Source: Bacillota bacterium
Lineage (GTDB): Bacteria; Bacillota; Sulfobacillia; Sulfobacillales; Sulfobacillaceae
Reading direction: 5' to 3'
DNA length: 64,000 bases
Assembly: GCA_021820485.1 (NCBI GenBank)
Contig: JAKADO010000001.1
Span: forward strand, 19,363 to 83,362
A program made the position numbers and the translations under genes. Shown here piece by piece: positions 1 through 64,000 of the stretch (position 1 is the first letter of the stretch; each line of letters starts with the position of its first letter). A model generated the notes under the pieces. It was not told where the DNA came from, ran no database searches, and saw only the letters and a list, made by a program, of their open reading frames with translations.

Positions 1-13
1 GGCGGCGCTCGGT

Positions 14-472
14 GTGAGCGCCAGCCCCACATTTCGGTTTATTGGACCCACCGCCGAAATTGCTCCGGTGGAAATGGTCGGCCTGCCTAGTGGATATCAA
101 TTTGGCGCCTTTTTGAACCTCCTCTTGGCTCTCAACCGGGGTCGCCTCTATCTGAATCATTCCGTCAGCGGCGCCGTCAAGAACCTCTCGCACGACGTAG
201 TGCTGGAGGTGGTTGTCAGCGCCACGTGCCCGAATTGCCCCGAGGTGGTGCGGCTGGTCCAGCAATGCGCAATGGCGAACCCCGCGCGGGTCTTCGCGCG
301 GTCGTTGGATGCCGCGCAGCATCCGGACCTGGTGCCCGCAGGCGTGGATGCTGTGCCCTATACCCGCATATTTGTTGACAGCCGACTGATGGCCGAGAAA
401 GTTGGCATGATGTCCAGCAGCCAATTGTGGCACCTCATACAGGCTGGTACGAAAGGAGAAGCACAAGCGTGA
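14..472 (+). CDS. thioredoxin/glutaredoxin-like domain protein (likely 5'-partial; frame open to window edge)
   Basis: CPNCP redox motif in a Trx-like context (VVVSATCPNCPEVVRLVQ, cis-Pro-like AVPYTRIFVD); no in-frame stop upstream of position 14. Confidence 0.65.
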   Translation: MSASPTFRFIGPTAEIAPVEMVGLPSGYQFGAFLNLLLALNRGRLYLNHSVSGAVKNLSHDVVLEVVVSATCPNCPEVVRLVQQCAMANPARVFARSLDAAQHPDLVPAGVDAVPYTRIFVDSRLMAEKVGMMSSSQLWHLIQAGTKGEAQA

Positions 473-1323
473 CCCTCGTTTTTCACAGCATAGCGGAAGT
501 GCAGCAATGGGTGGGGGAGGCCCGGAACCAGGGCGGGACGGTCGCTTTGGTGCCAACGATGGGATCGTTGCACGAGGGGCACCTGGCCTTGGTTCGGGAG
601 GCCCAGCAGCGCGCGTCCCATGTCGTGGTGTCCATTTTCGTGAACCCTCTGCAGTTTGGTCCGGCCGAGGACTTGAAAAACTATCCCCGCGACCTCTCTG
701 GGGATGTGGCGCGGTTGTCTCACCTGGGCACATCGGCTGTCTTTGCGCCGGGGGTCGAGGAAATGTATCCCGGAGGGCCGAGTGCCACCCGGGTCACGGT
801 CGAGGGAATGTCCGGCGTATTGTGTGGCCGGACCCGTCCCACGCACTTTCAGGGCGTCACCACGGTGGTGGCCAAGCTCTTTCATATTGTGCGCCCGGAT
901 GTCGCGGTGTTCGGGGAAAAGGATTGGCAGCAACTGGCCATCATCCGCCGCATGGTCCGTGATCTGAACTTTGGAATTGACATCGTGGGAGTGCCTATTG
1001 TGCGGGAGTCCAGCGGATTGGCTAGGTCATCCCGAAACCAATATCTCACCGCAGAGGACCGCAGCCGGGCGCAAGCTCTGTCTCGCGCCTTGGAGGGAGC
1101 CCGCGTGGCCTACCTGGAAGGGGAACGTCGGCGGGAGGTGCTCCGGAGCTGTGTGCTCCAGACACTGCGCGATGCCGGGCTCAACCCCGAGTATGTTGAG
1201 GTCGTGGAACCCGAAACGCTCGAACAGAGTCCCGAGGCTTTGAGGGGGCCGGCTGTGATCGCGTTGGCGGTGCGGGTTGGGGCGGCCAGGCTGATTGACA
1301 ACGTGATTCTAGGTCGAAGTTAG
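469..1323 (+). CDS. panC: pantoate--beta-alanine ligase
   Basis: VPTMGSLHEGHLALV motif, IFVNPLQFGPAEDLKNYPRD, VFGEKDWQQLAIIRRMVRDL; GTG start at 469 overlaps upstream stop, RBS gaaaggag. Confidence 0.93.
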   Translation: MTLVFHSIAEVQQWVGEARNQGGTVALVPTMGSLHEGHLALVREAQQRASHVVVSIFVNPLQFGPAEDLKNYPRDLSGDVARLSHLGTSAVFAPGVEEMYPGGPSATRVTVEGMSGVLCGRTRPTHFQGVTTVVAKLFHIVRPDVAVFGEKDWQQLAIIRRMVRDLNFGIDIVGVPIVRESSGLARSSRNQYLTAEDRSRAQALSRALEGARVAYLEGERRREVLRSCVLQTLRDAGLNPEYVEVVEPETLEQSPEALRGPAVIALAVRVGAARLIDNVILGRS

Positions 1324-1363
1324 CTAGACCGCGCATATACTCCCTGGACAAGGAGGGGAGAGC

Positions 1364-1966
1364 GTGGTTAACGTTGTGTGGTTGGTTCTGATTGTTGGGG
1401 GCATCATCGTTTCTGGTCTTCACCATACCATGCTGCCGGTGACCGAAGCAATTGTGACGGGAACCGAAAAAGCAGTCGAGGTGGCCTTCGGGTTTATTGG
1501 CATTATGACACTGTGGCTGGGAATGGCCCGCATCGCCGAAGAGTCGGGGCTGATGCGGGCATTTTCGCGTTTGCTGGCACCGCTGGTGTCGCGCCTATTT
1601 CCGGGGATATCCGCCGACCATCCCGCCATGGGAAACATGCTGATGAACATGGCGGCGAACATCCTCGGCATGGGAAGCGCTGCCACACCCTTCGGCCTCA
1701 AGGCGATGGAGGAGCTGCAGTCCTTGAACGATGTCAAGGACCGTGCGTCCAACAACATGATCACGTTTTTGGCCATCAATACGGCCTCGTTGAGTTTGGT
1801 GCCGGCCACCGTCATTGCGCTGCGCGTCGCGGCGGGATCAAAGAACCCGACGGTGATCGTGGGTCCGGTTATTATTGCGACGGGATTTTCCATGATTGTG
1901 GCCATCATTGCGGACCGCCTGTTCCGCCGTTTCAGCCGGGATGAGCCCCCCAGCGCCAGCGATTGA
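1364..1966 (+). CDS. spmA: spore maturation protein A (nucleoside recognition domain)
   Basis: SpmA-like: GNMLMNMAANILGMGSAATPFGLKAMEELQ. Confidence 0.88.
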   Translation: MVNVVWLVLIVGGIIVSGLHHTMLPVTEAIVTGTEKAVEVAFGFIGIMTLWLGMARIAEESGLMRAFSRLLAPLVSRLFPGISADHPAMGNMLMNMAANILGMGSAATPFGLKAMEELQSLNDVKDRASNNMITFLAINTASLSLVPATVIALRVAAGSKNPTVIVGPVIIATGFSMIVAIIADRLFRRFSRDEPPSASD

Positions 1967-1976
1967 GAGAAGTGCT

Positions 1977-2513
1977 TTAGTGGTACATCCAGTGGGACAG
2001 CGCTACCGCGGCGATGAATCCCGCCAAGTCTCCAATGAGGGCAACGGCCAGCGCGTAACGCGTACGCCGAACCGCAATGGAGCCAAAGTACAGGGTGATG
2101 ACATAGAAGGTGGTGTCCGTGCTGCCCTGGAGTGTGGACGCCAATTTTCCGATAAAGGAATCGGGTCCGGCGTGCTGCAGGAGGCCTGTGGTGATGCCCA
2201 ATGCGGCTCCCCCGGAGAGCGGGCGGACCAGCATCAACGGCACCACTTCGCCCGGCACTCCCAGATAGGCGAGCGGCTTCGCCAAAAACCCAATCACCGC
2301 GTCCAGCGCCCCAGACGACTGAAAGATGTTGAGCGCCACCAGGATGCCGACCAGAAACGGAATCATCCGCACCGCCATCCGAAATCCTTCCTCGGCTCCC
2401 TCCACAAAGACGTCGTAGATTTTGACGCCGCGCAGCCATCCGTAGAGTGGGATGAAGGCAACCAAGAAGGGGATGGCCCAGACAGAAATCGTATCAATGA
2501 TATGGTTCAGCAT
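1977..2513 (-). CDS. spmB: spore maturation protein B
   Basis: SpmB-like: RPLSGGAALGITTGLLQHAGPDSFIGKLASTLQGSTDTTFYVITLYFGS. Confidence 0.88.
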   Translation of the reverse strand: MLNHIIDTISVWAIPFLVAFIPLYGWLRGVKIYDVFVEGAEEGFRMAVRMIPFLVGILVALNIFQSSGALDAVIGFLAKPLAYLGVPGEVVPLMLVRPLSGGAALGITTGLLQHAGPDSFIGKLASTLQGSTDTTFYVITLYFGSIAVRRTRYALAVALIGDLAGFIAAVALSHWMYH

Positions 2514-2651
2514 TTTGCGCTCCCCCGGGACGTTACCGAACGGTGCTGCTCCTGGTATACTGAACGCACGTCCGTTAAATGCTAAAGAATGGATACAGCC
2601 TGTCTCAAGATATACACGATGAGGCTTTTCCAGAACTGGGGGAGAAATCGC

Positions 2652-3113
2652 ATGGCCATCGTTGAGCGCCTTCAGGAACTCGGCATCACGCTGCCGGAAC
2701 CGCCCAAGGCAGTCGCAGCCTACATACCGGCATTAGTCTCCGGCAATCTTTGCTTTACTTCAGGGCAACTGCCGCTTCATCAAGGAAAATTGGTCGCTGA
2801 GGGTCGGGTGGGAACCGATGTCTCCCCGGAATTGGCCTATCAGGCCGCACGACAGTCGGCTTTGAACGCCATCAGTGTGGCCGCCGCTGCCGCAGGCGGG
2901 GTGGAACGGCTCAAGCGGGTCGTCAAAGTGGTGGGCTTCGTGCAAAGCGACTCCGAATTCCATGGGCAGCCGCAGGTGATTAACGGTGCCTCGGAACTCT
3001 TGGAATCAGTGTTCGGCAACAACGGCCGCCACGCGCGGTCCGCGGTCGGCACCAACGCGTTGCCCCTGAACGCGTCGGTTGAGGTGGAAATCATCTTTGA
3101 GGTTGAGGCCTAG
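2652..3113 (+). CDS. RidA/YjgF/Rid family protein
   Basis: LPEPPKAVAAYIPALVSGNLCFTSGQLP ... VEVEIIFEVEA; internal ATG at 2652 after RBS-like ggggaga. Confidence 0.85.
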   Translation: MAIVERLQELGITLPEPPKAVAAYIPALVSGNLCFTSGQLPLHQGKLVAEGRVGTDVSPELAYQAARQSALNAISVAAAAAGGVERLKRVVKVVGFVQSDSEFHGQPQVINGASELLESVFGNNGRHARSAVGTNALPLNASVEVEIIFEVEA

Positions 3114-3986
3114 ATGCCCATCCGAATTCAGCGCATTCTCCAGCAAGCCGGGTTGGCCTCACGGCGCCAAGCGGAAGAGTGGATTCGTGCCGGGCGGGTC
3201 GCGGTCAATGGCCAACGGGCAGAATTGGGGGCATTGGCGGATCCTGAGAAGGACCAAATCACGGTGGACGGGCGGTCGATTGCTGTTACCGAGCGCCCGT
3301 TGGTGTACGTGGCGCTGCATAAGCCGCCGGGATACACCACCTCGCTCAAGGATCGCCATGCTGAGCGTCTGATTTCGGAACTGATTCCGCCCAAGTTTGG
3401 GCGGCTCTTTCCTGTTGGGCGCCTGGATCGTGATAGTGAAGGACTCATCTTGCTCACCAATGACGGGAAACTGGCCCATGCCCTCATGCACCCGTCCAGC
3501 GGCATCAAGAAGGTATACGAAGTGTGGGTGGAAGGCATCCCCCGCAAGTCCCATCTGGAACGGATGCGGCATGGGATTGAACTCGAAGATGGACCAGCAA
3601 AGCCCGATGAAGTGGTGTTGGTCCGCAAGAGCGAGGGCCGAGCCCTTCTGCGCATCACGTTGCACGAGGGACGGAAGCGGGAAGTACGCCGAATTTTTGA
3701 CAGTATTGGGCACCCGGTGCAGCAGTTGACCCGCACCCAGTTTGGCAACATCCGGCTGGAAGGTTTGGAGGCGGGCCGGTCCCGCCCCTTATCGAATCGA
3801 GAAGTGCGTGAACTGAAGGAACTGGTGCATCAAGGACGAGAAAGGACTGGAAAGAGGAATGCAGCCATCGCAAGAGGCGCTGACACAGGTCGTGCAGAAC
3901 ATTACCGCCGTGAAGGAGTACCAGCCCCCCGATCGGGGTCTCCGGTCCGCAACGCCGGAAGAAATCCGCGCAGGACTGACCGCTGA
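3114..3986 (+). CDS. rluB: RsuA/RluB-family 23S rRNA pseudouridine synthase
   Basis: S4 domain (RIQRILQQAGLASRRQAEEWIRAGRVAVNG) and GRLDRDSEGLILLTNDG motif; Arg-rich C-terminal tail overlaps next gene. Confidence 0.88.
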   Translation: MPIRIQRILQQAGLASRRQAEEWIRAGRVAVNGQRAELGALADPEKDQITVDGRSIAVTERPLVYVALHKPPGYTTSLKDRHAERLISELIPPKFGRLFPVGRLDRDSEGLILLTNDGKLAHALMHPSSGIKKVYEVWVEGIPRKSHLERMRHGIELEDGPAKPDEVVLVRKSEGRALLRITLHEGRKREVRRIFDSIGHPVQQLTRTQFGNIRLEGLEAGRSRPLSNREVRELKELVHQGRERTGKRNAAIARGADTGRAEHYRREGVPAPRSGSPVRNAGRNPRRTDR

Positions 3987-4938
3987 TGTGTACTTTGTCG
4001 GCACCCAACAGATTCTCGACCATCTGTCCTTAAGCCAACTGCCAGTAACTGCAGAAGTCTTCGCCAACCACGCGGGAGTGCTGGCGGGTGTCGATGAGAC
4101 GCTGGCGCTTCTTGAGCCCCTCCCCATTACCGTGGAGGCGCTGCCCGAAGGGCGCGCGGTGGCCCCTAAAGAGGTGGTCATGCGGATTCACGGGCGATAC
4201 GGTGACTTCGGACTTTATGAGACAGCCATTCTCGGCATTTTAGCCTCCTCATCCGGATGGGCCACCCGAGCTCGAGAAGTCGTCGAAATCGCTGCGCCCA
4301 TTCCGGTGTTTTCTTTCGGGGCTCGACACGTCCATCCCGCGGTCGCTTCGGTGATGGACCGGGCCGCACTGGTGGGCGGAGCACAGGGCGCCAGCAGCAT
4401 CTTAGGTGCCCGCCAAGCTGGCGAGGTGCCCTCAGGCACTATGCCCCATGCGCTGCTGTTGATGGTGGGGGATACGGTGGCCGCGGCCGAAGCCTATGAC
4501 GCGGTGATGCCGGAGGACGCTCCCCGCGTGGTGCTGGTCGACACGTTCAAGGACGAGGCCGAGGAGGCTATTCGTGTGGCAGCAGCCTTAGGACAAAAGC
4601 TGGCGGCCATTCGTCTGGACACTCCTAGGGAACGCGGCGGAGTGACCGCGGGACTGGTACGCGAAGTGAAGGCCAGACTGTCCCAGGCCGGATACCCCGA
4701 GGTTGGCGTCTTTGTGTCTGGCGGCCTCTCACCCGACCGGATCCCCGCCTTGAAAGATGCCGGGGTCACCGGATTCGGCGTCGGGAGTTACATCGCGGCG
4801 GCGCCGCCATTGGATATGACGATGGACTTAAAGATGGTGAACGGCAAGCCGGTGGCAAAACGGGGACGAATCCCCGGCCTGACTCTGGACAATGGTCTTA
4901 CGGTTCGGATGGAGAACGCTCCGACAATGCACGGATGA
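3859..4938 (+). CDS. nicotinate phosphoribosyltransferase
   Basis: NAPRTase-like fold motifs (GARHVHPAVASVMDRAALVGGAQGASS, VFVSGGLSPDRIPALKDAGVTGFGVGSYI); RBS gaaagagg before ATG. Confidence 0.85.
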   Translation: MQPSQEALTQVVQNITAVKEYQPPDRGLRSATPEEIRAGLTADVYFVGTQQILDHLSLSQLPVTAEVFANHAGVLAGVDETLALLEPLPITVEALPEGRAVAPKEVVMRIHGRYGDFGLYETAILGILASSSGWATRAREVVEIAAPIPVFSFGARHVHPAVASVMDRAALVGGAQGASSILGARQAGEVPSGTMPHALLLMVGDTVAAAEAYDAVMPEDAPRVVLVDTFKDEAEEAIRVAAALGQKLAAIRLDTPRERGGVTAGLVREVKARLSQAGYPEVGVFVSGGLSPDRIPALKDAGVTGFGVGSYIAAAPPLDMTMDLKMVNGKPVAKRGRIPGLTLDNGLTVRMENAPTMHG

Positions 4939-6004
4939 TGTCGCTCCACTCGGAGTCGCTGATGAGAGAGCGCACCGGATCGAGGATCGTGGTCGATCCC
5001 GTGTCCCAGGCCAAGGCGAGCCGGTGAGGAAGGCTCTCTTTTGGGGGCAGCCAGCGAACCAGGCGTTCCCGCGCCAGTCGGCGCGGTTCGGGAGGCTCGG
5101 GCAGTTCGCGTTCGAGGAGCGCCACGGCCTCCGCCTGATAGCCCCTCAAATAGAGCGCATCGGCTTCAAACAGATGGTGCGGATCGACGGCGCGGAACGC
5201 ATCCCACAAGGACGATGCTCCATGCGGCGCGATGACGGTGATGGCAGCCAGCAACGAGCGGATTCGGCCATCTGTCGGCTCATGGAGCGCTTGCCCCTCA
5301 AACAGGCGCCGCAACATGGGCTCCAAGGGTGTCGAGGCAGTCGCCGCGGCGCTCATCCAAACACGCGCCATCGGCAGGTCGGGTTGCATCCATTGCAGCG
5401 TCACCCACGGCGCCAGATCCCTCAGGGGCCGTTCCAAGCGGGGCTCGAGCCAGGCGTAGTACCGCTCCAGCACGGAGGGTTCTTGAATCCAAGTGTCATC
5501 GGCCTCGGCCCACAGGGCGGCAGCCCCATCTTGCGCCAGAGGGGCGCGTGGATCGGAACGCTCGAGAAGTGGGACCGTTCGGCGGAATGCGGATTCACTG
5601 AAGGGGAGCCGCCATGGCGGGATATCCTCAGGGACCGCTTGCCAGGGAAAGGGTTGTTCGGTCAACCAGTCGGCAACCGCAGCGTGATGCTCCACCGCCA
5701 AAGCCCACGGCGCTTCGGGGTACCGGATTTTTGGCGTAGTCAGATCGACGAGTAAAGCGGCCACGTGCGGGCAGGGCATCTGGCGTCGGCCGCAGCTGCA
5801 ATGATAGCGCCATTCGCCCCGCACCGCACGGATGGAGGGGTGGTGCACATCCTCATAGCCGCGCAGCTCGGCCGCATAGAGGTGCATCCCGATCCGCATT
5901 CGGCGGCGGAGACGATCTTCGGTCAGGTAATCTCGAGCCCTTTGGCGCAGGCGGTCCGGGAGACGATCCAACAGGTTCTGAATAGCGGCAGTTTCCGGGT
6001 GCAC
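4898..6004 (-). CDS. SWIM zinc-finger domain protein
   Basis: CSCGRRQMPCPHVAALLVDL = CxC...CxH SWIM signature. Confidence 0.75.
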   Translation of the reverse strand: MHPETAAIQNLLDRLPDRLRQRARDYLTEDRLRRRMRIGMHLYAAELRGYEDVHHPSIRAVRGEWRYHCSCGRRQMPCPHVAALLVDLTTPKIRYPEAPWALAVEHHAAVADWLTEQPFPWQAVPEDIPPWRLPFSESAFRRTVPLLERSDPRAPLAQDGAAALWAEADDTWIQEPSVLERYYAWLEPRLERPLRDLAPWVTLQWMQPDLPMARVWMSAAATASTPLEPMLRRLFEGQALHEPTDGRIRSLLAAITVIAPHGASSLWDAFRAVDPHHLFEADALYLRGYQAEAVALLERELPEPPEPRRLARERLVRWLPPKESLPHRLALAWDTGSTTILDPVRSLISDSEWSDIIRALSERSPSEP

Positions 6005-6143
6005 CGGTGTGCTCCTCTCGAGGACTCATGGTATTCTCCGAGTATTGTACCAAATGCCCCCCTCCCTCTTGAAAGTGCCTCACAATCTCGGCACAATGGG
6101 AAAGATAGACGGGAGGATTTCTCAAACAAAGGGAGGACTTTCT

Positions 6144-6296
6144 GTGGAAATGAAGTGCCATGTGTGCGGGAGGTCGGTGGAGGTCCCGACTTGGACTGAG
6201 GAGTACGAACGTCTCAAGTCGGAGAACGATCCCGCATATATTTGCAATGTGTGTCAGGACAAGATCCGCATGGATGCGCAAAACGACCAACGGTAA
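6144..6296 (+). CDS. YlaI-like (DUF2197) small zinc-ribbon protein
   Basis: KCHVCGRSVEVPTWTEEYERLKSENDPAYICNVCQDKIR; RBS ggagga upstream; ORF-track start at 6009 is too far 5'. Confidence 0.7.
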   Translation: MEMKCHVCGRSVEVPTWTEEYERLKSENDPAYICNVCQDKIRMDAQNDQR

Positions 6297-6322
6297 TTTG
6301 CCAGAGAGAGAGGCTGGACGAC

Positions 6323-6700
6323 GTGATACGGGGAATACGGGGCGCGACCACTGTGGATCGCGATGACGCAGACGAAATTTTAGAACGGACGGGCGAGCTG
6401 CTCCGCGCCATGGCTGAACAAAACCAGCTTGACCCAGACGATATGGCCAGCATTTGTTTCACGCTGTCGCCGGATCTGCGGGCCACGTTTCCGGCGGAAG
6501 CGGCTCGGCGCATTGGCTGGCAGTTTGTCCCGGTCATTTGCATGCGCGAGCTCGATGTTCCCCATGGTCTCCCAAAAACCATCCGGGTGTTGATGCATGC
6601 GGAAACCAGCCGTTCTCCGCGCGACGTGCATCACGTCTATCTAGGCGGCGCTGTGGTGCTGCGGGAAGACTTGAATTCTGACGTGAATCCCCGTGGATAA
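6323..6700 (+). CDS. aroH: chorismate mutase, AroH class
   Basis: IRGIRGATTVDRDDADEILERTGELL ... PVICMRELDVPHGLPKTIRVLMH ... VHHVYLGGAVVLRED. Confidence 0.9.
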   Translation: MIRGIRGATTVDRDDADEILERTGELLRAMAEQNQLDPDDMASICFTLSPDLRATFPAEAARRIGWQFVPVICMRELDVPHGLPKTIRVLMHAETSRSPRDVHHVYLGGAVVLREDLNSDVNPRG

Positions 6701-7379
6701 GAGGCCGACTCGTGCGGCTATTGCGGTAGACGGTCCTGCAGGGGCCGGCAAAAGCACCGTAGCCCGGCAATTGGCGGATGCTCTGGGTTTTCTGTACCTC
6801 GATACCGGCGCAATGTATCGGGCATTGGCCTATAAGGCGCTTCGACAGGGCACGGACCTTCGCGATGAGGAAGCCTTGGCGTTGCTGTTGGGAGACACCG
6901 CCATTGATCTCTATCCGGCGCCCGGAGGCAAGGTTCGCGTCATTTTGGACGGCCACGACGTGACGGACGACCTCCGAACCCCGGAAGTGAATGCCAGCGT
7001 GGCGCAGGTTGCGGGGTTCGCCTCGGTCCGGAGCGACATGGTGGCGCGGCAGCGGGAGTTGGCGCACCACGGCGGCGTGGTCATGGATGGTCGGGATATC
7101 GGCACCTTTGTCCTTCCTCATGCCGAGGTCAAGTTTTTCCTGACGGCGTCGCTCGATGCCCGAGCCGACAGACGCTATCGCGAGCTGGTCAGGATGGGCT
7201 TCGACGTGTCGCGCGATCGCATTCGGGAAGAAATCGAGCACCGTGACCTCTTGGATTCAAGCCGACCCTATGCCCCGTTGTCCAAGGCGGAGGATGCGAT
7301 ACTGATTGACACTACCGATATGGAGGTTGAGGAGGTCGTGGCGCACATGCTGGATCTGTGCCGCCAACGCCTCGCATAA
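6693..7379 (+). CDS. cmk: cytidylate kinase
   Basis: AVDGPAGAGKSTVARQLADALGFLYLDTGAMYRALA; VMDGRDIGTFVLPHAEVKFFLTAS. Confidence 0.95.
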   Translation: MDKRPTRAAIAVDGPAGAGKSTVARQLADALGFLYLDTGAMYRALAYKALRQGTDLRDEEALALLLGDTAIDLYPAPGGKVRVILDGHDVTDDLRTPEVNASVAQVAGFASVRSDMVARQRELAHHGGVVMDGRDIGTFVLPHAEVKFFLTASLDARADRRYRELVRMGFDVSRDRIREEIEHRDLLDSSRPYAPLSKAEDAILIDTTDMEVEEVVAHMLDLCRQRLA

Positions 7380-7972
7380 TGCGCGCATACTGGGGTCTAT
7401 ACTGGCTTGTTCGTGTGGTCTTCTCCTTGTACTTTCGCATACGGGTTTACGGGCTGGAGAACGTGCCAATGGAGGGCTCCGCTATCGTGATTGCCAATCA
7501 CCGCAGCGGATTTGACCCGCCGATGGCCGGCTCCCTCATGCCGCGGCCCGTTCACTTCATGACCAAGGTCGAACTCTTCTCGTATCCTGTCCTGCCCTGG
7601 ATCTTCAAGTACGTTCAGGCCTATCCGGTGCGCCGGGGCCGCCCAGACCGGCAGGCCATCCGGCACTCGCTGGAGATTCTGCAGAAGGGCGAGGTTATCC
7701 TCATGTTCCCGGAAGGGCATCGCACCGAGACTGGGGATCTGCAGGAAGCACGCTCCGGCGTGGTGTACTTGGCCCAAAAGACCCACTGTCAATTGGTGCC
7801 GATTGGAATTAGCGGGCGGTATGGTTTTCGGCGAACCATCCGCTACGTCATTGGGAAACCGTTTGACATCCCGGCCGACATGCCGAAAAAGGAAGCCCAG
7901 ACCTTGGTGATGGAAAAAATTCGGAGTCTGGTGCAAGAAGGGGAAGCCCTGGACCGTCGGAATTCCTTCTAG
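7379..7972 (+). CDS. plsC: 1-acyl-sn-glycerol-3-phosphate acyltransferase
   Basis: NHRSGFDPP (HX4D-type) and MFPEGHRTETG motif. Confidence 0.87.
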   Translation: MRAYWGLYWLVRVVFSLYFRIRVYGLENVPMEGSAIVIANHRSGFDPPMAGSLMPRPVHFMTKVELFSYPVLPWIFKYVQAYPVRRGRPDRQAIRHSLEILQKGEVILMFPEGHRTETGDLQEARSGVVYLAQKTHCQLVPIGISGRYGFRRTIRYVIGKPFDIPADMPKKEAQTLVMEKIRSLVQEGEALDRRNSF

Positions 7973-8143
7973 GGGCCTCACTCGCTTATTCCCAACCTCC
8001 GCCCGAGCCCGGCAAAAATTTCCGGCGCTGGGGCTTTCTGTCGTCCTTTTTGGATGAAATGGTTGGATATTCCTTGAATCCGTTGTAAGATGGGAGGGAA
8101 TAGCCTTCCCCGGCTGTTTGGGAATGGAACTTGGGAGGTCGCA

Positions 8144-9391
8144 ATGATGGATGAACATAAGGATCAGGAAGGCGCCCCGCACGCGGCAGGCAACGAGATG
8201 GAAGAAGCGATGAATATGGAGGAATCTCTGGCCTACGGCCCTACTGGGGACGCGCGGCCCGGAGACATTCTCCAAGGCAAAGTCGTACACATCTCTCAAG
8301 ATGGCGTGTTGGTCGACGTGGGAGCCAAATCCGAGGGAATCATCCATCTGCGCGATCTCAGCCATCGGCGAGTGGATCGGGCGGAAGATGTCGTGCAGTT
8401 GGGTGACGTCATTTCAGTCTATGTGGTTGGCCACGAAGGCGAGGAGGGCGCGCTGAAGCTGTCCAAGCGGCGGGCGGATGAAGAGCTCGCATGGGAACGT
8501 CTGGAAGAAGCCCGCAGCAAAAACGAGGTGCTGGATGCGCCGGTGGTTGAGGTCGTGAAGGGCGGTTTGGTGGTGGATGTCGGATTGCGCGGATTTGTCC
8601 CTGCGTCCTTGATCGCCCCCGGATTTGTACACGACTTGGAACCATTTCTCGGCGAAACGGTGCGCGTTCGGGTGGTCGAATTGGATCGCCACAAGCGGCG
8701 CGCCATTCTCTCCCGGAAAGATGTGCTCGCCGAGGAGACCAAAGCCAAACAGGAAGAAATATGGTCCAAGATTTCCGAAGGGCAAGTCTGGGACGGTACC
8801 GTGAAAAGCATTACCGAATTTGGGGCCTTTGTCGACCTCGGGGGCGTTGATGGACTCTTGCACATCAGCGAGATGTCGTGGACGCGCATCAACCACCCGT
8901 CTGAGCTGTTGGAAGTGGGCCAGCCCATCCGCGTTAAGGTCATCCGCCTGAACCCGGAAAAGGGTAAGATTTCGCTGGGCCTTCGCCAAGTCGAAGGCAG
9001 TCCTTGGGAAAAGGCAGCCGAACGCTACGAGGAAGGGCGCATCTACCGCGGTCAGGTTGTACGCTTGGCGACGTTCGGCGTGTTTGTGCAATTGGAGCCC
9101 GGCATCGACGGTCTGGTACACATCTCGCAACTAGCCGATTACCGGGTCACCAACCCATCCGAGGTGGTACAGATCGGCGAGGAAATCGCTGTCAAGGTCC
9201 TTCAGGTGGACCCCGAACGCAAGCGCATCTCGTTGTCGAAGCGCGACGCCGACGCCGAAGGCGGCCTCGAGGCGGCCGTCGAGGCAGTGCCTCAAGAACC
9301 GGAGGAACCCGAGACCCCGCGGCGGATGACAGCGTATCACGCGGGCGACTGGGAAGATGAATTGGGCGAAGAGGAATCGGATCCAGAGTAA
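8144..9391 (+). CDS. rpsA: 30S ribosomal protein S1-like (S1 RNA-binding repeats)
   Basis: Repeated S1 domains (GTVKSITEFGAFVDLGGVDGLLHISEMSW; GQVVRLATFGVFVQLEPGIDGLVHISQLA); RBS ttgggaggtcgcaATG. Confidence 0.9.
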   Translation: MMDEHKDQEGAPHAAGNEMEEAMNMEESLAYGPTGDARPGDILQGKVVHISQDGVLVDVGAKSEGIIHLRDLSHRRVDRAEDVVQLGDVISVYVVGHEGEEGALKLSKRRADEELAWERLEEARSKNEVLDAPVVEVVKGGLVVDVGLRGFVPASLIAPGFVHDLEPFLGETVRVRVVELDRHKRRAILSRKDVLAEETKAKQEEIWSKISEGQVWDGTVKSITEFGAFVDLGGVDGLLHISEMSWTRINHPSELLEVGQPIRVKVIRLNPEKGKISLGLRQVEGSPWEKAAERYEEGRIYRGQVVRLATFGVFVQLEPGIDGLVHISQLADYRVTNPSEVVQIGEEIAVKVLQVDPERKRISLSKRDADAEGGLEAAVEAVPQEPEEPETPRRMTAYHAGDWEDELGEEESDPE

Positions 9392-9399
9392 TCCCGTAA

Positions 9400-9433
9400 A
9401 AAGTCCTCAACTGCGGTTGGGGATTTTTTTTTG
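9400..9433 (+). terminator. rho-independent terminator after rpsA
   Basis: tcctcaac-tgcg-gttgggga stem followed by T8+. Confidence 0.85.
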
Positions 9434-9538
9434 CACTATTACGGGCATAGAGGAAAAGAATAGAGATACAATGGATCGTACGATTGTTAAGATTGTGTTA
9501 AAATCACATGAAGGTTATGTTAAGGGAGGGGAACGGGA

Positions 9539-10525
9539 CTGACCGTCGTCGAAGTCGTCATTTTGCTGTTCATCATGGCTTTTACGGGAATTTCGGGCGT
9601 CAACGACGGGGGAAACCTGATTGGCACCTATTTGAGCTCCAACAGTGTCCGGCCGCGGGTTTCGGTCGCCTTGTTGCTCGTCAGCATTTTGGCGGGACCG
9701 CTCCTGTTCGGCACCCGAGTGTCCCACACGATAGCCGTGGAGATTGTCAACTTTCATGTCGCAGGCCATACGGTGCTGGCCCTCTCGTTGTTGTCAGCGG
9801 TGTTGACCCTCGGCGTAACATGGCGTCTCTCCATTCCCACCAGCACCACGATGGCGTTGGCGGGCGGGATGGTGGGCACGGTAGTGGCGGCGGGACGTGC
9901 CGGTTGGATTGAATGGCCAGGCATCATCAAAGTCTCGGTGGGATTGGTAGGGTCGGTTCTGGTCGGCTTTGGGGTCGCGTTTGTCCTATCCACTCTGCTG
10001 TGGATGTTGATGCGAAAGTTCCCGAAAGTGGGGTTTTCCGGTGGACGGGCGCAGGTGGTCACCATCGCGTTGCAAGGGCTGGCGTATGGCGCCAATGACC
10101 AGGAAAAGGCGATAGGTCTTACGGCTGTCCTGTTGATGCTGATACAGCACCAGTCCCATTACCAAGTAACCTGGTGGGCCATTTTCCTGCCATGGATCTT
10201 CTGGATGACCGGCTTTTTTGCCGGCGGGCTCCGCATTGCCAAGACCGTCAGCGGTCATGTGTTTCGCCTGCGGGACATGGCTGCTGTCAGCACACAGCTT
10301 GGCGCCGCGGTGACCGTCGGAGCGGCGGCTTTTTTGGGGCTCCCGGTCAGCACCACGCAAACCACCGATGGAAGTCTCTTTGGGACGGGCACGGCGCTTC
10401 ATCCTTACCAAGTGCGGTGGAACACGGTGGGCAAGTTTTTCAAAGTGTGGGCCCTGACATTGCCACTGGCAGTGGCCATGGGTATGGCTACCATGGGAGC
10501 TATACGATTGATGCGAATTCTTTGA
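9539..10525 (+). CDS. PiT-family inorganic phosphate transporter
   Basis: MAFTGISGVNDGGNLIGTYLSS; LPVSTTQTTDGSLFGTG; start CTG9539 or TTG9563 uncertain. Confidence 0.8.
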   Translation: MTVVEVVILLFIMAFTGISGVNDGGNLIGTYLSSNSVRPRVSVALLLVSILAGPLLFGTRVSHTIAVEIVNFHVAGHTVLALSLLSAVLTLGVTWRLSIPTSTTMALAGGMVGTVVAAGRAGWIEWPGIIKVSVGLVGSVLVGFGVAFVLSTLLWMLMRKFPKVGFSGGRAQVVTIALQGLAYGANDQEKAIGLTAVLLMLIQHQSHYQVTWWAIFLPWIFWMTGFFAGGLRIAKTVSGHVFRLRDMAAVSTQLGAAVTVGAAAFLGLPVSTTQTTDGSLFGTGTALHPYQVRWNTVGKFFKVWALTLPLAVAMGMATMGAIRLMRIL

Positions 10526-10527
10526 GG

Positions 10528-11178
10528 ATGAAAGTGAGGTGGCGCATAGTGCGTTGGCGTGATATTTTGACGGGATCGAGCGACAGTTTTCCGCAATTAT
10601 TGTCTCGGCAGTTGGAGGAAACGTTGGCGGTCGTGGAGGCCGTTCTGGAGTATATCGCCGCCGAAGAGCGGGATGACCGCGAGCGAATCGCCGAGGAGGC
10701 GGGAGAGCAGGAACATCGGGCCGACGCCGCGCGGCTCGAATTGATGGAGCGATTGAGTCAAACCTTTGTCACGCCTTTTGATCGCGAGGACATTAATGAA
10801 CTGTCGCGGGCCATTGATGACATTGCCGACTATGCGGAGAACACCATCAAGGAGATTCGCCTCTACGAGGTCGAGCCCGATCAATTCATTCGGGATATGG
10901 TGCGGACTCTCTATGATGCGGTGCAGGCCCTGGCCGAGGCTGTGGCCGTGATCAACCAGGACGGCCTGGCTGCCAATCGCGGGGCGATGGTCGCCAAATC
11001 ATTCGAGAACAAGATGGAAGGCTTGTACCGCAAGGCCATAGCGCACTTTTCGCCCGAAACCCCAGTCCACTACCTCATCAAAATGCGGGAAGTCTATCGG
11101 CATCTGTCCAACGCCGCCGACCGGGTGGATCTGGCAGCCAACGTCATTAACTCCATTGTTGTGAAGCAGAACCTCTAA
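10528..11178 (+). CDS. DUF47 PhoU-like phosphate transport regulator
   Basis: TPFDREDINELSRAIDDIADYAENTIKEI; directly follows PiT gene. Confidence 0.85.
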   Translation: MKVRWRIVRWRDILTGSSDSFPQLLSRQLEETLAVVEAVLEYIAAEERDDRERIAEEAGEQEHRADAARLELMERLSQTFVTPFDREDINELSRAIDDIADYAENTIKEIRLYEVEPDQFIRDMVRTLYDAVQALAEAVAVINQDGLAANRGAMVAKSFENKMEGLYRKAIAHFSPETPVHYLIKMREVYRHLSNAADRVDLAANVINSIVVKQNL

Positions 11179-11196
11179 ATCGGGCGCCGGTTCGCT

Positions 11197-11228
11197 CCGG
11201 GGCCCTGAACCGGGCCCCGCTGTTCTTT
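11197..11228 (+). terminator. hairpin terminator after DUF47 gene
   Basis: ggggccc-tgaacc-gggcccc followed by T-containing tract. Confidence 0.6.
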
Positions 11229-11254
11229 GCGCGCGCGGCCCGGTTAGCGCGAAT

Positions 11255-11746
11255 CTAGGGGTCTCTCAGGTCTAGAACCCACACCCCATATCCATGGCCC
11301 TCATCGTCAACACCGGTCCGGTCGCGGCGGAATCCCACGCGTGCGAACAGTCTCTCGCTGGCCTGATTGCCCAGGAAAATCCTATGCGCGGTAAGGCGAG
11401 AGAATCCGAGACGCCGGGCGAGTTCAAGCACCTCCTGGAGCGCCGCTGTCCCGACGCCGCGCCCGCGCCAGCGAGCATCCCCGATGACGATGGGGATCAT
11501 GCGCTCTGACAGGGCGACGTCTCCGACCGGGGTATAGGACTCGCCCTCACGCACCTCGATAATGTACACGCGGCCAATCGAAGCCAAGTATTGATACATG
11601 CGGGCGATGCGCTCACGGGTAAACGGCGCCGCGTTGGGTCCTTCGGCGCCGTCGAGCACAACGGGCTCCTGATACCATGGATAGGCGACTTCAATATCCT
11701 CTGGCAGCTGGACTGGGCGAAGCCGGACCTGTGGCAATGCCCTCAC
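11255..11746 (-). CDS. GNAT-family N-acetyltransferase
   Basis: GDARWRGRGVGTAALQEVLELARRLGFSRLTAHRIFLGNQASERLFARVGF. Confidence 0.8.
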   Translation of the reverse strand: MRALPQVRLRPVQLPEDIEVAYPWYQEPVVLDGAEGPNAAPFTRERIARMYQYLASIGRVYIIEVREGESYTPVGDVALSERMIPIVIGDARWRGRGVGTAALQEVLELARRLGFSRLTAHRIFLGNQASERLFARVGFRRDRTGVDDEGHGYGVWVLDLRDP

Positions 11747-12162
11747 GAACGGCTGTCGCCCCGTTCTTTTGGCGCCAAGAGAACATCGGAATAGCCGCTG
11801 ACCGCCAAGCGATCACCCACCCGCGCCTCATGGGACAGTCGCGCAACGCCGCTTCCGTACACCTGCTCTACGGTAACGGACACGGTCACCCGGTCCCCAA
11901 CATAGACAGGCGCGCGAAACTCGCTGTGCTGAACCAAATAGACACTGCCGGGGCCGGGAAGACGCTGCCCAAGGAGTCCGGAGATGAAGCTCATGATGAG
12001 AGTTCCGTGCGCAATCGGGCGGCCGAACCGCGACGCCGCGGCCGCTTCAGGGTCGAGATGAAGCGGATTGAAGTCGCTTACCGCGTCGGCAAACCTTTGG
12101 ACGAGATCGGCATCCACGAGATAGGTTTCACTGACTGATTCTCCAACAGCCAACATGAGCAT
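11743..12162 (-). CDS. MaoC-like (R)-hydratase
   Basis: DFNPLHLDPEAAAASRFGRPIAHGTLIMSFISGLLG hydratase motif. Confidence 0.85.
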   Translation of the reverse strand: MLMLAVGESVSETYLVDADLVQRFADAVSDFNPLHLDPEAAAASRFGRPIAHGTLIMSFISGLLGQRLPGPGSVYLVQHSEFRAPVYVGDRVTVSVTVEQVYGSGVARLSHEARVGDRLAVSGYSDVLLAPKERGDSRS

Positions 12163-12293
12163 TCCTCCCAGTCATTCTTTATCCGTATCTAACCATATGG
12201 GAAAGCTGGGCACAATCTTCTTGTGCTCCATTCGAGGAGCAGGGAAACCAGAATCGCATCCCGAAGTACAGGGACCAGAGAGGAGGCGCAAAC

Positions 12294-13295
12294 GTGCCAG
12301 AAAATCGCGTCGTATACTTTGTGAAGCGGCCGGTCGGCATGGTGACGGCGGCATCCTTCGAAGTGCGCAACGAATCGATCCCGCCGCTCGAAGAGGCAGA
12401 CCAGTTGCTGGTCGAGAGCGTGTACGCCTCGGTTGATCCGTACATGCGCGGTCGCATGTCGGAAGGCAAGTCCTATGCCGCCCCATTTGCCCTCGATACC
12501 CCCATGCAGGGCGGCATGGTGGGCCAAGTCGCAGATCCGGGCAGTACCGACCTCCACCGTGGCGACTGGGTGTTTGGGGTCTGGCAATGGGGAGAATTTG
12601 CCCGTGTCGCGCGTCGTGCGGTTCGCCGTCTCGACCCGGCGTTGCCGCCGACGGCCGCCTTGCATGTGCTGGGACTTACCGGCTTGACGGCCTACATTGG
12701 CCTCACCAAATTCGGTCGACCCGTCGCCAGTGAGCAATTGGTGGTCTCCGGCGCTGCGGGTTCGGTCGGGAGCATCGTGGGCCAAATCGGCCGGATACTG
12801 GGGCTGAGGACGGTGGGAATTGCAGGAACCCAAGAAAAGTGCGAGTGGCTGACGCGAGCCGTGGGGTTTGATGCGGCGGTCAACTATCAAGACCCTCGGT
12901 TCCCGGACCATCTGCGGGACGCATTGGAGGCGGGGGTGGACGTCTATTTTGACAATGTCGGAGGGCCCGTGACCGACCGAGTCATGCGATACCTGAACCC
13001 ACACGCCCGGATAGCCATCTGCGGCCAGATTTCGTCCTACAATCAGCTGGAGGCGACCACCAGCCGCCCTTTGTTCGCCGACTTGCTCATCTCGCGCGCG
13101 GAAGCGAGCGGATTCATCATTGGGGATCATGAGCGCGACTATCCCGCCGCGCTGGCGCAATTGGGCAGGTGGTACAGCGAAGGAAAACTGATTGTCGAGG
13201 AAACCATCACGGAAGGGTTCGACCGCTGGATCGAGGCATTTATCGGGCTTTTCCACGGAGCCAATCGAGGCAAGGCGATTGTCAAAGTTCGCTGA
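12294..13295 (+). CDS. NADP-dependent oxidoreductase, MDR/zinc-independent family
   Basis: SVDPYMRGRMSEGKSYAAPF; VSGAAGSVGSIVGQIGRILG; DVYFDNVGGPVTD. Confidence 0.88.
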   Translation: MPENRVVYFVKRPVGMVTAASFEVRNESIPPLEEADQLLVESVYASVDPYMRGRMSEGKSYAAPFALDTPMQGGMVGQVADPGSTDLHRGDWVFGVWQWGEFARVARRAVRRLDPALPPTAALHVLGLTGLTAYIGLTKFGRPVASEQLVVSGAAGSVGSIVGQIGRILGLRTVGIAGTQEKCEWLTRAVGFDAAVNYQDPRFPDHLRDALEAGVDVYFDNVGGPVTDRVMRYLNPHARIAICGQISSYNQLEATTSRPLFADLLISRAEASGFIIGDHERDYPAALAQLGRWYSEGKLIVEETITEGFDRWIEAFIGLFHGANRGKAIVKVR

Positions 13296-13303
13296 ACGAA
13301 GAA

Positions 13304-14809
13304 ATGGAGAGCGATAGGGTGGAACGGTACGGAGCATGGATTGACGGGGATGAGCGCGTGGGAGACGCGTGGTCTCCGGTCGTAAACCCGGCGACCGAGG
13401 AAATTGTGGCGGAGGTGGCGGCGCTCGGGGTCCGGGAGACCGACGCGGCCGTCGCCGCGGCCAAGAAGGCGTTTCCCCGGTGGAGAAGCCTGACGCCGGC
13501 TGCGCGAAGCGAGCTGGTTTACCGCTGGGCGCAGCGACTCGAAGCGCAGGCGAAGGAATTGGCCATCATGGAGACCCGCCAAACAGGGAAACCGATCTTT
13601 ATGTCTGAAAACTTCGACGTGGCCTTTTCGATTGACAATCTTAAGTATTTTGCTGGCGCCGCGCGCGTCCTAGGCGGGGCCGCGCAAGCCGAGTACGGCG
13701 AGGGTGTGACAAGCCGCATTCGCCGTGAGCCAATCGGGGTGGTCGCGGGGATTGCCCCCTGGAACTATCCTCTGAACATGGGCGTGTGGAAGGTTGGGCC
13801 GGCCCTTGCGGCCGGCAATACGATGGTGCTGAAACCCGCCTCCAATACGCCCCTCACAGCGCTGCAAATGGCCAAGGCGGCGCGCGAGGTAGGGATCCCC
13901 GACGGCGTTCTCAACGTGGTGACGGGTCCGGGAGTGGTGGTGGGTGCGCGCCTTGCCGCGCATCCGGATGTTGGCATGATTTCCGTCACCGGAGATACCC
14001 AGACCGGCATCTCAGTCATGCAAGCCGCCAGTCCAACTGTCAAGCGATTGCACATGGAACTGGGAGGAAAAGCGCCGTTTGTGGTGTTTGCGGATGCGGA
14101 CCTCGACGAGGCGGTGCAGGGCGCTTTGTTCGGCGCCTTCATCAATTCGGGCCAAGACTGCACCGCTGCCACGCGCATCTACGTTGAAGACTCCATCTTT
14201 GGGACGTTCATGGATCGGTTTGTGGACCAGGTGGACCAAATTCGCGTGGGGAATCCCATGGACCCTGAAACCGAGATGGGTCCCTTGATCTCGCGCGCTC
14301 AGCGAGAGCGGGTGGTCCAGCACGTGATGGTCGCCAAGGAGATGGGGGCGCAGGTGGCCGTAGGGGGCGAGCGCTATCCTGAGCAGGACTTCTCCACCGG
14401 ATACTTTTATCCACCCACGGTGCTTTTCCACGTCGATCAAAGTTGGCCCATTGTCCAAGAAGAGGTCTTCGGGCCGGTGGTGGTCGTGTTGTCGTTCCAT
14501 GGAGAAGACCAAGCCGTCAAGCTGGCCAATGATACCGTATACGGTTTGGCGGCCTCCGTCTGGACGCGAGATGTCAAGCGGGCCGAGCGGGTGGCGGCTC
14601 GGATTCAGGCGGGCACGGTGTGGATCAACGACCATATTACGATAGTGTCGGAGATGCCGCACGGGGGATTCAAGCAGAGCGGGTTCGGCAAGGACATGTC
14701 GCATTACGCCCTGGAAGATTACACGGTGGTGAAGCATGTCATGGCCAATACCATGGATGAGGTGACCAAGCCATGGCAATTCATTCGCGTTAAGGGGTAC
14801 CGTTCATGA
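13304..14809 (+). CDS. aldehyde dehydrogenase (aminobutyraldehyde/betaine-aldehyde DH-like)
   Basis: GVVAGIAPWNYPLNMGVWKVGPALAAGNTMVLKPA; MELGGKAPFVVFADADLD; INSGQDCTAATR. Confidence 0.9.
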   Translation: MESDRVERYGAWIDGDERVGDAWSPVVNPATEEIVAEVAALGVRETDAAVAAAKKAFPRWRSLTPAARSELVYRWAQRLEAQAKELAIMETRQTGKPIFMSENFDVAFSIDNLKYFAGAARVLGGAAQAEYGEGVTSRIRREPIGVVAGIAPWNYPLNMGVWKVGPALAAGNTMVLKPASNTPLTALQMAKAAREVGIPDGVLNVVTGPGVVVGARLAAHPDVGMISVTGDTQTGISVMQAASPTVKRLHMELGGKAPFVVFADADLDEAVQGALFGAFINSGQDCTAATRIYVEDSIFGTFMDRFVDQVDQIRVGNPMDPETEMGPLISRAQRERVVQHVMVAKEMGAQVAVGGERYPEQDFSTGYFYPPTVLFHVDQSWPIVQEEVFGPVVVVLSFHGEDQAVKLANDTVYGLAASVWTRDVKRAERVAARIQAGTVWINDHITIVSEMPHGGFKQSGFGKDMSHYALEDYTVVKHVMANTMDEVTKPWQFIRVKGYRS

Positions 14810-15279
14810 CCGAGGCGGTGGAGCGTGTGCGGGCGGTGCTGCAGGACCAAGGATGGGCCGACCGCGTTCGCATCCTGAATGACAGTACACACACGGCCCA
14901 AGAGGCGGCGGACGCATTGCACGTAGCGTCCGCCCAAATCGCCAAGTCCATTGTGTTCCGCGCTTCATCAACCGGCCGTGCGGTGGTGGTGATTACCCGC
15001 GGGGACCGACGGGTACATGAGAAATCGCTTGAGCGATGGCTCGGCGAAGGCGTGGAGAGAGCCCAGCCGGACTGGGTTCGGGCGTCGACGGGATACCCGA
15101 TCGGCGGAGTTTCTCCCCTGGGGCACAACGACCGCACAATAGTCATCCTCGATGCCGCGCTCTGGGAGTACTCTCATGTATTCGCCGCAGCGGGGCATCC
15201 GCGAGCGGTGTTCGGCGCCACGCCGGACGAGCTGCAAATCCTGACCGGCGCGCCCATGATTGATGGCATCAGTCGCTGA
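14806..15279 (+). CDS. YbaK/EbsC-family aminoacyl-tRNA deacylase
   Basis: SAQIAKSIVFRASSTGRAVVVITRGDRRV; GYPIGGVSPLGH. Confidence 0.85.
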   Translation: MTEAVERVRAVLQDQGWADRVRILNDSTHTAQEAADALHVASAQIAKSIVFRASSTGRAVVVITRGDRRVHEKSLERWLGEGVERAQPDWVRASTGYPIGGVSPLGHNDRTIVILDAALWEYSHVFAAAGHPRAVFGATPDELQILTGAPMIDGISR

Positions 15280-15342
15280 TTGAGACACGTCGCGCGATCC
15301 AAGAATGTCGCCATGGGGACATCCCAAGAAAGAGGGCGTTGT

Positions 15343-15834
15343 GTGGAGATTCGTTCGTTTCGGCCCAGTGACCGAGACTTTCTATGGGCAATGCTCTATC
15401 CATTTATAGCCCGCCTGACGCGCCGCGTCCATCGCGGAACCTGCTCCGAGATCCGCACATCCGGCCACTATCTGGAAGGGTTTGGGGGCCGCTACGGCGA
15501 CGTCGCGGTGGTTGCCGTAGATCATGGGGAGGGGGAGGGCGCGGCCTGGATGCGTACGTTCTCCAGAGACGCCCCAGGATACGGTTTCCTCGACAGCGAA
15601 ACCCCGGAAATAGGGATGGCGCTCCTCCTCGAAGCCCGAGGCCGGGGTTTGGGACGGAGGCTCCTCCTCACCCTCTTAAAACGCGCCCAAGAGCACGGAT
15701 TCGAACGGGTGTCGTTGAGCGTCGATGCCCGCAATGTGCCGACGCTCACCCTCTACCTTACCGCGAGCTTTGAAGTTGTGGGATCCGACTCCGGCGTATC
15801 CTTGACCATGGTGCGCCATTTGTCACCTCCGTAA
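15343..15834 (+). CDS. GNAT-family N-acetyltransferase
   Basis: EIGMALLLEARGRGLGRRLLLTLLKRAQEHGFERVSLSVDARNVPTLTLYL. Confidence 0.75.
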   Translation: MEIRSFRPSDRDFLWAMLYPFIARLTRRVHRGTCSEIRTSGHYLEGFGGRYGDVAVVAVDHGEGEGAAWMRTFSRDAPGYGFLDSETPEIGMALLLEARGRGLGRRLLLTLLKRAQEHGFERVSLSVDARNVPTLTLYLTASFEVVGSDSGVSLTMVRHLSPP

Positions 15835-15851
15835 AGCCGCCCCCGAGCGCC

Positions 15852-17132
15852 TTATGAAGCATCAAATCCCTGCCAAAACTCCGGAGCGGGCGCATCGAGG
15901 ATCCGCAAGGGTTTTGCCATCAAAAAAAGCCCAGAGACCAGGAATCCGCCCGCTGCGATCCAAAAGGTCGACCGGACGGAGAGCCATAGAGCCAGTGGTC
16001 CGGCGGTCAAGGCGCCCACCACCTCCAGTCCACCACCGAGAGCGCGGAAGGTGCCGTGTACGCGCCCTAACCAATGGTCGGGAGTGACCTGCTGTTCCAC
16101 GGTGGTGGCGCCGATGTCGAAAATGGTGCCGAAGAGGTCCCCCCCGAATTGCGCCAGGAAGAGAAAGGAAAAGGCGAGCCACCGGCTGCCGTGCGCTGCG
16201 GGCACCGCGAAATTCAAGAGGGCATAGAGCAGGAAGCTTCCGCCGATCATGACCCCCATACGAACGTGACGCCGCACGGGCCGGAGCAATCGGGTCCCCA
16301 CCAAGCTTCCCAGGCCTCCTAACGTAATCAGGAGACCCAGCGCCAGCGGACTCAAATGAAGGGTCTTCAATACGTAGAGTTCGTACAAGGTTGAGAAGAA
16401 CCCTCGGAAGAAGGCGGTGGCTCCGGCGTTGAGCAGCAATGGCCGCAAGATGGGGTGGCGTCCAACGCGCGACCATACCGCCCCCAGGGACAGCGGAGCC
16501 TCCCTTGTTTGGGACGTCTCTGACGGCGCTTCGGGGCGATCCTCGGGGCGGGCGATGGTGAGCAGGAGCACGGCGGAAGCGACATTGGAGAGGGCGTCAA
16601 AGGCAATCGAAAGCGGCCCTCCAACCCACTGAATCAGGAGACCCATGATACCCGGACCGGTGGTCTCGCCAATCGACTCAGCAGTTCCTACGAGTTCGTT
16701 GCCCTCTTCAAGGCGCGTGCGCCCGACCAGCGACGGGAGGTAGGCGTGGCGCGCGACGGCGGTTACAATCCCCGCCCCACCAGCCAATACGGTGACCGCC
16801 GCGATGGCAAGGAAGGTCAGGCGGTGCAGGGCATAGAGCAAAGGGATGGCGAACAGCACGGCGGCCCGTGCCAAATTCGCCCCAATGAGTACCGGCCGCC
16901 GACGGGACTTGTCCACCCAGTGGCCCGCCCAGTTTCCCATCGCGAGTGACGGCAATGTGCTCAACGCGGCCAAAATGGCGAGTTCAGGGGCGGACGCGGA
17001 CGCCGCAACGATAGCGACAATGGGCAGTCCTTCGCGCGTGATCCGTGATCCGATTTCGGCCGCCAATTGCCCGGTGAGGTAGCGCCGCACATCAGAGTCG
17101 TGGAGCAGAGAGGATGGAGGGGATGATGTCAT
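15852..17132 (-). CDS. MFS transporter
   Basis: 12-TM-like hydrophobic protein; GNWAGHWVDKSRRRPVLIGANLARA motif between TM2/3. Confidence 0.85.
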   Translation of the reverse strand: MTSSPPSSLLHDSDVRRYLTGQLAAEIGSRITREGLPIVAIVAASASAPELAILAALSTLPSLAMGNWAGHWVDKSRRRPVLIGANLARAAVLFAIPLLYALHRLTFLAIAAVTVLAGGAGIVTAVARHAYLPSLVGRTRLEEGNELVGTAESIGETTGPGIMGLLIQWVGGPLSIAFDALSNVASAVLLLTIARPEDRPEAPSETSQTREAPLSLGAVWSRVGRHPILRPLLLNAGATAFFRGFFSTLYELYVLKTLHLSPLALGLLITLGGLGSLVGTRLLRPVRRHVRMGVMIGGSFLLYALLNFAVPAAHGSRWLAFSFLFLAQFGGDLFGTIFDIGATTVEQQVTPDHWLGRVHGTFRALGGGLEVVGALTAGPLALWLSVRSTFWIAAGGFLVSGLFLMAKPLRILDAPAPEFWQGFDAS

Positions 17133-17176
17133 GCCTCTTTTATATCATAAAAATTCGACGCCGCGTCCCGCCCCGG

Positions 17177-17776
17177 TTAGGATGAGGATTCCAACACTTG
17201 GCGCAGAGCCTTAAAAATCAGTTCATAGGGTTGCGCACCCACAATCTTGTAGCGTCGATTGATGATGAAGGTAGGGGTTCCATCCACGCCAAAGGCAGAG
17301 CCGAGCTGATGGGCTTCATCGAGTCGTGCGTCGTAGCGTCCGCTTTCCACGGCCCGAACCATCCGGTCACCATCCAGTTCGGCCTGTTCGGCCGCCAATC
17401 GGAGCACATCCCAACTGCCGATGTCCTCTCCACACGTGAAGTACCGGTAAAATACGGCGGGGTGGAACTGGCCGAACCGACCCTGGTCCCGGGCGAACTC
17501 GCTGGCGAGGAGCGCTCGATGGGAGTTGCTGAGGCGGTCGGGGAAGTGAAACTGGATCCCATACTGCGCGCCTTGGGCTTGGAGGTGGTCAGCCATTTCA
17601 TGCCGTCCCGGGAAAGAGGGCATCAATTGCCCCTCAAGCGGGGTCTCGGGGTGAATTTCAAAACTGTACCACCGTACGGAGGCTGGGAACTCCTGTTCGA
17701 TGCGGTCGACAATGCCATTGCCGAGAAAGCAAAACGGTCATATGTAGTCTGAAAACACTTCAATCTCGAGCGCCAT
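17177..17776 (-). CDS. DsbA/FrnE-family thiol oxidoreductase with in-frame TGA at catalytic Cys position (candidate selenoprotein)
   Basis: Reverse strand: AGGAGG-8nt-ATG, MALEIEVFSDYI-[TGA 17740..17738]-PFCFLGNGIVDRIEQEFPASVRWYSFEIHPETPLEGQLMPSFPG... continuing in frame into the 17626..17177 ORF with FGVDGTPTFIINRRYKIVGAQPYE. Confidence 0.75.
17701..17731 (-). promoter_or_regulatory. putative bacterial SECIS-like hairpin downstream of TGA
   Basis: TCGGCAAT-GGC-ATTGTCGA 8-bp stem (one G-U), 3-nt loop with G at positions 1-2, loop starts 21 nt after TGA; flanking TGC/GCA can extend the stem across an internal loop. Confidence 0.5.
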
Positions 17777-17878
17777 TGAGACGTCCTCCTTTGGAGCCCA
17801 TTATGACGCCAAGCGCACCGAAAGGCAAAGATGCCACCCCATGCTCGGTCACATGGCAGGGGAAGGACTCAAAGCCCC

Positions 17879-18112
17879 CTAACGAGCCGCTTCTCGGAAC
17901 ACCCGGCCAGAGGTCGGGTTAGGATCGGCCAGCGCGGCTTCAAAGGATCGCAGCCATGCGGGAAAGCAACGGCGGCAGACGGCATCCACTGCCAAATCGA
18001 CCCGGCCTTCGCGCTGTTCCGAGCGGTAGTCAAATGGCTGATGGCAGCAGGAGCACCGCCGTTGAATGGTCCGCATAGGCATCTCGCGAAGAACCTCCGA
18101 TTCCATGCTCAT
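17879..18112 (-). CDS. small putative zinc-ribbon protein
   Basis: RRCSCCHQPF ... DAVCRRCFP paired CxxC motifs. Confidence 0.55.
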   Translation of the reverse strand: MSMESEVLREMPMRTIQRRCSCCHQPFDYRSEQREGRVDLAVDAVCRRCFPAWLRSFEAALADPNPTSGRVFREAAR

Positions 18113-18312
18113 GACGATTGATTGCGCCTCCTCGCCTCGTATGCGGGCTTTAGACTTCTTTGCAGTCGATTAGACCACCAAATTGTTACGAAATTGTGTC
18201 GTCATCCCGGGTCATCCCTTTGCACCATTTCTAAAGGTTTTCTGAAGACATGGTTCGTTCAGGTAGTCCTCAGTAAGGGGGTCTAGAATCGGTTTCGAGG
18301 AGGTTAACCATT

Positions 18313-19440
18313 GTGACGTCGACTTCGCGCAAAAATTATCTCTACAGCTTGGACTGGGTTCGCGCACTGACCATAGCCGCCGTGGTCATGGTGCATTCGG
18401 TGAGATTTGCCCTGGTGCCCGCAGACCCCTTAGCTGGCCGCCTTCTACAGGTACTGGTCCAATTCGGGCGGGTCAGCTTCATGATTGTCACTGGATTCAT
18501 TATTGCTTATCAATATCGCGAGCGGACGCCCCGCTGGACATCATTCTTCAAACGGCGCGCCAAAAGTTCCGGGGCGCCCTATCTGCTGTGGCTGATTCTC
18601 TTCTTAGCGCTTGCCATGCCGGTATGGCCCGTTATGCCGTTTGTCGGGCGTTTAAGCCGCGTGCTCTTTACCGGCTACGGCCATCTGTACTATTTGATTA
18701 TCACGTTTCAAATGTATCTATTGGCGCCCGTGCTTGTATGGGCGTTAAGGAAGTCGGGACGCCGCGTCATGTGGCTTGGGTTCCTGGGGATTCTGTGGGA
18801 AGTGCTTTCGTGGACCATGAGCGGCTATTTTCATGAGCGTTCCTGGACTCCGGCGCTCTTTGTCAGCACATATGTCGGCTACTTTGTCATTGGCGGCGCA
18901 TTGGGATATGAGTGGGACCGCTATGGGGCATGGATGGCCGATCACCGCCGTTACTTCACCTATGGCCTTGCGCCCACGGCGGCGATGGCGACGGCCATGT
19001 TTTTTCTCAATCTGCATTGGCTCGGGGCTCAAGCTGCTGTGAACGAGTTTCAGCCTATGAGCGCCATCTACTGCCTTTCGATAACGGCCATGCTGCTGGC
19101 GTCGGGAACTTGGTTTGAAAAGATGCGCTCCGAACGTTCCACCCTCGCCTCGGGCGTGAGTCTCGTCGCTGACGCGTCCTTTGGCATCTACTTGGTTCAT
19201 CCCCTGTTTGTGCATGGATGGCTTCACGTGGCGCAATGGCTCGGGATTGCGCTCAATGCCTATGTCAACACCGCTGTGACGCTGTCCCTAGGCCTGGGAC
19301 TCAGTGTTGCTATGGTAGCGGCCATCCGCTTGCTGCCGTTTTCGGAGTGGGTTATTGGCACCGCTAGACGCCCTGCAGCCCGGGTGGTCTCCGCCAATGC
19401 CACGGAGGGCACGGGCTCCAAAGCAGCGACCGCCTCTTAG
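18313..19440 (+). CDS. acyltransferase 3 family membrane protein
   Basis: YLYSLDWVRALTIAAVVMVHSVRF; multi-TM; FGIYLVHPLFVHG. Confidence 0.85.
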   Translation: MTSTSRKNYLYSLDWVRALTIAAVVMVHSVRFALVPADPLAGRLLQVLVQFGRVSFMIVTGFIIAYQYRERTPRWTSFFKRRAKSSGAPYLLWLILFLALAMPVWPVMPFVGRLSRVLFTGYGHLYYLIITFQMYLLAPVLVWALRKSGRRVMWLGFLGILWEVLSWTMSGYFHERSWTPALFVSTYVGYFVIGGALGYEWDRYGAWMADHRRYFTYGLAPTAAMATAMFFLNLHWLGAQAAVNEFQPMSAIYCLSITAMLLASGTWFEKMRSERSTLASGVSLVADASFGIYLVHPLFVHGWLHVAQWLGIALNAYVNTAVTLSLGLGLSVAMVAAIRLLPFSEWVIGTARRPAARVVSANATEGTGSKAATAS

Positions 19441-19488
19441 AGGGTCATTGGCAACGCGTGGGGATCCACGCAAAAGGGGAGGGATATC

Positions 19489-20190
19489 GTGCGGAATTCA
19501 GTGCGAGTCGCCGCGGCCGGACTGTCGGCCATCGTGACCGGCGCGGCGCTGACGGGAATGCTTGACTCCCGTGAAGCGTCCATTCCAACACTCATTATCG
19601 GGGGATCCGCCGCCAAGGGATGGCACGATCAAAGCGGACAGGGGTACCTGGTTCGCGCTTTGGCGCAATACGGATCCGTGGCGGGAGTCCACTTTCTGGT
19701 TCAAAACCAGGCGATTCCCGGAGCCCGGGTCGTCAATGCCCGCATTGCATCCAATTACCCCGTATGGATGCGGTCGTCCCGAGGGGGATTGGTCGTGATT
19801 GCGTGGGGATTTCTAAACGACTTGCGTTTGGGAACGCGGACGGGGGCGATGTTGAAGGTCATTCATCGCGAAATTGCGCTCGCAGTGGCTACAAACCATA
19901 CTGTGCTGCTGGTGAGTCCCCCGGCGACGACCCCGACCTTCACGTTTGATGCGGCCTCGGAGACTCGGCTCTGGCATCAAGTGTCCATGGAGGCCGAGGC
20001 ATTTCACAGCCAGCGCGTCTTTGTGGCCGATGTCTTGGGTCCCATGAAACGCTATGTGCGCTCCCATCACCAATCGTATCGGCGGTACATGGATGGCACG
20101 TGGGATCCGAACACGGCCGGGCACCGCCTGGCCGCTCGCATTCTCTCCCATGAGCTGACCATTTTCTGGTCAGGTCTGGGCACCCGGTGA
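19489..20190 (+). CDS. SGNH/GDSL hydrolase-like secreted protein
   Basis: LIIGGSAAKGW block I; VIAWGFLND block III; DPNTAGHRLAARIL; N-terminal signal-like segment. Confidence 0.65.
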   Translation: MRNSVRVAAAGLSAIVTGAALTGMLDSREASIPTLIIGGSAAKGWHDQSGQGYLVRALAQYGSVAGVHFLVQNQAIPGARVVNARIASNYPVWMRSSRGGLVVIAWGFLNDLRLGTRTGAMLKVIHREIALAVATNHTVLLVSPPATTPTFTFDAASETRLWHQVSMEAEAFHSQRVFVADVLGPMKRYVRSHHQSYRRYMDGTWDPNTAGHRLAARILSHELTIFWSGLGTR

Positions 20191-20263
20191 AGCGACGCCT
20201 TCCAGCCATTGGCGCGACCGGATGCGGGCAGGCGTCCCTGCAGCATCCCGGCGCCGCACCGTA

Positions 20264-21508
20264 TTATCGGGATAAGCGGTTTTTGACCGTTTGTCCGCCT
20301 TTGAGAACCAGCACAATGTTGTCGTTCTGGGCAAGGCTCTTAATGTTCTTCACCGGGTCTCCCTGGAAGACCACCAGGTCACCAAGCTTGCCCGCCTCGA
20401 GAGTGCCGACCCGATCTTGCCAGCCCAGGCAGGTGGCGGATGTTTTGGTGCTGGCTACAATAGCGTCCATGGGGGTCATGCCAATCTCGGTCATGAGCGC
20501 CAGTTCCTCGAGGTTGGTGCCGTGGTGTCCCACACCGCTGTCCGTGCCCATGGCAATCTTGACGCCTGCGCTCTTGGCCTTGGAGACGCTTTCCTGATGG
20601 GCTTCAATTACGCGCTTGGTCTTCTCGATGGCGTAGGCGGGCACGCGCAGCCCTTCGTCGGCAGCCTTCAAGACGGAGAGCGGCGCAATCAAGGTGGGAA
20701 CCAGATAGGTTCCATGCTCCAGCATGAGGTCGATGGCTTCGTCATCAAGGTAGATGCCATGTTCAATGGAATGGAAGCCAGCGCGCACCGCGTTCTTGAT
20801 TCCCTGAGCCGCCTGCGCGTGCGCCATAGCCCGAATGCCGCCGTGCATGCGCGCCTCATCCACGATGGTTTCCAGCTCGGCCAGGGTAAAATGGGCATCT
20901 TCGGGGTTGTCGGTCGGACTGATGACGCCGCCGGAGGTCGCCACCTTAATGACTTGCGCTCCGGCCCGAATCACCTCGCGCACCTTCTTGCGGACGCCGT
21001 CAATGCCATCGCACACGCCATCCACTTGCAAGGGGTTGTTGAGGGCATACCCCAGCATGGCCGAGTGATGGTCGCCATGGCCCCCGGTAATCGACAGCAT
21101 GGCAACCGAAATCTGCATCCGCGGTCCGGGTATTGTCCCATCATCGATAGCTCGCTGCACCCCGCGATCCGCTCCGCCGGCATCCCGGACCGACGTCACA
21201 CCAGCGTTGAGGGTTTTCTGGGCATAGTGCGCCGTCCGCAATACGTGATAGGTGAAGGGGCTGGCATAGGGATCCTGGGATCCGAACGCCTCTCCCGTCA
21301 CGTGTACGTGGCAGTCGATGAATCCAGGGAGAATGGTGCCCCCCTGAGCGTCAATGCGGGTCACGTCGCCGCCGTTGGGAGGGGTGATGGAACCTACCGC
21401 GCCCGCAGCGACAATGAGTTCATCCTCGATGAGCACCGCCCCATTGGCGACCGGCGGGCTGCCAGTTCCGTCTATCAGAGTGCCGTTGTAGATATAGGTG
21501 TATGCCAT
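20264..21508 (-). CDS. amidohydrolase (imidazolonepropionase/prolidase-like)
   Basis: NGTLIDGTGSPPVANGAVLIEDE; LPGFIDCHVHV; MGTDSGVGHHGTNLEELALM. Confidence 0.88.
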   Translation of the reverse strand: MAYTYIYNGTLIDGTGSPPVANGAVLIEDELIVAAGAVGSITPPNGGDVTRIDAQGGTILPGFIDCHVHVTGEAFGSQDPYASPFTYHVLRTAHYAQKTLNAGVTSVRDAGGADRGVQRAIDDGTIPGPRMQISVAMLSITGGHGDHHSAMLGYALNNPLQVDGVCDGIDGVRKKVREVIRAGAQVIKVATSGGVISPTDNPEDAHFTLAELETIVDEARMHGGIRAMAHAQAAQGIKNAVRAGFHSIEHGIYLDDEAIDLMLEHGTYLVPTLIAPLSVLKAADEGLRVPAYAIEKTKRVIEAHQESVSKAKSAGVKIAMGTDSGVGHHGTNLEELALMTEIGMTPMDAIVASTKTSATCLGWQDRVGTLEAGKLGDLVVFQGDPVKNIKSLAQNDNIVLVLKGGQTVKNRLSR

Positions 21509-21712
21509 GCTATGCCTCCTAGCGCAAATGTCGGGAATGATTGGACATCCACTCCTTCGCCACCGGTCGCCTGACTTCCTCCCGCAGCAACGCACGTTAG
21601 ATGTCCGGCAGGAAGCGATGCATAGGCGGGGAAGCAGGGGCGCGAAGCACGGAGTTTGCCGACAAATGTGGTATATTCCAAGGGACTTCATTCTAGGAAA
21701 GGTTCGATACCA

Positions 21713-23827
21713 ATGATTCCGTCATGGACCCGTTTCACCGTGAAGCACCGCTGGGTGATGCTCATCCTGTGGATCCTGCTCGTGGCCACCACCGTTCCGT
21801 TGGCCGCGCAAGTCACAAAGCATCTCACCACCAACGGGTTCAACAAGCCACACAGTCAGGTGTCCTGGGCCACCAATTCCCTCAACGACCTGCATCCCGC
21901 GCCCTCGACGAAGCCCCTCCTCATCGAGAACCTCAGCGAAGCTTCGGCAAAACGGATCGCTGCAACGCACCACGTGCCATCGGGTGCCGTCCACCGCATC
22001 GGGAACAACCAGAGCTTGCTGATGCCCCCGAGCACGTTGTCGGTCCAGACGGAGCATCAGTTGGAGACGGCGCTTCGCGACCGCCATGCGGTTGTCACCG
22101 AGGTTGGACAGTTAGCAATCGGGAAAAAGGTCACCCATGACGTGTCGCAGACATTGGCCCGCAGCGGAATTGTCGCGCTGCCGTTTTTGGCGGCGTTGTT
22201 GCTGTTGGTATTTGGGTCGGTCATGTCCGTTAGTCTTCCCCTGATTATTGCCCTGGCGGGCTCAGAGGTAGCCTTGGCGGCCATTAGCATCATTTCCCGG
22301 CACATCCAATTGTCGGTATTCCTGACCGACATTGTCAGCTTCCTAGCACTGGGAGTGGGGATTGATTATGCGCTCTTCATCAGCACCCGCTTTCGGCAAA
22401 ATCTCGATGACGGCCGGGACCTCGAGGCGGCCATCGTTGACAGCATGAGCCACGCCGGGCGGTCGGTCCTCTACTCCGGGATTGCCGTTGCCTTAGCGGT
22501 GGCCACCTTGCTGCTCGGCAACGACGCGTATTGGCGAGGTTTGGCATTGGGGGGATCGGTGGCCATCTTTGCGGTGCTGTTGGCCACCCACACGCTCTTG
22601 CCGCCCATCATGCGGCTCTTGGGTCATGGCCTCCATTGGGGACGCATCCGACGACCGGACTTCCATATGTGGAAGGCTCTGGGACGGTTTGTCACGCGCC
22701 ATCCGTTGTGGTCCATCTTGGCTGGATTGGTGATACTGGTCCCGTTCGCGACATTGTCCCCCAAGCTCCAAATGAGTACTCCGGCCAATTTGGCCACCAT
22801 GCTTCCGGTGAACAATCCTTTGCGCTTGGCCGTGGAAAAGCAGCAGCAAATTCAAGGGGCGGGAAGCATTGCGCCCATTGCCGTGGTGGTGCAATTGCCG
22901 CACTCCACGCGCGTTGCCAGCAGTTGGGACGCGGTGTCGGAACTGACGGCGCATCTTGAGAAATTGCCGGACGTGGCGTCGGTCGCGTCGCCGACCAGCC
23001 TTGGGGCACCGGCCCCGCTTTTGGCAGCGGCGGTCTCCACTCCCGAACGCGTTCCGCCTGCGTTGGTGAAAGGTCTCAAGAACTTTACCTCATCTCGCAA
23101 CACGCGCTTGGTGGTGGTTTATGTGACGGCGAAAAGCGGGCCCAACGCTGCCCGCACCAGTCGGCTGGTGGGGCGGATTGACAGCCACTTAGCTGGATGG
23201 CTTCCTCAGGGAAGCCGTGCGGCAGCTGGCGGGTTGGTACCCGTGTTGCGGAACTTCAATCTTTTGACGCAGAGCCGGATTCCATGGATCATCGGGTCGG
23301 CCTTGCTAGTCGCGTTGGTTGTGCTGACGGCAGCCACCGGGTCAGTCATGCAGGCCATATTGGGCGTCGTTTTCGATGGCTTGGTTGCATTGGCCACCGC
23401 AGGGTTTTTGGTCTTCGTGTCCAACCACGGGCTCTTTGGATTCCAGCGACAGCCGCTGGATTCCTCCATCACGCCCCTCATTTTCGTGTTGCTGTTCGGC
23501 CTTTCCATGGACTACGAAGTCATCTTGCTGCACCGCATTCAGGAAAAAATGCGCGACGGGCAGAGCTTGAGGGAGGCCGTCAATCACGGGGTCGCCACCA
23601 CCGGCGCCATGATAACCGGGGCTGGCATGATTATGGTCGTGGTCTTCCTGGCTCTTCTCATCAGCCCTTTGCAGATCATGAAGACGATGGCAGTCGGATT
23701 GTCATTCGCCGTGTTGGCCGACACGTGGATCGTGCGATCGCTCTTGGTCCCCAGCGCCACCGCGCTGCTGAACCGATTCGGATTCTGGCCGTGGCGGGCC
23801 AAGATGGCCGGCAAAGCAACCCCTTAG
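21713..23827 (+). CDS. MMPL/RND-family transporter
   Basis: Two 12-TM-type halves; ALGVGIDYALFISTRFRQNL and FGLSMDYEVILLHRIQEKM motifs. Confidence 0.9.
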   Translation: MIPSWTRFTVKHRWVMLILWILLVATTVPLAAQVTKHLTTNGFNKPHSQVSWATNSLNDLHPAPSTKPLLIENLSEASAKRIAATHHVPSGAVHRIGNNQSLLMPPSTLSVQTEHQLETALRDRHAVVTEVGQLAIGKKVTHDVSQTLARSGIVALPFLAALLLLVFGSVMSVSLPLIIALAGSEVALAAISIISRHIQLSVFLTDIVSFLALGVGIDYALFISTRFRQNLDDGRDLEAAIVDSMSHAGRSVLYSGIAVALAVATLLLGNDAYWRGLALGGSVAIFAVLLATHTLLPPIMRLLGHGLHWGRIRRPDFHMWKALGRFVTRHPLWSILAGLVILVPFATLSPKLQMSTPANLATMLPVNNPLRLAVEKQQQIQGAGSIAPIAVVVQLPHSTRVASSWDAVSELTAHLEKLPDVASVASPTSLGAPAPLLAAAVSTPERVPPALVKGLKNFTSSRNTRLVVVYVTAKSGPNAARTSRLVGRIDSHLAGWLPQGSRAAAGGLVPVLRNFNLLTQSRIPWIIGSALLVALVVLTAATGSVMQAILGVVFDGLVALATAGFLVFVSNHGLFGFQRQPLDSSITPLIFVLLFGLSMDYEVILLHRIQEKMRDGQSLREAVNHGVATTGAMITGAGMIMVVVFLALLISPLQIMKTMAVGLSFAVLADTWIVRSLLVPSATALLNRFGFWPWRAKMAGKATP

Positions 23828-23940
23828 TGGCAAAAGACGAGGCGTGTCCTGGGAGAGCTTCGCGCGCCTGCGAAATATGGTAAGCTACACTTACAAGTTG
23901 TTTCGAGTCATGGCCTCGCCGAGGCAAAGGAGGGAAACCC

Positions 23941-24099
23941 ATGCCAGCTCTTATTCTCATGTTGTTTTTGGTGGGATTGCCGTCGGCCATTCTCGGTCTC
24001 ATGGTGCTGCCCATCATCGGTCCGGGCCTTTATGAAGCCGGAATGATTCCGTTCAAGATTGGATTCAAGCAGCCCGGCAATACCTCGATGCAGGGATAG
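23941..24099 (+). CDS. small hydrophobic protein (52 aa), not in supplied ORF track
   Basis: aaaggagggaaacccATG; MPALILMLFLVGLPSAILGLMVLPIIGPGLYEAGMIPFKIGFKQPGNTSMQG*. Confidence 0.6.
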   Translation: MPALILMLFLVGLPSAILGLMVLPIIGPGLYEAGMIPFKIGFKQPGNTSMQG

Positions 24100-24170
24100 T
24101 CTGCCGAGAAGCGATGGCCGCCCTGCTCGCGGATCAACTGCGGGCGGTGGCGGCCTTTCCTTATGGAGGC

Positions 24171-24400
24171 TCATCGGGCAGACGGAGGAGAGGACGCGGG
24201 CTCCAAGGTGCCCCGGCCCCGAATATGGGCCCCGGCCAAAACCAGTACCGGAAATGCAACCAAATACGCGCACACCACCGGGATGCCCCAAGTTTGGAAA
24301 AAGTGAACCAAGTCCACGATATTTCCGAACAGCTGTGCGCCGAAGAGAATGGCTGCCGCGGTGGCGCGGCGACTGTCGCCAGAACAATGCCATAGACTCC
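24171..24400 (-). pseudogene. possible C-terminal remnant of a GerAB-like/membrane protein
   Basis: AAAILFGAQLFGNIVDLVHFFQTWGIPVVCAYLVAFPVLVLAGAHIRGRG; resembles permease C-terminus; no good start. Confidence 0.3.
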
Positions 24401-24446
24401 GTCCGGATATACTGGCATGTAGGTTGAAGAGAAAGGGGTGTCTCAT

Positions 24447-24731
24447 ATGTTTGAGGTGCACAATAAAATCACGGTGGCATCTGAAGAGCAGGCTCGACAC
24501 TTGGAGTCAGCTTTTTCGGGAGCGGGTCATCGCATGGCCCACGTTGCCGGGTTCAGAGAGTTCCACTTATTGAAATCCGAGGACGGCGGCCACTACATGG
24601 TGCGCATTGTGTGGGACTCTGAGGAGACGTTTCACGCATGGGCCAAGAGTGACGATTTTCGGAGGGCCCATAGCGGTCAAGACGGAAACGGCATGAGGAC
24701 GGAAGTCAGTCTCTACCAGATAGTGCTTTAG
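24447..24731 (+). CDS. antibiotic biosynthesis monooxygenase / HmoB-like heme monooxygenase family
   Basis: MFEVHNKITVASEEQARHLESAF...MAHVAGFREFHLLKSEDGGHYMVRIVWDSEETFHAWAKSDDFRRAH. Confidence 0.75.
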   Translation: MFEVHNKITVASEEQARHLESAFSGAGHRMAHVAGFREFHLLKSEDGGHYMVRIVWDSEETFHAWAKSDDFRRAHSGQDGNGMRTEVSLYQIVL

Positions 24732-25616
24732 CCTCCAAGCCCAGCCCTGGGAGCCTCGTCTTCCGGCAACAGCGTGGAATCGGGGCCCGCGGTTGACATC
24801 TTCCGTCACGGGGACCCGATTCTGCGGATGGGGCGTGGCGGGATCAACGGGGAATTCACCCTTCATAGCTCAATGGGAAGGCCGGCCGGATCTGCCATCA
24901 TGGCTGCGCGCTTCCCCCGAAGCATTATTCGGACAGGCTTAATGATGGCGCGTCCGCTTCTCTCAATGGAGACTGGTGTCGCACAATCCCATCGAATCCC
25001 TGTAATCCCTTCGCCCCGGCGATGGCGCTGTTGAGTCCCACGCGCGCCAGTATTTCCAACTCTTTATGGATATTCACCTTGTGCCGGCCCCAGCTTCAGC
25101 TTTTTCACCAGGCTTGGAATATTCCGAACGGTATTCCAAGGGGTTTTGCGAATCTGATGCATCACGATGGATGGGGTGGTCCCTGAAACGGCTGCCATGT
25201 TGTCAGGACAACGAGCCGGCCGTTCAGCGCCCGCCAGCCCCCATGGAGCCGTCGACCCACCCCCCCCCCTTTGGCGACGCGCCGCGTCCGCAGAGAGCGT
25301 TACCGTCACAGATGGCAAGGGCTCGTGCCGAAGAGTTCCCGCAAGTGAATATTGTTCCTTGGCACTTCGGCGCGAGGCTCGAGAGACCGCCACCACGGTA
25401 AAGACTTCTTGACGAGGATGGCGGGAGATGCCAAGCAGCGTCGAGAAATAGGCCCGCGACATCGCGGGAGACCCTCTCTGCGCCCGTCTCACTGCTGGTC
25501 GAGCGGTTGGTGTCGAGACTAGGCACCTGCTTTTTGGCACCCAGCCCTAAGGTCGGACATCGTAAGAGAGGGATTCGCGCGAGCCTCGTCGAATTGGCGG
25601 ACTAGGGGGGAATCCT

Positions 25617-26864
25617 GTGAAGAGAAAGGTTACCATGACTACCGCTGCCTGGATGGCGGCACTGGGACTCCTTGCCGCCAGTTATGACGTGACGGCCATC
25701 TCGGTGGTGCTCGTGCACCTGAAGCATGCCTGGGATCTCAGTGTCCGTGAGACGGCCAATCTCACGGCAGCGCCCCTGGTCGGCTCGGTCATCGGCAGTC
25801 TCGCTGCGGGTCTATTTGCCGACCGGTTCGGTCGCCGACGGCTGTTAATGGTGGACTTCGGTGCCTTTGTCGTGGCAGCCGGCCTGGCGGCGCTGGCCAC
25901 GGGCTACGACAGCCTCCTTCTCTGGCGGACAGTCATGGGTCTCGGGATCGGGGCGGACTTTGCGGTGGCATTCCCATACCTGCTGGAAACAGTACAACCC
26001 ATGAAGCGCGGGGCTACTATGGCCTTCGTTCTGTTAATCAACGATGTGGGCCAGGTGCTGGCGTATGGGGTCGGGTCATATTTGATCAGCCAAGGCGCGG
26101 ATGGATTCCGTTGGGTGCTGGCTGTAGGGGCGGTTCTGGGCGCCGCAGTTCTTCTGGGACGGCGAGCCTTGCCGGAATCAGAACCATGGAGGAAGGAACG
26201 GCTGCAGTCGTTCGCCGGAGTTGGTCGTCGGGTGCTCCGATTGAAGGAGTTGAAGACCGCAGGATCCTCAGCCATCCTTTGGTTCCTCCATCAGGTCACC
26301 GGTCAGGGCTTGACGCTGTTCTTGCCGGTCATCATCTCGCTGTTGTGGAATGAAACCGCCAGCCAGAGCGGGACAACATCCATCCTGGTCAAGCTCTTGA
26401 GCTTGGGGGCGGGGGTCCTGACTGTTTACGTGATTGACGCGTGGGGCCGTCGCCCCCTCCAACTAGCCGGATTTCTTGGTCGGGGACTTGCCCTCTTGCC
26501 ATTAGGGGTGGCCGTGTTGCTCGGCTACCGAATGCCGTTCTGGGTCGCGGGCACGCTTCTGGCGGTGGCGCTGGCGTTTGGGGCCATGGGTCCGGATAAG
26601 ACGACGGTCATCACGACCTCCGAACGGTTCTCAACGGCTATTCGGAGCACCGGTCAGGGTGAAAGCGAAATGGTGGGGCGGCTTGGCGGCGTCTTCGGTG
26701 TGTTGCTGTTTGGTTTCTTCGGACGCGAGTCAGGTCTCGGGGAAACCATCCTCGTGTTTGCCGCGGTCGCACTGTTGGGGGCCTTATTGACCGCCCTTAC
26801 GCTGCCAGAGACGGCGCCTTCGCGGGTTCCGGCCGTCGAGCCACAGGCTTTGGGGATAGAATAG
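25617..26864 (+). CDS. MFS transporter (metabolite:H+ symporter type)
   Basis: GSLAAGLFADRFGRRRLLMVDFGAF; ALPESEPW. Confidence 0.87.
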   Translation: MKRKVTMTTAAWMAALGLLAASYDVTAISVVLVHLKHAWDLSVRETANLTAAPLVGSVIGSLAAGLFADRFGRRRLLMVDFGAFVVAAGLAALATGYDSLLLWRTVMGLGIGADFAVAFPYLLETVQPMKRGATMAFVLLINDVGQVLAYGVGSYLISQGADGFRWVLAVGAVLGAAVLLGRRALPESEPWRKERLQSFAGVGRRVLRLKELKTAGSSAILWFLHQVTGQGLTLFLPVIISLLWNETASQSGTTSILVKLLSLGAGVLTVYVIDAWGRRPLQLAGFLGRGLALLPLGVAVLLGYRMPFWVAGTLLAVALAFGAMGPDKTTVITTSERFSTAIRSTGQGESEMVGRLGGVFGVLLFGFFGRESGLGETILVFAAVALLGALLTALTLPETAPSRVPAVEPQALGIE

Positions 26865-26884
26865 CGGGGTTTTCATACTCTCTT

Positions 26885-27190
26885 GACGTCGCTCTATGGG
26901 GAAAGCTTGTCGGAATTCTGGATGAATTTTTAGACATCATCCCATCGACGTTTCGTCCATGGGATAAAGACGGCAGGTTCTCTCCGGATGAACTCATCGC
27001 TTATGCTCGCGCATCGAGTCACGACCAGACAGAACATTTTGGACCGGCAAAAGCAGGTGATGGCGCTCTATTGCGCTGGAAAGGTTGGCGTGTTGGTCGC
27101 CGCCCTCGGATGCGGGATGACGCGCCATGAAAAGGTGTTCAAACAGCTCTCACACAACCTAATGGCCGAGCAGCTCCCAGTGCGCACCGA
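26885..27190 (+). pseudogene. decayed IS607-family serine recombinase (frameshifted)
   Basis: Frame 1: IIPSTFRPWDKDGRFSPDE...LIAYARASSHDQT; shifted frame: LDRQKQVMALYCAGKVGVLVAALGCGMTRHEKVFKQL (IS607 TnpA consensus YARVSSHDQ..LERQKQVLELYC..GWT..VIADLGSGMN). Confidence 0.65.
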
Positions 27191-27351
27191 GGGCGAATTG
27201 GGTGGTCTTGGAAAATCCGTCGGTAGACGCGCTTTCCCACTTCCGGTCCTCGGTGGTGGCTCTCCGGTCCAGAGAGGGTTCTTCATGCTATCGATCGCCG
27301 GGGACGAATCGGACACGACATCCGGTGCGAGTTGACCCCGGTTTTGAACGG

Positions 27352-27876
27352 CTACGGAATATGAATCGGCCTAAGCGCGCTGACGGCTTCTTCGATGATG
27401 AGCCGCTGCTGCGGAGTCACCCCTGGGGGGAGTTCGCCCAGGCCATACCACATGCCATTTTCAATCTCGTTGTCCAGGGACGGGCCCACTTCCTGAGGAA
27501 AGCCCGCAGGAGCCGGCAGACCGAAAACCACCTCCAACTTCCGCGCCTCAACAAAGTGCATCTTCACCAATTTCAGAGCGTCGATGTCAAACTCCTGATG
27601 ACCGGTTTCTTGCGTGAGCTCACGCACGGCAGCCTGGTAGGGCGTTTCTCCATGCTCGACAAAGCCCGTGATGACCCCAAGCGGATGTCGTGCTCTATCG
27701 CGGTGTCTGGCTAAGAAGACACGATTGTCCCGAAGTATTACGACAGCGACCGTAATGAGGAACTTAGGAGCCGCCAGCCAAACGAGTGTGGCTTGAACTG
27801 AGGCGGGACAGAATCTCAACACGCGCATGACCCGCCACTTCATCGCGCTCACGAAATGCGTGCACAGCCAACGCAC
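27352..27876 (-). CDS. NUDIX hydrolase
   Basis: GVITGFVEHGETPYQAAVRELTQETG Nudix box; RBS ggaaggag before GTG. Confidence 0.85.
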   Translation of the reverse strand: MRWLCTHFVSAMKWRVMRVLRFCPASVQATLVWLAAPKFLITVAVVILRDNRVFLARHRDRARHPLGVITGFVEHGETPYQAAVRELTQETGHQEFDIDALKLVKMHFVEARKLEVVFGLPAPAGFPQEVGPSLDNEIENGMWYGLGELPPGVTPQQRLIIEEAVSALRPIHIP

Positions 27877-28156
27877 TGGGTACTCCTTCCTCCGCCGAAG
27901 GCGATAGCATCTATACCACAGTATTGCGGCAATGGGTGAGATATCCCCCAAAGGGGATGGGAATGGTGTCCGCTCGGTTTTCGGAAGACTCCTTGGGGCA
28001 GCACTAAAAGAAGCGAGTAACCGGGCCTTCACTGGGCGGTGACCATAAACCCTTGGCTGGCGTTGTCTCAGTCATAAGGTCTTTGATCCATGGGCTGGGG
28101 ACGCCGCGTGCAAGATGTCGCCAGTCCCTGTGCGGGACAGGGGAGGGAATGCCGGA

Positions 28157-28789
28157 ATGAAGCCAGGGAGGTCCCGGAAGAGCACGTGTTGGAAGGACTA
28201 TTCCCGAACCCGCGGAATACTCGTCATCGCCGCGATGGGCATGGCAACCATCATCTCCGGCTGTGGATCGGCCGCCCCGGCGGCTCTCGGGAAGGGCTCG
28301 CATCCACCGGTGACGCGCCAGCGTCAGTCCTCTGCCGATGCGGTGGTGGAATCCGCGTGCACGGCCAATAACCTGTCCGTCCAAGGAGGGAGGGAGGGGG
28401 AGAATATGGGGGCGCACATGGACGTCCTATTGCGCAACCAAGGGACTGCGGCTTGCGTGCTTGAGGGCCTGCCCGTGTCCGCGCGTTTGCTTCCCCGGGG
28501 CGGAAAAGCGCTCACCACGACACTTATCCCAGATCCATCAAATCTTCAGGCGTCCTCCGTTTTGCTCAAGCCGCACGCCCAGAATGCTGCCGACCTGGTC
28601 CTCTACTGGGGCAACTGGTGCGGCCCGGCCCCCGGACCCCTTGATATTCAAATTACCTTGTCCGGAAATCGCGGGACGGTTTCCGGACCGCTCAACGGTC
28701 CCCCCGATTACAATTACCTGCCCCAATGTCTTCAACCCAACCAGCCATCAACGATTCAAATCCTCGAGGCCTATGCGATGTGGCGCTAG
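28157..28789 (+). CDS. DUF4232-like lipoprotein
   Basis: lipobox-like MATIISGCGS; NQGTAACVLEGLPVSARLL and VLYWGNWCGPAPGPLDIQITL. Confidence 0.6.
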   Translation: MKPGRSRKSTCWKDYSRTRGILVIAAMGMATIISGCGSAAPAALGKGSHPPVTRQRQSSADAVVESACTANNLSVQGGREGENMGAHMDVLLRNQGTAACVLEGLPVSARLLPRGGKALTTTLIPDPSNLQASSVLLKPHAQNAADLVLYWGNWCGPAPGPLDIQITLSGNRGTVSGPLNGPPDYNYLPQCLQPNQPSTIQILEAYAMWR

Positions 28790-28941
28790 TGCGATGCTGG
28801 GGGGCCACCTGTCAGCCGACGATAGTGCATGGTAGTATAGGTTTGGTGAAAACGCATGGAGAACGCTTTAATCGGCGGAATTCCTTTCGAATGCCCAATG
28901 TCCACCAGGGCGTTAGGCGCTCTCGAATCGCCCGCACTTTA

Positions 28942-29877
28942 ATGAAGCACGGTGGACGCCCCCAATATGACGCAGATCTGATTGCCAGTGCGCATTTGGC
29001 GCGCCGGTCAATTGCCGATCAGTTCCCCGATCTAGAGGCCGAAGACGCAATCGCGTTCGGCGAGGGATGGGACAACTGGATTTACCGTGTGGGTGACTGG
29101 CTCTTCCGATTTCCCCGCCGCCGCATCGCGGTCCCGCTAATGGAGCGGGAGATGGCCATCCTGCCCCGACTAGCCCCGCGTTTGCCACGACCCATTCCTC
29201 AGCCAGTCTTCTTCGGGGTTCCTAGCCCTCGCTATCCCTGGCCGTTTTTTGGGTACAGCGCCGTTCAGGGAGCACCCGTGGCCGTGACACCTTTGGATCC
29301 CGGCAAGCGTTCCGCCTCCGCAGGGCAGTTGGCGGATTTTCTGCAGGCGCTGCAAACGGTCGAGGCCAGCGAGGCAAGCGCCTGGGGAGCAGGGGAACCG
29401 ACTTTGGGGCGCCTGGACATCGGACGGCTAAAAGAACGGTTCGAGGTGTGGTTAAGTGCGGCCGTGGTCCGGGGACTAGCTGATGCTGACGCCGCGTGGG
29501 TGAGCGAGTTCAGGCAGGCCGAAGCCCCACCTCTGTCGCTGGATTGTCCGGTTTTGGTGCATGGTGACCTGAACTTCAAAAATGTATTGTTGGAGCCAGG
29601 CGGTGAATTGGCCGGGGTGGTAGACTGGGGAGACCTCCATCTAGGTCATTGGGCCGAAGATTGGATGTTCGCGGCGGGATATTTCCCCCCGGCCGGGCAG
29701 GAGATTTTTCGGACCCGGATCGGTGCCTTCGACGAACGGCTTTGGAGGACCGCGCGGGCGGTAAGCATCTTTGTGTACCTGATTGTGTTGGTCTCTGCCA
29801 GCGATATGGGGCACGTCAAAGACGTGGCGGAGGCGCGCTGGCAATTGCGCAACATGGCCGCGACCCGAGGGAGCTAA
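28942..29877 (+). CDS. aminoglycoside/macrolide phosphotransferase family kinase
   Basis: LVHGDLNFKNVLLEPGGELAGVVDWGDLHLGHWAEDW (APH HGDLxxxN...DW). Confidence 0.85.
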   Translation: MKHGGRPQYDADLIASAHLARRSIADQFPDLEAEDAIAFGEGWDNWIYRVGDWLFRFPRRRIAVPLMEREMAILPRLAPRLPRPIPQPVFFGVPSPRYPWPFFGYSAVQGAPVAVTPLDPGKRSASAGQLADFLQALQTVEASEASAWGAGEPTLGRLDIGRLKERFEVWLSAAVVRGLADADAAWVSEFRQAEAPPLSLDCPVLVHGDLNFKNVLLEPGGELAGVVDWGDLHLGHWAEDWMFAAGYFPPAGQEIFRTRIGAFDERLWRTARAVSIFVYLIVLVSASDMGHVKDVAEARWQLRNMAATRGS

Positions 29878-30061
29878 GCGAGGCGGTCATGGAGAGACCA
29901 TGACTACCTCATTGGACCTCCTTTGGTCCCGCAACGGATGGACCTGTTCCCGGAGAGAGATTCTCCCATTAGAATGGATTTGGAACCCCTGTGAAGAACT
30001 TCCACAAAAGCCCTCGGTTCTAGACCGGAGCTTTCCGATGTCGTTATGAAGAGGTGAACAT

Positions 30062-32050
30062 ATGGCAACTGAACAAGTCAAGCGTCCCGTTCAAGCAGAG
30101 GATTACTGGAGATTGAAGACCATTCATGACCCGCTCATCACCAAAGATGGCCGTGTGGCCGCCTATTTCGTCGAACAGGCCGTAGAGCAGAAGGACCGCT
30201 ATCAGCGCAGCATTCATGCAACCGACTTGTCTCGTAAAAAGACCGGTGTACTGCAGGATCCGGGCGACAACGCACGGGGGTTGGCTCTGTCGCCAGACGG
30301 CACCCGCGTCGCTTGGTTGGCTGACCACGACAAGCTGAGCCACGTTGGGGTGGCGAATCTCGAAGACATCATGGCCCAGGCGGATGACGGGCCATCCGAC
30401 GGCTTGGACATCCAAGTCCTATTCGAACAACAGGTGTTGGGCGAGGTCCTGCACTGGTCGCCCGACGGACAGTCCCTGTTTGTGTCCCGCGTGCGCGTGG
30501 ACGAGAGCAAGAGCGGCATCCGAGTGTATACGGCCGCACGGTATAAGGCCGACGGCTCGGGTTTGGTTGATCCGGTCACTACGGAGGTTTGGAACGTATC
30601 CCTGGATGGCGCGCTGCATCGCCGCATCCTCTCTCGCCCCGGCGCCATCCTGACGTCGGCCGTGTCGCCCGACGGACGCTGGTTGGCCTTTACGGCCGCG
30701 CATACGGATGAAACCCTGGTGTTCATACAGGATTTGTTTCTCACTGACGTGTCCACAGGCGAAACTCGAACCATCTTTTCCGGACAAGGGATGACGATGC
30801 TTCCTACGTTCAGCCCGGATAGTCAGCAAGTGGTCTTCCTCGCTTCGCGGGGCGATTTGCTGACAGACGAGACCGTATCGGTATGGAAGGTCGACGTGAA
30901 CGGCGGACCGGCCACGAATCTGGTGCCCAATTTTGATCGGCCCGCTATGGCCATGGGCCAGAGCGACCTCCGTTCGGCCATGAGTGTCTCCGCTCCCTGC
31001 TTCACGGCTTTAGGCGACCGTGTTCGGTTTTTGGCCACCGACCGTGGTGTATCGAGACTTTACGAAGTAGGCCCGGCTTCCGGAGACCCGAAGATTGTAA
31101 CGCCCGATGATCGTCTGGCGGTGGGCCAATATGCGCAGGCCGATGACGGATCGATAGTCTATACCGCCACTGATTCCACCTCTCCAGACGAGTTGTATTG
31201 GCTGAATCCTGAGGGCCAAGAGCTCCGGTTGACAGCGCTGAATCAGGAGCTCAGTGAGTCCTGGGACACCCGACCCGTACAGCCTTTCCACTTTAGCGGT
31301 GCCGATGGTTGGGCGGTGGAGGGCTTCTTGCAATTGCCCCCGGATGTGGCAGGCGACGGCCCGTATCCTCTAGTACTCGAGATTCATGGTGGCCCACGTG
31401 GCAGTTTCGGGTACGGATTTAAGTTCGACACACAGGCTATGGCGGCCAAGGGCCTTGCGGTCCTCTATGTGAATCCTCGCGGGAGCGACAGCTATGGTCG
31501 CGATTTTGCCAACGCCGTCATTAACGACTGGGGAAACAAAGACTACCAGGACTTGATGGCCGCAGTTGACGCGGCAATCGAACGCGGCTATGCGGATCCA
31601 GACCGGATGGGTGTTACTGGCTACAGCTACGGCGGCTTTATGAGCAGTTGGGTCATTGGCCACACCGACCGCTTCAAAGCGGCCGCCCCGGGCGGCTGCG
31701 TCAGCAACCTGGTCAGCTTTCACGGCACCTCGGACATCGGGTGGTATTGGGGGCCGTTGCAGCATGCCGCCACAGTCTGGGAAAACATGCTGCATTTGTG
31801 GGCCATGTCTCCCTTGGCCTATGTGCAGAACGTCAAGACCAAGACTCTCCTCTATCACGCCGAAGGCGACGACCGCTGCCCGATTGGCCAAACTGAGGAG
31901 TACTACGCTGCCTTGAAGGCCAGAGGCCAGGATGTCACCTTCGTTCGATATCCAGAAGAAAGCCACGTGGGCCTGTGGCTTGGCTCAACCCCCAGCCTTC
32001 GAGTGGATGTGGTGCGCCGGGTGAGTGACTGGTTTGCCACGGCGCTCTAA
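30062..32050 (+). CDS. S9 family (prolyl oligopeptidase/acylaminoacyl) peptidase
   Basis: MGVTGYSYGGFMSSWVIGHTDRF catalytic Ser region; YHAEGDDRCPIGQTEEYYAALK; N-terminal propeller. Confidence 0.9.
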   Translation: MATEQVKRPVQAEDYWRLKTIHDPLITKDGRVAAYFVEQAVEQKDRYQRSIHATDLSRKKTGVLQDPGDNARGLALSPDGTRVAWLADHDKLSHVGVANLEDIMAQADDGPSDGLDIQVLFEQQVLGEVLHWSPDGQSLFVSRVRVDESKSGIRVYTAARYKADGSGLVDPVTTEVWNVSLDGALHRRILSRPGAILTSAVSPDGRWLAFTAAHTDETLVFIQDLFLTDVSTGETRTIFSGQGMTMLPTFSPDSQQVVFLASRGDLLTDETVSVWKVDVNGGPATNLVPNFDRPAMAMGQSDLRSAMSVSAPCFTALGDRVRFLATDRGVSRLYEVGPASGDPKIVTPDDRLAVGQYAQADDGSIVYTATDSTSPDELYWLNPEGQELRLTALNQELSESWDTRPVQPFHFSGADGWAVEGFLQLPPDVAGDGPYPLVLEIHGGPRGSFGYGFKFDTQAMAAKGLAVLYVNPRGSDSYGRDFANAVINDWGNKDYQDLMAAVDAAIERGYADPDRMGVTGYSYGGFMSSWVIGHTDRFKAAAPGGCVSNLVSFHGTSDIGWYWGPLQHAATVWENMLHLWAMSPLAYVQNVKTKTLLYHAEGDDRCPIGQTEEYYAALKARGQDVTFVRYPEESHVGLWLGSTPSLRVDVVRRVSDWFATAL

Positions 32051-32335
32051 ATCGTCCACCAGTTATGGAGAGGCGGCTTGCGTCTCGGGACACGGTCACC
32101 TCTCTTTTTCCTCCTGCCCGACCATGTTGTGCAACGCTGCATTCCATGAGCCTCCTCGTGGTGCGCTTGTCTGGAAAGCTGTCCCTCGCGCTCCCGGCGG
32201 CGCCCGGTCGTCGGGGAGACCCCTCCGTCTCGGAACAAGGGCGGTGTCCAGTCAGCAAATGTTGACGTCTTAGGAGGGAGGGGGAGAACCGGAGAGTTGC
32301 GTTTGCAGCACTTGATCACGGGGTCCCAAGACCAC

Positions 32336-32671
32336 CTACAGCTGTAGGTGGGCGGTGCCACCTCGCCTTCGCCAGGAAAGCGTGTACAGGACGACCGTCT
32401 TTCCGTTTGCCGGGAAGTTTCTCGGCACGCCTAACCATGGACCGGTGTAGATGTGAGTGGTCTGCTCCAGTTCAACCCCATGGACAATCGTCGCGCCCAC
32501 TCCGGGGCGGGTCAATAGGTCCTGTACGAGTGCCGGGTGCCGATGTCCAAAGCGAGAATTGGCTATAGCGGATGCTGCTGGCGAGGTCCGCGGTTGCACC
32601 CCGCCAATCCATACGATGGCCGCAATCAGTACCGGGACTGCGACTGCCAGTGCGCGCCTTATGGACACCAT
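32336..32671 (-). CDS. hypothetical secreted/anchored protein
   Basis: N-terminal signal-anchor MVSIRRALAVAVPVLIAAIVWIGGV. Confidence 0.4.
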   Translation of the reverse strand: MVSIRRALAVAVPVLIAAIVWIGGVQPRTSPAASAIANSRFGHRHPALVQDLLTRPGVGATIVHGVELEQTTHIYTGPWLGVPRNFPANGKTVVLYTLSWRRRGGTAHLQL

Positions 32672-33197
32672 CCCCCTTCATATCCCATAACGCCACCATT
32701 ACCAGATGTGTGTCCAGAAAGAAGCCCATCGTGGGCTTATACAGGCATTCGGGCCGTCCTTTTCATTCAATCCCACATGGTTTTCGGTGAGGCCCAGCGA
32801 TAAGGATTCCGCCTGCGGTCCTAGACGGGAGGCGGGATATCCCGCTTGGGGGAGCCCCAATCTTCCGGATTGCCTGATCTTCTAGCGATGTGCACCTGTG
32901 TCGCCGCCAGACCACGGGGTTGCGAAACGAAGGGGCGTAGGCCGCTCTTGAGAAGTCCCGAACCACCACGACTGATATGCCGACAATTGAGGCCCGAGCC
33001 AACCACTGGTAGCCGTCGGGCGATCGCGGGTTGGCGAAGCGTGTCGGTTCACCGTCGTACGGTACAAACAACATGCTAACTGTAGTGAGATAACGTTGAC
33101 TATTGAATTGATTGAAGCCCTTTTAAGCCCCCTAAGGAAATATGACACGACCGATCTCTCCTGATAGTCTAAAGACATTCAAGGGAGAGACAATCAA

Positions 33198-33467
33198 ATG
33201 AGTCCAACTTATACCGGTGAATTTAAGTCGCAAGTCCTCCGTGAGGTGCAAGAGACGGGGAATGCCAGCTTAGTGGCCCGTCGCCATCAAGTGAAACCCG
33301 AGACGGTACGCCGATGGGTGCGTGAGGCCAAACGGGAGGCCCATCCCGATCCCGATGCCCTGAGCCTGGCCGACGAAAACGAACGGTTGAAAAGGCTTCT
33401 CGGGGAGAAAGACCTGCAAATCGCGATATTGCAGGATCTCCTGAAAAAAAAGGGGATCCGTCCGTGA
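33198..33467 (+). CDS. IS3-family transposase OrfA
   Basis: MSPTYTGEFKSQVLREVQETGNASLVARRHQVKPETVRRWVREAK; leucine-zipper-like C-terminus. Confidence 0.9.
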   Translation: MSPTYTGEFKSQVLREVQETGNASLVARRHQVKPETVRRWVREAKREAHPDPDALSLADENERLKRLLGEKDLQIAILQDLLKKKGIRP

Positions 33468-34417
33468 CCGAATTGTGCGAACAGGTGGAGGCTTGGCGTG
33501 ACCAGGCTCCCCACGCTTCCGTGAAGGCTCTCTGTGCCGCTGTGCAATTGCCGCGTGGGACGTTTTATGCCTGGAGCCAGCGGCAACGCCAATCGCATCG
33601 GGACGGACGCCGCCAAGCGCCGGGGCGTGCGCCCCGGGGATATAGTGTGATGCAGGATGGCACCAAAATTCCCGATGGGCAGATCCTCGATTGGATCGTG
33701 GAGATTCTCGAGACCGACAACCCCCAATACGGCTACCATAAAATCACCTGGGTCTTGCGCCGCCGTTATCGGTTGGTCATTAGCTTCAAGAAAGTCTACC
33801 GACTGCTGAAAAGCATGGCCTTGTTGTGGCCCCAATGGCGGCGCAAAGCGCCGCATCCACGCCGTCTGGCACGGAATTGGGTGGTCACCCGGCCGAACCA
33901 ACTGTGGGAGACGGACATCACTTATGGTTACATCGCGGGCGAAGATCGCTTTTTTTACCTGCAAGCCATCCTCGATGTGTGCGATCGGCAAATCATCGCC
34001 TACCATATCGGCTTATGTTGCCGAGCCGCAGACACAGCGCGCACCCTGGCCCAAGCTGTGAACCACCGGCGACCACAATGGGGCGCCGAACCGCCCGTGA
34101 TCCGAACTGACAACGGGCCGCAATTTACGGCCCATGCGTTCGAAGCCCGCTGTGAGGAGTTGGAGCTCGTGCATGAGCGCATTCCGGTCGCTACCCCGAA
34201 CATGAATGCCTTCATTGAATCCTGGCATGCCCAGCTGGAACGGGAATGCTTGGCTCAGGAATTCACCACGTTCGCGGAGGCGTACCATGCGGTGAGCCAG
34301 TGGATTCAGGACTATAACGGACGGCGGCTTCACGGGAGTCTCAATTTTTGGTCTCCCCTCGAGATGGCAGCACGCGTGGCCGCCGGGCTAGACCAGTGGA
34401 CGCCGGTGAGGGCGTAA
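33464..34417 (+). CDS. IS3-family transposase OrfB (DDE integrase core)
   Basis: NQLWETDITYGYI...IRTDNGPQFTAHAFE...NAFIESWHAQLERE; -1 frame relative to OrfA. Confidence 0.93.
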   Translation: MTELCEQVEAWRDQAPHASVKALCAAVQLPRGTFYAWSQRQRQSHRDGRRQAPGRAPRGYSVMQDGTKIPDGQILDWIVEILETDNPQYGYHKITWVLRRRYRLVISFKKVYRLLKSMALLWPQWRRKAPHPRRLARNWVVTRPNQLWETDITYGYIAGEDRFFYLQAILDVCDRQIIAYHIGLCCRAADTARTLAQAVNHRRPQWGAEPPVIRTDNGPQFTAHAFEARCEELELVHERIPVATPNMNAFIESWHAQLERECLAQEFTTFAEAYHAVSQWIQDYNGRRLHGSLNFWSPLEMAARVAAGLDQWTPVRA

Positions 34418-34467
34418 AACGCCAAATCGCGGCCTCACGCCGCGAAAAAGATCGCTAGTTTCATGCA

Positions 34468-34726
34468 AATGGGGGCGGAACCGCCCCCATTGACCCAGAA
34501 TAAAACTGACGGGGAGCTCGGTTTGTTGGGATGCGGTTTTGGCGTAAGACAGCATGTTGTTTATGAATGTAGTTTGAGTGCTGTCACACGCCGAAGGTGG
34601 TGATGCGGGAAACGAGCAACCAGAGCTGGAAGTCGACCCGGGGCAGCCGTTGGTTGAGGACCCCGCACAATCCGATGTGCTACAGGTTTGCCCCGACAGT
34701 TCGCGTACGGTGGGTAATGTATTCAT
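34468..34726 (-). pseudogene. 5' fragment of a glucosaminidase-type peptidoglycan hydrolase truncated at IS3 boundary
   Basis: DSTQTTFINNMLSYAKTASQQTELPVSFILGQWG resembles glucosaminidase N-terminus (FI..M..YA..AS..TG.PVS.ILGQW). Confidence 0.5.
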
Positions 34727-35072
34727 CGTCGACGGATAGGTGCCGTAAATGGCGTAATATCTGAGCAGGTTTGCGAGCGCCCGGCAGGAGGACACGGAGA
34801 AGTGTATTTTTACCCTAATAGGCGCTGGGGGGAGCAAACGTCCTCTGCGGGGAGCCCGCGTCCTCGCTCGGCGGGCAGACACCGCCAGACGAAGCCTGTG
34901 AGGTCTGCGGACTCCGCAAGGAGTCGAGAAAACCCGTGAGGGATGATTGTGGATTTTTCGGGCCAGGCGCTCCGGCAAGACGCCATGGAGGAACGCGCTC
35001 GAATCTGCGTAGTGCCGCTGCCCACGTAGGCGATGGCCGGGCCCCCCTGGGCGGAGGGCCCCGACACGTTGA

Positions 35073-35564
35073 CTAGTCCGCTGACGGACACAATTGCACG
35101 TTGACCACGGCGGCCTGGCAGTTGGGGCAGGAGACCATGCCGGTGACCGTGATGATGAACTCCTCGGCACCAATCCTGATTTCAGGACTCAACTGCGGTT
35201 CGAACCCAGCGTACCGCGCGTTGCAGGTCAGAGATGGCGTGCACGGCAACTGGGCGGACAGGGTTGCGGGCGGTGTGGCGACGGTGGCGACAACACTTAG
35301 GTATGTCTCGCACTGAGCGCTCAACGGTTCGCCACTGGACGCTTCAACAGCGGTGAAATCGACGGTGACATCGGCCGACACCAGCACCTGAGAGTCGCTG
35401 ACGGCAGAGACGGTCGATTCTTGGATAACGCAGTCGGTTACCGTCACATCTTCCAAAGGGTTGGAAACTCTGTAGTCGCACACGCCGATCATTTGCACTG
35501 CAGAAATGGCAACGCTGGCGATGTCCGTGCAGAGTTCTTGGCATTGTTGAGGCGGCATGGCCAT
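35073..35564 (-). CDS. hypothetical Cys-containing beta-rich protein, paralog A
   Basis: CNARYAGFEP...FIITVTGMVSCPNCQAAVVNVQLCPS; shared motif with next ORF. Confidence 0.6.
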   Translation of the reverse strand: MAMPPQQCQELCTDIASVAISAVQMIGVCDYRVSNPLEDVTVTDCVIQESTVSAVSDSQVLVSADVTVDFTAVEASSGEPLSAQCETYLSVVATVATPPATLSAQLPCTPSLTCNARYAGFEPQLSPEIRIGAEEFIITVTGMVSCPNCQAAVVNVQLCPSAD

Positions 35565-35577
35565 AAGTATTCCCCCT

Positions 35578-36078
35578 TTATTTTACGGCTGGTAGGCAAG
35601 ATTGAACGACGACATATGGAACCGGGGAGCAGGCGACGCAGGTCACGTCTCCAACGAGGTGCACGGTGAACTGCTGTAGCCCTGATGTGGGATCGACGCC
35701 AGCATAGCGGGCTGTGCAGGTAAAGTTCCCCGCACAGTCAGGCGGAGAGACGAGTGTCGCGCCGTGGGTCGGGAGCAACACCTCGGTGAAAAAGATGTCG
35801 CCCTCGATGGTGGTGGTGCCATGAAATGTGAATCCGTCAATGGTTCCTTCAAAGGCGATATCCAAGGCAACCGCCACGGTAATTCCAACAGCGCGGGAGG
35901 ACACCTCCGTAAAGAAGACGTCGGTGACCGCGCAGCCGTTGACTACGACGTTGGAGAGCGTAACGCCGTCGCTCGAAAACTGAACCACGCCGCTAACGAT
36001 GGGGATGTCTTGGGTGACGTCGCTCGCCTCTGAAGCACAGATGGCAATACAGCCTGGGGGAAGAGGACCGATGGGCAT
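35578..36078 (-). CDS. hypothetical Cys-containing beta-rich protein, paralog B
   Basis: CTARYAGVDP...FTVHLVGDVTCVACSPVPYVVVQSCLPA; RBS-like aggaggtg upstream. Confidence 0.6.
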   Translation of the reverse strand: MPIGPLPPGCIAICASEASDVTQDIPIVSGVVQFSSDGVTLSNVVVNGCAVTDVFFTEVSSRAVGITVAVALDIAFEGTIDGFTFHGTTTIEGDIFFTEVLLPTHGATLVSPPDCAGNFTCTARYAGVDPTSGLQQFTVHLVGDVTCVACSPVPYVVVQSCLPAVK

Positions 36079-36347
36079 TTTTACACCTCCTGAAATTAAC
36101 GCTGATGGTATGTTATGGAATTTTGGCAGGGGGGTTCCTGTAGCCTCTCGAGAAGCATGGTTCGTTTGCGGTTGGGCGGGAGCATCCGCTGCGCATCGTT
36201 AATTCGAAAACCAGAGTTTGCGCGTCTGACACGAGTCACAAGACCACCGGAAGCGGTTCCTCGGGTCCTTCGTTTCCCGCTAGCGAATGGCGGTGTGCCG
36301 TCCCCGGTAACCGCGCCTTCCTTTGCGGCGTTTTTTGGGTATAGCGC

Positions 36348-38297
36348 ATGGCCATGAAGGAGTACGATTTTATGCGGAGAATTGCGGTGGCGGCCACTGC
36401 ATTGTTGTCAGTTCTGGTCTTCTGCGGCTGCGGTGCCGCCGAGGCTCGTGCCCCTTCATCAACGACGGCCCTCATCAAGCCTGCACACACGGTGCAGGCT
36501 CAGGTGCAACCGGCATCACATCCCCCTTCCGGATCGCCGATAGCCGTTCAAGCCCTGTCGCCCACCACCGCGGTCGCGTTGGTCATGCACGGAACCATGG
36601 TGCAACTGGCGATTACCACCGACGCGGGACGCGTGTGGTCCCGTCGCGCCGGGATTTTCGTTCCCCGGTATGCCGACGCTGCGATGGATTTCGTCAATCG
36701 CTCCACGGGGTTTGTGTGGGATAACCAGACATTGTGGAAGACCACCAGTGACGGCGCCAGCTGGCAGACGTTGAATCACCAAGGATTTACCGCTGTAGAT
36801 TTCGCGACTCCGCGGGCGGGATTGGCGATTCAACAGAACGGTGCGGTGCTATGGTCAGGGGATGGCGGGCTGCGGTGGTCGACGGGCCTTCAACAACAGG
36901 GCCTAACCATGACGGGGGTCGATTGGGTGAATCCGAGGCTTGCCTACGCCTCGGGCGTGACCCATGCCGGTCCCATCTTGTGGCGGAGTGTGGATGGGGG
37001 GCAAACCTGGCAAGTGGTATTCTCCGGAATCCAGTCTCCTGCGATGGCCACGGCTTACGCGGCGTATGACCAGGCGATGGGCTTTGCGGCCACGCTGCGC
37101 CCCACCTTCAACACGTCGGCTCGCGTGATGTTCACCACCCCACAGGACGGTTGGCTGGACGTCTTTGACGGCAGCTTTCTCGCCACGGGTATCTTCCACA
37201 CCACCGATGGGGGTGCGCAGTGGACCTATGCTTGGGGCAACAGCGGGTGCGCAATGGGGTGCAACAGCATGGGCGGCGGCCTGTATCCGGCGGCATATTT
37301 TGGGCCTCGAAATGTTTGGCGGTTCAACGGCACGGGGATTGACTACTCGGCCGACGCTGGTGCCTCGTGGACCAAAGGGCCTGCCTTGCCGTTCGGGGGC
37401 GAAGGTGCCAGCCAGGCGGTGCGCCAAGTATCGTTTGCCAGCCCAAGGATTGGATGGTTTGCCGCGAACGGAGCGATTTACGGCACTACCGACGGCGGAC
37501 GACATTGGACCCGGGAATGGCCGATCGGTCCGCATTCAGCCGCGTTGGCCGCCTTTTCCGCCCATGGGTACGGTTGGCTGGTCACGCAAGGCGGCAGCAC
37601 GTTATGGGTCACGACGAACGAAGGGAAGTCGTGGAACCCTTTGACCGAAAACTTTGGTTCCGTCGTCGCGTTAGATCTTTGGAGTCCCCGGGAAGGCCTG
37701 GTGTTGACCACCGGCGGCACGGGGTGGATCACGAAAAACGGTGGCCGCACCTGGACCTGGTGGCATGTGCCGGCGCAATTTCAATCCGGAGTGCAGCAGG
37801 AGAACTGGGTTCAGATGCTGAACCCGCGCGACGGGTGGATGGAGGCAGGATTCGCGTTGTGGACGACGCGTAATGGGGGGAAGAGTTGGCACAAAAGCTC
37901 ATCGGTGCTCGCAGGACCTTTCGGCGCGGACTTTGTCTCGCCGTCCACGGGATGGGCGCTCACCGGACTCAAGAAAGGAAAGCCAACGACCTGGTACTAC
38001 CGGGCCATGTCTACCACGGACGGTGGTCGCCAGTGGGTTACCCATGGGACCTGGCCCATGTTGGGTACGCCGGCTGAGCTTGCCTTTGCGAGTTCGTCGC
38101 GGGGTTGGATCGTCATTCGGAACGGGTTGCTGGCCACGACCGACGGCGGAGCCCGTTGGACGCAGATTCGCTTGCCCGGTGTGGAACCCGCCTCGGTGTC
38201 GGCATCCGAGCATGTTTTGAGTCTAGTGACGATGAATGGTCGTTTGATCATTAGCACCAACGGGGGCACCCGTTGGACAACCATTATCAATGGGTAG
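36348..38297 (+). CDS. Ycf48/BNR Asp-box beta-propeller lipoprotein
   Basis: About 13 (S/T)x(D/N)(G/A)xxW Asp-box-like repeats (TTDGGAQWTY, TTDGGRHWTR, TKNGGRTWTW...); lipoprotein-like N-terminus VFCGCG. Confidence 0.8.
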   Translation: MAMKEYDFMRRIAVAATALLSVLVFCGCGAAEARAPSSTTALIKPAHTVQAQVQPASHPPSGSPIAVQALSPTTAVALVMHGTMVQLAITTDAGRVWSRRAGIFVPRYADAAMDFVNRSTGFVWDNQTLWKTTSDGASWQTLNHQGFTAVDFATPRAGLAIQQNGAVLWSGDGGLRWSTGLQQQGLTMTGVDWVNPRLAYASGVTHAGPILWRSVDGGQTWQVVFSGIQSPAMATAYAAYDQAMGFAATLRPTFNTSARVMFTTPQDGWLDVFDGSFLATGIFHTTDGGAQWTYAWGNSGCAMGCNSMGGGLYPAAYFGPRNVWRFNGTGIDYSADAGASWTKGPALPFGGEGASQAVRQVSFASPRIGWFAANGAIYGTTDGGRHWTREWPIGPHSAALAAFSAHGYGWLVTQGGSTLWVTTNEGKSWNPLTENFGSVVALDLWSPREGLVLTTGGTGWITKNGGRTWTWWHVPAQFQSGVQQENWVQMLNPRDGWMEAGFALWTTRNGGKSWHKSSSVLAGPFGADFVSPSTGWALTGLKKGKPTTWYYRAMSTTDGGRQWVTHGTWPMLGTPAELAFASSSRGWIVIRNGLLATTDGGARWTQIRLPGVEPASVSASEHVLSLVTMNGRLIISTNGGTRWTTIING

Positions 38298-38422
38298 GGC
38301 AATCCCCCGTGTCACCAGGATTAAGGGAGCCGCCAGGGCGCCGAGACCGTGGCGCTTCGGCGCAGGGAAATGCGCGATATTCGCGAAGATTCAATCGATC
38401 AACGTCATTGAGTGAGGTTTCT

Positions 38423-38896
38423 ATGATGCGGGAGCTGCTGCATATTGAGCCCTATTCCGATGTCCATGAGGCGGGGTGTCGTGATGTCCTGAAGCGCATC
38501 TTTGGCGACGATGATCAATCGCAAGGGTACTATCGCCTGACCCCTCGGCGGACCGTGGTCGCGCTCCTCCAGGATCAGCTCATCGGATTCGCGAGTGTCT
38601 GGGCCAATTTCAATCACCCAGATACCCTGCGGAGCGGCGTGGTGGTTCTCCCCCTTTATCGCCGGCAGGGGGTGGGTGGTCAGTTATGGGAGGCGTTGCT
38701 GCAGACATGGAGCAATGGCCGTTCTCTGGTGACGTCACTTTGGGAGACACAAGTCACGGGACATGCGTTTGCTGTGCACTGCGGGTTTAGCCAGCTGTCG
38801 CTGGAATGTGATTCGACGGACCCGTGGAGCCATGAAGTCTTGGACAGGTTCCCGTTTGGCCCGGCTCCGACATGGATTACGTTACGGCGGAACTAG
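38423..38896 (+). CDS. GNAT-family N-acetyltransferase
   Basis: VVVLPLYRRQGVGGQLWEALLQTW. Confidence 0.75.
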   Translation: MMRELLHIEPYSDVHEAGCRDVLKRIFGDDDQSQGYYRLTPRRTVVALLQDQLIGFASVWANFNHPDTLRSGVVVLPLYRRQGVGGQLWEALLQTWSNGRSLVTSLWETQVTGHAFAVHCGFSQLSLECDSTDPWSHEVLDRFPFGPAPTWITLRRN

Positions 38897-38990
38897 GGCC
38901 GTTCTTCCAGCATATTTGGGGGGCGCAAGCGAGTCGGAATTCGAATAGGCAGCACCTGTCGACGTGACGGAAATGAAGGTGGGGTTTTAG

Positions 38991-39608
38991 ATGGATTCCT
39001 CAAAAATGAAACGCAGTCTTCAGTACTCGTACGACCGTCAGGCCCGGGAACGGGATCAGTTTGGCAAAGATGGGTGGAAAATGGCAGAGCGTGCGCTGTT
39101 TTTATCCGCTCTCCGGGAGCGTCACCTGAACCGACTACTCGAAGTCGGGGCCGGTACCGGACAGGACAGTGTGTTCTTCCAGGAAAACGGGGTACTTGTC
39201 ACAGCCGTGGATCTGTCGAGTGAGATGATTCGTCTCTGCCGAGAAAAGCAACTCGATGCCCGCCAAATGGATATTTATGACCTCGACTTCGTGCCGGAGA
39301 GTTTTGATGCGATATGGTCACTGAACTGTCTGCTACATGTTCCCAAAGCGGATTTGTCCGAGGTTCTGGCCGGTATCCGTCGGGTCTTGCGGAGCGGGGG
39401 GTTGTTCTATTTGGGTGTCTACGGCGGGCCGGACTCGGAAGGGGTATGGGAGGGCGATAACTGTGAACCCAAGCGCTTTTTCTCGTTTCACACGGACGAG
39501 GCCATTCAAGAGGCCGCAGCGGCACACTTCCGCATCTTGTCTTTCCGCCGTATCGACTACGGTCACCCGTTTCTTCACTTTCAGTCCTTAATGTTGCAAA
39601 AGGTCTAA
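38991..39608 (+). CDS. class I SAM-dependent methyltransferase
   Basis: LLEVGAGTGQDSVFFQENGVLVTAVDLSSEMIRLCREK. Confidence 0.88.
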   Translation: MDSSKMKRSLQYSYDRQARERDQFGKDGWKMAERALFLSALRERHLNRLLEVGAGTGQDSVFFQENGVLVTAVDLSSEMIRLCREKQLDARQMDIYDLDFVPESFDAIWSLNCLLHVPKADLSEVLAGIRRVLRSGGLFYLGVYGGPDSEGVWEGDNCEPKRFFSFHTDEAIQEAAAAHFRILSFRRIDYGHPFLHFQSLMLQKV

Positions 39609-39878
39609 GCGCGCCTCCTGCCAATGGCAAGTATCCGCGTATTCCGTATGGATGGACCACGCTCTTTATTTGGAAGCGATTGATGCGGCACTCCCTCGGG
39701 GGAGTCCGTGCAGCAAGGAAACCGGCGGTCGAGAGTATGGATGAGCGTCAGGCACAACTAACTCAGCGGGTAATGTCTGTGGAGTCTTGGAAAAGCAATG
39801 GCGACGCGAGTAGTCTCCGCTGGGCCGGAAATTGCAGTGTGAGGAGTTCCGTTTCTGTAAAGTACGGGAGGGACGCAC

Positions 39879-40250
39879 GTGAGGCGCCATTGGATACCGG
39901 TTGTAATCCTAGCCCTCGGCACAACAGCCTATGGATCCACCGGTGGAACGGCCATTCCGCAATCACTGTGGCCATCGACCCAACGATGGGTGGATGCCCA
40001 CGCTCACCCAGCGGCGAAAGTCGTTTTTGTCGGTACTTCCAATCATCCATCTGCCCCCGGATTCCACGGGGCATCGGTATTCAATACCGACACTGCGGTC
40101 GAATTCAGTGTGAATAGTGCGCACGTGCGGGTTCCGCGCTATGCGACGATCGACGCGACGGTCAGCCCCAAACCGCCCCATGGGGTTGTTTTGGTTTCCT
40201 ATAAATTGCTACACAGTCATATATGGCACACCATTTGGGGAAAAAGGTAA
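39879..40250 (+). CDS. hypothetical secreted protein
   Basis: GTG start with agggac upstream; signal-like MRRHWIPVVILALGTTAYG. Confidence 0.4.
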   Translation: MRRHWIPVVILALGTTAYGSTGGTAIPQSLWPSTQRWVDAHAHPAAKVVFVGTSNHPSAPGFHGASVFNTDTAVEFSVNSAHVRVPRYATIDATVSPKPPHGVVLVSYKLLHSHIWHTIWGKR

Positions 40251-40489
40251 CGCGGCTGCCCACCCATCGGTCGTCACAAATCTTGCCCCGAAATGAACAT
40301 CTGCCAGGTTCTGAGTCGGCGTCAGAGCAGCCAGCCATTTCGCATGCGAGATGGGGTGCGGCGGCGTTTGACCAGAGACTTGCGTGCTGGCATGACATGG
40401 CGGAACCTGGAGGAGGGCAATTGGCCTCCAATCAACCCACAGCCCTTACATCGCTGCCATTTCGTTGTTATACGAACCGACAAAATGTG

Positions 40490-40518
40490 TTGACAATTTG
40501 TCGAACGCGCTATACACT
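40490..40518 (+). promoter_or_regulatory. sigma70-type promoter for amino acid permease
   Basis: TTGACA-17 nt-TACACT. Confidence 0.5.
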
Positions 40519-40556
40519 ACGTCACATTAGTGCATTACTGAACTAAATAATAAGCA

Positions 40557-42179
40557 ATGGGGGCTTTGGTGATGATAGAAGGACGACGGGCACTGCGCCT
40601 CTTGGATTTGATGATGACGGGGATCGGCGGCCTTGTGGGGTCGGGATGGCTGTTCAGTTCGCTGACCGCCTCCAATGTGGCTGGCCCGGGTGCTATCATT
40701 TCTTGGGTTATCGGTATGGCCGCTATTGCCATTATTGGACTGACGTTTGCGGAATTAGCCGGTCTTGTGCCGGAAATGGGGGGCGTAATCCGCTACCCAG
40801 AACTCTCCCACGGTAGTTTGACCAGTTTTCTAATTGGCTGGGCGGTGTTGATTTCTTACGCGGGTCTGGCACCCATCGAGGCCGAAGGGGTATTGCAATA
40901 TGCGTCGACCTATGTACCCGGTCTCTATAATGCAGGATCATCGACACTGACCCCGGCTGGCTTCGTTATCGCCACTGCTCTGGTTATCAGCTTTTTCGTG
41001 CTTAACTATTTCGGAGTCAAGCTCTACGCCAAGATTAATTCCAATATGACATGGATTAAGCTGGTGGTTCCGGCACTGACGGCGATGTTGCTGCTGGCAT
41101 CCGGGTTTCACACAGGAAACTTCACCCAGCATGGAGGATTCCTCCCCGCGGGATGGTCAGGCGTTTTCTCAGCCATTTCCACAGGCGGCGTGATCTTCAC
41201 GTTTACCGGTTTTCGCACCATGTTCGATATGGCCGGGGAGGCAAGAAATCCGCGCCGCGATATGAGTCGCGCGTTGTTTCTGGCCTTGGGATTCGTGGGG
41301 ATACTGTACGTACTGTTGCAGTTAGCCTTTATCGGGGCCCTGCCAGGATCCGATTTGAGCCACGGCTGGGCGAAGGTGGCATTGACGTCTCCCTTTGCCA
41401 ATCTGGCGATGGTGCTGAATATGAGCTGGCTGGCCATTATCTTGTACGCAGACGCCATCATCTCCCCCATGGGAACCGGATTCGTGTATGCAGCGGCTTT
41501 CCCGCGCAGTCTGTTCGCTTTCGCGAAAAACGGCTATTTTTGGCCGGCTCTTAAGCGGTTGAATCACTATGGGACTCCCGGGGTGGCCATGGGGGCTAGC
41601 ATCGTTGTGGGTATTCTGTTTCTATTGCCCTTTCCTAGCTGGCAGAAGATGGTGAGCATCCTGTCCAGTGCGACGATCCTCACCTACATGATTGGGCCCA
41701 TTTCGGCCGCGGCGCTGCGGAAAAGCGCGCCCGACGCCCAGCGATCGTATCGTGTCCGCGGACTCGGGATCTTAGGCCCCATCGGGTTCGTGGTTGGAAG
41801 CCTCATTTTCTATTGGAGCGGGTGGGATATCAACCGCTGGATGCTGGGGCTCCTCGTGTTGGGCGCTCTCGTCTACTTTGCTTACGGAATCCGGAAGATG
41901 GATCGTCCCATGAACGATATAAAGTCTGGGTTGTGGTTATTAGCCTATTTTGCTGCGATGTTTTTGATGGAACGCTTCGGGTCTGCAAATTACGGCGGGA
42001 CCAATCTCATTCCCGCACCGTGGGATCAGGCCATCGTAGCGGCAATCTCAATGGCCTTCTACTATTGGGGTGTGGCGGCTCGTAAGGTGTTGAGTCAGGC
42101 CGACCAGGAGGCCCTGTCAGTGAGCCCCGCGATGGAAGGCCTAGACCATCCAGAAGACGCGGTGAGGCAATTAGTCTGA
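40557..42179 (+). CDS. APC-family amino acid permease
   Basis: GIGGLVGSGWLFSSLTASNVAGPGAIISWVIG; 12-TM-like. Confidence 0.88.
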   Translation: MGALVMIEGRRALRLLDLMMTGIGGLVGSGWLFSSLTASNVAGPGAIISWVIGMAAIAIIGLTFAELAGLVPEMGGVIRYPELSHGSLTSFLIGWAVLISYAGLAPIEAEGVLQYASTYVPGLYNAGSSTLTPAGFVIATALVISFFVLNYFGVKLYAKINSNMTWIKLVVPALTAMLLLASGFHTGNFTQHGGFLPAGWSGVFSAISTGGVIFTFTGFRTMFDMAGEARNPRRDMSRALFLALGFVGILYVLLQLAFIGALPGSDLSHGWAKVALTSPFANLAMVLNMSWLAIILYADAIISPMGTGFVYAAAFPRSLFAFAKNGYFWPALKRLNHYGTPGVAMGASIVVGILFLLPFPSWQKMVSILSSATILTYMIGPISAAALRKSAPDAQRSYRVRGLGILGPIGFVVGSLIFYWSGWDINRWMLGLLVLGALVYFAYGIRKMDRPMNDIKSGLWLLAYFAAMFLMERFGSANYGGTNLIPAPWDQAIVAAISMAFYYWGVAARKVLSQADQEALSVSPAMEGLDHPEDAVRQLV

Positions 42180-42344
42180 GATTTTGAGATATGCACGGCA
42201 GCGCTCCGACAACCATCGGTCGCTGTCGTTTTTCGATCTGCGACAAGCTCACGAGGATACGCGGACCAATTGACCGGTCGCCGAGGAGAAAAACTGGTGT
42301 TATTCCGCTAGGCGTGCATGGTATAGTGTAGGAGTAATTAAACG

Positions 42345-42440
42345 AGGAGCCACTAGGGGAGCAATTGCTGAGACAAGGAACGATCGTTTCTTGGACCCTT
42401 TTACCTGATCTGGGTAATGCCAGCGTAGGAAAGTGGACAT
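42345..42440 (+). promoter_or_regulatory. TPP riboswitch (THI element)
   Basis: ctaggggagc...gctgaga...acccttttacctgatctgggtaatgccagcgtaggaaagtgg. Confidence 0.92.
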
Positions 42441-42490
42441 GGACAGCTCGACGCGTGTTGTCGAGGTCATCCCATTAGCCCCCCAACATG

Positions 42491-42517
42491 GCCTCCGCGA
42501 TAAAGGAGGCAATTTTT
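42491..42517 (+). promoter_or_regulatory. expression platform hairpin containing the SD and U-tract
   Basis: gcctcc-gcgataaa-ggaggc-aattttt immediately before ATG 42518. Confidence 0.6.
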
Positions 42518-43210
42518 ATGTCCTTGGCCCAATCCTTGCGCCGGGAAGCAGAATCCGTTTACCAAGCCATCCGCCGCCATCCGTTTGTTGAAGGCATTGC
42601 TCACGGGGTTCTCCCCCCACAGGCCGCGGTCTTTTACGTGCAGCAGGACGTGCAGTACCTGACCACCTACGCACGGGTGTTTGCCCTCGCCATTTCGCAA
42701 GCAGAAAGTCTGAGCCAGATGAAGCTCCTCGCCGATCGCATGACGGTGCTGTTTGACGGGGAATTGACCCCCCACGCGAGCTTGTGCCGAGCGAGTCAGG
42801 TCTCCTTTGAGGAGGTGACTCGCGTGCTGCCCGCCCATGCGCCGGCTGCCCACCATTATGCCCAGCATATGATCGCGTCGGGATCGCACGGCGTGCTCGC
42901 TGAAACGGTCGCGGCGGTGTTGCCCTGCCATTGGGTTTACGCGGATTTGGGTCGCGATCTCATGGATACCGTCCGTCCCGACGGCAATCACCCGTTTTAC
43001 GATTGGATTCGCTTTTACGCGGGCAGTGCGATGCGTGAAGGGCTGGACCAACTGTGCCAACTGCTGGATGAGTCGGCGCCTGCGATGGCGCGCGAAGCGA
43101 TCGCTAGGGCTTTTCACGTGAGTTTCCAGATGGAGTATCGATTCTTCGATATGGCCTGGCGCCAGGAGCAGTGGGACACGCTGGTGCCGTCGGGGGGTGG
43201 GCCTGCATGA
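42518..43210 (+). CDS. tenA: TenA/thiaminase II family aminopyrimidine aminohydrolase
   Basis: HPFVEGIAHGVLPPQAAVFYVQQDVQYL; YAGSAMREGLDQLCQLLDE; riboswitch upstream. Confidence 0.88.
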   Translation: MSLAQSLRREAESVYQAIRRHPFVEGIAHGVLPPQAAVFYVQQDVQYLTTYARVFALAISQAESLSQMKLLADRMTVLFDGELTPHASLCRASQVSFEEVTRVLPAHAPAAHHYAQHMIASGSHGVLAETVAAVLPCHWVYADLGRDLMDTVRPDGNHPFYDWIRFYAGSAMREGLDQLCQLLDESAPAMAREAIARAFHVSFQMEYRFFDMAWRQEQWDTLVPSGGGPA

Positions 43211-44130
43211 GCGTTCGGCCGAGCTCAGGACCCGCTCGCGTATTAACCATTGCGGGATCTGACAGCGGAGGCGGGGCGGGCATTCAAGCGGACCTTAAGA
43301 CCATGCATCAAATCGGTGTGTATGGCCTGTCGGTGATTACGGCGGTGACAGCTCAGAATACCATGGGGGTGGTGGGCGTCCAGACAATGTCGGGAGCAAT
43401 TGTGGAACAGCAAGTCTCTGCGGTGTTCGACGATTTGGGCGTCGACGCGATAAAGACAGGCATGCTCGCCAACGCTGAGATCGTCGAGGTGGTCACCGCA
43501 TTGCTGGCCCAACATCCCGCTTGCCCGCTGGTCGTGGACCCGGTCATGGTGGCCAAGGGCGGGGCTCCTTTGCTATCTCCGGAAGCGGTCGAAGGATTGC
43601 GCACGCGATTATTTCCGTTGGCTCAGGTGGTGACGCCAAATCTGCCTGAGGCGTCAGCTATCACAGGGTATGCCGTGCATACGCTCGACGATGCGGAACG
43701 GGCTGCACGGGACATTGCGGGGCTAGGTCCTGCTTATGTCGTGGTGAAGGGCGGGCATCGTGAGGAGACCGACGGAGGGGCGCCGCGTGAAGCCATTGAT
43801 GTGGTCTATTCGGCGATGAATGACACCGTCTTCTATCTTGCGGCTCCTTTCACGCCGAGTCGGAACACCCATGGAACCGGATGCACGTTTTCATCCGCGA
43901 CAGCCGCGCTGCTAGCGTTGGGCTGGGATGCGGAAGAAGCTATCGCCGGTGCAAAGGCGTTCGTGTCTGAGGCCATCGCGGGATCGCGGACTTGGAACCT
44001 GGGTCACGGGCATGGGCCGACGAACCATTTCGCACCGCCGCCGCCGACGCGGTATCGTCCACTGCCAGGAGCTGTTAATCGGTATCACCAGGGACGTTGG
44101 AGCGTCCACAACGAAGGGAGTCGGGGATGA
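43207..44130 (+). CDS. thiD: hydroxymethylpyrimidine/phosphomethylpyrimidine kinase
   Basis: LTIAGSDSGGGAGIQADLKTMHQIGVYGLSVITAVTAQNTMGV; NTHGTGCTFSSATAA. Confidence 0.95.
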   Translation: MSVRPSSGPARVLTIAGSDSGGGAGIQADLKTMHQIGVYGLSVITAVTAQNTMGVVGVQTMSGAIVEQQVSAVFDDLGVDAIKTGMLANAEIVEVVTALLAQHPACPLVVDPVMVAKGGAPLLSPEAVEGLRTRLFPLAQVVTPNLPEASAITGYAVHTLDDAERAARDIAGLGPAYVVVKGGHREETDGGAPREAIDVVYSAMNDTVFYLAAPFTPSRNTHGTGCTFSSATAALLALGWDAEEAIAGAKAFVSEAIAGSRTWNLGHGHGPTNHFAPPPPTRYRPLPGAVNRYHQGRWSVHNEGSRG

Positions 44131-44954
44131 TGATGACAATGGATGCGGGCCGCTGGTTGACAGCAGTGAGACAACACCGGCCCTTGGTGCACAACATGAC
44201 CAATTTGGTTGTGACAAACGTGGTTGCCAACGCCTTGTTGGCGTTGGGGGCATCGCCCGTGATGGCTTATGCCCACGAGGAGGTTCAGGACATGGCTCGG
44301 ATCGCGGGGGCCCTAGCCCTGAATATGGGAACCCTCACGCCCGATTTAGTCACAGGCATGATTCTGGCCGGCAAGGCGGCCGAGGAAGCCCATGTGCCGG
44401 TGGTTTTTGACCCCGTAGGCGTGGGTGCGACCCCATATCGTGTGCAGGCGGCCGAGGCAGTGGTCGCCAATTTGCGCCTCACGGTGCTCAAAGGCAATGC
44501 CGGGGAGATTGGAGGCATGGCGGGCGCTGGGGGAACCGTGAGCGGTGTGGATGCGGTGGGGGTTGGCGCGGGTCTCGCCGACGCCATGGCGCTATACGCC
44601 CGCAAACACCAGACTGTCATGGTCGCGACCGGCGAACAGGATTTCGTGACGGATGGCAAGAACCTCTGGGTTCTGAGCAATGGGCATCCGCTGCTGGCAC
44701 GCATCACGGGATCGGGATGCATGCTGACCGGCGTCATCGGAGCGTTCTTGGCAGTCGCGGATAAGGAGAGCGGGGCCCCGACGTTCGCAGAGGCCAGCGC
44801 GGCTGCCATTACCTGCTTTAATATCGCCGGCGAAAAAGCGGCGGAGGGGGCGCAGGGACCCGGAACTTTTGCCGCCCGTTTCTTCGATGCCTTAAGTCTG
44901 CTCGAACCTGACGAGGTGAACCGCATGGCGCGGATCGAGCGCAGGCAGGCGTAG
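44127..44954 (+). CDS. thiM: hydroxyethylthiazole kinase
   Basis: PLVHNMTNLVVTNVVANALLALGASPVMAYAHEEV; LKGNAGEIGGMAG; ITGSGCMLTGVIGAFLA. Confidence 0.95.
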   Translation: MMMTMDAGRWLTAVRQHRPLVHNMTNLVVTNVVANALLALGASPVMAYAHEEVQDMARIAGALALNMGTLTPDLVTGMILAGKAAEEAHVPVVFDPVGVGATPYRVQAAEAVVANLRLTVLKGNAGEIGGMAGAGGTVSGVDAVGVGAGLADAMALYARKHQTVMVATGEQDFVTDGKNLWVLSNGHPLLARITGSGCMLTGVIGAFLAVADKESGAPTFAEASAAAITCFNIAGEKAAEGAQGPGTFAARFFDALSLLEPDEVNRMARIERRQA

Positions 44955-44958
44955 CCTG

Positions 44959-45597
44959 ATGAGCGACTTGCGGGACCGTCTGGCACTGTACGTGGTTACT
45001 GATGAACGCGACGATCGGGATTCTCTGCTCAGGGCGTGTGAGGCAGCGCTCCGTGGGGGAGCCGGTGCCATCCAGCTCAGGCGCAAGCACGACAGTGGGC
45101 GATCGCTCATCGAGCTCGGTCGGGCGCTTCGCGACCTCACGGCCGCGTACCACGCGCTCTATATCGTGAATGACCGCGTCGATGTGGCGCTGGCCACAGA
45201 TGCCGACGGAGTACACATCGGTCAGGACGACATGCCCCTGTCGGATGCGCGCCGCCTAATCGGGCAAAAAATTATCGGGGTGTCAGCGGGAACCGTCGAG
45301 GAGGCTCGGCAGGCTATGGCTGAGGGCGCGGATTATCTGGGCATCGGGGCCATATTTGCCACGCCGTCGAAAGCGGACGCCGACATCTCAGGCCTCGAGG
45401 GGCTTCGTGCGATTGCTGAGGCTGTGCGCGGGTGCCCGCTGGTGGCAATCGGCGGGATTGGCGAGGCCAATGCCAATAGGGTACTCGATGCGGGAGCGGA
45501 CGGTCTGGCGGTGGTTTCGGCGGTGATGTCCGCCAGGGATCCGCAAGAGGCGGCACGCCGCCTGCGACAGCGCGTCGCGGCGTGGCGGCGACGGTGA
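44959..45597 (+). CDS. thiE: thiamine-phosphate synthase
   Basis: LRGGAGAIQLRRKHDSGRSLIELGRALRDL; VHIGQDDMPLSDARRLIG; GIGAIFATPSK. Confidence 0.93.
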   Translation: MSDLRDRLALYVVTDERDDRDSLLRACEAALRGGAGAIQLRRKHDSGRSLIELGRALRDLTAAYHALYIVNDRVDVALATDADGVHIGQDDMPLSDARRLIGQKIIGVSAGTVEEARQAMAEGADYLGIGAIFATPSKADADISGLEGLRAIAEAVRGCPLVAIGGIGEANANRVLDAGADGLAVVSAVMSARDPQEAARRLRQRVAAWRRR

Positions 45598-45678
45598 CCG
45601 AGGATCGCCGAACCATGGGATTCCCGATGGTCAAGCAGTCGAGAGCGGCCAAAATCGGCCGCTCTCGCGCCTTAACAA

Positions 45679-47061
45679 CTAGTCAAGGGGGGCGGATGCT
45701 GTTGAGAAGGTTTCCTCTGTTCTTCGGCCAGCCAATAAATAGATCATCAGCGTGACGAAGAATCCTGCCATGTATCCGAGCGACGACACCCGGAAAATAC
45801 CGACCGCTAGGGGCCCGGTGAAAATTGACGTGGCGGTGGTGGCCAATGAGATAGCCGCCCCGATAGCCCAGGCGGTCATGGCCCGAGCAGCGGATTTGTG
45901 CTGGACGTCCATCACGTGGGTGAGTGCCACAGCAGCCCATGGAGCGAGCAAGCAGGCGATGAGGCTCAAAAACGCCTCGAAGGAGTCGAGAAAGTGCTGA
46001 GACACGAGCAGTACATATAGACTGGCCCCTAAGGATATCACAGCGTCCACGCCGATGGTCCGGGACCGTGGGATGGTGATGCCTGCGGCGAGGAGGCTGA
46101 GCCCGGAAGAGTATGCGCACATGATGCCCCCGGCAATAATCCCCACCGCGGTGACCAGCAGGTAGGGAATGGCGGCCCACGCTGGCATCCAGTGCAGCAA
46201 GAGCTGGATGGGGTTGACGGCTGAGGCTAGGGACGGGGCACTGTTGCCGAACAGCACGCCAGCCACCATCAGGGTCCCCGTGGGAATGACAGCGCCCCAG
46301 GCGGCAGCGCGCACCAACCGCGTGTTTGAGATCGAGGAAGGCAGGTAGCGCGTGTAATCTGCGGCGGTGGTCACCCAGGATAGCGCACTGACGGCGATGA
46401 CAATGGTGATGGCGGGGACCACACCACTTAACCACGGGCCGGCCGGTTTGCTGAACACGGCGTGCCATGCGATATGGGGAACGAATGCGAGGAGAACCAA
46501 CAGGGTGAGAAGGCCGAAGACATACGAGATCCATTGTTGGAAGGCCTCGATTAACGCGTGGCCATAGAAGGCGATGGAGAGTTCAAGGAGAGCCGACAAG
46601 GCCAACGACAGGACCAGCCAAGGCGCGGTCATGGGCGTATGAAATCCCCGATGGAGAATGGTGGCCACGGCGTAAGCGGCAATGATGAGCACAACGGTTT
46701 CCCACCCGAGTAGGTTAAGCCACGAGACCAAGGCAATGATCCGGTTGCCGCGGGTCCCGAAATACCGGGCAGAATAGGCCATGGTGGGGAGGCCTGTACG
46801 GCGCCCCGGAAGTCCCAGGTATCCGATCGCCCAAAAAGCTGCGACGCCAACTGCGATGGCCAGTAGGCTCTGCCACAAGGACAGGCCGAAGCTCCACACT
46901 ACGGCGCCGATGACGAGATAGGCGAAAGACAGGTTGCCTGCGAACCACACCCAAAATAAATGACGCGCACCACCATGGCGATGGAGGTCGGGAATGGGTT
47001 CGAGGCCAACCGCTTCGACGGTCCATGGGGATGAGGATTGATTGTCGCCAGGACTCAACAT
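45679..47061 (-). CDS. NCS1-family cytosine/hydroxymethylpyrimidine permease (CytX-like by regulation)
   Basis: NCS1-like 12 TM; FWVWFAGNLSFAYLVIGAVVWSFGLS; RBS aggagg before ATG; TPP riboswitch upstream. Confidence 0.82.
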   Translation of the reverse strand: MLSPGDNQSSSPWTVEAVGLEPIPDLHRHGGARHLFWVWFAGNLSFAYLVIGAVVWSFGLSLWQSLLAIAVGVAAFWAIGYLGLPGRRTGLPTMAYSARYFGTRGNRIIALVSWLNLLGWETVVLIIAAYAVATILHRGFHTPMTAPWLVLSLALSALLELSIAFYGHALIEAFQQWISYVFGLLTLLVLLAFVPHIAWHAVFSKPAGPWLSGVVPAITIVIAVSALSWVTTAADYTRYLPSSISNTRLVRAAAWGAVIPTGTLMVAGVLFGNSAPSLASAVNPIQLLLHWMPAWAAIPYLLVTAVGIIAGGIMCAYSSGLSLLAAGITIPRSRTIGVDAVISLGASLYVLLVSQHFLDSFEAFLSLIACLLAPWAAVALTHVMDVQHKSAARAMTAWAIGAAISLATTATSIFTGPLAVGIFRVSSLGYMAGFFVTLMIYLLAGRRTEETFSTASAPLD

Positions 47062-47123
47062 GTAAAAATTCCTCCTTGCTGTTATAACGAAACGAGCAAG
47101 AGGAGTAGCAGTCCATTCGGGTG

Positions 47124-47150
47124 AAAACAAAAATGACCCGAACGGGGTCA
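47124..47150 (-). terminator. riboswitch expression-platform terminator
   Basis: reverse strand TGACCC-cgttc-GGGTCA-TTTTTGTTTT. Confidence 0.75.
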
Positions 47151-47155
47151 TCAGC

Positions 47156-47245
47156 TGACACTGTCCTTTGCCAGAATTACCTGGCCAAGTTCAAGGGTTG
47201 GCTTTGGAGCCTCTCAGCGATAGGCACCCCTCATGTCCGTATACA
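47156..47245 (-). promoter_or_regulatory. TPP riboswitch upstream of NCS1 permease
   Basis: reverse strand: gaggggtgcctatcgctgagaggctccaaagccaacccttgaacttggccaggtaattctggcaaagga. Confidence 0.85.
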
Positions 47246-47277
47246 CAATAGCGTTATCCGCGCGTTTACGCAACGCG

Positions 47278-47955
47278 GGACGGCAGTTTCCGCGTGGCTC
47301 CGTGGTAACATGACTGGGCATAGGTTATCGTAGAGTGGAATTTGGTGCCCCACCGAGGAGGTTCTGTGGTGACAGGCCGTCTATTGATCGGCGCTCCCGC
47401 CAGCGGAAACGAGAAGACCACCATCACGTTAGCGTTCATTTCGCTCTTGACATCAGCTAAAGCCCCGAAATGACCATGGACAGGCGTAGAACTCGCCGCT
47501 TAGGATTAATCTATGGACGAACCACCAGGCCTCTGGGATGAGATTCCAAGTGCAGCGAAAATCTTGCAAAGGGACTGTCTCAGAACGTACCAGGGATTGG
47601 AAAAAAGGCCTCCCCGGCGACGCGTCTGCGTTTGGGCGGGGGATTCCCGGAAAAGTATGTGGAGGATCTCGTCCAACATCCTGACATGATATGGGACCAT
47701 ATGGCCTCTCCCAGAAACATATATCCGCCGCACTCAGCCAATGTCGGGAGTCCGTCGGATAAAATGCGGTCACGAACATCACGCAGGGCAGTGATTTCCG
47801 ATGGTCGGGGCTATTCCCCTGGAAACGGACATGACACCCTCGTTGCAGGAATTATGATACCGCGAGCTTACCGTACTGTCCGACGGGGCCTTCCCATCCC
47901 GCAGTCGGTTTCAAGGACATGCCTATCAAAATCCATCGTGCAAGCAGTCTGGTTG
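47278..47955 (+). pseudogene. decayed partial duplicate of cbiA/cobB with internal inversion and central replacement
   Basis: Near-identical to 51545-51720 (aggaggttctgtggtgacaggccgtctattgatcggcgctcccgccag...) and to 52510-52830; segment 47691-47785 matches the reverse complement of 52581-52676. Confidence 0.85.
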
Positions 47956-48009
47956 CGGCCTTGCGCGCCTGGAGATCGCCGTTTCTTTCCTAGAAGCTCT
48001 CTGAAATGT

Positions 48010-48312
48010 GCATTTAAACAGGCAATCCGTCACCACGAGAACCTCTGGATGGCTGAGCAGCGCAAGATCATCAACTATAATCACCTCGTGGCCAACTGCC
48101 TCATCTTCTTTAATGTCTTCCGGATGACCCAAGGGCTACATACGCTGCAACAAGGCGGCCAAACCTTGGATCCCGAGACCCTGGCGGCGTTAAGTCCCTA
48201 CGGGACGGCCCATGTGAATCGCTTTGGCCGCTACGAGTTGGACCTGACACGGCAACCGCCGCCGGTGAATTACACTTTGCTGGGGGATATGGCCAATCCG
48301 AGCGTCTCCTGA
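48010..48312 (+). pseudogene. C-terminal fragment of Tn3-family transposase
   Basis: INYNHLVANCLIFFNVFRMTQGLHTLQQGGQTLDPETLAALSPYGTAHVNRFGRYELDL. Confidence 0.7.
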
Positions 48313-48516
48313 TTGGGAATAACTGGCTTGTGATAGTGCTAGAAAAGAATCGTTGCCATACCCTATTAAGCACATGACCAGTTATAAGTGTTTGGAGGAT
48401 TTTTTGGCCGGTGGACTGGGGAATGCTGGCTTCACGGCGAGCGGCCAACGTATCCCCTGCCCGGTTGGATGGCGATGCGCAGAGCTTCCGACGACGCTCA
48501 CGTCGGTTCGCCCGCA

Positions 48517-48873
48517 TTATGTGTCCGAGTCTTGGAGCTGGGAGTACAAGTCCAAGAACACTTTCAACAAGGCGACCCGCACAACGATGTCCTCTTTCCA
48601 GTCGGCTAAGCGCTGGCGTCCCACTGCAGTAATCTGGTAGAGACGGATGGGAGCGCCCGTCGGTCCGGTCATCCACGTGGACTGCAAGGCCGCCTCGGAC
48701 TCTAAATTTCGCAAGAGGCGATATACGTGGCCGTCATCGATCGTCCAGACCGGGGGTAACAGGTTCTTCAGCTCATGGAGCACCGCCCCACCGTGCCGGG
48801 GCTCTTGAGCAATAATCACGAGGATGAAGGCCTCCAAATGTTTCCCGGTTTGATATCCGCGCGAAGAAGGCAT
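48517..48873 (-). CDS. PadR-family transcriptional regulator
   Basis: LEAFILVIIAQEPRHGGAVLHELKN...DDGHVYRLLRNLESEAALQSTW wHTH. Confidence 0.8.
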   Translation of the reverse strand: MPSSRGYQTGKHLEAFILVIIAQEPRHGGAVLHELKNLLPPVWTIDDGHVYRLLRNLESEAALQSTWMTGPTGAPIRLYQITAVGRQRLADWKEDIVVRVALLKVFLDLYSQLQDSDT

Positions 48874-48877
48874 GACA

Positions 48878-49767
48878 TCAATCCTTTCTACTCGTGGAGT
48901 GTGGTTCTGGGGCCGTCAGGGTCCAAAAACCCAGCGCCCCCACAACCAAGGACGCCCCGAAGGCGCCGCGAAATCCCCAGTAAAACCACAGAGCATAGGC
49001 GGGATTGGTCGAGGCGGCATCGAGCCCGAGCAACCCAAGGCCCCAGGCGCGATGCCAATGGACCAGCCCGAATTGCAACAGAGAGCTCAGCCCCACAAAC
49101 CACACCGCCCCCAGCCAATCAAGCCGGCGTAAGGACGCATCCCCGTCTGGCGCAAACCGGGGCAGCAAGCGCCACGAACCCCAGAGTCCCCAGACACCAA
49201 TGGGGAGATTAATCCAGAAAATACTGCGCCAGCCAAACCAGGCGGTGAGATCCCTCCCAGCGGCGGGCCCGCCAAGGTGCCGGCGGCCACCACAGAGCCA
49301 ATCAGGCCGAGGGCTTGGCCCCGTTTTTCTACCGGGAACACCAGGACAATAATCGCCATGACATTGGCCATGATGGTGGCGCCACCCAGCGCTTGAACGG
49401 CTCGGGCCCACACCAAGACCAGAAAACTCGGGCCGAGCGCGCTTAACCCGGATCCGGCCACAAAGGTGGCCATGCCGACCAAGAAGACCTCCCGTCGGCC
49501 CAGCGCATCCGCAACCCGGCCCGTCACCGGCAGTAATCCGGTACTCACCAAGAGGTAGGCCGTCACGACCCATTGGAGCGTTTCGATGGAGACGGCGAAC
49601 TGATGTTGCAGCACGGGCAACGCGACATTAACAACGCTGGCATCCACATTGACCATGAACGTGCCGGTGGTGGCGGCCGCAAAGCTGAGCCATAAGGCTC
49701 GCCCCTCTCGAATGATAGCGCGTTTGGGTGCCCGGGTGGGGGCCGGACTGGGGGTGGACGGCGGCAT
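48878..49767 (-). pseudogene. DHA2/EmrB-QacA-type MFS drug transporter, frameshifted and 3'-truncated
   Basis: N-part MVNVDASVVNVALPVLQHQFAVSIETLQWVVTAYLL in one frame, continuation LTAWFGWRSIFWINLPIGVWGLWG in another; 1-nt shift near 49250-49260; ends about halfway through a 14-TM protein. Confidence 0.8.
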
Positions 49768-49902
49768 CTCTTCGTTCCTTCCTAGTGCGTTTGGCCGACG
49801 TATAGAGGCCGACGGCGCTCGAGCGCGAAGCCGTTCCCCCGCAAGGGGACGGTCCGTGTCAGCGCCGTCGGCCCGTATCAACCGGGAGCCCTTGAGGGTC
49901 CC

Positions 49903-50568
49903 TTAGCGATGGCTGCCGAAGAGGGCCATGCGGTTCCGCACAGCATCGATTGCTGCGGGCGGCAGGTCCTGGGCGCCGCCCAAAGCCTTCGCCTGGATTA
50001 TCAGTTCCGCCGCCTCATCAAGGGTGGCCAGTAGGCGAGCTGTGCTCAGGGGGTCTTCATGAAACACTAACGCCCCGTGATTGGCCATCATAATGGCGGG
50101 AAGTCCCGGATGGTCGCGCACGACTTCGATGATAGCGTTGACCGATTGGTCCGACCCGCGCGGAGCCCACGGCACCACGGGTATGGGTTCCGTGACGCCG
50201 AAGCGCAGGAGGGGCTCATAAACCAAGGGAATGGGCTGGTGCGCGACCGCAAAGACGCTGATATGCGGCGCGTGCGTATGGATGACGGCCCCCACCGAGT
50301 GGCGTGCCTCATAGACGCGGGTATGCATCTGAATGACTTCCTGCATGGTGGGATCCATGGTTTCCCCGCGGGTCGAATGGCCGCTCAAATCCAGCACCGC
50401 CAAATCGTCGGTCCGGAGGTGGCCAATGGACCCGCCGCGGGTCATCACGATATGCGCGTCGTCGAGACGCGCGGAAAGGTTGGCGTGTTCTCCGCGGAAA
50501 AGCATCCCGGTATCCGCTAAGAGATGGGCCGCATCCACAATGCGTTGCCGCACCTGTTGTTCCTGCAT
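49903..50568 (-). CDS. class II aldolase/adducin family protein
   Basis: FRGEHANLSARLDDAHIVMTRGGS; AVIHTHAPHISVFAV; MMANHGALVFHED. Confidence 0.87.
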   Translation of the reverse strand: MQEQQVRQRIVDAAHLLADTGMLFRGEHANLSARLDDAHIVMTRGGSIGHLRTDDLAVLDLSGHSTRGETMDPTMQEVIQMHTRVYEARHSVGAVIHTHAPHISVFAVAHQPIPLVYEPLLRFGVTEPIPVVPWAPRGSDQSVNAIIEVVRDHPGLPAIMMANHGALVFHEDPLSTARLLATLDEAAELIIQAKALGGAQDLPPAAIDAVRNRMALFGSHR

Positions 50569-50635
50569 TCGAAGCCCTCCTGTCGAACTATCACTGGTGG
50601 TCGTGATCCCGTATCTTCCGTCCGTCAACCCGAGA

Positions 50636-51007
50636 TTAGTCGAGAGGTCCGAGCAGTGCCTCCAGCCCTTCGAGAGACGCGGACAGCACGGCGGTACCGG
50701 TCATGAACTGCGTTTGGGCCATAATCGCCCCGATTTGCTCGGTCGACAACCCGGCGTTTTGGGCCGCGCGCAAATTGTTTTTGATGCAGAGGGGCACCCG
50801 GGTCGCCAGCGCGGCCGCCAGGTTGACAGCGGCCAACATGTGGGGGTCCAGCGGGTTTTCTTCCCGTAGCGCTTGGGCCGCGGCCCCCTGTGCCTGGACG
50901 AGGTGGGGGTTAATTTCCGCAAGATATCGCCGCAAAACGATTTTGCGACCGAGTTTTTGTTCTTCCTCGGTAATTTGCTGGAGAATTTGCTCCTTGAGCG
51001 TCGCCAT
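50636..51007 (-). CDS. carboxymuconolactone decarboxylase-like protein
   Basis: AAALATRVPLCIKNNLRAAQNAGLSTEQIGAIMAQTQFMTG; variant of CMD/AhpD fold with single Cys. Confidence 0.65.
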   Translation of the reverse strand: MATLKEQILQQITEEEQKLGRKIVLRRYLAEINPHLVQAQGAAAQALREENPLDPHMLAAVNLAAALATRVPLCIKNNLRAAQNAGLSTEQIGAIMAQTQFMTGTAVLSASLEGLEALLGPLD

Positions 51008-51631
51008 GGAATCAATCCACTCCTTTTCGCATAGATCCCGTCGTAGTATGGGTGGTTGGACGACCCTCCATACTGGAACCATCTCGAGTCAGTATACTGA
51101 TATCTACAGTCTACTGCAAGATGCAGTATTATCTATATCCATAACTGTGGGAGCCCTGAGGATGGTAGGAATCCAAGCAACATCTTTTGCCGACAGCGAC
51201 CGCGATGGCGAAGGCCATAGCTCACGCGGTCCAACTCTTGGAGGTAACCGTTGGTCCATCGTTCGGGGTAATCCAATGCGCTAAGAGCGTCGGGTTCCAC
51301 CGACGAATGAGGTCTACCCAGACGCGCCCTTCGGCGTGGTCGCAGGCATCTACGTTGATCCGCCAACGGAAAAGAGATGCTGTTCAGCGTCGGCACGGGT
51401 CGGTTGAGCCCAGAGTCCCGGAGACTTTCTTTGGAAGCACTTCTCTGCGTTTAATGTCGCGATCACTCAGATTGGATGCGCTTCCGTTTTTTCTCTTTTG
51501 CTTCGATTGTCACCATGCGATTCCCACAGGTTTATCCTAGAGCCCGCGGGACGGTAATTTCCGCGTGGCCCCGTGGTATCATGAATGGACATAGGTCGTT
51601 AAATTAGGTGCCCCACCAAGGAGGTTCTGTG

Positions 51632-52996
51632 GTGACAGGCCGTCTATTGATCGGCGCTCCCGCCAGTGGAAACGGGAAGACCACCATCACGTTAGCGTTA
51701 ATGGCGCTCCTGACATCCCAAGGTAAACGCGTGCAAGGGTTCAAAGTGGGACCCGATTATATTGACCCGTCCTTTCATCATCTCGTTACGGGCCGGCCAT
51801 CTTATAACTTGGATATTTGGATGGGCGGAGAAGCGGACGTTCGTCGAACGTTTTTGAGGCACAGTCGGGATGCCGACATCTCGATCATCGAAGGCGTCAT
51901 GGGGTTGTTGGATGGCGTCTCGTCGGACGCCAACTGGGGATCGTCCGCGCACGTGGCCGAAGTGTTGGATTGCCCGGTCCTTTTGGTGCTGGACGTCCAC
52001 GCCATGGCGCGGTCGGCGGCGGCTGTCGTGAAGGGGTTCCAGGTTCTGGCCGGCAATGCAACCATTGCGGGAGTCATCCTGAATCGGGTCGGCAGCGCGC
52101 GCCATGGAGCGATGGTCCGGTGGGCCATTGAGCAGGAGACCGGCGTTCCCGTGTTGGGCTTTCTCCAACACGACGAATCGGTCCTATTGCCCGAGCGACA
52201 CCTGGGACTTGTCACGGCCGAAGAAACGAGGGAAGACAGTCGCCGCAAGCTGGACGTCGCGGGACGGCTGTTGGGGGAGCATTTGGACCTCGATAGACTC
52301 TGGCGCGTGGCGATGGCCGATGAACATCCCGAACTCGTGGACGTATCAGTCCCCCGTGTGTCCCGCTCCGGCAAACGACCACACGTCGCCATTGCTTTCG
52401 ATCGGGCGTTCAATTTTTATTATCCCGCCAATCTGGATTTGTTGACGGCCATGGGTGCCGAGTTGTTGTGGTTTCGACCAACCTTGGGGGAGCGCATTCC
52501 CGCGGGGGCGACGCATCTGTATTTGGGCGGGGGATTTCCGGAAGAGTACGTGGAGGATCTAGTCCAACATTCGGGCATGATGCGCGATATGCGTGACCGC
52601 ATTGTATTGGATGGACTCCCAACCTTGGCTGAGTGCGGCGGATACATGTTTCTGGGGGAGGCCATATGGGTCCATGGGCAGCGATTTCCGATGGCCGGGG
52701 CTATTCCCATGGAAACAGAGATGACACCTTCGTTGCAGGAATTAGGATACCGCGAGCTGACCGTACTGTCCGACGGGGTCTTTCCGTCCGGCAGTCAGTT
52801 TCGAGGCCATGCCTACCATCATTCCAAAATTCGGCGTGCAAGCGGGCTGGTTTCGGCTTATGCGGTCTCGTCGGCTCGCGCGACCATGGCTCCTGAAGGA
52901 CACAGTTCCCCAACCCTTGTGGCAGGGTACAGCCACTTGTATTTTCCCTCCGCTCCGGATGCTGTTCGTGCATGGCTGGAGCGGGAGATGGACTAA
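51632..52996 (+). CDS. cbiA: cobyrinate a,c-diamide synthase
   Basis: IGAPASGNGKTTITLALMALL; FKVGPDYIDPSFHHLVTGRPSYNLD; YLGGGFPEEYVEDL; LAECGGYMFLGEAI. Confidence 0.93.
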   Translation: MTGRLLIGAPASGNGKTTITLALMALLTSQGKRVQGFKVGPDYIDPSFHHLVTGRPSYNLDIWMGGEADVRRTFLRHSRDADISIIEGVMGLLDGVSSDANWGSSAHVAEVLDCPVLLVLDVHAMARSAAAVVKGFQVLAGNATIAGVILNRVGSARHGAMVRWAIEQETGVPVLGFLQHDESVLLPERHLGLVTAEETREDSRRKLDVAGRLLGEHLDLDRLWRVAMADEHPELVDVSVPRVSRSGKRPHVAIAFDRAFNFYYPANLDLLTAMGAELLWFRPTLGERIPAGATHLYLGGGFPEEYVEDLVQHSGMMRDMRDRIVLDGLPTLAECGGYMFLGEAIWVHGQRFPMAGAIPMETEMTPSLQELGYRELTVLSDGVFPSGSQFRGHAYHHSKIRRASGLVSAYAVSSARATMAPEGHSSPTLVAGYSHLYFPSAPDAVRAWLEREMD

Positions 52997-53033
52997 ACGG
53001 GGGACCAGATGGTCTGGGCTAACAGGAGGTACG

Positions 53034-53831
53034 ATGGCTGCCATCAAATGCGTCGTGCTTGATTTGGATGGGACTTTGCTGAACCGTGATCAGACGATCT
53101 CGCCCAGAACCTTGCGGTCGGTGGATGCGTGCTGGGCGCATGGGATTTCCATCGTCCTGGCCACGGGACGGCCACCGCGGGCCGTACGGCATTTGCTGGT
53201 CACCGAGTCTTTGAGGGGGTATGTCATCTATCTTGATGGTGCGCTCACCATCCATGAGTCCGACGGGATCGTCTACGACCATCGGACCATCCCTGCTTCT
53301 GTCAGCTCCCGAATCACCCAGTCCGTGTTATCCGCGGACCCTCGCTCCATCATTTCGTTTGAAGTGCAGGACGCCTGGTACTGTCTTGAATCTCCGGTTG
53401 CTGATGAGGTCATCCATGCCGACTCGCCTTATCCGCCGCCTCAGAGGGTGGATAAGGCGCAGATACACGCCCTCTCACCCACAAAAATGATTTTGTCGGG
53501 GAATGTCAACTGGGAATGCGTCCTTCGTCCGTTTGACCCCGCTGTGCAGATTCGGGCAACGCCGGATGGGGCACTCATCCAGGTCATGGAAAAGTCCGTA
53601 TCCAAAGAGAGCGCCCTGAGCCGCGTCTTGCATGCGTTGGGCGTGGATCCGGCAGGCGTCATGGTGTTTGGCGACGGCCTGAATGACATGGGGTTGTTCG
53701 ATCTCTGCGGGTACCCGGTCGCGATGGGGAATGCGGTGGATGCGTTGAAACGACGCGCCAAATACATGACCGACTCGAATGATGATGATGGCGTGGCAGC
53801 AGCCCTGCAAGCCTTGGGCCTCATTCCCTAA
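53034..53831 (+). CDS. Cof-type HAD hydrolase
   Basis: VVLDLDGTLLNRDQTIS; KESALSRVLHALGVDPAGVMVFGDGLNDMGLFDLCG. Confidence 0.9.
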   Translation: MAAIKCVVLDLDGTLLNRDQTISPRTLRSVDACWAHGISIVLATGRPPRAVRHLLVTESLRGYVIYLDGALTIHESDGIVYDHRTIPASVSSRITQSVLSADPRSIISFEVQDAWYCLESPVADEVIHADSPYPPPQRVDKAQIHALSPTKMILSGNVNWECVLRPFDPAVQIRATPDGALIQVMEKSVSKESALSRVLHALGVDPAGVMVFGDGLNDMGLFDLCGYPVAMGNAVDALKRRAKYMTDSNDDDGVAAALQALGLIP

Positions 53832-53914
53832 GAGATCCAGTCTGATGGCCTCCGCCGCGTTGACAAGGCTGAACGCCTCCCATACCATGAAGAGTAAGAA
53901 GTCGCGCACATCGT

Positions 53915-54065
53915 CCAAGGTGCTCGCCCCGGTCAGAACCGGGGATCACGAGAGAATAGGGAAACCGGTGCAATACCGGTGCGGTCCCGCCACTGTAATC
54001 GAACCGTCGGTTCGAGAGCCAGGAGACCTGCCTTGGATGCGCAGAATCCGCCTTCGAGGAAAGGT
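53915..54065 (+). promoter_or_regulatory. cobalamin riboswitch
   Basis: aatagggaaaccggtgcaataccggtgcggtcccgccactgtaatcg...gagagccaggagacctgcc (B12 box). Confidence 0.93.
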
Positions 54066-54090
54066 CATGGAGATTCTTGTTCCCATCCAT

Positions 54091-54120
54091 AGACCGTCGT
54101 CGAGACGGTCTTCTTTATTA
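54091..54120 (+). terminator. riboswitch-associated hairpin
   Basis: agaccgtc-gtcga-gacggtct-tctttatt just before cobU start. Confidence 0.6.
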
Positions 54121-54122
54121 CG

Positions 54123-54683
54123 ATGGGTGGGATGTGCGTCGTGGGCTATTCGTTCATTCTGGGTGGGGCGCGTAGCGGGAAGAGCCGCTATGCTGAAGAG
54201 CGAGCGTCCCTGCTCGCGGAACAAACGTCGTGGCCGGTCGTTTACTTAGCGACGGGGACCATCACGGACTCGGAAATGCAAGTTCGCATCACCGCTCACC
54301 AACATAACCGTCCCGCGCATTGGACCACGATTGAGGAGCCCATGGATGTGGCTCATTGGCTGGACCAGCGCCAAACGCCGGCGGTCGTCTTATTGGATTG
54401 TCTCTCGCTGTTGCTCAATAACTGGATGTTCGCCGGCTTAACCGACGAAGCCATCGCACACCGTAGTGAAGCGTTGGGACGGGCTCTCGAGACCTTCCGG
54501 TACGGCTTGGTGGTGGTCAGCAACGAAGTGGGGCAGGGCATCGTTCCCGAATATCCCTCGGCCCGACGCTATCGCGACGCGCTAGGCCGTTTGAACCAGC
54601 AGGTCGCACGGACGGCGGAACATGTCATGTGGATGGTTGCGGGACTGCCGGTGGATGTGCGAAAGTTGGGCCCGCAATGGTAA
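54123..54683 (+). CDS. cobU: adenosylcobinamide kinase/guanylyltransferase
   Basis: FILGGARSGKSRYAEERA; VVYLATGTITDSEMQVRITAHQHNRPAHWTTIEEP. Confidence 0.93.
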   Translation: MGGMCVVGYSFILGGARSGKSRYAEERASLLAEQTSWPVVYLATGTITDSEMQVRITAHQHNRPAHWTTIEEPMDVAHWLDQRQTPAVVLLDCLSLLLNNWMFAGLTDEAIAHRSEALGRALETFRYGLVVVSNEVGQGIVPEYPSARRYRDALGRLNQQVARTAEHVMWMVAGLPVDVRKLGPQW

Positions 54684-55639
54684 ACGCATGGGAAACGGGA
54701 GCGACAGCCTTAGGTATCGACGCACTGGTCGGTGATCCCCGTGTATGGCCGCACCCCGTGACCCTCATGGGGGCGGCCATTGGTGCGTACGACCGGCGCG
54801 TGAATCGCGATTTCCTGGGCCCTGGTCTTCTTAAAATCCGTGGCCTGGTGTTGGCCGTGGGTATCCCCTTGATGGCTGGTGCCGCCACATGGGCCCTGGT
54901 GTGGGCTACGGGACGCGTCTGGGCGCCACTGGAGTGGATGACCGCCAGCTGGATGGTATCCACAACGGTAGCCTGGCGGGGGCTGGGGGACGCCGGTCTC
55001 GACGTCTATCATGCTCTATCTCGGGGCTTGCCGGACGCGCGGCAGGCGGTAGGCCAGATTGTGGGCCGCGATACGACTCAGCTTCCGGAAACGGACGTGG
55101 TTCGTGCCGCTGTGGAAACGCTGGCGGAAAATATTGTTGATGGCATTGTGGCGCCGCTGTTCTATGCCGTCTTAGGGGGTGCCCCGTTAGCCATGGCGTA
55201 TCGCGCGGTCAATACGCTGGATTCCATGGTGGGGTACCGCAATGCCCGGTACCGGGATTTCGGGTGGGCGTCTGCCCGGCTTGATGATGGGATGAATTAT
55301 ATCCCCGCCCGGCTGACCGCCGCCCTGCTGTGGGTCGTGATGGCCGTGCTCGGTTTGGCCCCTCGACAGGCCTGGCGGATTATGCGGCGGGATGCGCATC
55401 GCCACCCCAGTCCCAACGCGGGAATCCCCGAGGCCATGATGGCGGGGGGCTTGGGCGTGCGTCTCGGCGGCCTCAATTATTACGGCGGTGTGCCGTCTCA
55501 TCGGGCAGAGCTGGGTGACGCGACGCGTGTCTTGGAGGCCGAAGACATCGTGCGCGCGGTCCGGGTGGTCCGGTGGACCGGCGTCGTGCTAGGGCTGGTG
55601 TTATTGGGCTTGGGCGCATGGCGGTGGTTGGTGCGATGA
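54677..55639 (+). CDS. cbiB: adenosylcobinamide-phosphate synthase
   Basis: ALGIDALVGDPRVWPHPVTLMGAAI; ETLAENIVDGIVAPLFYAVLGGAPLAMAYRAVNTLDSMVGY. Confidence 0.93.
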   Translation: MVNAWETGATALGIDALVGDPRVWPHPVTLMGAAIGAYDRRVNRDFLGPGLLKIRGLVLAVGIPLMAGAATWALVWATGRVWAPLEWMTASWMVSTTVAWRGLGDAGLDVYHALSRGLPDARQAVGQIVGRDTTQLPETDVVRAAVETLAENIVDGIVAPLFYAVLGGAPLAMAYRAVNTLDSMVGYRNARYRDFGWASARLDDGMNYIPARLTAALLWVVMAVLGLAPRQAWRIMRRDAHRHPSPNAGIPEAMMAGGLGVRLGGLNYYGGVPSHRAELGDATRVLEAEDIVRAVRVVRWTGVVLGLVLLGLGAWRWLVR

Positions 55640-56394
55640 GGACCGTCGTGAGGAGCCTGGTGCTGGTCATGGCATTCGGAACCATTGTGCCCATGCCGGC
55701 CATTACCGGGGTTGATGACGCGGCGCTGCGTCGCAGTATGGGATTTCTCCCGGTGGCTGGATGGGTCTTGGGACTCTTCCTCTGGGGCGCAATGTGGGTC
55801 ACAGCACATCTCATGCCGCATGGACCGGCGGCTGTGGTGGTGCTGGCCGCGTACGTGTTGTTAACGGGGGCTCTGCATCTCGATGGCTTGGCGGATACGT
55901 TTGATGCCTTAGGAAGCCGCAAATCGGCCCAAGGCGCCTTGACCGTCATGAAAGACAGCCGAATCGGCACCATGGGCGCGGCGGCCGTGATGCTGGTGCT
56001 GATGGGAAAGGGTGTCGCTTTTGCCCATCTTTCGGTCACCACCATGGGTGTGTGGGTGGTGGTGCCGGTCTTGGCCCGGACATCGGTGGTTTGGCTCATG
56101 ATGGGGACCCCTGCAGCCCGGCCCGAGGGTTTGGGCGCTCTCTATGCCCAGCGACTGTCCAAGTGGACGGTGGTTGGGGCGACGGGAGTGGGCCTCCTCA
56201 CGGCGGTTGCCTTGATGCCGTGGCATGAGGCGCTGTTGGTGGTGCTCCTCGCCGTGGCGTCGACGGTACTATGGGCGCGCCTGATCCGGCACCGGTTTGG
56301 CGGCTCAACCGGTGACACTTACGGTGCGCTCCTCGAAATTGCCGAATGGGCCGGGTTTCTCGCCGTCACAGGAGGATGGGGCTATGGACGTTAA
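55636..56394 (+). CDS. cobS: adenosylcobinamide-GDP ribazoletransferase
   Basis: GALHLDGLADTFDALGSRKSAQGALTVMKDSRIGTMGAAAVMLVL. Confidence 0.92.
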   Translation: MRTVVRSLVLVMAFGTIVPMPAITGVDDAALRRSMGFLPVAGWVLGLFLWGAMWVTAHLMPHGPAAVVVLAAYVLLTGALHLDGLADTFDALGSRKSAQGALTVMKDSRIGTMGAAAVMLVLMGKGVAFAHLSVTTMGVWVVVPVLARTSVVWLMMGTPAARPEGLGALYAQRLSKWTVVGATGVGLLTAVALMPWHEALLVVLLAVASTVLWARLIRHRFGGSTGDTYGALLEIAEWAGFLAVTGGWGYGR

Positions 56395-57496
56395 ACCCGC
56401 CGTGCACGGCGGTCAAATCCATCGAGCGTCCCGCGACTTGGGGGTGCCATTGTCCCGGATTCTCGATTTCAGCGCCAACATCAATCCGTTGGGTCCCCCC
56501 GAAACGGTACGCCGGGCATTGGTGCAAGCGATGGATGACATTCGCTTCTATCCCGACGCCACCCAAGCGGAAACCAAGTGTGTCATTGCGGACCGCTATC
56601 AGGTGCCCGAAGCCAATGTCCTCATCAGCAACGGGGCCACGGAAGCCATCGATCTGGTGTTGCGCGCACGGAATCCAACCCGCGTATGGGTTCTGGAGCC
56701 CGCATTCAGCGAATATCGGGCGGCAGCCCTGAGGAATCGTCTGGCCGTCGTGTCAGTTCCGCTGGAATATCCAGGTTTCACGGCGCCCTGGGACCGCCTG
56801 ATTGAGGAAACGCGGCCGGGTGACTGTGTCATCTGGAACAATCCGCACAATCCCAGCGGACGGCACGTCCGACGGGGTGGTTTTGCTGCACCCCTGCAGG
56901 CGTTGGCAGAACGCGGCGTGGCCGTGCTTATCGACGAATCCTTTATGGACTTTCTCCCCGACGCGGTGGAGAACACCGCCGTGTCCGAGGCGTTGCAACC
57001 GGGCTCTGGGGTGGTCGTGGTAAGGTCGCTGACGAAGTTCTTGGCGATTCCTGGCCTGCGATTGGGTTACGCGATCGCAGATCGGACCTGGGTGGAACGC
57101 CTCGAGCGCGTACGCGATCGGTGGAGCGTGAGTCACCTCGCTCAAGTTGCGGGGGCGGTTGGCCTGCAAGACCGGGCGTTTCGCAACGACACGGCGAACT
57201 GGCTTCGTCGGGAACAGCAACGGGTGGCCGCCGTCTGGGGACCGAGCGCTCTTTATCAGCGGCATCCGACATCGGTCAACTTCTTTTTGATGCGCTGGAC
57301 CGATGATGAACGGTCTCGGCGTTTGTCGCAGGCCCTTTTTCATCGCGGCATCTTGGTTCGGCTGTGTCAGGACTTCTCCGGATTGGGGCTGGCATATTGG
57401 CGTGTGGCCATTCGAAGTCCAGCGGAGAATGACGCGTTCCATGCGGCGGTGCAGGAGATTTTTCAGGAGGAGGGAGACCGATGGCCCAAAGTGTGA
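56384..57496 (+). CDS. threonine-phosphate decarboxylase / aminotransferase class I-II (CobC/CobD-type)
   Basis: HGGQIHRASRDLGVPLSRILDFSANINPLGPPETV; RSLTKFLAIPGLRLGYAIAD PLP-Lys motif. Confidence 0.88.
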   Translation: MDVKPAVHGGQIHRASRDLGVPLSRILDFSANINPLGPPETVRRALVQAMDDIRFYPDATQAETKCVIADRYQVPEANVLISNGATEAIDLVLRARNPTRVWVLEPAFSEYRAAALRNRLAVVSVPLEYPGFTAPWDRLIEETRPGDCVIWNNPHNPSGRHVRRGGFAAPLQALAERGVAVLIDESFMDFLPDAVENTAVSEALQPGSGVVVVRSLTKFLAIPGLRLGYAIADRTWVERLERVRDRWSVSHLAQVAGAVGLQDRAFRNDTANWLRREQQRVAAVWGPSALYQRHPTSVNFFLMRWTDDERSRRLSQALFHRGILVRLCQDFSGLGLAYWRVAIRSPAENDAFHAAVQEIFQEEGDRWPKV

Positions 57497-59034
57497 TGGT
57501 GATGGGTACCTCGTCTCATGTGGGCAAAAGTGTGCTAACTACGGCATTGTGCCGAATTTTTCGCCAGGACGGTCACCGCGTCGCCCCCTTCAAGGTCCAG
57601 AACATGTCGCGGAACTCCGCCGTCACCCCAGACGGCTTGGAGATGAGCCGGGCTCAAGCGACGCAGGCGGAAGCGGCTGGAGTTCCGCCCGACGCGCACA
57701 TGAACCCGATCTTGCTGAAGCCGACCGATGGGCGAACCTCCCAAGTGATCGTCCAAGGGAGGGTCTGTGGCGACCAATCGGCAGCGTCCTATATGCGATC
57801 CGATAAGCGGGAGTTGTGGCGCGCTGCTGAAGAGAGTTTTCGTTACCTGGCGGAGCGGTTTCCGGTGATTGTGATGGAAGGAGCCGGAAGTCCCGTGGAA
57901 ATGAACCTCAAGGCTCGGGACTTAGCGAACATGCGTGCGGCAGAGATGGCGGATGCCGCCGTTATCTTGGTGGCCGATATCGAGCGCGGCGGGGTCTTTG
58001 CCTCAGTCATCGGAACGCTGGATTTGTTGGAGCCAGCGGAGCGAGCACGGGTCAAGGGCATCGTGATTAACAAATTTCGTGGCGACACGACGTTGTTCGA
58101 TGACGGGGTGCGATTTCTGGAGGAGCGCACGGGAATTCCCGTTCTCGGGGTGATTCCGTATCTGCCCGACTTGGCCATCGACGAAGAAGATTCCCTAGGA
58201 CTGGACTCGCCACGCTATGGGCCGCGTCAATCGGGGGGACTTCGGATTGGGATTGTCCCGCTGCCCCACATGGCCAATTTCACAGATGTCGATGCCTTAT
58301 TCTGGGAACCGGATGTGGCTCCATTTTTTGGCCGAACGCCGGACGATCTGTTGGATGCCGACGCCGTTATCGTCCCGGGGACGAAGAACACCATGGACGA
58401 TTTGGCGTGGCTTCACGCAACGGGATGGTCGGACGCTCTCCAGCATGCGCGATCCCGCGACTGTCCCATCCTCGGGATCTGCGGAGGATATCAGATGCTG
58501 GGCCAGGTTGTCCGCGACCCCGACGGTTTCGAATCACATCGCCTTGAAGTTCCCGGACTAGGATGGGTGCCCATCGCGACCACACTGGTCTCGCCCAAAC
58601 GCACGGTGTGGGTGGAAGGGCGTCTGGCCGACCCTTGGACCTCGGTGCCCGTCAAAGGCTATGAAATCCACATGGGGCGCACCATCTCCGTCGGAGACAC
58701 GGCTCCGCTAGCGACGGTCCATGCGGCGGGCGAGACTCAATGGCGGCCCGACGGTATCGTGCTCGAGGACATGGCGGTGGTCGGCACGTATCTGCATGGC
58801 ATCTTGGATAACCAAGGCTTTCGCGAAGTATGGCTCAATCAGGTACGCCAACGGGCGGGCGTCGACCCGGAGCGGTCGATCGTGTCCGTGCCCGCCCTGC
58901 GAGAGCGGGCCTATGACCGATTGGCGACCGCAGTGCGGGGACATCTCCGGTTGGACCTCTTGTACGCCGCTATGCAGCAGGAAACAAACACCTTAAACGA
59001 ATCGGAGGATGAGAAGCATGGCTCGATATCCTGA
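57481..59034 (+). CDS. cbiP: cobyric acid synthase
   Basis: VMGTSSHVGKSVLTTALCRIFRQDGHRVAPFKVQNMSRNS; GICGGYQMLGQVV. Confidence 0.94.
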   Translation: MAQSVMVMGTSSHVGKSVLTTALCRIFRQDGHRVAPFKVQNMSRNSAVTPDGLEMSRAQATQAEAAGVPPDAHMNPILLKPTDGRTSQVIVQGRVCGDQSAASYMRSDKRELWRAAEESFRYLAERFPVIVMEGAGSPVEMNLKARDLANMRAAEMADAAVILVADIERGGVFASVIGTLDLLEPAERARVKGIVINKFRGDTTLFDDGVRFLEERTGIPVLGVIPYLPDLAIDEEDSLGLDSPRYGPRQSGGLRIGIVPLPHMANFTDVDALFWEPDVAPFFGRTPDDLLDADAVIVPGTKNTMDDLAWLHATGWSDALQHARSRDCPILGICGGYQMLGQVVRDPDGFESHRLEVPGLGWVPIATTLVSPKRTVWVEGRLADPWTSVPVKGYEIHMGRTISVGDTAPLATVHAAGETQWRPDGIVLEDMAVVGTYLHGILDNQGFREVWLNQVRQRAGVDPERSIVSVPALRERAYDRLATAVRGHLRLDLLYAAMQQETNTLNESEDEKHGSIS

Positions 59035-59797
59035 ACGCATCGTCTGTCTGGCGGCGGAAATTCCGGGGATTTTGGCAGAACTGGGGGCGTTGGATCGCGT
59101 GGTGGGCATTTCCGCCTATACGACGTATCCGTCGGAGGCGTTGACCATTCCCAAAGTGAGTGGATTTCAGCACGGGAGCGTGGACCGCATTTTGGCCCAA
59201 CAGCCCGACTTAGTCATTCTCACGTCGACCGTTCAGCAGAAACTGGCCGCGGGCCTGGCCGAACGGGGGGCGTCCATCCTTCACCTGAACCCGCATCGGC
59301 TCGAGGACTTGTACCGCAACGTGCAGTTGTTGGGGGGCACGGTGGGTGAGAATGCACGGGGCTCAGACCTGGCACGGAGGTTAGCAGACGACGTCGAGGC
59401 GGTCCGCCACGCGTCCCAAACCCTCAAGCGTCGACCCCGCGTATATTTTGAGGAGTGGATGGATCCCTTGATTGCCGGCGTGGGCTGGGTCAGCGATCTG
59501 ATTGAGACTGCGGGCGGGACCGATATTTTTCGCGAGCGTGCGTTGGCTGGACGGCGGGCCCGGGACCGGATCGTGGCGCCGGAGGAATGGATCGTAGCGC
59601 AACCAGACATCATTTTTGCGTCATGGTGCGGGAAACCCTTCCAAATTGACCAGATGCGCATGCGTGCGGAGGCGGCACAGGTGCCTGCGGTGCAATCCGG
59701 TCGCGTGTACGAGATGGATGGGACCGTGCTGGAATGCGGCGTTCGTTTGGTCGGCCGTCTCCAGGAGATGGCAGAGATTATCCGGGAGGCGGTATGA
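59018..59797 (+). CDS. BtuF-like periplasmic-binding-fold protein lacking an obvious signal peptide
   Basis: ERIVCLAAEIPGILAELGALDRVVGISAYTTYP; VDRILAQQPDLVILTST; starts directly at fold with no TM/lipobox. Confidence 0.82.
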   Translation: MARYPERIVCLAAEIPGILAELGALDRVVGISAYTTYPSEALTIPKVSGFQHGSVDRILAQQPDLVILTSTVQQKLAAGLAERGASILHLNPHRLEDLYRNVQLLGGTVGENARGSDLARRLADDVEAVRHASQTLKRRPRVYFEEWMDPLIAGVGWVSDLIETAGGTDIFRERALAGRRARDRIVAPEEWIVAQPDIIFASWCGKPFQIDQMRMRAEAAQVPAVQSGRVYEMDGTVLECGVRLVGRLQEMAEIIREAV

Positions 59798-61566
59798 TGA
59801 GTCTTTCGTCTGCCTGGACATCGCGTCTGGGCGACGTGCCGCCACTCGACCCCTCAGCCATGCGTCGAGCCCAAGCGCGATTGGATGATCTTACGAAGCC
59901 ACGCGGCAGTCTCGGCCAGCTGGAGCCGCTCGTTGTGCAGTTGGCGGGCATCACCGGCCAGGTTATCCCCCGCATCGCGAAGCCCTTAACCGTCATTTTT
60001 GCCGCCGACCATGGCGTTGCGGAGGTTGGCGTCTCCGCCTACGGGCAAGAAGTGACCGAGGAGATGGCCGTCAACGTGGCGATGGGCAGTGCGGTCTCGA
60101 GTGTCCTGGCGCGCGGCGCGGGTTCGGATCTTTGGATCATCGACGTCGGCATTCGGCGATCGGTGCGCCATCCCGGCGTCCGGGTCCGGAAGGTGGCCCG
60201 GGGGACCGGCAACATTGCATGCGGGCCGGCCATGACCGTCGAGGAATTGGATGCCGCGCTAGAGGTCGGTTGGCAGACGGTGGTGGAGGCCGTGGGTCAA
60301 GGCCACGACTTGGTGATTCTGGGCGAAATGGGGATCGGCAATACCACGGCCGCGTCCGCGATGTCCGCCTGCCTTCTCGGGGTGGGGCCGGCCGATGTCG
60401 TCGGTCCCGGCACCGGAATTGGATCGGAGGCTTTAGCCCGAAAATCCGCGGTTATTGACACCGCATTGGCGATCAACCAGCCTAATTCCTCGGATGCATG
60501 GGATATTTTGCGAAAGCTGGGCGGCTTCGATATCGCGGCCCTGACGGGCGCGGTGTTGGCCGCTGCGGCCCACCGCGTGCCGATTTTGTTGGACGGCATG
60601 ACAACGGGGATCGCGGCATTGTCGGCAGTGCGCATGGCGCCGGCCACGCGTCACTACTTGATTGCCGGCCATTGCTCTCCGGAACCGGCGCATCAGCTCC
60701 TGCTGCAGGCGCTTGATCTCACGCCGCTGCTGAACTTGGGTTTGCGGTTAGGAGAAGCGTCGGGGGCTTTGCTGGCGCTGCCCCTGGTGTCCCAAGCATT
60801 GAAAACCATGGCCGAGACCGCGACGTTTTCGGACGCGCGGGTGACCAATCCGCACGGCCCGGTCCTCGCAGGAGACCTCGTCGGGAAGTCGCGCAACGAT
60901 GCACCGGTGGCGTTGGGGTTTTCTCCAGCTGAAAAAGATGCGGTCTATAAGGTGATTCGGGCTCGGCGGGACATTCGGGTTTTTCTGCCCGATCCCGTTT
61001 CCGACGATATCTTAGGGCGGATCTTGGATGCCGGACACCAGGGACCGTCCGTGGGTTTCATGCAGCCGTGGAACTTTCTGGTCGTCCGCGACCAAGAGAC
61101 GCGTCGGCGCCTTCAAGATCTCGTCGAGCGTGAGCGGGTCATCGCGGGTCAACATTATCCGGATTCCCAACGGGATTATTACTTACGATTGAAAGTGGAG
61201 GGGCTGATGGATGCGCCCATCACACTCTGTGTGACGAATGATCCCACGCGGAGCGGACCCCACGTCTTGGGACGTAACACCATCCCCGAAACCGACCTGA
61301 TGTCGACGGCTTGCGCCATCGAGAACATGTGGCTGGCCGCGCGGGCCGAGGGCGTGGCCGTGGGGTGGGTGAGCATGTATCGCAAAGAAGACGTGCGGAA
61401 GGTGCTGGGTATCCCGGAGCATGTGGATCCCGTCGCCTTGCTGACCTTAGGGTTTACCCCTTATTTTCCGGAGATTCCGGTACTGGAACGGGTGGGGTGG
61501 CGAAAACGCCTAGACCTGAGATCCTTGGTCTATGAAGAGAGATGGGGCACCCCTGTACGGCAATAG
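59794..61566 (+). CDS. fused NaMN:DMB phosphoribosyltransferase (CobT) and 5,6-dimethylbenzimidazole synthase (BluB)
   Basis: CobT: FAADHGVAEVGVSAYGQEVTEEMAVNVAMGSAV, ILGEMGIGNTTAASAMSA; BluB: RARRDIRVFLPDPVSDDILGRILDAGHQGPSVGFMQPWNFLVV. Confidence 0.92.
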   Translation: MMSLSSAWTSRLGDVPPLDPSAMRRAQARLDDLTKPRGSLGQLEPLVVQLAGITGQVIPRIAKPLTVIFAADHGVAEVGVSAYGQEVTEEMAVNVAMGSAVSSVLARGAGSDLWIIDVGIRRSVRHPGVRVRKVARGTGNIACGPAMTVEELDAALEVGWQTVVEAVGQGHDLVILGEMGIGNTTAASAMSACLLGVGPADVVGPGTGIGSEALARKSAVIDTALAINQPNSSDAWDILRKLGGFDIAALTGAVLAAAAHRVPILLDGMTTGIAALSAVRMAPATRHYLIAGHCSPEPAHQLLLQALDLTPLLNLGLRLGEASGALLALPLVSQALKTMAETATFSDARVTNPHGPVLAGDLVGKSRNDAPVALGFSPAEKDAVYKVIRARRDIRVFLPDPVSDDILGRILDAGHQGPSVGFMQPWNFLVVRDQETRRRLQDLVERERVIAGQHYPDSQRDYYLRLKVEGLMDAPITLCVTNDPTRSGPHVLGRNTIPETDLMSTACAIENMWLAARAEGVAVGWVSMYRKEDVRKVLGIPEHVDPVALLTLGFTPYFPEIPVLERVGWRKRLDLRSLVYEERWGTPVRQ

Positions 61567-61581
61567 GGAAGGAGAATCGCA

Positions 61582-62148
61582 ATGCGGATTTACACACGCG
61601 GCGGCGACCGTGGGAAGACCAGCCTCATCGGAGGGAAACGCCGGTATAAAGATGACGTGCAGGTCCATGCGTATGGCGCTGTCGATGAGGCCGGCGCCTT
61701 TGTGGGGCTGGCCAGTACTCACCTGGAGCAGGAAGGCTACACCGATATGGTGGCGGTGTTAGGGGAGGTGTCTCACGTGCTGTGGGATGTGGGGGCGGAC
61801 TTGGCGGTTCCTTCGTCCGTGGAAGATCATGCCTTTCGCACGTCCGTCGATGCCGCATCGTCGCTGGAGCCGCTGATTGACCGGTACGCAGCGGAGACCG
61901 AAAAGATTCAGAAGTTTGTGCTGCGCGGGGGAAGTTTCGGAGCGGCTTATTTGCACGTCGCCTGTACCGTCGTGCGCCGCGCGGAACGCCATGTGGTCGC
62001 CTTGATGCGGACCGAGCCTATTCACGAGCCGACCCTTCGGTACCTGAATCGGCTGTCAGACCTCTTGTTTGTCATGGCTCGCGCCGCGAACGGACGCAGT
62101 CATACGGCCGATGTGGCTTATCGCAATAGTCCCGATGTGTTCCGGTGA
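61582..62148 (+). CDS. ATP:cob(I)alamin adenosyltransferase, PduO type
   Basis: MRIYTRGGDRGKTSLIGGKRRYKDDVQVHAYGAVDEAGAFVGLAS; RYLNRLSDLLFVMARAAN. Confidence 0.93.
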   Translation: MRIYTRGGDRGKTSLIGGKRRYKDDVQVHAYGAVDEAGAFVGLASTHLEQEGYTDMVAVLGEVSHVLWDVGADLAVPSSVEDHAFRTSVDAASSLEPLIDRYAAETEKIQKFVLRGGSFGAAYLHVACTVVRRAERHVVALMRTEPIHEPTLRYLNRLSDLLFVMARAANGRSHTADVAYRNSPDVFR

Positions 62149-62235
62149 TGCGCCGCGGCGCATGGCTCTAATAGGAGAGGCGGACGGTCGCGAATCCTGT
62201 GTGGACCGTCCGCCAACACCTGAAGACCATTCCGC

Positions 62236-63177
62236 CTATTTCGCCGAGAGCTTTAATTGCGGATGGAGCAGTGTAACCAATTGCTTTAAACCCATCACCA
62301 ACGCCGGAGAAGGTTCGTTGACATATGACGAGTTCGGGACGGGGTAGACGTGGCCCGTTATGACCGCGGTGATGGCGGAAAATCCGGCAAGATGCTCTTC
62401 TTGCAACACCGTCGTCCCCGATTCCGGGTCAATCAGGATATCGTCGGGATTAGCCTTAACGACCTGTTCGGCGGTGACCTGGGGGTACGCCTGTGTCGAC
62501 ATTTGTGCTCCCACATTGGTCGCTCCGGCCATGTCGATGAGAGAGTTGAGAAACGTATGGGGGCCGGCAGTATAGAGGCCACCCAAATCATAAAAGACGG
62601 TCGGTCGGGTTTTGACGCGGCGAACTTTCTGTTCGATGGCGGCAATTTGCTGTTTCATGTGCGCGACGGTGGCCCGTGCATGGAGGGTTGTTCCGGTGGC
62701 GCGCCCCACCAACATAATGTCATGGTAGATGCCCTGCACGGAGGTCGGTTGCAACACCAAAACGGGGATGTGGAACCGTGTCAAGGCACCAAGCCCTTTG
62801 ATGCCGGTGGTGGCGATCACCAGGTTTGGCTTGGCCGCGAGAATTTTTTCGACGCTAATGCCTGGATAGGAGGGGCCGATGTTGGCAATCCCGTGCAGTT
62901 GCTGGCGCCACGGGGCCGGCGTGTACTGAAACGTCGCTTGATCAGTGCCCACCATTTCTTTCTTTAAGCCCAAGTCTAGGGCAATTTCGGCATTGCTGGG
63001 CTCCAAGGTGACAATCCGCGTCGCCGGCTTTCTCAACGTGATCGTGTGGTGTAGATCGTCGGTGATGTGAATCGGGGTCGGCAAACTTGAGGCGACACGG
63101 GCTGTTGTTCCGCATCCGGCCAACAGACCCATTCCCATCGTTAGGCTCGTGATGGTGCCGAGCCACGTCTTAGACAT
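62236..63177 (-). CDS. ABC transporter substrate-binding lipoprotein (BtuF/FepB type)
   Basis: lipobox LLAGCGTT; PATRIVTLEPSNAEIALDLGLKKEMVG; VEKILAAKPNLVIAT; B12 riboswitch upstream. Confidence 0.88.
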   Translation of the reverse strand: MSKTWLGTITSLTMGMGLLAGCGTTARVASSLPTPIHITDDLHHTITLRKPATRIVTLEPSNAEIALDLGLKKEMVGTDQATFQYTPAPWRQQLHGIANIGPSYPGISVEKILAAKPNLVIATTGIKGLGALTRFHIPVLVLQPTSVQGIYHDIMLVGRATGTTLHARATVAHMKQQIAAIEQKVRRVKTRPTVFYDLGGLYTAGPHTFLNSLIDMAGATNVGAQMSTQAYPQVTAEQVVKANPDDILIDPESGTTVLQEEHLAGFSAITAVITGHVYPVPNSSYVNEPSPALVMGLKQLVTLLHPQLKLSAK

Positions 63178-63239
63178 GGTCATCCTTCTCTCGGGATAGA
63201 TTGAACCTTAGGCGAGAAGGGCCGCAGAAAAAAGAGGCG

Positions 63240-63420
63240 GCGCCTGACAACCCGCAGGCTCGCCCGAATATTTGCAGGTAGGTCTCCTGGCTCTCGGATC
63301 ATCGCGTCCGACCGGCCTTCCAACGAATGTTGTGGCGGGTCTGCTCCCCGTAAACAGTGGCGGGTGCCGCTCAGGAATTTCACCTGATTCCCTGTTATAC
63401 ACCTACAATTCGGTTGTCTC
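63240..63420 (-). promoter_or_regulatory. cobalamin riboswitch (reverse strand)
   Basis: reverse strand: aacagggaatcaggtgaaattcctgagcggcacccgccactgt...gagagccaggagacctacctgc. Confidence 0.9.
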
Positions 63421-63523
63421 GAGTGTATACACGTTGGCGTCGGTTGTAAACAAAACACATCCCACTTGTCATCAACTTTTAGTTCCCCTGTCCGAGGAAG
63501 TAAACTTGTTGACATTACGGTCT

Positions 63524-63545
63524 GTACTTACCCGGCAGTAAGTAC
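63524..63545. repeat. inverted repeat GTACTTAC-CCGGCA-GTAAGTAC (possible operator)
   Basis: perfect 8-bp arms, with GGTC/GACC flanks extending it imperfectly. Confidence 0.6.
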
Positions 63546-63602
63546 GAGACCAGTCGGGCAGTTGGGGTGAAGTCCCCTGAACGCCCCGCCCCCTCCATGG
63601 TT

Positions 63603-63772
63603 GGGCCGTACTGATTTCCTATGCAGGTCTGGCGCGTATCGAGGCGGAAGGCTGCAATCTTAGATCTATGTACCCGGGCTCTATAATGCGGAATCATCGA
63701 CAGTGACAGCATTTGGATTGGTGGTCGCGGAGGCCGCCGATCATTAGCTTTTTCGGCTATTTGCAATCTAGG
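63603..63772 (+). pseudogene. decayed fragment of APC-family permease similar to 40557-42179
   Basis: gggccgtactgatttcctatgcaggtctggc...atcgaggcggaagg...tatgtacccgggctctataatgcggaatcatcgaca parallels 40840-40950. Confidence 0.75.
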
Positions 63773-63815
63773 GTTGGATCGTATTTTGTCCCCTCGACAG
63801 TGATTCGGCCTGTTT

Positions 63816-63879
63816 TGTGCAAAACCTGGTTGGAGGCGTCTTCCGAATAACCTGCTGTAATGTGCAAAACGTGGTTGGA
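63816..63879 (+). repeat. two direct repeats tgtgcaaaac(c/g)tggttgga (63816-63834, 63861-63879)
   Basis: 19-nt repeats with one mismatch; arrangement resembles terminal repeats of IS21-type elements. Confidence 0.6.
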
Positions 63880-64000
63880 TCGGCCGCCTGAAATGAGTGG
63901 CCTTCATGCACATTCGGGCCGGTTCGTATTATCAGGTCGCCAGGAAACTGGTTGACCTTCTTGTGTTTTAGAGGGTTGATGAGGGTAGCCGGGGTGGACG

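Follow-up and report, generated by a model that had tools for sequence, protein, structure and literature searches.

The minus strand of the stretch of DNA analysed here (the window; 64,000 nucleotides from a member of the Sulfobacillaceae) carries what is almost certainly a functional selenoprotein gene: judging from sequence, its UGA codon 13 would be read as selenocysteine (Sec) by the ribosome. In the proposed mechanism, SelB would bind a hairpin just behind the UGA and deliver Sec-tRNA-Sec, which SelA would make from selenophosphate supplied by SelD. The predicted product is a 199-residue, probably cytosolic thiol-disulfide oxidoreductase of the FrnE type, with a DsbA fold and a U-P-F-C active site. 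Sec13 would act as the attacking residue and Cys16 as the resolving residue, facing Pro168. The features concerned are collected in Table 1.

Table 1. Features of the predicted selenoprotein gene, with positions in the window.
Feature	Position	Strand	Details and basis
Shine-Dalgarno sequence AGGAGG	17785..17790	minus	8 nt upstream of ATG; read directly
DsbA/FrnE-like selenoprotein gene, predicted	17177..17776	minus	199 codons + TAA; frame, Pfam, homologues, fold
In-frame TGA, codon 13, predicted Sec (U of UPFC)	17738..17740	minus	same codon in 22 other homologues; rest TGC/TGT
TGC, Cys16, resolving Cys of UxxC	17729..17731	minus	invariant in 28/28 aligned sequences
SECIS-like hairpin UCGGCAAU-GGC-AUUGUCGA	17706..17724	minus	8 bp, 3-nt loop; comparative pairing
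Pro168 of GTPTF	17273..17275	minus	invariant in 28/28 aligned sequences

The gene extends from an ATG at 17776-17774 to a TAA at 17179-17177, and its 5' end reads ATG GCG CTC GAG ATT GAA GTG TTT TCA GAC TAC ATA TGA CCG TTT TGC. The original prediction had described an AGGAGG, 8 nt, an ATG and, at codon 13, a TGA that is the only stop in the frame; reading the minus strand bears this out. Readthrough gives MALEIEVFSDYI-U-PFCFLGNG...GVDGTPTFII...SSS, 199 residues in length, with the TGA as sole internal stop. When the TGA is translated as a residue, the Pfam DSBA domain (PF01323) covers residues 5-191 (E 4.5e-34), with a domain score of 118 bits against a curated cut-off of 25.6. At the codon level, the TGA sits at the first Cys of the CPFC motif of DsbA/FrnE proteins, which yields a predicted UPFC with Sec at the first CxxC position. 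Two further points of the original prediction also hold: codons 14-199 are intact, with no further disruption of the frame seen in them, and mechanical ORF calling takes TTG 17626 as the start, returning a 149-aa product that comprises the last 149 codons only and has lost the active site.

Homologues place this TGA in a wider pattern. A scan of 154 genomes of the class gave 21 matches at E <=1e-15, of which 16, counting that of the window, contain a TGA. Together with seven further TGA forms contributed by a phylum sample of 399 genomes, the 15 other genomes of the class bring to 22 the number of other genomes with TGA at the aligned codon. Each of the TGA homologues has exactly one in-frame TGA, always at the aligned catalytic codon and with no added disruption, which argues that the placement of the stop exactly on the catalytic N-terminal Cys, as originally proposed, is not due to chance. 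All remaining homologues are Cys forms, in which the aligned catalytic codon is TGC or TGT. These include loci from Chloroflexota, Thermodesulfobacteriota and archaea, found in a scan that was biased against Sec forms because one of its query peptides had Cys in the active site. The positions that do not vary over 28 aligned sequences are D10, C/U13, P14, C16, P46, G49, E93, P168 and G180. The tree joins the window gene to two Sec forms (92/88), within a clade made up mostly of Sec forms, and well-supported branches force at least six changes between Sec and Cys.

The gene was not found in any other species searched within its genus or family, so that conservation rests on homologues that are mostly 31-44% identical. 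Genes of 30% identity in two sister species were rejected as orthologues, since the tree places them in a Cys-type FrnE group of their own. The gene neighbourhoods of the Sec homologues varied, and no partner was found in them.

Selenocysteine insertion would also call for a signal in the message, and a putative SECIS-like hairpin, unmentioned in the original prediction, is conserved here and adds to the Sec reading. It begins 13 nt past the TGA; its GGC loop begins 22 nt past the TGA and opens with G residues. Twelve other Sec forms of the class have a stem near UCGGCGAG-GGN-CUCGUCGA in the same register, with 7-8 pairs. Seven Sec forms from other classes have 6-7 pairs at that place, with A-U or C-G where the class has G-C. 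Over the 20 Sec sequences, 93% of cells are paired and 10 cells are changed on both sides; the distant Sec homologues L012, L117 and L118 lie outside the hairpin register and are excluded from these pair counts. In a shuffle control, 0/500 reach the observed pairing, a result that overstates significance because the alignment rows are kin to each other; slid registers pair at 29-53%. Synonymous codons point the same way. At a Leu-Val pair, the core-clade Sec forms (the 12 others in the class) use CTC GTC, and their stem pairs; the same two residues are written CTG GTG in the three closest Cys forms, and these synonymous codons break the stem.

The case for the predicted hairpin is thus a comparative one. 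Taken alone, the hairpin of the window gene is modestly unusual (synonymous resampling, p ~0.013-0.015), and among the codon positions of window genes 4% have a stem this long. An Rfam scan of the gene region gave no match and no SECIS family. The folding energy of the 60 nt behind the TGA was not below that of shuffles (z 0.5), and therefore no claim is placed on folding energy.

The main alternative is that the gene is a pseudogene: a Cys-type FrnE gene in which a nonsense mutation has recently turned the Cys codon into TGA. Such a mutation takes one easy base change from TGC or TGT, and the other species searched in the genus and family are without the gene. The original prediction had preferred recoding to this explanation, a preference supported by selA, selB and selD (see below), by the conserved TGA in related genomes and by the intact frame. 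A nonsense mutation would have to be reconciled with the same TGA in 22 other genomes, with paired changes that keep the hairpin, with SelA, SelB and SelD in the genome and with codons 14-199 free of decay; it is very improbable. Still less credible is a sequencing or assembly error that hides a true TGC or TGT: the assembly is fragmented (164 contigs), but an error would not fall on the very codon where 22 other genomes have TGA, nor would it also produce a Sec-type hairpin.

Selenocysteine insertion at codon 13 would depend on the machinery encoded in the genome, the assembly of which comprises 3.24 Mb in 164 contigs and is ~92% complete. SelA (544 bits), a full-length SelB (352 bits, above its cut-off) and SelD (374 bits; its gene contains a single in-frame TGA) are present. 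The selD gene represents a second selenoprotein; behind its TGA (L085:2366-2397, minus strand) comes the hairpin GGUCC-GGA-GGACC, whose loop is GGA. The original prediction had made the Sec reading depend on selA, selB, selC and selD. Three of these genes are there; the UCA tRNA-Sec was not found in this ~92%-complete, 164-contig assembly, where a contig end interrupts cysK, its usual neighbour. Four congeneric species have the tRNA-Sec (UCA) starting within ~40 nt behind a cysK-like gene, and the genome's own cysK (81% identical) is cut short after 196 residues, where contig C151 ends (base 6118). Because the four congeners keep tRNA-Sec behind cysK and cysK is truncated here, the missing tRNA-Sec gene is expected just beyond the end of C151, in an assembly gap.

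The sole tRNA-Sec match above the family cut-off (L001:1501-1593, outside the window) was rejected as tRNA-Sec, and is not counted as proof of it, because it has the anticodon GCA and the discriminator U73. By its sequence features it is a Sec-shaped tRNA-Cys of the selC* type (PMC7609411). Such a tRNA (GCA, U73) also occurs in nine relatives, and the genome has a canonical tRNA-Cys as well. That the UGA codes for a different amino acid, such as Cys inserted by this Sec-shaped tRNA-Cys with U73, is most improbable: selC* tRNAs with UCA do exist elsewhere (PMC7609411), but the anticodon here and in the nine relatives is GCA, which decodes Cys codons and not UGA, and a true tRNA-Sec (UCA) is present in relatives.

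With UGA read as Sec, the predicted protein is readily placed among known folds. An AlphaFold model, computed with Cys substituted for Sec, has a mean pLDDT of 95.8; its best structural matches are Deinococcus FrnE (TM 0.80-0.87) and SCO1869, and a sequence search agrees with this fold (5cp1, E 1e-19). The model combines a DsbA/FrnE fold with the active site and invariant Pro by which FrnE-type DsbA-fold oxidoreductases are recognised. Pro168 corresponds to the cis-Pro position of thioredoxin folds, and from the family it would be expected in the cis state. Sec13 and Cys16 would be expected to carry out disulfide exchange. The chain opens directly with the first strand and no signal peptide is evident in it, so that the protein is probably cytosolic. 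Deinococcus radiodurans FrnE (5cnw, 5co3, 5cp1) shares the DsbA fold (TM 0.87, ~25% identity), but has Cys where the window gene has predicted Sec, and a longer chain. SCO1869, a putative DsbA oxidoreductase (3gl5), has the same fold (TM 0.85), but is 26% identical and also longer (239 residues).

In sister genomes, an MFS gene adjoins an amidohydrolase gene. Here, the MFS gene (15852-17132) is 66% identical, and the dsbA gene, an acyltransferase gene and a GDSL-like gene lie between the MFS and amidohydrolase genes (17150-20260). The match of these two flanking genes with the sister genomes indicates that the contig belongs to the genus. The segment of ~3 kb, present here and absent from the two sisters compared, was likely gained by transfer. 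Elsewhere in the window, Rfam identifies two cobalamin riboswitches (53901-54049 and 63260-63421) and one TPP riboswitch (42345-42448).

DsbA-like UxxC selenoproteins (PF01323) were first described in 2005 from the Sargasso Sea (PMC1088965), then in genomes in 2006 (PMC1794560) and again in 2008 (PMC2398784); the table of a 2026 review includes them as DsbA-like form 1 (PMC13188914). As the group has been known since 2005, the window gene adds to it as a further example. Shared features are the DSBA domain, the predicted Sec at the first active-site position and the hairpin behind the UGA. The window gene differs from the family of PMC1088965 and PMC13188914 in its lineage, and is likened to it by description, not by direct comparison. 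A more far-reaching proposal is plausible but tentative, namely that there is a distinct, unnamed FrnE-type selenoprotein subfamily across the phylum, gained here on a small segment absent from the sisters compared; its members would share a GG-loop SECIS and have switched several times between Sec and Cys, with the hairpin lost in step through synonymous changes.

Standard annotation loses the active site of this enzyme, and the gene is invisible to ORF callers. The 23 Sec forms and their closely related Cys forms make a good natural test of Sec/Cys replacement and of the rate at which SECIS elements decay at synonymous sites. The lineage itself gains what is likely a selenium-dependent disulfide enzyme.
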